Shown one piece after another: positions 1-26,850 of a DNA stretch of 26,850 nt. The stretch is from IMG/VR virus record IMGVR_UViG_3300049483_000231, positions 1 to 26,850 of that record, one strand, 5' to 3'. The DNA comes from a virus. The notes under the pieces were generated by a model. It did no database searches and was not told where the DNA came from. It saw nothing but the letters and a program-made list of their open reading frames with translations. Position 1 is the first letter of the stretch, and each line of letters opens with the position of its first letter. The position numbers were made by a program, and so were the translations under genes.

Positions 1-2
1 CA

Positions 3-374
3 GATTGCCGCCAAGTATTTATTCATGCTTTAAACCATGCCTGCAATCTGGGTACGTTTACGGGCGAAGATGGAGCCCCTAAATCGCTATCTATTTTAAC
101 ACCGCTGATGAAGCTTACAAAGAAAGAAACTGTCGAGCTCGCCCTTACTCTTACTGGATGCTATAGAGCTCTTTCTTACACCCATACATCTTATGATGGT
201 AAGTATCCACCCGACGGGCATGACCACGCTACACTCCTTCGGGCAAAGGGTTTCGAACAAGCATTAGTTCCAGATCCGTTAGTTTTACGGGCTTGGAAAG
301 AGAAGTTGATGGAGCTCCCTATCGCTCCAAATTACTTCACTGAATTGGTCCACCGTTACCTTCTCTGGCTCTAG
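3..374 (+). CDS. queC: QueC-like 7-cyano-7-deazaguanine synthase, C-terminal part (5' end off window)
   Basis: The frame is open from base 3, so the Met at 108 is internal and this is a 3' fragment of about 123 residues. It shows the conserved QueC stretches DCRQVFIHALNHACNLGT, LTPLMKLTKKETVELAL, LLRAKGF and PDPLVLRA. QueC makes preQ0 (7-cyano-7-deazaguanine) from 7-carboxy-7-deazaguanine, ATP and ammonia. In canonical QueC four Cys (SCY..CG.C..C..R..GF) bind zinc. Here the same-length stretch at 183-254 reads TSYDGKYPPDGHDHATLLR, so those Cys positions hold Ser, Asp, Asp and Thr. This could be a metal-free or His/Asp-liganded variant. The ATP-binding PP-loop part lies outside the window. Directly followed by queD, which supports the assignment. 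Confidence 0.82.
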   Translation, partial: DCRQVFIHALNHACNLGTFTGEDGAPKSLSILTPLMKLTKKETVELALTLTGCYRALSYTHTSYDGKYPPDGHDHATLLRAKGFEQALVPDPLVLRAWKEKLMELPIAPNYFTELVHRYLLWL

Positions 375-388
375 ATAGGGTTCCCCAA

Positions 389-826
389 ATGCACTCGGCA
401 TCGCGGTTCCACGACATTAGTTGTGGCCATCGGGTTGTAGGTCACGAAGGCAAATGTCGCTTTCTCCATGGGCATAACTATAGAATACATTTTACATGCG
501 TAGCTAGAGGTAATTCTCTTGATAACTTAGGAAGAGTTATCGATTTTGGGATTATAAAGCAAAAGCTTTGCGTTTGGCTTGAAATTAATTGGGATCATAA
601 GACACTTCTATGGTCTGAAGATGAATATATTAAGCAGCTCTATATGGCGGGTATTGATAAAGATATAGTCACCGTTCCGTTCAATCCTACTGCAGAGAAT
701 ATAGCTGCCTGGTTAGCTACTGTAGTTGGACCAGAACAATTAAAGGGGACCGGTGTTCTGCTTTCTAAAGTAGTGGTCGAAGAGACGCGTAGATGCTTAG
801 CTACCTATGAGGTAGACATACAATGA
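389..826 (+). CDS. queD: 6-carboxy-5,6,7,8-tetrahydropterin synthase QueD
   Basis: At 145 aa it has normal QueD/PTPS length. It converts dihydroneopterin triphosphate (the FolE product) to 6-carboxytetrahydropterin. Zinc ligands are visible as His14 (CGHR) and His27/His29 (LHGHNY). Catalytic Cys23 sits in HEGKCRFLHGHN, with a DH pair at 69-70 (NWDHKTLL), the PTAEN motif at 100-104 and Glu131/132 in VVVEETRR. It begins 14 bases after queC and its end overlaps the folE fusion by an ATGA junction (823-826), so the genes are probably translationally coupled. All key residues are present and nothing suggests decay. Confidence 0.93.
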   Translation: MHSASRFHDISCGHRVVGHEGKCRFLHGHNYRIHFTCVARGNSLDNLGRVIDFGIIKQKLCVWLEINWDHKTLLWSEDEYIKQLYMAGIDKDIVTVPFNPTAENIAAWLATVVGPEQLKGTGVLLSKVVVEETRRCLATYEVDIQ

Positions 827-1722
827 AGGTCTTTACTCACCGAGAAGTTAAGTCTATGGCTTTAGATCTTTCGGAGATAATTAAAAAAGATTATCTCGGT
901 AAAGAGATTATAAAAGCCTATCCCGTTCCTCGAGGTGGGGTACCGGCTGCATACGCTATCGCTTCTTTCTTTCCGGATCGTAAACAGCAATTCCGGATTG
1001 TTGAAACCCCAGAAGAGGCTGATATTTTTATCGATGATCTTATTGATTCTGGTGAAACTTCTATTCGTTTCGAAAAAACTTATCCAAATAAACCATTCCA
1101 TGTTCTTTATGATAAGCGTAATGTTTTAGACCCAAATGAATGGATAGTCTGGCCATGGGAAAGTACCTCTGAATCTTCTATCGAAGAAAATATTAAACGT
1201 CTTCTCCAATATATCGGTGAAGATTGCACTCGAGAAGGTTTAAAAGAGACACCTCGTCGTGTAGCTAAAGCTTGGAAAGAGTGGACGACCGGTTACGCGG
1301 AAAAGCCAGAAGATGCTTTAAAATGTTTCGAAGATGGTGCGGACGGATGTGATGAAATGGTTATCCAGAAAGATATCCCATTCTATTCACACTGTGAGCA
1401 TCACATGGCTCCCTTCTTCGGCACGATCTCTATAGCCTATATTCCGAAAGGGAAAATTGTTGGATTGTCTAAACTTACTCGGCTAGCCAACGTATTCGTT
1501 CGACGACTTCAGGTCCAGGAAAGACTTACAAATCAGATCGCCAACGCATTGGAGGTTAATCTTAAACCTCTCGGTGTCGGTGTAGTGATTAAAGCTCGTC
1601 ATCTCTGCCAAGAATCTCGAGGTATTGAGAAGCAGGGATTGATTACTATCACGAGTGCGGTACGTGGCGCCTTAAGAGAGAAGCCAGAAGCGAGAGAAGA
1701 ATTCATGTTACTCGTGAGGTAA
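823..1722 (+). CDS. folE: Phosphoribosyltransferase-like domain fused to GTP cyclohydrolase I (FolE)
   Basis: A two-domain protein of 299 aa. Residues about 1-115 look like a short type I phosphoribosyltransferase: YPVPRGGVPAAYAI (33-46), a PRPP-loop-like DIFIDDLIDSGET (67-79), and WIVWPWE (107-113), which resembles the end of xanthine/guanine PRTases. Residues about 118-299 are a full FolE domain: REGLKETPRRVAKAW, zinc/catalytic residues in SHCEHHMAPFFG (Cys191, His193, His194) and ARHLC (His260, Cys262), plus GLSKLTR and QERLTNQIA. FolE makes dihydroneopterin triphosphate from GTP, the first step toward preQ0. The start codon overlaps the queD stop. What the PRTase half does is not clear; guanine salvage to feed GTP, or handling of a deazapurine base, are guesses. 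Confidence 0.9.
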   Translation: MKVFTHREVKSMALDLSEIIKKDYLGKEIIKAYPVPRGGVPAAYAIASFFPDRKQQFRIVETPEEADIFIDDLIDSGETSIRFEKTYPNKPFHVLYDKRNVLDPNEWIVWPWESTSESSIEENIKRLLQYIGEDCTREGLKETPRRVAKAWKEWTTGYAEKPEDALKCFEDGADGCDEMVIQKDIPFYSHCEHHMAPFFGTISIAYIPKGKIVGLSKLTRLANVFVRRLQVQERLTNQIANALEVNLKPLGVGVVIKARHLCQESRGIEKQGLITITSAVRGALREKPEAREEFMLLVR

Positions 1723-1725
1723 TAA

Positions 1726-1911
1726 ATGGCAAAGCACGATGCTAGAAAACAATCTTTATATTTCCCCGATGGGATGATTGAAGATATTAAAGGAGAAGCC
1801 ATCAGGTTAGATAGACCCATCTCTTGGATTATTCAAAAAGCTTGGGAAATAGCCCAAAGAGAAATTAAGCGTATTCCATCCGTAGGTGATGTATTAAATC
1901 AATCTAAATAG
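1726..1911 (+). CDS. Small ribbon-helix-helix-like protein (TIGR04563-like)
   Basis: A 61-residue protein with the pattern ARKQSLYFPDGMIEDIKGE followed by LDRPISWIIQKAWEIA. That is a beta strand plus two helices, as in Arc/MetJ-type ribbon-helix-helix DNA-binding proteins. The KQSLYFP...LDR..SW..Q.AW core closely resembles small proteins I know as the TIGR04563 family, mainly from Myxococcota; this is from memory. It begins 3 bases after the folE stop, with GAGG of the folE end serving as ribosome-binding site, and ends 3 bases before dpdA. It could regulate the modification operon or assist DpdA; no toxin partner is adjacent. Confidence 0.75.
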   Translation: MAKHDARKQSLYFPDGMIEDIKGEAIRLDRPISWIIQKAWEIAQREIKRIPSVGDVLNQSK

Positions 1912-1914
1912 TGT

Positions 1915-2874
1915 ATGCGATTATACCTCGCCGCCGTATATACTAGCTCTTATGGCAAGCACAGCCAGGTATATCTACGCCATACGGATGCTGAGAAGGT
2001 CTATAGAGACCAAGTACAGTATATCCTTGAATCTTATCATTATATTAGCCGTCAAAGTTATGCTGATAAGATTAGAGAGGATAATGCTAAAATCTTTTTA
2101 GACTCCGGAGCTTTTTCGGCTTTTACTAAGGGTGAGGAGATAGATCTACCCGCCTACTGTGATTTCGTCGTTCGAAATAAAGACATACTAGAAGTCGTCG
2201 ATGGTCAACCTTTATTCTCAGTTCTAGACGGTATAGGTGATCCAAAGAAAACCGGTATCAATCAGCAGTGGATGGAAAACGTTCTAAAGAAAGACGGTCT
2301 CCGCCCTCTACCGTGCTACCATTACGGAGAACCGCCCGAATATCTAGAATGGTATCTCGAGCATTACGACTATATCACTCTTGGAGGAATGGTCCCTATT
2401 TCGACTAAAGACCTCTACCTTTGGCTTGATACTATCTTCGAAGAATACCTTGTAGATGGATCAGGTAGACCAAAAGTTAAGGTCCACGGTTTCGGTCTGA
2501 CTACGATAGGTATCATGGAAAGATACCCCTGGTATTCTGTTGACTCATCTTCTTGGGTTCAGGTTGCCGCTAACGGGTCATTGTGGATACCAGATTGGGG
2601 TACAATCTCTGTCTCTAAGAATAGCCCGACGGCGAAGGAGCAATGGCGCCATTTAGATACACTTCCAACACCGCAGCATGAAGCAGTAAAAAAGTTAATC
2701 TTAGATAAAGGATTCGATCTCGAACGTATCCAAAATGACTATTCAGCTCGTTGGTCATTCAATTGCTGGTCATTCACTGAATTAAACAATAGAACAAATC
2801 GGAAGAATAAAGTATTCTTACGGGATCAACCTCAATTATTCAGCTACGAAATGGAGCCAAATGTCCTCTCTTAA
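1915..2874 (+). CDS. dpdA: DpdA-like DNA guanine transglycosylase (TGT superfamily)
   Basis: 319 aa. It resembles phage DpdA, the tRNA-guanine-transglycosylase relative that swaps guanine for a 7-deazaguanine base in DNA. Visible landmarks are LDSGAFSAF (62-70, equivalent to the DSGGFQ loop with its Asp), SVLDGIGDP (102-110), LGGMVP (156-161, the GG.. substrate loop), HGFGLT (191-196) and YSVDSSSW (207-214), where Asp210 is the likely nucleophile. The N-terminus MRLYLAAVYTSSYG is typical of the phage family rather than bacterial Tgt, and no Tgt-type CxCxxC zinc site is seen. Its place after queC-queD-folE strongly supports DNA modification. The last 14 bases overlap the MazG-like gene. Confidence 0.85.
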   Translation: MRLYLAAVYTSSYGKHSQVYLRHTDAEKVYRDQVQYILESYHYISRQSYADKIREDNAKIFLDSGAFSAFTKGEEIDLPAYCDFVVRNKDILEVVDGQPLFSVLDGIGDPKKTGINQQWMENVLKKDGLRPLPCYHYGEPPEYLEWYLEHYDYITLGGMVPISTKDLYLWLDTIFEEYLVDGSGRPKVKVHGFGLTTIGIMERYPWYSVDSSSWVQVAANGSLWIPDWGTISVSKNSPTAKEQWRHLDTLPTPQHEAVKKLILDKGFDLERIQNDYSARWSFNCWSFTELNNRTNRKNKVFLRDQPQLFSYEMEPNVLS

Positions 2875-3178
2875 CGAGTATACCACTCGTATCCGAGCTA
2901 ATGCTATCGCCAAGGGGTTCTGGGAGAAAGAGCGTAATTTCGGGGAGATGATAGCCCTTATCCACAGTGAGGCATCGGAGGCCCTCGAGGCACACCGAAC
3001 CGGAGGGCAGCCATACGAAACGATCGACGGTAAGCCAGAAGGATGGGTAATCGAGTTAATAGATACAATCATACGGTGTTTAGATACCATTGGACCGAAT
3101 ACGAATATAGACGAGTTAATGGAGCTGAAGCTCAAATATAACGAAAGTCGTGTATATAAGCACGGCAAGGCATACTAA
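2861..3178 (+). CDS. MazG-like nucleotide pyrophosphohydrolase
   Basis: 105 aa, all-alpha NTP pyrophosphohydrolase fold. The metal-binding helix pair is visible as SEASEALEA (36-44, ExxE with Glu37/Glu40) and IELIDTIIRCLD (64-75, ExxD with Glu65/Asp68). The C-terminus KYNESRVYKHGKAY is the usual MazG-like ending. Such phage enzymes hydrolyse (d)NTPs or alarmones and may clean the nucleotide pool or blunt the stringent response. The start lies inside the end of dpdA and the stop overlaps the next ATG (TAATG), placing it in the same operon. Confidence 0.85.
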   Translation: MSSLNEYTTRIRANAIAKGFWEKERNFGEMIALIHSEASEALEAHRTGGQPYETIDGKPEGWVIELIDTIIRCLDTIGPNTNIDELMELKLKYNESRVYKHGKAY

Positions 3179-3411
3179 TGGCGGGAAGAGATTACTGGAA
3201 GGAATTTAGAGATTCTGGTCATCTTACGAAGGCTGAAATAAGAGAACGAGGATTACTCGATGTTAAAAGAGTTGGAATTCGTCAAGGGCGCAATCGCGAA
3301 AAAGGATTACGTCCCGAATCTAACTCACTTCCACATACAGAGGGGAACAGTCTACGGGTACAACGGAGTAATCGCTCTAAGTACACCGATAGATCTAAAT
3401 TTATCGTGTAG
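3178..3411 (+). CDS. Small uncertain ORF overlapping the clamp-like gene
   Basis: 77 codons beginning exactly at the MazG-like stop (ctaATGg) with AAGG upstream. The first 28 residues (MAGRDYWKEFRDSGHLTKAE...) look like normal protein. Residues after about 28 overlap the clamp-like gene in another frame and look low-quality, rich in Arg and Ser. It is either a real short gene with a long 3' overlap or a leader-type ORF whose translation brings ribosomes to the start at 3260. No family recognised. Confidence 0.35.
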   Translation: MAGRDYWKEFRDSGHLTKAEIRERGLLDVKRVGIRQGRNREKGLRPESNSLPHTEGNSLRVQRSNRSKYTDRSKFIV

Positions 3412-4219
3412 CCCTAAAGCTGTTCCCTTTATTAAAGCTATCGAAACCTGTAAAGAGACAGTACAGCTTAATATGACCACTGGAGGTCGCCTCTCGATTC
3501 GGAGTGGGGCCTTCAGTGCTTTTATCAATTGCCTAGAAGTATTAGACGCCCCTGCTATTTACCCAGAAGGTCAACGAGTAGAAGCAACTGGACCTATCTT
3601 AGATTCTCTTAAATTCGTAGCCCCATTTATAGCTGAAGATGCGTCACGACCCTGGGCTCGAGGGGTTCTCTTTAAGGGTCCAAGTATCTATGCAACGAAC
3701 AATATTGTTGCTGTCGAACGGTGGCTTGGCTTTAATTTCCCTCTCGAGGTCAACGTACCTGAACAAGCTATCTTAGAACTATTAAGAATAGGTGAAGAAC
3801 CTATTGCTCTTCAAGCTACTGAGAATTCGATTACATTTCATTTTACAGGAGACAAATGGCTACGATGTCAATTACTCTCTACAAAATGGCCAGATATCTC
3901 TAGTATACTAGAAAAGAATAGTACGTGTATCAAGTTACCGCCGACGCTTTTCGCTGCTTTAAAGGATCTGTTACCCTTCACAGACGATTTACAAAGGATT
4001 TTCTTCACACCCGGTAAGATTTCGACGGTTCCTAAGGAGGCGGCGGATACAGGGGCTAGTATTTTAGTAGAGGGGATCGTAGGTGAAGCTTGCTTCAATA
4101 TAAAACAATTCTTAAGTCTTGACGGTATAGTGGAGGAAATTGACCTAGCCATGTTTCCGAATCCGTGTCTTTTTTACGGAGAGAAACTTCGCGGTGCTAT
4201 CGTAGGAATGCGCGTATGA
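3260..4219 (+). CDS. Possible sliding-clamp-like DNA polymerase processivity factor
   Basis: 319 aa. An in-frame stop at 3239-3241 and the GAGG at 3248-3251 fix the start at 3260. The protein is built of alternating strands without signal peptide or membrane segment. The N-terminus MLKELEFVKGAIAKKD, a central IYATNNIVAVER (similar to the 'ATDGHRLA' position of beta clamps) and the C-terminus LRGAIVGMRV (compare the hydrophobic end of DnaN) suggest a divergent DnaN/PCNA-type clamp. It lies two genes before the DNA polymerase, consistent with a processivity role. Identity is by pattern only; a different beta-rich replication protein is possible. Confidence 0.5.
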   Translation: MLKELEFVKGAIAKKDYVPNLTHFHIQRGTVYGYNGVIALSTPIDLNLSCSPKAVPFIKAIETCKETVQLNMTTGGRLSIRSGAFSAFINCLEVLDAPAIYPEGQRVEATGPILDSLKFVAPFIAEDASRPWARGVLFKGPSIYATNNIVAVERWLGFNFPLEVNVPEQAILELLRIGEEPIALQATENSITFHFTGDKWLRCQLLSTKWPDISSILEKNSTCIKLPPTLFAALKDLLPFTDDLQRIFFTPGKISTVPKEAADTGASILVEGIVGEACFNIKQFLSLDGIVEEIDLAMFPNPCLFYGEKLRGAIVGMRV

Positions 4220-4449
4220 AGAATAATGAAGAACTACAGAATATTTGCACCGAAACGGCCGACCAAATAGCCCAGAGTTTAGTATCAGAAGATACTTCGA
4301 TAATTCTAATTATGACAGGCAAAGATGGATGGGCTTACTCCATGAGAGGTTCTATTCATCATTCTAAAATAGCTATCCAGCACGTTAATGATGATATCCA
4401 GTCTAGCGTAGAAAGCGATTACGCTTCATTCCAAGTTAACCGCGCATGA
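4216..4449 (+). CDS. Small unknown protein, 77 aa
   Basis: The start at 4216 is chosen because it overlaps the previous stop as ATGA (4216-4219), as at many junctions here; an upstream Met at 4165 lies inside the clamp-like gene. The protein begins MKNNEELQNICTETADQIAQ, with helical N-terminus, a short strand pair (TSIILIMTGKDGWAYSMRG) and an acidic end. Its stop overlaps the polymerase ATG in the same way. No motif or family recognised. Its position suggests a replication-linked role, but nothing in the sequence proves it. Confidence 0.7.
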   Translation: MKNNEELQNICTETADQIAQSLVSEDTSIILIMTGKDGWAYSMRGSIHHSKIAIQHVNDDIQSSVESDYASFQVNRA

Positions 4450-6446
4450 GATCTGATTCTATAGGAATGTTTTGGCAGGACCTTCCTGTCGAACGTGGTC
4501 GCTCTCACCGCGCCCGTGTAATGCCAGCTATTCCCGAGACGGGTTGGAAACCTCGCCCCTATCCTAATCTTAACGCGGCTAAGGTTCTTTCGGTCGATGT
4601 GGAAACATACGATCCGGAACTAATTGATCATGGTCCGGGTTGGGCGCGTAAAAAAGGTCATATTTGCGGCTTCTCAGTTGGAACAGAAGATAGATACAGG
4701 CAATACTTTCCAATCAGACATGAAATCGAACCAGAAACGAATATGGATCCTGGTCATTCCTTGGAGTGGCTTAAGGATACCATTCGATACAATCGTCGAC
4801 CGATAGTCGGAGCTAACTTAATATACGATGTTGGATGGCTAAAACAGGAAGGTATCGAAGTCGATCAAGAACTCGTCGACATCCAATTTGCCGAAGCTTT
4901 ACTGGATGCTAGTTCGGACGTTGACTTAGAGTCAATGGCCCAGAAATATCTGGGTGAAGGGAAAGTCTCTGATCTATTGAAGAAATGGATTATGGACTAT
5001 TACGCTCCGCCAGAAAAATATTGGCGTCGAGATATATACAGAACCCCACCTAGATTAGCTGGTTTTTACGGCGAAGGTGATGCAGATCTTCCTCTTCGTA
5101 TAGCCCCAATTATCTATCGAAAATTAGTCGATGAGGGATTATTCTCTTTATTCCAAATGGAGTGTGGACTTATACCTCTAACCGTAGCAATGAGATTCGC
5201 CGGTGTTAAAGTAGACTTAAACCGTGCTGAACAAGTAAGAGACGATCTAAATAGACGTATTAAAGAAGAGAAAGAACGTACACGCTTCCTCGTTGGCCGC
5301 GACGTAAATGTCAATTCTTCTGATCAACTATCTAAAGCTTTCGATCAATTTGGTCTAGAGTACCCATTTACTGCTCCGACAAAAAAGAAGCCTAAGGGTC
5401 AACCGAGCTTTACAACTGAATTTCTAAAGACAGTCGATCATCCATTAGCTAAACATGCCCTCGAGATTAAACGTCTCTCTAAGCTTAACGGAACCTTCAT
5501 CGAAGGTTATATTCTTGATGGTAATGTTAACAGCAAGCTTTACTGTTCATTCCATCCTCTACGAGGTGAGAGTGGAGGAACCGGTGTTGGTAGATATTCC
5601 AGTTCTCATCCTAATTTACAGAATATTCCGATTCGTGATAAGGAACTTGGACCGCTTATTCGTTCAATGTTCGTCCCAGATGAAGGGCATATCGGTTGGC
5701 GTAAATTCGATTATAGTCAAATTCAATATCGTTTCCTAGTCCATTTCGCCGTTGGTCCTGGAGCGGAAGAAGCACGTCAAAAATATATCCAAAATCCAAA
5801 AACAGATTATCATGCAATGGTCCAAGAGACCGTTGAAGCCTTTACTCATCGTAAGTGGGATCGACGACCTGTTAAGAACCTCAATTTCGGACTTTCATTT
5901 GGCATGGGGGATGAGAAAGCGGGTCGCTCTACTGGACTAAAGGGTGATGAATTAGATCAATTTCTTGACGCTTATCATAAAGCTACTCCATTTGCTAAAA
6001 AGACAATGGAGTATTTTATGAACTATGCCGAAACTCACGGATATATTAGAACTATACTAGGTCGTAAGGCCCGTTTCACCCTATGGGAGCCTGCAAAGTG
6101 GGGCACAGGTCGACCAGCCCTTCCTTACGAACAAGCCATAAGAGAATACGGCCGAGTCAGACGAGCTTATCTCCACAAAGCACTGGCGTGTGAGCTGCAG
6201 GGATGCGAGGGGGATATGATAAAATCGGCCCTCTACCGGTGTTGGAAAGATGGGATCTTTGATATTACAGGGGTACCAAGACTCCTAGTGCACGATGAAA
6301 CTGATTTTAGTGATGCGGGTGGTACGACTGAAGCCTATAAAGAAATGCGGCACATTATGGAAACTTGCCTACCCCTTAAGATACCAGTAAAGGTGGATTG
6401 CGATGTCGGACCAGATTGGGGAACCCTTACAGAAGAAAAAACATGA
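4446..6446 (+). CDS. Family A DNA polymerase with 3'-5' exonuclease domain
   Basis: 666 aa. A proofreading domain occupies about 40-230: Exo I VDVETYD (Asp51, Glu53), Exo II NLIYDVGWL (Asp128), Exo III YGEGDADLPL (Tyr208, Asp212). The polymerase domain follows: motif A DYSQIQYR (Asp422), motif B RRPVKNLNFGLSFG (Lys477, Phe481, Phe485) and motif C VHDE (His616, Asp617, Glu618). There is no 5'-nuclease domain, as usual for phage enzymes. Two unusual positions against E. coli Pol I numbering: the steric-gate Glu710 is Gln427, and Tyr766 is Phe485. Phe481 (Phe762) predicts discrimination against dideoxynucleotides. It is probably the phage replicase. Start by ATGA overlap with the gene before. 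Confidence 0.95.
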   Translation: MRSDSIGMFWQDLPVERGRSHRARVMPAIPETGWKPRPYPNLNAAKVLSVDVETYDPELIDHGPGWARKKGHICGFSVGTEDRYRQYFPIRHEIEPETNMDPGHSLEWLKDTIRYNRRPIVGANLIYDVGWLKQEGIEVDQELVDIQFAEALLDASSDVDLESMAQKYLGEGKVSDLLKKWIMDYYAPPEKYWRRDIYRTPPRLAGFYGEGDADLPLRIAPIIYRKLVDEGLFSLFQMECGLIPLTVAMRFAGVKVDLNRAEQVRDDLNRRIKEEKERTRFLVGRDVNVNSSDQLSKAFDQFGLEYPFTAPTKKKPKGQPSFTTEFLKTVDHPLAKHALEIKRLSKLNGTFIEGYILDGNVNSKLYCSFHPLRGESGGTGVGRYSSSHPNLQNIPIRDKELGPLIRSMFVPDEGHIGWRKFDYSQIQYRFLVHFAVGPGAEEARQKYIQNPKTDYHAMVQETVEAFTHRKWDRRPVKNLNFGLSFGMGDEKAGRSTGLKGDELDQFLDAYHKATPFAKKTMEYFMNYAETHGYIRTILGRKARFTLWEPAKWGTGRPALPYEQAIREYGRVRRAYLHKALACELQGCEGDMIKSALYRCWKDGIFDITGVPRLLVHDETDFSDAGGTTEAYKEMRHIMETCLPLKIPVKVDCDVGPDWGTLTEEKT

Positions 6447-6747
6447 TTATAGTCATTACAAAGAACAAGCAAAAGTTTTAGTTGATGGAGTTTATTATTC
6501 TGATGGTGAAAGATGTTGCCATTGCTACAGACCCTTTCTCAGCGTCGTTAAAGCTGGAAAGAAAAAGGGAAAGGATATGTTATGCCGCGATTGTATGCGT
6601 ATGCATCGCGCGCGTAAGTATAAGAAAAAGGGGCGGAAGTATAGAATGGCCCACGTTTTAGTTGAAAGATCACCATTTGGAGATTGGAAACCGAACAAGA
6701 ATTGCCCGGCTTGTCGTGCAACTTACGGTGAAGGATTGATCCCCTAG
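6403..6747 (+). CDS. Cys-rich putative zinc-binding protein
   Basis: 114 aa, basic. Cys pairs are arranged as RCCHCYRP, MLCRDCMRMH and NCPACRATYG, enough for one or two zinc-ribbon-like sites, with a Lys/Arg-rich linker (RARKYKKKGRKYR) that could bind nucleic acid. The start lies 44 bases inside the polymerase gene, preceded by AAGGTGG at good spacing, so coupled translation is likely. I do not see an HNH His-Asn-His core, so an endonuclease call is not justified. Its stop codon lies inside the terminator stem that closes the operon. Confidence 0.75.
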   Translation: MSDQIGEPLQKKKHDYSHYKEQAKVLVDGVYYSDGERCCHCYRPFLSVVKAGKKKGKDMLCRDCMRMHRARKYKKKGRKYRMAHVLVERSPFGDWKPNKNCPACRATYGEGLIP

Positions 6748-6762
6748 ATATAGGGATCTTTT
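6738..6762 (+). terminator. Rho-independent terminator of the rightward operon
   Basis: GATCCCCTA (6738-6746) pairs with TAGGGATC (6751-6758), with one bulged C and a 4-base loop, followed directly by TTTT (6759-6762). The stop codon of the upstream gene (6745-6747) lies in the stem and loop. Read on the other strand the stem is not followed by T residues, so it should act mainly on rightward transcription. Confidence 0.8.
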
Positions 6763-6873
6763 ACCACCCTTCCCAGGGTACCCCGGGGTAATTACAGGGT
6801 AAATGGCGAACCCGGGCGAAGTGTGGTAAGGTGGATTTAAACCCTACAGCATGGGGGTCCGGATTAATTTTAC
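6763..6873. other. GC-rich spacer between converging operons, with inverted repeats
   Basis: No credible ORF. It holds a hairpin ACCCT-TCCC-AGGGT (6766-6779), a perfect 12-base palindrome TACCCCGGGGTA (6779-6790), a CCCGGG (6811-6816), and a long-range inverted repeat TTACCAC (6761-6767) / GTGGTAA (6823-6829) that would enclose them. It may stop or process the leftward tail transcript, for which no T-tailed terminator is visible. Function is inferred only from position. Confidence 0.4.
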
Positions 6874-8985
6874 CTATGACCACCCGTCCATGCAAATAAT
6901 CTCCAGCCCCCACCACGCGGCGGTGAGATCGTTCACCCAACCCGCGTTGCCCGCTGCGGCTGGGGCATCAATCGCAACAAGCTTAACCCCGGTCCACGCC
7001 CCGGCACTCCCCACGCCTGAGACGTAACCCCACGACCAGTTGGCATGGGTGGATACGCTAAGTGGTATAGCCATGACGACCGGTGGTGTCGTACCTTTCA
7101 GCGCGTTCGTGAAAGTAATCTCGAGGCCTGAGTTAGCGCCCAGGCCGGCGTTCCAGTAGGACGCCGACGCCAAATTGAGGCCAGTCACTGATGGAGTTCC
7201 GCCGGTAGCCGTAACTTGGCCCATCGCTGCGGCTGTCCCGAACTCAGACAAGAAACGCGCCCCGAGCTGAAAGTTACCCGGCGCCACCTTGAGAGCTGTG
7301 CCGGTGTGGTCGAGTTTCGCCCCCGCGGTCGGGCTGCCGCCCGACTCGGCGTAGTTGCTGGTTTTGATCTCTCCTGCTGCGATCTTTCCAGCAGTGATAG
7401 CGTTGGCCGCAATCTTGTCAGCTACTATCGCTCCGTTAACGATCATTGCAGCATCAACACCGTCTGGCAAAATCTCATCAGTACGTGGGGCGTAGCTAGT
7501 TGCTACATCTCCCTCAGCGACCTGTATCCCGTCGAAATAGAAATATCCGTTCGTACCTACATCGGCTCCATCATGTCCATCTATAAAAAGTTCACTTGGA
7601 GGGTCATTAGTCGTCCATCTAAATTTAACAATCGTTCGACGATATTCTGTGCTGATTAAAAGTGGTTGGGCAACCGGTATTATTTCATCTGGATCCGTAT
7701 TCCATCTTAGGGCAACTTTTCCGACTCCATTGGCTGTACCACCCGCTAAAGCCCAGCAAGCAAAGACGTACCAAATATTTTTTCGATATTGCACACCGGC
7801 CGCCTTTCCTCCTACCGTCATAGTAGAGTAATAGGTATAAAGACCTATTCGGTTAGGTGTTCCACTTGTCCAAGCGACTTTAGCTACTTTACTTCCGTGG
7901 ATACCAGGATCTGTAAAAGAAGATAGGATAGCACCGACACCCGCTAAATCGTATACAGCCCATCCGTGAGTAGTTCCTACCCCATCTTCAAAAGATGAAT
8001 TACGAACGAGATTGCCACCACCTACGCCGACAGTTAATTTATCGGCCGTAACGGCGCCAGCGGCTATCTTACTAGCAACAATCGCTCCGGCGGCAATCTC
8101 ATTAGCAATAATTAATTTTGTTGATTCCGCCGGCTCCCAGCTATCCCCATCCCATCTATAAGCATCATATTTGATCTTCGTTATAGAATCCGAATCAACA
8201 AAGGTCGTCGTATCGAACCAAATATCACCGACTCGAAGTGGATAACCACCTTGAGGATTAGTCGGCGCTGTAGTCTGGTAGAAAACTGCAGATTTAGATC
8301 CAGCTAGGGTTAACCCCTGGTTAGCCACATCGGCTGCATTAGTCGCAATAGCGGCGGCTACACTGGCGGCATTGGCGGCCTGATCGGCAAACGACTTGGC
8401 TTTTTCGTATATTTTTGCTAAGAGTGTTTGTCTTGTAGAGTAAACTCCATTAAAATATTGAGTAAAGAAGTTCGAATTAATAATCGTGTTTCCGGTAGTG
8501 TTATTCCAAGGAACAGGAGTAGTTAATATTCCTAGATAGTTAGTTAAATCATTGTAAGACGTATCATAATTAATACGTTCTTGACTTATACCATAAGCTG
8601 CGGCTTGAGCGTCTAATCCGCTATGCTCGTCTACTAAATGTTGATATTCTCTTATAACTGTAGCTTTTTCAACTGGTGACAGAAGGTTATCTGTAGCTAA
8701 TTCGGTAAGGATAGCATTCGCCGCTTGAGCTTGTGTAGAAGCTTCTACTGCTTGGGCTTGCGCCGCATTAGCTGTATTGAGAGCCGTAAGTGCATTATTC
8801 AAAGCGGTATCTATATCTGCCGCTCTATTAATAATATCTTGTATAGCACGGGCAACCGTGTAGATTACTTGTCCTAGCCGAGTTGTGACGACACTACCAG
8901 GTCCGCTTGCAGGTCCATTAATAATATCTTGGAGAGCCTGTGCGTCTTCTTCGGCATGTAAGAATGTTTCTTGTGTGATAGCCAT
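6874..8985 (-). CDS. Tail fibre / receptor-binding protein, mosaic
   Basis: 703 aa, last gene of the tail operon. An Ala-rich helical, probably coiled-coil, N-terminus is followed by a helical segment NLLSPVEKATVIREYQHL typical of tail-tip fibres, then a GDIWFDTTT...YRWDGDSW domain (about 250-285). Next is a linker with EIAAGAIVASKIAAGAVTAD (about 293-313), a carbohydrate-binding-like jelly roll starting NLVRNSSFEDG (about 324-500), and a second linker of the same type (VADKIAANAITAGKIAAGEI, about 519-538). A C-terminal beta-rich tip of about 160 residues ends the protein. The DNA for the tip is strongly GC-rich, the rest AT-rich, so the tip looks exchanged. It lies next to the TipJ-like gene, as expected for host recognition. 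Confidence 0.85.
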   Translation of the reverse strand: MAITQETFLHAEEDAQALQDIINGPASGPGSVVTTRLGQVIYTVARAIQDIINRAADIDTALNNALTALNTANAAQAQAVEASTQAQAANAILTELATDNLLSPVEKATVIREYQHLVDEHSGLDAQAAAYGISQERINYDTSYNDLTNYLGILTTPVPWNNTTGNTIINSNFFTQYFNGVYSTRQTLLAKIYEKAKSFADQAANAASVAAAIATNAADVANQGLTLAGSKSAVFYQTTAPTNPQGGYPLRVGDIWFDTTTFVDSDSITKIKYDAYRWDGDSWEPAESTKLIIANEIAAGAIVASKIAAGAVTADKLTVGVGGGNLVRNSSFEDGVGTTHGWAVYDLAGVGAILSSFTDPGIHGSKVAKVAWTSGTPNRIGLYTYYSTMTVGGKAAGVQYRKNIWYVFACWALAGGTANGVGKVALRWNTDPDEIIPVAQPLLISTEYRRTIVKFRWTTNDPPSELFIDGHDGADVGTNGYFYFDGIQVAEGDVATSYAPRTDEILPDGVDAAMIVNGAIVADKIAANAITAGKIAAGEIKTSNYAESGGSPTAGAKLDHTGTALKVAPGNFQLGARFLSEFGTAAAMGQVTATGGTPSVTGLNLASASYWNAGLGANSGLEITFTNALKGTTPPVVMAIPLSVSTHANWSWGYVSGVGSAGAWTGVKLVAIDAPAAAGNAGWVNDLTAAWWGLEIICMDGWS

Positions 8986-8996
8986 GGTTTATCCAA

Positions 8997-11975
8997 TTAA
9001 ATCAAGTTACCACTCAAAGAAACAATTCCGTTAATATAATCTAAATCGTTACCGTAATATCTACCATCATAATTCACGGCACGAAGAGTAATTGTATAGT
9101 TATCTCTTGGTTCTTTTTCTGTAAGAAGAAAAGCTCTTTCTCGAGTATCGTTATCTCCAACAATCTGATAAACACTCTTAGAATAAAGAGTTGGATCAAC
9201 GGCTAAGGGTAAGCGCGGTGCAAATCCGAGAATTACTGTGTCTAGTGTCGGCCCGGCTGTAATAGGTATGGCCTCAACTGATCCATCTATATGTTGTAGA
9301 TAAATCGTATAATTAACGCCAACTTCAAAGATAACCCTCTGAGAGAGTTTTAATTGTAGAATATTCTGCAGAAGAACTTCGCCATCTTGTGTTTCCGGAC
9401 GGGTATTATCTGCTACAAGGATTCTATCTTGTAAGATTAGTATTTGAGCTTCTTGTGTTGCTTCAAATTCTGTTATGATATTTTGATAACGAATTTTATT
9501 CCAAATACGCCAGGCTAAGAAGTAGGCATGGAGTTTATTCCTAACTCCATTAGCTTCTACCTTCTTCGGATTAATTGTAGTTCCGTTAAGAGGTAGAATA
9601 TATTTAACAAAAGATTCATCATCGGGATCAACGTAAGTAACTTCAACCCCATCGAAATCATTTAAATTGCCGAAACGTATGGTTCGAGTTTCTGAACCGG
9701 GCATTTTGTTGCGATGATTAAAAAGCAGTACGCTATTGGAAGTCGCTCTCTCTAAAGAGAGTTGAATTAAACTGCCACGACGATAAGCCGTACAGAAAAT
9801 AGCGTTAGCTATAATCGCAATCATATCTTCAAATGATTGATCGTCTTTATCGAAAGCATAGCTAAATTCGGAAGCTAAAGCTGTTCCAAAATAGGCATTG
9901 ATAGCCACTACAGTGGAATAGATATTAGATACATCTAATTCGGTTATAGTTCTACGCCCGATATAGGGATCTAGGCAAATAAAACAAAAAGCGTCGGCAA
10001 CACTGCTAGATGCATAGAGTTGTGATGTAAATGTACTAGTGCTACCTATTCTAGCCGGTAGCATTCTATTCGTTAACATATTAAGACGGCGATCTTTGAC
10101 CGAGAGGGCACCTAATGTAGCATAAGTCGAAGTGAAAACAGTCGTTACATCACCGAAATCAGTTATAGCCGGGACTAAGAGTAGAGAGTAAAGATCCTTC
10201 CATTTTATTGTCTGAACTGTCGAACCTTTTTCACTCTTAAAAGGGGTTTTACGACGAGCTTGAACTCTTACTCTATAACCAAAAGCTCCAGTTGAGCACC
10301 TCATGGTAAGTGCTCTTTGAGAACGAACAGAGGCTGAACCCTGAATCGTAGATGTAAATAACTGGTTCATCCCTGGTCCGTTAACAGGGATTCCATTAGA
10401 ATCTATAGCTTGGAATTGTACTTCGATTTCGTAATTAACTCGATGCTGTTTACCATCTTCATCTAAGTGGAATAACCCGCCTGGGGCCACGAAATTAAGA
10501 TCATAAAATGTAGCTTCGGGATGGTCAACAATAGCAGGTCCGATCCAATTCGGACCTAAAGATTGTATAACCGGACTGAGATAGGTAGTCTGAGTACCAC
10601 CGAAATTATTCCAACCCTGCGATACGGCTGTTGGGTTAACGAGTACGATTGTTTTTTCACTTACAGCTAAAATTTTATAGGCTCCATCAACAGACCAAAT
10701 CTGAGACCCATAAGTACAATCATTATTTTCTGTGATATACTTCACAGGGATTCGAGTATAATTCCCCTCTCCATCGATTTGGGCTAAGTAGGTATTAAGG
10801 GCATAGACAAAGGCCCAATTACCTTCAATATCCGCAGAAGGTATTGTAACGGTCTGCCCCCAAGGAGTCACATAGGTATATGGAGGTAGATTAACTGGCG
10901 CCTGAACAGTTATTAATCCAGCTGTTCTAGTTACAACGGTATAATTATAATCTAAGTTGACGTTATTCGTCGTTCCTGTTTTAGGATTATATAGAGAAAA
11001 TCCTGTACTAGAAAAAGCAATCGTAGTATCGGGAAGAGCAAAAGGCGCATCATTATTAGGAAAGTAAAAATAGCAGGCTTGTCCTGGTCCGTCTGAGGCG
11101 AATCTTACAACCCTTTTTTGGGCTGGTTCCCATTCTGCGGCCTTGCTTATATGGATCGCTTGACCAGCGATAAAATGATCCGTAAAATCGGCTTTATCCC
11201 CAGGGTTTAATCTTATCTCACCTGTATTGACGAAATAGACGTTATTCGACCCTGTAAATCTATTACTGTTATCGGCTATTAATTCTTGTCCGTTAACAGC
11301 CGCATGTCTTTTAACCGAAAAGAGTGGCTCTATAACGGGTGTCCCGACTACGAGATCAGGACTTGAATTATTGGGATGCTTATGAGGTCCATAGAATTTA
11401 GCACAGGCGCCAGCTATTTCTTCTAGAGGTGTTTCGCCATCATAAACAGAAGAGATATCGAACGAACCCCGCCCGATACACATATAGCAGTATTCTATTT
11501 CTTGATGATTTTCATACACCGTTCTAGGTACCGCAATTAAATCTGGAGTACACCGTACGGTTCCAAAGATATCCGGTATCCGCCCGTAGAGTCTCTCCCT
11601 ATTAGCTCTACTTGATAAATCGTTTGTAGAAGAAGTTCGAGCTTTAGAAGGATCAGGCGGCTTAAAAAGAATAGCCATTACGATCGCTGCTGTTACCGCG
11701 ATCACTGTAATAATGATAAGAGTAATGGTTAATGGATCACCAGGATACACGACAATGTAGAAAGTTCCTTCCAACTCACGCAGCTTTTCAGCTGACTGAT
11801 CATCTCCAGGAGTAACATCGCATGCTTTAGCGACGTGGTTATGATAAATTCTAGCCGTAGCTGGAAACTTCTCGAATCTCTTTTGTAGAAATTCGATAAG
11901 GTCCTCGGCTTCATTTGATTCCCACGAAGTAGGTTCGAATGGGTTTTCAGCTACAATGATATTTTTCATCGGCAT
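8997..11975 (-). CDS. Tail-tip host-specificity protein (TipJ / lambda gpJ-like)
   Basis: 992 aa. The N-terminal part has a hydrophobic segment LTITLIIITVIAVTAAIVM (about 83-101) followed by the signature RIPDIFGTVRCTPDLIAVP (132-150), which I know from TipJ-type tail proteins. A long central region with beta-rich fibronectin-like and hub-like segments follows. Its place after an NlpC/P60-like gene and before the fibre matches lambda K-I-J order. The start may instead be the third codon (Met at 11969), because that ATG overlaps the previous stop as ATGA, the usual junction here. The product should form the tail-tip hub that contacts the cell and passes through the envelope. Confidence 0.85.
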   Translation of the reverse strand: MPMKNIIVAENPFEPTSWESNEAEDLIEFLQKRFEKFPATARIYHNHVAKACDVTPGDDQSAEKLRELEGTFYIVVYPGDPLTITLIIITVIAVTAAIVMAILFKPPDPSKARTSSTNDLSSRANRERLYGRIPDIFGTVRCTPDLIAVPRTVYENHQEIEYCYMCIGRGSFDISSVYDGETPLEEIAGACAKFYGPHKHPNNSSPDLVVGTPVIEPLFSVKRHAAVNGQELIADNSNRFTGSNNVYFVNTGEIRLNPGDKADFTDHFIAGQAIHISKAAEWEPAQKRVVRFASDGPGQACYFYFPNNDAPFALPDTTIAFSSTGFSLYNPKTGTTNNVNLDYNYTVVTRTAGLITVQAPVNLPPYTYVTPWGQTVTIPSADIEGNWAFVYALNTYLAQIDGEGNYTRIPVKYITENNDCTYGSQIWSVDGAYKILAVSEKTIVLVNPTAVSQGWNNFGGTQTTYLSPVIQSLGPNWIGPAIVDHPEATFYDLNFVAPGGLFHLDEDGKQHRVNYEIEVQFQAIDSNGIPVNGPGMNQLFTSTIQGSASVRSQRALTMRCSTGAFGYRVRVQARRKTPFKSEKGSTVQTIKWKDLYSLLLVPAITDFGDVTTVFTSTYATLGALSVKDRRLNMLTNRMLPARIGSTSTFTSQLYASSSVADAFCFICLDPYIGRRTITELDVSNIYSTVVAINAYFGTALASEFSYAFDKDDQSFEDMIAIIANAIFCTAYRRGSLIQLSLERATSNSVLLFNHRNKMPGSETRTIRFGNLNDFDGVEVTYVDPDDESFVKYILPLNGTTINPKKVEANGVRNKLHAYFLAWRIWNKIRYQNIITEFEATQEAQILILQDRILVADNTRPETQDGEVLLQNILQLKLSQRVIFEVGVNYTIYLQHIDGSVEAIPITAGPTLDTVILGFAPRLPLAVDPTLYSKSVYQIVGDNDTRERAFLLTEKEPRDNYTITLRAVNYDGRYYGNDLDYINGIVSLSGNLI

Positions 11976-12322
11976 ACATAGAACCTTACGTCCGTGTAAT
12001 GTTCTGTGGCCACATCAAGGAGTTGAAACTGGGCTCCCGATTCTAGGAGGTGAAGAACGCGACCATCCACGTAAATACCGATGTGAGGGGCGAACGGCCT
12101 GCGACGCATGAAAACTAGGGAGGGGTTGGCCGGTACGGGTATACGGGTAAAGGGTTTCAACACCTTTGAAGTTAGAAGTCTTTCGCCTGGTACGAGGACA
12201 GGGGTTAGGTAAGGGGTTATAGAGGTCCCTGTAAGATCCTCCCAGATTTCACAAACGAAATGTAGGCAGTTATATGATTTAGCGTTATATCGACGAGAAA
12301 GATATTTGTCAACGCTAATCAT
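11966..12322 (-). CDS. NlpC/P60-like tail peptidase (lambda gpK-type)
   Basis: 118 aa. The catalytic pattern of an NlpC/P60 (CHAP-related) papain-like fold is visible: Cys19 in SYNCLHFVCEIWEDLTG at the helix start, and His80 in FAPHIGIYVDG on the following strand. Tail-associated members cut host peptidoglycan during entry or process the tail tip. It overlaps both neighbours by four bases (ATGA), and sits between DUF1833-like and TipJ-like genes exactly as gpK does. It lacks the Mov34/JAB half of lambda gpK. Confidence 0.75.
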   Translation of the reverse strand: MISVDKYLSRRYNAKSYNCLHFVCEIWEDLTGTSITPYLTPVLVPGERLLTSKVLKPFTRIPVPANPSLVFMRRRPFAPHIGIYVDGRVLHLLESGAQFQLLDVATEHYTDVRFYVCR

Positions 12323-12819
12323 GTAAATCCGCGTAACATTGGGAATCTTTCAATAGAGTAAAACTCGCCAACGCGGCTAACGTTCAAGGACGGCGCTCTC
12401 GCCTCGAAGGAAGAACCTTCCCTCTTGAAACTAAAATTTAGCACTTCAAGGACAAGAGGCCCGTAGATTGGGGCGCTTAAGTGATCTGATCTATAAACCC
12501 TATACTTGACTACGGGTTTAACGCCGAATCCTCCAGCATCTGAGATAGAATCTAATTCTTTTGGAAGAACTTCCCCTAGATCCCCTAGATCGATTTTGAA
12601 CCCGTAATCTAAGTCTGCTTTGTTATGGTTGGCTGTAACTCTTAATGGATAATAATCAAAATGTTGGGTTGAAAGGTCCTCTAGAGTTACATCTATACCG
12701 TTGATAGCATTACGAACAATCCTATAGATTTTAGTGAAGTTTGGATGGCTTATCTCTAATAGTTCAAGTTGAACAATATCCGACCCGGAATTAAGAAAGT
12801 ATTCGGTGTAAAGGCTCAT
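12319..12819 (-). CDS. DUF1833-like minor tail protein
   Basis: 166 aa. The pattern LELLEISHPNFTKIYRIVRN, then a GIDVTLEDLSTQHFDYYPLRV strand pair, and VKYRVYRSDHLSAPIYGPLVLEV matches the DUF1833 minor-tail family. These proteins occupy the lambda gpL-like position before the NlpC/P60 gene. It overlaps the genes on both sides by ATGA, so all three are probably coupled. No Cys cluster is seen, so the iron-sulfur site of true gpL is not supported. Confidence 0.65.
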   Translation of the reverse strand: MSLYTEYFLNSGSDIVQLELLEISHPNFTKIYRIVRNAINGIDVTLEDLSTQHFDYYPLRVTANHNKADLDYGFKIDLGDLGEVLPKELDSISDAGGFGVKPVVKYRVYRSDHLSAPIYGPLVLEVLNFSFKREGSSFEARAPSLNVSRVGEFYSIERFPMLRGFT

Positions 12820-14567
12820 GGAGGTAATCCGGGTAATTGATTATTGATAAGATAATTTAATTCGTCAACCGTTGCTTGATCTATAGTATGAGCTATAACT
12901 GTATAGGCATAATCGATTACAGTTCTCCTGGGCTGAAAAATTTCTAATTCTGCTTGAACTATATAGGTATCACCATTCTTGCTAATAAGTCTAACTGAGT
13001 TAGGAATAAAGTGGGCTAAGCATTCACTAGGTTCTGGTGTATCAAATGGAATATCTATTGTAAAAGGAAGAGCACAGTCAGCTAGGGTTAAATAGAAGGT
13101 GCAAAAAGTATTATAGCCGGCTGGAGTTAGCTGCCATTGAGCTGTACAATGAGTGGAAGAGTTTTCCTGTCCTGCACTATAGGAAGACCGTCCTACATCG
13201 TAACGAACACTGTAAACTTCTATTCCTTCAGTTAGGGTATAGCCATCGGAAACCGGTTTAAGATTAAGCTTAGGTAGATTAGCGTAAGAAGCACCGACCA
13301 ACGTAGCAGAGACACCCGCTTTACCTGCTGAAGTACCACCCAGAGCGACGGCTTCTCTAGGAGTACCCTGAGCACCTGCTTGTCCAGCAGCGGAGCCAGT
13401 AAGAGCTGCGGAAGCCTGCGCAGAAGGTGTACCGGAAGCTCCAGCTTGGCCCGCTGCAGCGCCTCCTAAGGCAACAGTCTCTCTCGGGGTACCGACGGCG
13501 GCACCAGCACCTGCGGCTGCTCCAGTTAATCCAACAGTCTCGGTCGGAGTACCAGTATCACTGGCCTGCCCAGCCGCTGAACCTCCGAGTGGAACAGCAA
13601 CTCTTGGTGTACCTGAATCCGCAGCTTGCCCAGCAGCGGTACCTCCGACCGGAACAGCTACAGCCGGTGCACCAACAGCAGCTCCTTGCCCAGCGGCTGC
13701 ACCTCCTAAAGCGACGGTTTCGGTTGGAGTTCCAGTCGCAGCACCTACGCCGGCAGCGGCACCCTGAAGGGCGGCAGAACCAGCAACAGAAGGAGTACCT
13801 GAAGCGGCTGCTTGACCTGCGGCGGCGCCTCCAAGGGGAACAGCAACACCAGGGGTACCTGAATCACTAGCCTGGCCAGCGGCGGCCCCACCCAACGGAA
13901 CAGCGACGCCAGGGGTACCGGTATCCACTGCCTGACCGGCAGCAGTTCCACCTACAGGAACGGCAACCGCGGGGGCTCCCGCAGCGCCACCTACACCGGC
14001 AGCGGAACCCTGTAAAGCACCAGAAGCTCCTGGATCTATAGTTCCGCTATCGGCTGCTTGACCAGCCGCCGACCCAGCTAGAGGAACAGCAACTGAAGGA
14101 ATTCCTGTTGCACCTGCTTGGCCGGCCGCTGCTCCACCCAAAGGTGCTGGCGTACTAGGAGTCCCGGACGCCCCGGCTTGACCGGCAGCGGTCCCGCCTA
14201 AGGCTACTGTTTCACTCGGAGTACCAGTAGCCCCAGCTTGACCCGCGGCAGTACCACCAAGACCGACTGTTTCTGTAGGAGTACCTGAGTCACTAGCTTG
14301 CCCGGCAGAGGTACCACCCAAGGCTACAGCTTCTCGAGGAGTTCCGGTAGCCGCCCCCAAACCGGCAGCAGCTCCTGCAACAGGAACCGCTACTCCGGGT
14401 GCGCCGGTAGCCACACCTTGCCCTGCTACTGCTCCGCCTAGGGCTACAGTTTCTCGGGGAGTACCCGCAGCAGCACCGACGCCAGCAGCGGCACCTGTCA
14501 AAGCTGCTGAAGGCGCACCGCCTGTATCGAAAAGAAGTAGAAGGAGCTTGGAGCTCCGAGTGGGCAT
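12816..14567 (-). CDS. Repeat-rich tail protein: 20 Gly/Ala repeats plus minor-tail domain
   Basis: 583 aa. After a short N-terminus (KLLLLLFDTGG), residues about 20-423 are 20 tandem repeats of 20 (rarely 22) residues with consensus [AP]LGGxAAGQAxxxGTPxxxV. The last about 150 residues form a globular domain (NLPKLNLKPVSDGY...TAQWQLTPAGYNTF...FIPNSVRLIS...YIVQAELEIF). This aligns without gaps over about 70 residues to the small tail protein at 19004-19366 (TVTWKCTPVQYTYLKAFY..FVPGSLKLAS..YTVTAELDVL). So this is a tail-anchored protein that gained a long low-complexity arm. The arm may be a surface adhesin, a spacer or a flexible fibre; I do not know which. Confidence 0.75.
   Translation of the reverse strand: MPTRSSKLLLLLFDTGGAPSAALTGAAAGVGAAAGTPRETVALGGAVAGQGVATGAPGVAVPVAGAAAGLGAATGTPREAVALGGTSAGQASDSGTPTETVGLGGTAAGQAGATGTPSETVALGGTAAGQAGASGTPSTPAPLGGAAAGQAGATGIPSVAVPLAGSAAGQAADSGTIDPGASGALQGSAAGVGGAAGAPAVAVPVGGTAAGQAVDTGTPGVAVPLGGAAAGQASDSGTPGVAVPLGGAAAGQAAASGTPSVAGSAALQGAAAGVGAATGTPTETVALGGAAAGQGAAVGAPAVAVPVGGTAAGQAADSGTPRVAVPLGGSAAGQASDTGTPTETVGLTGAAAGAGAAVGTPRETVALGGAAAGQAGASGTPSAQASAALTGSAAGQAGAQGTPREAVALGGTSAGKAGVSATLVGASYANLPKLNLKPVSDGYTLTEGIEVYSVRYDVGRSSYSAGQENSSTHCTAQWQLTPAGYNTFCTFYLTLADCALPFTIDIPFDTPEPSECLAHFIPNSVRLISKNGDTYIVQAELEIFQPRRTVIDYAYTVIAHTIDQATVDELNYLINNQLPGLPP
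13299..14510 (-). repeat. 20-copy 60-bp coding repeat (20-residue Gly/Ala unit)
   Basis: Twenty in-frame units of about 60 bases. Three units carry two extra residues (ending DPGASG, SVAGSA and SAQASA) and are followed by units starting ALQG or ALTG, hinting at higher-order blocks. Protein units are nearly identical, but codons differ: the 14-residue stretch GVAVPLGGAAAGQA occurs at 13869-13910 and 13809-13850, and 10 of its 14 codons differ. The array is coding and has no spacers, so it is not CRISPR. Confidence 0.9.
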
Positions 14568-14570
14568 AAC

Positions 14571-14855
14571 TTACGTCGCCTCGCTCACGTCCAGGGTAGG
14601 CGTGCCCGTCGAGGCCCTGGCCCAGACCTGATCACTAGTCCCGAGGCGCATACAGTATTCTCCGCCCGGCCCGAGTCGTCTAGATCCACTTGCGTTCCAC
14701 GCCGTGCCGCTGCCGGGGTCTGTGCCCGAGATGCGGATACCGACACTAATATCCTCGTTGGGGTTAGATACCTCGATGTATATGTGCGACGCGAGGGAAT
14801 CGAGTCGTGTCCACCCGGTGGCGCTGTTGATTGCGACGCTAGTAATCTGGGCCAC
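14571..14855 (-). CDS. Small beta-rich phage structural-type protein
   Basis: 94 aa from a GTG start, supported by AAAGGAG at 14862-14868, six bases away and embedded in the end of the previous gene. It lacks a signal peptide. The pattern IYIEVSNPNEDISVGIRISG...GTAWNASGSRRLGPGGEY...DQVWARASTGTPTLDVSE looks like a small beta sandwich of the sort used as phage capsid or tail decoration, where a bound oligomer is scored by 'VWARASTGT'. Ends 3 bases before the repeat-rich tail gene. The overlapping frame from 14857 is a shadow. Confidence 0.65.
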   Translation of the reverse strand: MAQITSVAINSATGWTRLDSLASHIYIEVSNPNEDISVGIRISGTDPGSGTAWNASGSRRLGPGGEYCMRLGTSDQVWARASTGTPTLDVSEAT

Positions 14856-14858
14856 AAT

Positions 14859-15029
14859 TTACTCCTTTAACTTGCAGGTATCCTCGATACGTTGTGCGAG
14901 ATCGTTATAGAAGAACGCCCGGTCCACGTCCGCCCGATGATCCATCCGGTAGAGGAGATAAGCCATGATGAGAAGAGCCACCACCATCGGCCCGTACTTA
15001 TCGAGAGCTCTGAGGAGGAGATCACTCAT
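14859..15029 (-). CDS. Small single-pass membrane protein
   Basis: 56 aa. The start at 15029 is chosen for its ATGA overlap with the previous stop (15026-15029). A short amphipathic N-terminus (MSDLLLRALDKYG) leads into one membrane helix (PMVVALLIMAYLLYRM, about 14-29) and a charged C-terminal tail (DHRADVDRAFFYNDLAQRIEDTCKLKE). A holin-like or membrane-anchor role is possible, but no lysin gene is next to it, so I do not call it a holin. Confidence 0.65.
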   Translation of the reverse strand: MSDLLLRALDKYGPMVVALLIMAYLLYRMDHRADVDRAFFYNDLAQRIEDTCKLKE

Positions 15030-16513
15030 GGTGCCTTCAGGTGGATCGCCCCAGCGTAGCCGCTGTTCCCTGGCACCGAGGTCAGCGACCACGTCCACGA
15101 CTGAGCGGCCGTCGAGGTGACGAATTGGTGGGCACGGCAGTCGGAGTTGTCCATGGACGAGTTGTCGGTCTGCCCGGTGTAGTTGACGAAATCGAAGATC
15201 GCACCCGACGGAGCGGTCACGTTCAGCACCGGCCCCTGGCCCACGGTGCAGCTTGCGATCAGGATGCCTCCCGTCACCGACGGCGTGATGTCCGGGAAGT
15301 TGGCCTTGGAGGAGAGGTTCGACAGGTCCACCGAGACCTGGAAAGCCGTGTTGCCCACCGGCGCCGTATTGGCCCCCACGATGTCGTACACGGTGAGCGA
15401 CTCAGCCTGGGGCGTACCTGACACCGAAAAGGTCAGCTTCTCACTGAGACTCGGGGTGCGGTTCGCCACCACCCAGAACATGCTAGTGTCTGCCGCCCCC
15501 TGGTACTTCGTGAGACTGCCAGAGGCAGACGACGTCACGGCTGTCACGTTCCAGATGTCCGTGCCATGCGTGGAGACCACCAGGAGGTTGCCGACGCTGG
15601 GCGTCTGGAGTACCAGGCTGGCGGGCGGTAGCTCGGTCGTGGAGTGGATCACCTTCGCGATCCGCATCCCGCTGGGCGCCGTCCCCGCGCTCGCCACCTT
15701 GAGCGCGAGCGACAGCCCGATGAACTCGTCGTTGGCCGGGCTCATCGTGAAGGTCATGGATGGGTTGATAGACGCCGCAGTGGTCTGCACCGTGTACTGG
15801 CTGGCGTGCCAGGTGGACGCCTGCGTGCCGTACGAGGTCCCGTCCGCGTCGAGCAGCGTGAACCCGGATCCCGCCGCGATGGTGGTGGCCTGGTTGCCCG
15901 ACGAGGCGTTGGCGTCGCTCCAGAACAGGCTCCAGATCAGGTTGCCGCCGTTCGCGTCGTTGTTCCCCGGCGTGAAGCTGCCCGAGTTGACCGTGGGCGC
16001 CGCGTCCACACTCGCTCCGGCGCTGCCGTTGGCAGGGCTCGTCGTTGCGATGTTGTTGAACTCGGAGATCGTGTACTGGAACGGGATCACCGCCGCGCTG
16101 AAGTTCACGGTGATCGTGTGGATGCCCGACGCCGCGTTGGGCAGGACGAAGATGTCCAGGTCCACGTTGGCGTTCGTGTCGTTCACCGAGGCCGTCGGGG
16201 TGGTCGGCCACGTCCCGTTGGTGTCGCTGACCGGCGTGGCCGCGAACGTGCCGCTACTAGGAGAAGCGATACCTAAGATAAGAACATTACCCGCCAGCAC
16301 CGGGTTGGGCAGCGTGAACTTGAAGTTGTTGCCGGTCTCCCCGATGCCGGGCGGGTTGGAGGTCGAGACGAGGTGCTGGACGAGCGTCGGGGTCGGCGGC
16401 GGATATAAGTTAACAACGGGGGAGGTAATGCCCATTCGAAAATTGGACTTATAGCCAGGGGCTGCGTGCGCTGATGTGGCGACGACAAGCAGAACCAGGA
16501 GAAGACGCTTCAT
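15026..16513 (-). CDS. Secreted two-domain beta-sandwich protein
   Basis: 495 aa. The start at 16513 is preferred over 16552: it overlaps the previous stop as ATGA and exposes a clean signal peptide MKRLLLVLLVVATSAHA followed by APG. The mature part has two similar halves of about 220 residues. Each begins with a strand then ..VGNLLVVSTHG / LAGNVLILGIAS, has T-V-T-F-S strands and an aromatic middle (EFNNIATTSP / YDIVGANTAP), and ends with a hydrophobic strand before K. It looks like the surface beta-sandwich domains found in bacterial secreted and phage adhesin proteins. Function unknown. GC-rich throughout except small patches near 16255-16285 and 16400-16440. Confidence 0.8.
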   Translation of the reverse strand: MKRLLLVLLVVATSAHAAPGYKSNFRMGITSPVVNLYPPPTPTLVQHLVSTSNPPGIGETGNNFKFTLPNPVLAGNVLILGIASPSSGTFAATPVSDTNGTWPTTPTASVNDTNANVDLDIFVLPNAASGIHTITVNFSAAVIPFQYTISEFNNIATTSPANGSAGASVDAAPTVNSGSFTPGNNDANGGNLIWSLFWSDANASSGNQATTIAAGSGFTLLDADGTSYGTQASTWHASQYTVQTTAASINPSMTFTMSPANDEFIGLSLALKVASAGTAPSGMRIAKVIHSTTELPPASLVLQTPSVGNLLVVSTHGTDIWNVTAVTSSASGSLTKYQGAADTSMFWVVANRTPSLSEKLTFSVSGTPQAESLTVYDIVGANTAPVGNTAFQVSVDLSNLSSKANFPDITPSVTGGILIASCTVGQGPVLNVTAPSGAIFDFVNYTGQTDNSSMDNSDCRAHQFVTSTAAQSWTWSLTSVPGNSGYAGAIHLKAP

Positions 16514-17205
16514 CCCGAGACCCCCGTCATCTGACTGTCGTTCGTTCCCCACGACGTTACGTCCATGCAGGCACCAGTAGCGAGATCGATGAACGACGTG
16601 TTGGTCGTGTTAGCCGGGTCATCGAACCGAACGGTGACGCCGGGTGTACCGGCCCCCATTGTGCCCACATTGAACACGTAGAGGACCACCTTCAGGCACT
16701 CGCCAGCGTTGATAGTTGTGGCAGACGGAGTACCCGCGCTGGTGCGAGCAGCTACCGTGGTACCCCACTCCGTCGAGACAGTAGTGGGATCGATGATGGT
16801 GGCGAGGTTCGCTCCGGTAGAACACGTCGCTCGATAGAGGCCGGTGCGGAATCCTGCGTTGTTGCCTGTCGCCGCCTCCAGTCCGTACAGGCTGGTTGTA
16901 ATCGCTGACGCCGCGACGGAGAAACTGGCTGACAAAGGCTTGGTGATGAACCCGTTGATAACCTGGCCACCGCCAGTCTTCGTCATGGTGATCGACGTGC
17001 CGCCGGCGGTGGTGTTCGTGATGAGCGTGTCGAAGGTCGAGCCGAGGCCGCTCGCCGCGTTCGTGTCAAGGTCGTACCACCCGGCCCCGATGGCGTTCAT
17101 CTGGGTCCTGTGGAAGTACAGGCGCCGGCAGCCGTTGGGGTTTGCCCCAGCATGAGGTGCAACGATGAGGGCGATAAGCCCCAGGGTAAGGGCCAGCCTT
17201 CTCAT
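16510..17205 (-). CDS. Secreted protein of unknown function
   Basis: 231 aa with a signal peptide MRRLALTLGLIALIVAPHAGA and cleavage before NPNG. The start overlaps the previous stop (17202-17205, ATGA) and has AAAGGAG at 17214-17220. The mature part is Thr/Ala/Gly-rich with strand-loop patterning and four Cys (GCRRLYF, ATCSTG, GECLKV, GACMDV), which could form two disulfides after export, consistent with a periplasmic or surface location. No family recognised. Coupled to the 495-residue protein downstream, so the two may act together. Confidence 0.75.
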   Translation of the reverse strand: MRRLALTLGLIALIVAPHAGANPNGCRRLYFHRTQMNAIGAGWYDLDTNAASGLGSTFDTLITNTTAGGTSITMTKTGGGQVINGFITKPLSASFSVAASAITTSLYGLEAATGNNAGFRTGLYRATCSTGANLATIIDPTTVSTEWGTTVAARTSAGTPSATTINAGECLKVVLYVFNVGTMGAGTPGVTVRFDDPANTTNTSFIDLATGACMDVTSWGTNDSQMTGVSG

Positions 17206-17384
17206 TCTACTAACTCCTTTCCGTTTAAAAATTCGCAGACCTTACGATAACAAGAGACACATAGATTGTGAGTGTTAACCTCTTGTGGTGTCGTCACGTC
17301 TCGCAGATCGAGGACATACCGCTCCTCAGGCAGGAAACGCGGTAACGTCGTGTTGCATCTGTCACATGAGTAAGAAACGGTCAC
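17202..17384 (-). CDS. Small zinc-ribbon protein
   Basis: 60 aa from a GTG start at 17384, placed two bases after the previous stop with GGGG of the preceding codons as a weak ribosome-binding site. The in-frame Met at 17450 would require a 64-base overlap and is less likely. Two CxxC pairs (SCDRC, residues 7-10; LCVSC, 42-45) plus Cys50 suggest one zinc site. It has no signal peptide. The DNA is AT-rich while the genes on both sides are GC-rich, so it may have a separate origin. Confidence 0.65.
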   Translation of the reverse strand: MTVSYSCDRCNTTLPRFLPEERYVLDLRDVTTPQEVNTHNLCVSCYRKVCEFLNGKELVE

Positions 17385-17386
17385 GG

Positions 17387-18247
17387 TTACGGCCCCAGGT
17401 AGTAGAGGACGTTGACGATCTTCGAACCCGTCGCCGCGTGGATCCAACACAGCGCGTTCGCCGCCGGTAGCTGGAGGTCTGCACCGAGTGGGAAACTAAC
17501 GGTAAACCCGCCGTTTGCCGGGTTGAACGATCCCCACAAGTACGTAGTTCCGGTCCCGCAGTTCGTGCCCGTACCGTACTTCAGGGTCAACTGCTGGTCA
17601 GCCGTAGTCGTCGCCGCCACCGACGCACTCATGTGGATCGACTTGACGTGGATGCTGATGCCCGACGCCGGGGCCGCAATCAACTGCGTGAGCGTGGTGG
17701 CAGTCGCCAGGCCGGAAGTAGCGAACGTGGTAGAGAGTGGCTTGTAGTAGGTCGCTCCCATCGCGTCCGACGCCGTGGCCTGGAAGGTAACCGAGCCCGA
17801 CGTGCGCGCCGTGCAGTTCAGCCTATAGTGGGTGGCCCCGCTGACCCCGATCACACTGTACGTGTCCGCTGCCGTAAACGAAGTGATCGTCAGGCTGCGA
17901 TCATCGCCTGTCGCGTTCTCGAACTTCACCGCCTTCCAAGTCGTCCCTCCGTCGAGACTCACCTCGGGCTGGATGGTGATGCCGGAGGGAGAGGAGATCG
18001 CCGTGACCTGCACGCCGAACGTGCTCTTGCCCAGCATAGACGTTGAGCAGAACCCGCCCGTTGCGTTCACCGTGCAGGACGAGGTTGTGTTCGCGCCCTG
18101 GACGCGGGTCACGTCCACCTGGAGACCCTGCTCTGCGGTCACCCGAGGGGTGTCCACGTTGCCGGAACCGTCAGGCCCCTTGAGGTAGGTGCTCTGCGCA
18201 AGCGTCAGCGCAGGTGCTAGAATTAACAGTGCGATGAGCTTGCGCAT
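17387..18247 (-). CDS. Secreted phage-structural-type beta protein
   Basis: 286 aa. Signal peptide MRKLIALLILAPALTLA with cleavage before QSTY. The mature part has two beta domains. The first has VSLDGGTTWKAVKF, followed by GVSGATHYRLNC and SGSVTFQATAS, a jelly-roll pattern common in phage decoration and fibre proteins. The second (IHVKSIHMSASVA...QLTLKYGTGTNC...GGFTVSFPLGADLQL..NVLYYLGP) is also a familiar phage virion domain. The odd point is a virion-type protein with a Sec signal: it may be displayed on the host surface or in the periplasm rather than in the particle. First gene of the GC-rich block. Confidence 0.75.
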   Translation of the reverse strand: MRKLIALLILAPALTLAQSTYLKGPDGSGNVDTPRVTAEQGLQVDVTRVQGANTTSSCTVNATGGFCSTSMLGKSTFGVQVTAISSPSGITIQPEVSLDGGTTWKAVKFENATGDDRSLTITSFTAADTYSVIGVSGATHYRLNCTARTSGSVTFQATASDAMGATYYKPLSTTFATSGLATATTLTQLIAAPASGISIHVKSIHMSASVAATTTADQQLTLKYGTGTNCGTGTTYLWGSFNPANGGFTVSFPLGADLQLPAANALCWIHAATGSKIVNVLYYLGP

Positions 18248-18252
18248 AGCTT

Positions 18253-18732
18253 TTAGTCCTCAGAGAAGGTAAGCTGACCGGCTGCAAACGAAGGGGTCAT
18301 ACCTGTCGTAATAGCAGGGTTGCTGGTTAATGATCCCCAATAGAGTCTGTTACCGGCACCATGGGTTGCCGAGTCTCTAACTTCGAATCCCATCAACGTT
18401 CCCCAAGAACCCGTCGCCGTAGGGAATGTGATAGCATTCACATTGCCAATAGACGATGGATCCCCCGAGGGAGCGGTCCAGTTAGCATCGAGTTGAGTAA
18501 CCGTTACCCGAGCATAAGAGTTAGCATTTGTGACTTCGGTGCAAGGTGTAGCGTCTGTCCCAACGTTTGTGCAAAGGATAATAGCAATAGCTGCTGGTTT
18601 AGTTGCTGTTTGAGTGCGGAAAGTTAAATTGAGAAGAAGAACTTCGTAATAAGGACCTTTATCTGCAAAGGCGATTAAAGGAAGAACGACAAGAAGGGCC
18701 AATGCTGCAAAATTGCGGATTTTCTTAAACAT
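18253..18732 (-). CDS. Phage tail/fibre-type protein with signal peptide
   Basis: 159 aa. The N-terminus MFKKIRNFAALALLVVLPLIAFA fits a signal peptide cut before DKG. The rest matches a very common phage virion domain: NSYARVTVTQLDANWTAP, AITFPTATGSWGTLMGFEVRD, GNRLYWGSLTSNPAITTG and FAAGQLTFSED. Homologues are usually cytoplasmic virion proteins without a signal, so the leader is unusual. AT-rich like the tail genes, unlike its neighbour downstream. AGGAG upstream of the ATG supports the start. Confidence 0.8.
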   Translation of the reverse strand: MFKKIRNFAALALLVVLPLIAFADKGPYYEVLLLNLTFRTQTATKPAAIAIILCTNVGTDATPCTEVTNANSYARVTVTQLDANWTAPSGDPSSIGNVNAITFPTATGSWGTLMGFEVRDSATHGAGNRLYWGSLTSNPAITTGMTPSFAAGQLTFSED

Positions 18733-18744
18733 GAGTTATCTCCT

Positions 18745-18993
18745 TTACTTCATCGTACCGCTGCCAGTTGATTTTCCAGTAAGTGGAACGACTGCCGAAG
18801 GAGGCTTAGGTTTCATAAATCCTGTACCGTGGCCTCGTCCTTGAAGTGGAACGATAAGAAGAGGCTGTTGCATTAACGGCTGGATAGATAGTGTACCGTT
18901 AGTCCCAGCCTTACCTTCACCCTTAGCAGTTGGAGAAGATGAAGGACTACAGGAAAGAAAAAGAAAGCTTGAAACGAAGATAAAAGTTTTCAT
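18745..18993 (-). CDS. Small lipoprotein with Pro/Gly repeat motif
   Basis: 82 aa. The N-terminus MKTFIFVSSFLFLSC ends in a lipobox (LFLSC), so Cys15 is probably lipidated and the protein membrane-anchored. The remainder is Pro/Gly/Ser-rich and contains two similar units, IVPLQGRGHGTGFMKP and VVPLTGKSTGSGTMK. These loosely resemble the VPLGGxAAGQAxxSGTP unit of the repeat-rich tail protein encoded at 12816-14567. The shared motif is a visual similarity and may be only compositional. First gene of the accessory region after the minor tail gene. Confidence 0.7.
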   Translation of the reverse strand: MKTFIFVSSFLFLSCSPSSSPTAKGEGKAGTNGTLSIQPLMQQPLLIVPLQGRGHGTGFMKPKPPSAVVPLTGKSTGSGTMK

Positions 18994-19003
18994 CGTAGAA
19001 CCT

Positions 19004-19366
19004 CTAACTTAGAACATCTAGTTCGGCTGTTACAGTATATTCTAACCCCATAACAGAAGCCAACTTCAGGGACCCCGGTACGAACTTCACAGTATGAGGG
19101 GCAGGGGTTGAATCTTCAAGGATAATAGTGATCAAAAACGAAGCTGCCGTAAATTGCACCAACCGATAAAAAGCTTTTAGATACGTATATTGTACTGGAG
19201 TACATTTCCAAGTCACAGTCACAAGAGGTAAAGTTTTACCGGTCGGCTTTAGAGATACACGGCGGTATTTGGCTACTCCACCAGCAACAGCATGAGCTAT
19301 AACATCAGATCCTCTTTGGAGAATATAATTGGACTCATCCGGTATGAGTTCAAGTGTAATTGCCAT
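19004..19366 (-). CDS. Minor tail protein after tape measure (gpM-like position)
   Basis: 120 aa, starting directly after the tape-measure stop (TAAATG). A compact beta domain: LVTVTWKCTPVQYTYLKAFYRL...SFLITIILED...VKFVPGSLKLASVMGLEYTVTAELDVLS. In lambda-like tails this place after H is held by M, a tail-tip protein; sequence similarity to gpM cannot be judged by eye. The same domain reappears at the C-terminus of the protein encoded at 12816-14567, so the two are paralogues now separated by the accessory cassette. Confidence 0.65.
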   Translation of the reverse strand: MAITLELIPDESNYILQRGSDVIAHAVAGGVAKYRRVSLKPTGKTLPLVTVTWKCTPVQYTYLKAFYRLVQFTAASFLITIILEDSTPAPHTVKFVPGSLKLASVMGLEYTVTAELDVLS

Positions 19367-22300
19367 TTAGCGTTTACGACCTGAAGAGGTGTGAGTATTA
19401 AGGGCACGTGATACACGGCTATTAGCGTCTATAATTTGAGAAGCTACAACTGTTCCAGCATGATCATGTACTGCCTTAACCGCCTCTTCTCTAGCAATAA
19501 TTCTAATATTACTTCCGTCCTGTTCGACATCAATACGAGCAGGGGTATTATTCTGAATACTCACATTTACGACAGGAGCGGCTCCGTTTGGAGTAAAGCC
19601 CGAAGTTACTCCGCGATTGGGTATATTCGTAAAGCTACCACGATTCAATGCTTCAAGTAAAGCTCTATGCTTAGAAGTAGCGTCTGCATTCACTACAAAT
19701 TCTTGACCATGTACGATACCAGCTATACCTTTCCGATCAAAATTACCTGTATAGCCTCCTTTTTCGAATTGGCCCAGTAAGGCCATAGAACGTGCAAACA
19801 TCACCGTTGATGAAATTCCGGATGTGGCTGGTACAGCGTTTGCACCGAATGAGGCAAGAGAAGCCATTGCGGCCGCAGTTGAATAAGAGGACGCAATAGC
19901 TGATCCTGTAGCTGTTGCTGTGGCCACAGAGGTAGCGGCGGCACCTGCTGCTATCGATTTACCCAAGATGGCGTTGAGTACCATCTGTATGCCAAGTTTA
20001 ATTAGACCGGAAATTAACTCAGCAAGAAGATTACGAGCTAAATTACCTAAAATCTTTTCCATGCTTTCGCCGAATACTATTCCCTGTGCTAAGGCATCGG
20101 CGAAACCGTTGACCAGACCATCAGTTAGATTAGCGAATAATTCACCGGCACGTGAAGAGAAATTTTCAACTTTAGCCGAGAGTAAATCGAAACCTCTTAG
20201 CCAACCATCGGACCATGTGCCGTTACCTGCCGCATTACGAAGAGTAGCTAATTCTTGTCTAGCGGCTTTGGCAGTTATGGTCCCTTCAGCTACCATCTTA
20301 GTTAGAACTCTTTGAGCAAGTGTCGACTCTTTAATAGCTTTTGTTAAGCTATCCTCTAACCTCTGGCGCATATCCGCTTCTTTACGAGCTTCTTGATTAG
20401 CTATAAGCCATTTTAATAGGTCTTCACGTTGCTCAGTTGTTAAATCGTGACCGGCCTTCTTTAATCTTTTTTCTTCCTCAAGTAACTGAAAGCCTGCCCG
20501 TCTCTCGGAATGAGAGTTTTGCATTGCTTCTGTTTCTTCTTTAAGGCGATTTATTAGAGCTAGATAAGGATGAAGAGCATCATTATAGTAAGCTCTTGCC
20601 CTATCCATAAGAGTATTTTTACGATCTAATGTAATTATACCCGCGGCCATAGCTTGATTAAGAGTAACTTCCGCCTCATTTAATCGACGGAGAGCCGCAT
20701 TAATCGGATCAAGTATATTCTCTAAATGCTCGTAAGCCGTTCGAAGTTTATTTAGGCCAGCCGGTGGTGCTGGGGCCTCCGGAGGGGGGTTTCGAGTAAG
20801 ATCCGCTATAGCCCCTATAGCTCTACGACGAGTATTAGCTTGAGCTACACGGGCAATAAATTCTTCGATAAGTTTATCGGCAAAGAGGAAAGAATCCCCA
20901 AAAGCCGTCTTAAGATCCTGCTTAATTTTGGCAGCTGCTCCTGCAAATTTATTTTCAAATTCAGGTATATCTATTAATGGGATTTCAGGCGCTCCTGTAT
21001 GTAAAATTCTCTGAAGAAGATTATAGGTCGTAATTGTTACGTTAGCCCAGGCTTCTGCCCGTTGTATCAACCCATTTATAGAGGACATGATATAATCGGC
21101 TAAAGCAGCCCAAGATTCACGTCCAATAATCGAAATCACTTTAAAATAGAACGTCCAAGTTCCTATGGACATTGTTACTCGACTTCTTATATCCGTAAGA
21201 AACTGTTCCATTAAAGACTTAGATGCGGTAATCTGAGACCCGCTTACTTCATCAACCGTAGTAAATAGCTGTCTGATATAGTTAGAGACGATGTAAGCAC
21301 CGTCAGCTATAGAAGTCCAAACCGCACTCATAGCATCTCCGAGTGTGTAACCGGCTTTCTCAGAGAGTACGATGCTATCACGAAAAAGGTAAATAGCGGT
21401 AGTGGCACCTGCAAACGCCCCCACAATGAGACTTGCCCCGCCTGTAGAAGCCGCTAAGGCGACAGCAAATCGCGATAACATAGCAATAGCGTTTGGACCG
21501 AATGTGACGGCAAGGGCAACACCTACAGCTATGATACTATAGGCCAAAGCTTCGAAATTCTTGGAGAGATAAATTAAGCCTCTGGCTATTCCGGTTGAAA
21601 TCCCTGAAAGCTGAGCATTTTCTCCAATAAACTTAGTCATCGCGTTAGACAAGACTATAAAGCCTTGACCAATAGTCGGGATAACTTGATTAAATCTTTG
21701 CTGTAATTCAGGGAAACTTTTAAGAAAAGCGGCGAAAAATTCTTTGCTAGTAATTGTTCCATGGATAAACATCTGCCTTAATTGACCAATTGACCCATGG
21801 GCCCTATCTAAATTTTTAGCTACCATCTGCATGATAATAGGCGTATTCATGTTAACCGAGTTGAATTCTCGGGTATTCATTCTAACCATACCCAGCATGT
21901 TTCCTAACTGAAGGAGAGTATTCGTTGTTTGCTGGGTATTACTACCTTGAATAGCAAGGGCCAAACCGGCGGCTTTAGTAAACTTGACGAGATCCGCTTC
22001 GGAAGCTCCAAGGTGGCTAGCGGCTAAGGCTCCTCTCTGATAAAGAGAGATGTGTAGATCCAATTCCTGACGTGTTGCCTGAGCTGATTTATAGAGTTCA
22101 CCTTGGATAGCTGCTGCTTTTTCTAGGCTATCTGTAGTAACTCGAATACGGTTACCGATCTGGAGCCAAGTATCGGCATATTGCTGAAGTTCTCGAAGAC
22201 CTAAAGCTAATCCTAATGCACCAAGAGCCGCTCTAAGAAAATGAGCTGGACGGGATACATCCATGAGAGCAGCTTTAAGGGATTGAGTTTTCCCATGAGC

Positions 22301-22396
22301 CCCTTCCATGGATTGAGCAAGGTCGTCGATAGCACGCTGGACCGTTCGCGTACCGTCTTCTCTTATCTCTACTAAAATGCCTTCAGTAATAGGCAC
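19367..22396 (-). CDS. Tape measure protein
   Basis: 1009 aa from a GTG start; the previous stop is 3 bases upstream. The N-terminus MPITEGILVEIREDGTRTVQRAIDDL leads to the conserved tape-measure core TDSLEKAAAIQGELYKSAQATRQELDLHISLY and NTREFNSVNMNTP..MQMVAKNL. Two long hydrophobic stretches follow at about 285-330 and 840-890, with long helical parts and a C-terminal VHGQEFVVNADATSKHR block. It sets tail length; by the usual rule of about 0.15 nm per residue the tail would be near 150 nm (inference). Directly after the chaperone pair, as expected. Confidence 0.92.
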   Translation of the reverse strand: MPITEGILVEIREDGTRTVQRAIDDLAQSMEGAHGKTQSLKAALMDVSRPAHFLRAALGALGLALGLRELQQYADTWLQIGNRIRVTTDSLEKAAAIQGELYKSAQATRQELDLHISLYQRGALAASHLGASEADLVKFTKAAGLALAIQGSNTQQTTNTLLQLGNMLGMVRMNTREFNSVNMNTPIIMQMVAKNLDRAHGSIGQLRQMFIHGTITSKEFFAAFLKSFPELQQRFNQVIPTIGQGFIVLSNAMTKFIGENAQLSGISTGIARGLIYLSKNFEALAYSIIAVGVALAVTFGPNAIAMLSRFAVALAASTGGASLIVGAFAGATTAIYLFRDSIVLSEKAGYTLGDAMSAVWTSIADGAYIVSNYIRQLFTTVDEVSGSQITASKSLMEQFLTDIRSRVTMSIGTWTFYFKVISIIGRESWAALADYIMSSINGLIQRAEAWANVTITTYNLLQRILHTGAPEIPLIDIPEFENKFAGAAAKIKQDLKTAFGDSFLFADKLIEEFIARVAQANTRRRAIGAIADLTRNPPPEAPAPPAGLNKLRTAYEHLENILDPINAALRRLNEAEVTLNQAMAAGIITLDRKNTLMDRARAYYNDALHPYLALINRLKEETEAMQNSHSERRAGFQLLEEEKRLKKAGHDLTTEQREDLLKWLIANQEARKEADMRQRLEDSLTKAIKESTLAQRVLTKMVAEGTITAKAARQELATLRNAAGNGTWSDGWLRGFDLLSAKVENFSSRAGELFANLTDGLVNGFADALAQGIVFGESMEKILGNLARNLLAELISGLIKLGIQMVLNAILGKSIAAGAAATSVATATATGSAIASSYSTAAAMASLASFGANAVPATSGISSTVMFARSMALLGQFEKGGYTGNFDRKGIAGIVHGQEFVVNADATSKHRALLEALNRGSFTNIPNRGVTSGFTPNGAAPVVNVSIQNNTPARIDVEQDGSNIRIIAREEAVKAVHDHAGTVVASQIIDANSRVSRALNTHTSSGRKR

Positions 22397-22399
22397 ATA

Positions 22400-22840
22400 T
22401 CACCAATTTAAATCAATAATTTTAATCCGGCTACCTTGGATACGTTCACGAGCTATAATCATAGCTCTTTCTACAAATCCAGCAGGTGCTTGATCTGAAG
22501 AACCATTATTTAGAAATTCAATGTAAGGGAGACCGTTAGAAAAGAAGAAAGATCGGGGCCACCGATACGCCATTAAAGCCGTTTCAATAGCCCCGACAGC
22601 TTCTTGTGTCGCCGATTCTACGGAAACCGGTTTACTAGGCGCCGGCCAATATTTCAGGGTCGTAACAGGTTCGCTAATCCCCAGCTGCCAATTAACCCTA
22701 GCACGACCAGTTTTAACCGGTGTGGCTAAAACCACTTCTTTTGCCACAGACCCAACAACATCGAGAATTAACTTGGTCGTTTGACCAGGTATATTCGAGG
22801 AGGCTTTATGGAGCCTATCTGCATACATCTTAAAATTCAC
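22400..22840 (-). CDS. HK97 gp10-like tail/neck protein
   Basis: 146 aa from a GTG that overlaps the preceding stop (GTGA, 22837-22840). It has ATPVKTGRARVNWQLG (39-54) and the C-terminal YIEFLNNGSSDQAPAGFVERA, the two signatures of the HK97-gp10-like family (the conserved P-V-x-T-G-R and N..YA..LE.G..). These are usually placed at the neck; here the gene sits between the tail chaperones and tape measure, a known variant order. An alternative start is Met5. Confidence 0.75.
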   Translation of the reverse strand: MNFKMYADRLHKASSNIPGQTTKLILDVVGSVAKEVVLATPVKTGRARVNWQLGISEPVTTLKYWPAPSKPVSVESATQEAVGAIETALMAYRWPRSFFFSNGLPYIEFLNNGSSDQAPAGFVERAMIIARERIQGSRIKIIDLNW

Positions 22841-23172
22841 TTCTTCTTCTCCATCTCTTTAGAACGCCATTCCAGATAAACGCCGTCTAATTTCTGGATA
22901 TGGTAGAAGAAGTCTTCTCGTTGGTCATCGACTATATCGTGAACTGTACAATATCTATCGATAGCTAACCAGGGGATCGGACCTTCACCAAAGCCTATTG
23001 AACGACAAGAAGTTAAATCGAGAAAGCCGGATAAAAACAGTTCAAGGCCTAGTTCTAACTCTGGAGCGTTTGCAATACGATCTGGAAGAGGTCGCTTGAA
23101 GTAGTAACATTGTTCGATTATGGTCTTTTCGGCAGGCCCCATATCAAGCATATAGAGCAAGACCTTTTTCAG
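22837..23172 (-). CDS. Tail assembly chaperone, frameshift extension (gpT-like)
   Basis: The frame is open from the slippery site at 23172-23178 and has no strong start of its own; the first candidate is a TTG at 23160. So it is best read as the -1 extension of the upstream ORF, adding 111 residues after residue 140 for a 251-residue fusion. It contains YYFKRPLPDRIANAPELELGLELF...GEGPIPWLAIDRYC, a pattern seen in small phage tail proteins located between G and the tape measure. The fusion is thought to load the tape measure during tail assembly. Confidence 0.75.
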   Translation of the reverse strand: MKKVLLYMLDMGPAEKTIIEQCYYFKRPLPDRIANAPELELGLELFLSGFLDLTSCRSIGFGEGPIPWLAIDRYCTVHDIVDDQREDFFYHIQKLDGVYLEWRSKEMEKKK

Positions 23173-23591
23173 TTTCCCGATTGACTCTCTTGCATCTCGG
23201 AACGGAAAAGGGTGGCCTTAACAGACATATCCATTACATCATTAAATAAATCAGGTAAATCATTAAAAAGTTTTATCACATTTTCGCGGGTGAACGGTAG
23301 CGGAGCACCCTTTTCATCTTCTACTCCAGACCAACCTAAAACGACCGTATCTGCGTAGACCTCGATTAAAACTTCGCGCTGAATATCACGATCTAATGTA
23401 TCCGATTGAATTTGACGTCGGAATGGCTTTGTCCTTTTCTCTAAAGCTTTAAGGTATCTCTGATTACCGCCACCTGCCCGTGCAATTCGGATTTCAATAG
23501 GTACATCTTTGCTGTTCTTACCGTATTGAAGAATGATACCTTTAATTTCGATATCAGGATCAGTACGAAACTGCTGATAAAGGGTACTCAT
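23169..23591 (-). CDS. Tail assembly chaperone (gpG-like)
   Basis: 140 aa, ATG start at 23591. A mixed alpha/beta protein with LPLPFTREN-like ..GAPLPFTRENVIKLFNDLPDLFNDVMDMSVKATLFRSE near the end, typical of tail chaperones that precede a tape measure. The last sense codons GGA AAC overlap the slippery heptamer, directly followed by TGA. Thus both a short form and a longer -1 fusion are expected. Downstream of a strong hairpin that follows the major tail gene. Confidence 0.8.
   Translation of the reverse strand: MSTLYQQFRTDPDIEIKGIILQYGKNSKDVPIEIRIARAGGGNQRYLKALEKRTKPFRRQIQSDTLDRDIQREVLIEVYADTVVLGWSGVEDEKGAPLPFTRENVIKLFNDLPDLFNDVMDMSVKATLFRSEMQESQSGN
23172..23178 (-). promoter_or_regulatory. 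Programmed -1 frameshift slippery site GGGAAAC
   Basis: Leftward reading G GGA AAC TGA: an X-XXY-YYZ heptamer in the right phase, one codon before the stop. Slippage by one base enters precisely the frame of the next ORF, which is open. Lambda G-T uses the close variant GGGAAAG. A weak 6-bp stem (GGTCTT 23159-23164 with AAGACC 23122-23127) starts seven bases downstream. Confidence 0.85.
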
Positions 23592-23617
23592 TAGCTTTCC
23601 TCGTCAAGGGTTTGGTT

Positions 23618-23641
23618 CGGGTCGGATATCCCCCCGACCCG
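23618..23641 (-). other. Strong stem-loop after the major tail gene
   Basis: A perfect 8-bp stem CGGGTCGG / CCGACCCG with an 8-base loop, in the 63-base gap between the major tail gene and the chaperone gene. No T-run follows on the leftward strand, so it may be an attenuator or a mRNA 3' stabiliser that lowers downstream expression after the most abundant tail protein. It is the longest gap in the tail operon. Confidence 0.65.
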
Positions 23642-23654
23642 TCTCGGGGTTTGC

Positions 23655-25169
23655 TTAGTCAGCCGCAGTTGGCGTATAAGCAAAGACGCAGAAAAGTAAG
23701 GTATGATTCTGTGCCCCGGCGGCAGCACCGAGGTCTAACGGTATCATAATCGGTTTATCTTGTTCAACATTGAGCCGTCCGTCACCGAGAGTAATAAGGG
23801 GAACATCGAAGGCAAACCCCTTATTCTTCTTTACCATGATAACATCGAGTGTAACATCTGAGTTATTCTTAACAGCCTGTGCCGCAGTCACATCGCTGAA
23901 ATAGGCTGTGACCTTACCGTCAACGGCATAGGTTCCGGCAGTAGTATCCATGGCCCCAAGAACTCCAAGAGCTTTGGCGGGGGTCACGTTGTTCATCATC
24001 TTAAGGTTAAGATCGGTTACATATGCGAATAATGCCGTAGGATTCGGATTAGCGGCATCGACTAAGGATAGCTTAATCCGGTGAAAATCGGATGTGGTAT
24101 TGAACGCATCAGTAGCGGTTAAAGAAGGTCGCGATCCTGATTTAACACCCGTAGTTCCGGTACGCTGTTCAACATCGCATCCAACAAAGGTCAGATCAGA
24201 AGTAACCTTATCGGCCTGCTTAAAATCGATTGAGAGTTCGTTCGGAATCGCCCCTGTGACATATTCCGACATCGTACCGTTAGCATCAGCACCAAGAGTT
24301 CTTTCTAACTGGTAAGAACGGCGCTTAATCAGAGCAGGGTTCGACTCGTTCTTGATAACTGTTCCAAAATAGATTTGAACGGTTAAACCGGTCCCGACTT
24401 CTGCTTGTGGCGTCCAATCCGTCTTATCGAGGTCTATATAACCTACCGCAACAGCAAGGACTCGAGCCCAGCCAATATTGTTCACGAAATGAGTCGGAGC
24501 CGTGTCACCGCCGACATAAATCCATTCACCGGGGACTAAACCTAATGTCGTAAAGTCAACGGCACCAGAAGCCCTATTTAAACGAGGAATTCCGGAGTTA
24601 ACCTGAACATCGAGAGTAGCGGAAGCAAACTCGTATCCGACAGCCGACATAAAAGAGCCAGCAGGAGGCGAGGCTTCAGCCGCTAACCCGGAGGCAGTTA
24701 CAGCTCCAGTAGCCACAACGGAAGCTTTGTGGACGGAATTGTTTGCAGCGACTCCGAACCCCTGACCGAGAATAAGATGGTTGACCAGGAAGATAGTTAA
24801 GCCTGATGCGGCAAGAAATTGTGTACCCGATATGCTTGTAATTGGAATGGCCGCCGCACCGGTGATTGGCCCTGTAGTTGGCTTCTCTCGTGCATCAGCG
24901 AAAAGGAACCCTTGAAGAAGTCTGACTAAAGACGCCGGAATAAAATCCTGAGTAAATCCTGCAGAGGCATCTAAATCCGTAACTGTTCCTTTATTTCGCT
25001 GACGGGCAGCGTTAATCGGATTCCGGGCAACAGTTGCAATCTTTGAACCGAAATCAGTATATTTATTCGGCTCTAAAGGATACCAAACGGGAGAACCGGG
25101 AAGAGTTTTTAATGATACTTCTTCGGCGAATCGTAAGCCTGTCGCATTTGAGTCAATTCTATTGGCCAT
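23655..25169 (-). CDS. Major tail (tube) protein
   Basis: 504 aa, longer than many major tail proteins. The opening MANRIDSNATGLRFAEEVSLKTLPGSPVWYPLEPN, then ARNPINAARQRNKG and DLDASAGFTQDF, is a known tail-tube signature. The middle third (about 100-240) looks like an inserted immunoglobulin-like or decorative region, and conserved tube segments resume with RRSYQLERTLG and SIDFKQADKVTSDLTFVG. It sits between the tail terminator and the chaperone genes, the standard position. Codon use matches the rest of the tail operon. Confidence 0.88.
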   Translation of the reverse strand: MANRIDSNATGLRFAEEVSLKTLPGSPVWYPLEPNKYTDFGSKIATVARNPINAARQRNKGTVTDLDASAGFTQDFIPASLVRLLQGFLFADAREKPTTGPITGAAAIPITSISGTQFLAASGLTIFLVNHLILGQGFGVAANNSVHKASVVATGAVTASGLAAEASPPAGSFMSAVGYEFASATLDVQVNSGIPRLNRASGAVDFTTLGLVPGEWIYVGGDTAPTHFVNNIGWARVLAVAVGYIDLDKTDWTPQAEVGTGLTVQIYFGTVIKNESNPALIKRRSYQLERTLGADANGTMSEYVTGAIPNELSIDFKQADKVTSDLTFVGCDVEQRTGTTGVKSGSRPSLTATDAFNTTSDFHRIKLSLVDAANPNPTALFAYVTDLNLKMMNNVTPAKALGVLGAMDTTAGTYAVDGKVTAYFSDVTAAQAVKNNSDVTLDVIMVKKNKGFAFDVPLITLGDGRLNVEQDKPIMIPLDLGAAAGAQNHTLLFCVFAYTPTAAD

Positions 25170-25172
25170 GAT

Positions 25173-25607
25173 TTATTTTACCTCGTCGTAGAGAAAGTCG
25201 GCGACTACATTAATCTGTTCCCAAGAATTTGAAGCTCCAATCTCCATTAATCGACAATGACGAAACCAAATTCCACCTGGTGAGGACTGACCTTCAACGG
25301 AATCTAGTGCAATTTTAGCTAATCCTTCTGCTATAGCTAAACCCTTTCTACTGATAGGGCCAAAGCACTGGATTATAAAGGCCCCGGAACGATCCCAACG
25401 TCTACCCGATAAAGCAGTTTGTCCGGCAGACATATGGAGAACTGTGGCTTTAGCAAAAGCCTTCGTAGGGTCGGGCGGTAATGGATAGTCGTTCCCTTGC
25501 CAACGAATTTCAGGAAGAACGGTCCCTCCTACAACGCCGAGAGCATATGTGGACCATGCTGTATTCAGCATGGTAAACATCTCATCGCGGGCCTGAATAG
25601 GCGTCAT
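25173..25607 (-). CDS. Tail terminator protein (gpU-like position)
   Basis: 144 aa. Pattern ARDEMFTMLNTAW...IRWQGNDYPLPPDP...SGRRWDRSGAFIIQCFGPISRKG...AEGLAKIALDS matches the alpha/beta tail-terminator/DUF4128-like proteins that cap the tail tube. Lies just before the major tail gene. The start overlaps the previous stop by ATGA (25604-25607). Confidence 0.75.
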   Translation of the reverse strand: MTPIQARDEMFTMLNTAWSTYALGVVGGTVLPEIRWQGNDYPLPPDPTKAFAKATVLHMSAGQTALSGRRWDRSGAFIIQCFGPISRKGLAIAEGLAKIALDSVEGQSSPGGIWFRHCRLMEIGASNSWEQINVVADFLYDEVK

Positions 25608-25969
25608 TGTCTGATCTGAAGAATGTAAGCTAAAATGATATCGGCCGGTTTTACAGTACGAACGTTGATGATATCCCAGGCTACCCCATCTATTTGAACT
25701 AGATCATTAGGTGTAGGCGGAGTCGTAACTTCCGTACCTGGAATTATGACCTGCATATCATATGTCAGGATCATATTATCATCTATATTTTCGGCTTTGA
25801 AACTTTTTACAACTGCCTTGACATCGCGGGTCGCTTCGAGCGGAACTCCGGGACGCCAGGGTTTTGTCGGATCAGGTACAGTAGAATCCGTCAAAGTAAC
25901 GAGAGTAATTGTGCGACCGTATTTAGCGATAAGCTTCTGAACATTTGTAGCTATCGCTGCATATTCCAT
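25604..25969 (-). CDS. Head closure / head-tail joining protein
   Basis: 121 aa. LIAKYGRTITLVTLTDSTVPDPTKPWRPG near the N-terminus, then a KAVVKSF strand, a TPPTPNDLVQIDGVAWDIINVRTVKP region and the end AYILQIRQ, fit the small beta-barrel head-closure family of siphovirus necks. One base shared with the upstream stop and four with the downstream gene, so translation is likely coupled. Placed between the DnaT-like adaptor and the tail terminator, as expected. Confidence 0.75.
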   Translation of the reverse strand: MEYAAIATNVQKLIAKYGRTITLVTLTDSTVPDPTKPWRPGVPLEATRDVKAVVKSFKAENIDDNMILTYDMQVIIPGTEVTTPPTPNDLVQIDGVAWDIINVRTVKPADIILAYILQIRQ

Positions 25970-26493
25970 TAGATTCTCGTTAGGGTCAATGGAATCCCTC
26001 CACCCTTAAAGAGTGGAGCTAAGAGCGCATCTACCTTGGGAAAGCGAGGTAGAGGAGCAGAGGAATTGTTAATAGCATATTCAGTTTCCGCTATACCTTC
26101 AACTCGCTCGCGTTTTATAGCCGCGGAAGCGGTCGTAACAGGTAAGGGATCAATTTCTGAAATATCTACAACAAGCTGACACTGAGCAAGCTTAATTTCG
26201 TTTGGAATAGCCGTTGGAGCTAGTGTAAAACCCTCAACAGTTACTCCGAGTCCATCCGATTCAATTCTAGGCCATTGTAAGTGGCCGTCTCCGTAAAGCT
26301 TAGATCCGATATAACGTAAACGTTTTGATTCCAAATAATCTGTAGCTCTTATTAAAATCTCACTAAGAATAGAATCTACTTCAACACCTGTTACTGATAA
26401 ACCACGGTCCGTCATGTATGCACGGACCGTGGCTAAGTCAACATAGCTGTTGGCCCCGGCTACTCCAGTCCCGTCTTCTACTGTGAGGGCCAT
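25969..26493 (-). CDS. Head-tail adaptor (DnaT-like ssDNA-binding family)
   Basis: 174 aa. MALTVEDGTGVAGANSYVDLATVRAYMTDRG, then ILIRATDYLE, QWPRI and PNEIKLAQCQL are the hallmarks of the phage 'DnaT-like ssDNA-binding' proteins, which in practice occupy the neck adaptor position beside the portal. It precedes head closure. The name reflects family annotation; DNA binding is not shown here. Confidence 0.82.
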   Translation of the reverse strand: MALTVEDGTGVAGANSYVDLATVRAYMTDRGLSVTGVEVDSILSEILIRATDYLESKRLRYIGSKLYGDGHLQWPRIESDGLGVTVEGFTLAPTAIPNEIKLAQCQLVVDISEIDPLPVTTASAAIKRERVEGIAETEYAINNSSAPLPRFPKVDALLAPLFKGGGIPLTLTRI

Positions 26494-26504
26494 ATTTCAT
26501 CCTA

Positions 26505-26723
26505 TTAAGCGGTCGCAATAGAACGCCAGGCGGAACCATTCCAGACAGTCACAACGTTTGTTCCCACACAATAGCAGGCGAAACCCGATGGGATCTTAGT
26601 TGTTCCACCCTGAGCAGTTACCCAAGTATCTCGTGCCGCAGTCGAAGCGAAAAACATCAATTTAATACTCGATCCATCACGATAACCCTGTGCATCTAAA
26701 CCAGGATTTGAACCGGCGGCCAT
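26505..26723 (-). CDS. Small unknown phage protein, 72 aa
   Basis: The stretch MFFASTAARDTWVTAQGGT followed by SGFACYCVGTNVVTVWNGSAWRSI ends in a VWNGSAW motif found at many phage virion protein ends. A small beta-rich structural or decoration protein is likely. GAG seven bases or so before the ATG supports the start. It lies between head-side genes off window and the neck adaptor. Confidence 0.6.
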   Translation of the reverse strand: MAAGSNPGLDAQGYRDGSSIKLMFFASTAARDTWVTAQGGTTKIPSGFACYCVGTNVVTVWNGSAWRSIATA

Positions 26724-26748
26724 ATACTAACTCGCTTTCTTTATGGCA

Positions 26749-26850
26749 TCACTTGGCGGGAGGGGGAGGAGGGGGCGGTGCGTTTGCGGGTGTTTTGTCA
26801 CCAGACGTCGGAGCGACAGGGTCGCGTTTTACCACAACCATAAACATGGC
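26749..26850 (-). CDS. Proline-rich protein end (open at right edge)
   Basis: Frame open to the window edge; the visible part reads MFMVVVKRDPVAPTSGDKTP and continues to a run of seven Pro ending PAK before TGA (26749-26751). It may be the C-terminus of a larger head gene or a complete 32-residue ORF starting at 26847. Proline-rich ends are usually flexible tethers. Too little is visible to name it. Confidence 0.45.
   Translation of the reverse strand, partial: AMFMVVVKRDPVAPTSGDKTPANAPPPPPPPAK
26758..26790 (+). other. G-rich tract, possible G-quadruplex
   Basis: On the given strand G-runs of three to five occur at 26758-26760, 26762-26766, 26771-26775 and 26788-26790. It is the complement of the CCN codons for the Pro run, so protein constraint alone may explain it; the tract fits the folding rule only with one 12-base loop. 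Confidence 0.4.

Follow-up and report, generated by a model that had tools for sequence, protein, structure and literature searches.

The segment at positions 14571–18993 of the viral DNA analysed here (IMG/VR record IMGVR_UViG_3300049483_000231, positions 1 to 26,850, the whole of which we call the window) contains a cassette of mostly leadered genes, i.e. genes whose products begin with a candidate signal peptide. All coordinates and reading frames agreed with the earlier description when rechecked. The cassette and the two genes bordering it are, from high to low coordinates:

19004–19366, minus strand: first gpM-like protein, directly after the tape measure and forming one edge of the insertion (profile match to phrog_384)
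18745–18993, minus strand: lip82, 82-aa putative lipoprotein, with MKTFIFVSSFLFLS preceding the candidate lipidated C (leader call)
18253–18732, minus strand: Gp80-like protein, 159 aa, predicted Sec leader and PF23140 domain (Pfam profile, leader call)
17387–18247, minus strand: F2, 286 aa, predicted leader, five cysteines (leader call and a motif in common with contig L275)
17202–17384, minus strand: zinc-ribbon-like, presumably cytoplasmic protein, 60 aa, CxxC...CxxC, GTG start, no leader (sequence)
16510–17205, minus strand: ORF231, leadered member of a fibre beta-sandwich family, four cysteines (leader, Shine–Dalgarno (SD) site, homologues, model)
15026–16513, minus strand: ORF495, 495 aa, predicted leader, two similar halves, two cysteines (leader call, comparison of halves)
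14859–15029, minus strand: membrane protein, 56 aa, single transmembrane (TM) segment (sequence)
14571–14855, minus strand: o94, 94 aa, GTG start, no leader (sequence)
12816–14567, minus strand: B583, second gpM-like tail protein, phrog_384 plus an N-terminal repeat arm (profile match)

Leaders were called not with SignalP but with a rule-based finder that looks for a basic n-region, a hydrophobic core and an AXA-like or lipobox site. Calibrated on Escherichia coli K-12, it called 19/19 exported, 1/76 cytosolic and 7/28 inner-membrane proteins, and it also calls lambda Lom, Rz1 and Bor. In the window it calls lip82, the Gp80-like protein, F2, ORF231 and ORF495 (5/5) and no other predicted gene, which bears out the five export-signal products of the original prediction; the one membrane protein named there is that of 14859–15029. 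The supposed run of such genes is interrupted by the leaderless 60-aa gene, and the lipobox claimed for lip82 proved to be a lipobox-type site of imperfect form (F-L-S-C, off consensus at −3 and −2). These proteins show the n-region, hydrophobic core and cleavage-type site of Sec substrates, and we regard their export as very likely.

The best characterized member of the cassette is the Gp80-like protein, which matches Pfam family PF23140 over nearly the entire profile (positions 5–127 of 128; E 2.6e-26, 92.9 bits against a cut-off of 27) and chain a of structure 8jou in a profile match with E 8.5e-22. The latter chain (fibre I) is a virion-associated protein in the solved particle of the podophage GP4. 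The window copy thus shares the same full-length domain, but differs from GP4 Gp80 in having a Sec leader (approximately residues 1–23) and two cysteines in the mature domain (Cys54 and Cys64), and in lying in a siphophage tail-tip operon, whereas GP4-type genes follow a podophage head/connector set. The leader is absent from all 77 evaluable homologues in viral and genomic contigs, which start at positions equivalent to window residues 22–28. Leadered Gp80 does occur in six prophages of bacterial genomes, within lysis or structural operons, and in three of them (L312, L314 and L316) its gene overlaps an Rz-like spanin gene. The mature domain has exactly two cysteines in 7/7 leadered proteins (the window copy and the six prophage copies) and none or one in leaderless ones, a pattern that would fit folding of the former in an oxidising periplasm. 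In the Gp80 tree the six prophage copies form one clade (98/98) with the window copy outside it, and a single clade of all leadered copies is mildly rejected (p-AU 0.037), which suggests two origins of leadered Gp80. With only about two independent origins, the association between leader and cysteines is underpowered once kinship is counted.

The original prediction had also assigned virion-type domains to the products of 18253–18732 and 17387–18247. The assignment holds for Gp80, is probable for F2, and applies also to ORF231. ORF231 belongs to an uncatalogued family of phage fibre beta-sandwiches with NTTAGGT and NVGTMG motifs; it has the beta-sandwich, both motifs and a domain N-terminus at the first strand, the leader being an extra. 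Its homologues (35% identity, E 2e-16) are leaderless and start with MATKLFLRNTQ. The predicted model (pTM 0.72) becomes ordered from residue 28 and has fibre-like matches in BFVD; its PDB matches, of the CocE-type beta-sandwich, are taken as a fold class only. No member of the family was found in 398 Pseudomonadota genomes. F2 shares the motif GL[QD]VDVTRVQG (10/11 positions) with a leaderless gene at the same position in the siphophage contig L275, the motif being absent elsewhere among 15,998 six-frame segments, and it is from this motif and position that a virion-type domain behind the F2 leader appears probable. The full pairwise alignment of the two proteins is not significant (z 1.8), and the single-sequence fold of F2 is poor (pLDDT 38.6).

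The halves of ORF495 are approximately 21% identical to each other, and no relatives were found in phages, the fetched loci or the 398 Pseudomonadota genomes; a domain shared with proteins from L278 and L275 was considered and found to be unsupported by profile comparison. The mature part of lip82, whose single cysteine is that of the lipobox, looks like roughly two copies of a PLxGxxxGxG tail repeat; the resemblance to B583 was seen by eye only, and its alignment with the repeat protein of L275 is not significant. Family scans returned no match for lip82, the 60-aa protein or o94, tblastn against phages none for F2, ORF231, ORF495, the F2-like protein of L275, the L278 protein or the 56-aa TM protein, and a plasmid search none either. 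IMG/VR scans with 8-residue peptides (gp80, F2, ORF231, gpL) were empty, the peptides being too specific; success came with queries built from alignments and with a degenerate DNA pattern.

The cassette is indeed an insertion in the tail operon, as had been proposed. The gpM-like proteins on its two sides match phrog_384 with E 1.5e-10 (19004–19366) and E 1.1e-12 (C-terminus of B583), and both genes resemble lambda gpM in lying between the tape measure protein (TMP) gene and gpL, as judged by comparison of gene order with HD01, Kmi2C and lambda. HD01 and Kmi2C have one gpM and no insert, and the gpM–gpL interval in other tails of this type is empty or holds leaderless fibre-like inserts. B583 was aligned to Kmi_10; its N-terminal arm is a long run of 20-aa GGxAAGQAxxxGTP repeats. 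Third-position GC content (GC3) is 0.67–0.87 in F2, ORF231, ORF495, the membrane protein and o94, against 0.29–0.46 in most backbone genes (maximum 0.54), whereas lip82 (0.31) and gp80 (0.40) look native; the cassette is therefore a composite unit. The GC3 jump at 14571–18247 could be a sign of a chimeric contig; genes and reading direction are continuous across both edges of the high-GC3 block. A search of the coding strand inside the cassette revealed no promoter-like site and no convincing terminator signal, so the cassette is probably expressed together with the late tail operon that surrounds it.

The same ordered set was found elsewhere, in L275, where gp80 (51% identity), F2-like and ORF231-like genes are followed by one for a repeat protein and one for a small TM protein. 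The L275 module differs in that none of the first three products (0/3) has a leader, and in its placement: it follows the tip and lysis genes and is not enclosed by gpM copies. Strong leaders are scarce in the tail-tip region, or immediately behind it, of 80 related tail loci: there are 17 in total, of which ten lie between TMP and gpM and are for the most part one and the same Acinetobacter lipoprotein. The premise that tail genes rarely carry Sec signals is upheld for fibres of the KISQLPSA type (3/54 evaluable ones leadered), but it is common for a tail operon to include an isolated exported gene (lambda lom, T5 llp, the Acinetobacter lipoproteins). Leadered tail fibres also occur in L118, L201 and L218; a profile built from three leadered fibre N-termini detected no further clear case in 398 genomes. 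The leadered adhesin set appears from these comparisons to be a recurring, little-noticed variant, with leadered Gp80 not unique to the window. We encountered no report of leadered Gp80 or Sec-exported tail fibres in the open-access literature.

Since L275 has the same order with three leaderless counterparts, we consider it likely that a tail-appendage (adhesin/fibre) module gained N-terminal signal peptides and was thereby exported and re-targeted to Sec; that the cassette represents a re-targeted virion module at all is quite likely. The host Sec machinery would export Gp80, F2, ORF231 and ORF495 to the periplasm, where the leaders would be removed and disulfides could form, while lip82 would be lipidated and retained in the envelope. 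With less confidence, the exported adhesins may act outside the infected cell or on debris and occupy the receptor, so that siblings would not re-adsorb, a multi-gene counterpart of the action of T5 Llp. Receptor masking as their role is a tentative suggestion, somewhat less likely than not. Decoration of the host surface, a block to superinfection or a secreted adhesin complex, as first proposed, and entry into virions after lysis are each a candidate role. An exported copy of Gp80 could be redundant, given that the leaderless form already assembles on virions.

Among the alternatives, misannotated starts or chance hydrophobic N-termini would explain why homologues begin after the leader. However, this is very improbable: the window leaders precede the first residue of the homologues, strong ribosome sites lie at the leader ATG of gp80 (SD AAGGAG) and ORF231, no start with a ribosome site follows the leader ATG of gp80, and behind that of ORF231 there is no better start, just a weak AGGA inside the domain. 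The leaders, moreover, occur in all five named cassette proteins and nowhere else in the window. Given these ribosome sites and the recurrence of leadered Gp80 with its cysteine pair in six prophages, the absence of leaders from relatives is a genuine difference. Lysis accessory functions, lip82 serving as an outer-membrane spanin and the 56-aa TM protein as a holin or pinholin while the remaining proteins are bystanders, would agree with the sizes and topology of the two small proteins and with the adjacency of leadered Gp80 to Rz in three prophages. Nevertheless, family scans matched no lysis family, leaving the spanin and holin identities unsupported, and the cassette has no inner-membrane spanin partner; we regard this explanation as quite improbable.

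The proteins might instead be separate exported genes parked in the tail operon for lysogenic conversion or envelope functions of the lambda lom/bor kind, unrelated to the tail. The Acinetobacter prophage lipoproteins between TMP and gpM, lambda lom after J and the high-GC block, which suggests import, all point this way. We nevertheless find it unlikely, because both Gp80 and ORF231 belong to virion-type families and because L275 has a leaderless set of appendage genes in this order. A possible, if somewhat doubtful, scenario is that the adhesins are exported for the sake of disulfides or because they would harm the cytoplasm, and attach to the tail externally when periplasmic contents meet virions at lysis, perhaps by way of the B583 repeat arm at the tail tip. 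It would accommodate Gp80 being a virion protein in GP4, the cysteine pair of its leadered forms, their overlap with spanin genes, the repeat proteins adjoining Gp80 in L275 and L300, and the leadered proteins of L218 and L201 that occupy the tail-fibre position directly after the baseplate genes. Against it stand the dilution inherent in outside attachment and the separate leaderless fibre that the phage already has at 6874–8985. We know of no case of post-lysis attachment in tailed phages. The more general version, in which some tailed phages let Sec-targeted virion-type adhesins acquire disulfides and fold in the periplasm, to be added to the particle or displayed on the envelope no earlier than lysis, and in which tail proteins with repeats provide the docking sites, seems rather unlikely.

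Tailed phages are taken to assemble wholly in the cytoplasm. If the re-targeting of the appendage module is real, phages either secrete adhesins of their own as blocking agents or complete some of their particles beyond the cytoplasm; to our knowledge, neither has a precedent among tailed phages. The presence of leadered Gp80 in ordinary bacterial genomes makes both readings accessible with laboratory lysogens.

Among known systems, T5 Llp, T1-type Cor and Rtp45 are similar to the cassette in being phage envelope proteins encoded in the structural region, with the Llp gene next to that for receptor binding and its product blocking the receptor from the periplasm (PMC9586334, PMC12685063). They are, however, single small lipoproteins and not virion domains. 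With 82 aa, a leader and a putative lipobox-type site, lip82 would itself be a small lipoprotein of this kind, but it lacks the internal cysteine pair of Llp and Rtp45 and shows no similarity to them by family scans. T4 Spackle (gp61.3) has a cleaved signal peptide and two cysteines described as disulfide-linked, and its target in the periplasm is a tail component, but unlike the cassette it is a lone inhibitor of the gp5 lysozyme with no adhesin domains (PMC7650644). Lambda lom and bor likewise encode exported proteins, with lom inside the tail region, and differ in being outer-membrane and lipoprotein conversion genes that occur one at a time and do not represent virion families.

The window, a virus record of 26,850 bases, comes from a siphophage, and its minus-strand tail operon runs through connector, terminator, tube, chaperone and tape-measure genes and a gpM-like gene (phrog_384) to the cassette, which is followed by a second gpM-like gene, whose product has a repeat arm, and by gpL, gpK, gpJ and fibre genes. 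Acinetobacter phage HD01 and Klebsiella phage Kmi2C, whose tails are the closest among cultured phages, have one gpM gene each and no gene separating it from gpL, and the cassette is therefore an insertion with a gpM copy on each side:

19004-19366, minus strand, first gpM-like protein
18745-18993, minus strand, lip82, leadered (with a predicted N-terminal Sec signal peptide)
18253-18732, minus strand, gp80, leadered
17387-18247, minus strand, F2, leadered
16510-17205, minus strand, ORF231, leadered
15026-16513, minus strand, ORF495, leadered
14859-15029, minus strand, TM protein
14571-14855, minus strand, o94
12816-14567, minus strand, B583, second gpM-like protein (arm of about 20 copies of a 20-aa Gly/Ala repeat)

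Duplicated gpM also occurs in contigs L108 and L111, in the latter inside one protein. The gpM-gpL gap of this tail type is an insertion site for varied leaderless fibre- or adhesin-like genes (L116, 4055-5536; L121, 7312-9129; L128, 2771-6523). At 3-3178 the window has a 7-deazaguanine gene set (QueC, QueD, GTP cyclohydrolase and a member of the queuine tRNA-ribosyltransferase family) that probably serves DNA modification; HD01 has a similar one.

Rule-based calling found Sec-type N-termini in the five leadered proteins and in no other predicted window gene; on E. coli K-12 the rule called 19 of 19 exported, 1 of 76 cytosolic and 7 of 28 membrane proteins. Both gp80 and ORF231 have an AAGGAG site 7-8 bases from the leader ATG. 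No downstream start with an AAGGAG-type site exists in gp80, and the later alternative in ORF231 has only a weak AGGA and lies inside the domain. A small CxxC...CxxC protein gene (17202-17384) stands between two leadered genes, overlapped by a longer frame whose GC3 (0.48) differs from that of adjoining genes.

Two cassette members descend from tail appendages, and F2 likely does so too. The mature part of Gp80 belongs to Pfam PF23140 (podophage GP4 fibre I), and its family profile matched the GP4 virion chain 8jou_a. Homologues came from 34 phage records and 85 loci in IMG/VR and genome contigs; none of the 77 loci with a readable N-terminal frame has a leader. Their proteins open with M-[AS]-x-x-[ST]-x-[YF] or a like sequence, and this start falls opposite window residues 22-28 in the alignment. 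Relatives of ORF231, sought by a degenerate DNA pattern of its NVGTMG motif (16 contig stretches matched), were found in ten loci (best 35% identity over 182 residues, E 2e-16). Those with the N-terminus present carry no leader and start at window residue 26-28 with M-[AS]-T-K-L-[FY] or a like sequence; the predicted structure (pTM 0.72) is a beta-sandwich ordered from residue 28. Its viral fold matches are mostly phage proteins, including collagen-repeat and S74-peptidase fibre proteins, and the family had no Pfam or PHROGs match at the thresholds applied.

The original prediction proposed a search for the same ordered set in other phages and in bacterial genomes. In IMG/VR contig L275 an appendage-type set follows the tip and lysis genes of a siphophage tail operon:

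gp80, 51% identity to window gp80, z 36, leaderless
F2-like gene, sharing GL[QD]VDVTRVQG with F2, leaderless
ORF231-like gene, z 12, leaderless
repeat protein related to B583, z 6
TM protein, 79 aa

The shared motif occurs in no other of 15,998 six-frame segments; outside it, similarity between F2 and its counterpart is not significant, and comparison of ORF495 with a neighbouring L275 gene gave no demonstrated homology.

Searches for PF23140 in 388 and 399 Pseudomonadota genomes yielded six further leadered Gp80 genes (L291, L302-L306), as well as nine without a leader whose N-terminus could be read. The six leadered ones form one clade (support 98/98). The window Gp80 is placed with the leaderless L010 and L090 (90/89), and a tree uniting all seven leadered proteins in one clade is mildly rejected (p-AU 0.037). 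Exactly two mature-domain cysteines, at varying positions, occur in 7/7 leadered proteins, against none or one in leaderless homologues; because the leader has only about two origins, this association is suggestive and has little statistical power. Leadered Gp80 genes follow tail-tube genes (L313, L315) or head and connector genes (L300), or overlap an Rz-like spanin gene (L312, L314, L316). In the last three the start lies within the last spanin codons, placing a virion-type domain at a lysis-cassette position. Lectin-, repeat- or LRR-type genes lie downstream in five of six cases; L312 ends at the contig edge.

GC3 is 0.67-0.87 from F2 to o94 (F2, ORF231, ORF495, TM protein, o94); lip82 and gp80 have values of 0.31-0.40, and most backbone genes fall at 0.29-0.46. 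Judged by this composition, a high-GC relative probably donated the high-GC3 block, with the junction within gp80 or immediately behind it; chimeric assembly is a possible alternative. As export most simply explains the leaders, start sites and cysteines, we take the five leadered proteins to be exported, a prediction made from sequence. Our first choice of role is that they would mask receptors both on infected cells and on cell debris; attachment of the exported proteins to virions after lysis would be a close second to this receptor masking.

Leaders also occur in 3 of 54 evaluable fibre genes with a KISQLPSA-type adaptor motif:

L118, after gpJ
L201, after baseplate genes
L218, Mu-like, after the last baseplate-type gene and before a putative lipoprotein gene

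The L218 fibre has 1579 aa, and the putative lipoprotein that follows it (L218, 10758-11678) looks hydrolase-like. Acinetobacter prophages of the window's tail type often have a single lipoprotein gene in the interval from the tape-measure gene to gpM; a conserved 195-aa version occupies it in many of them (L135, 7585-8172, and similar loci). In lambda, lom lies after J. The T5 llp gene adjoins the receptor-binding gene, and its product acts from the periplasmic side to block the receptor (PMC9586334); Rtp45 acts similarly on LptD (PMC12685063), and the exported T4 Spackle targets the tail lysozyme (PMC7650644). The cassette differs from these lipoprotein, lom, Llp, Rtp45 and Spackle cases in the number of exported genes and in their membership of virion families.
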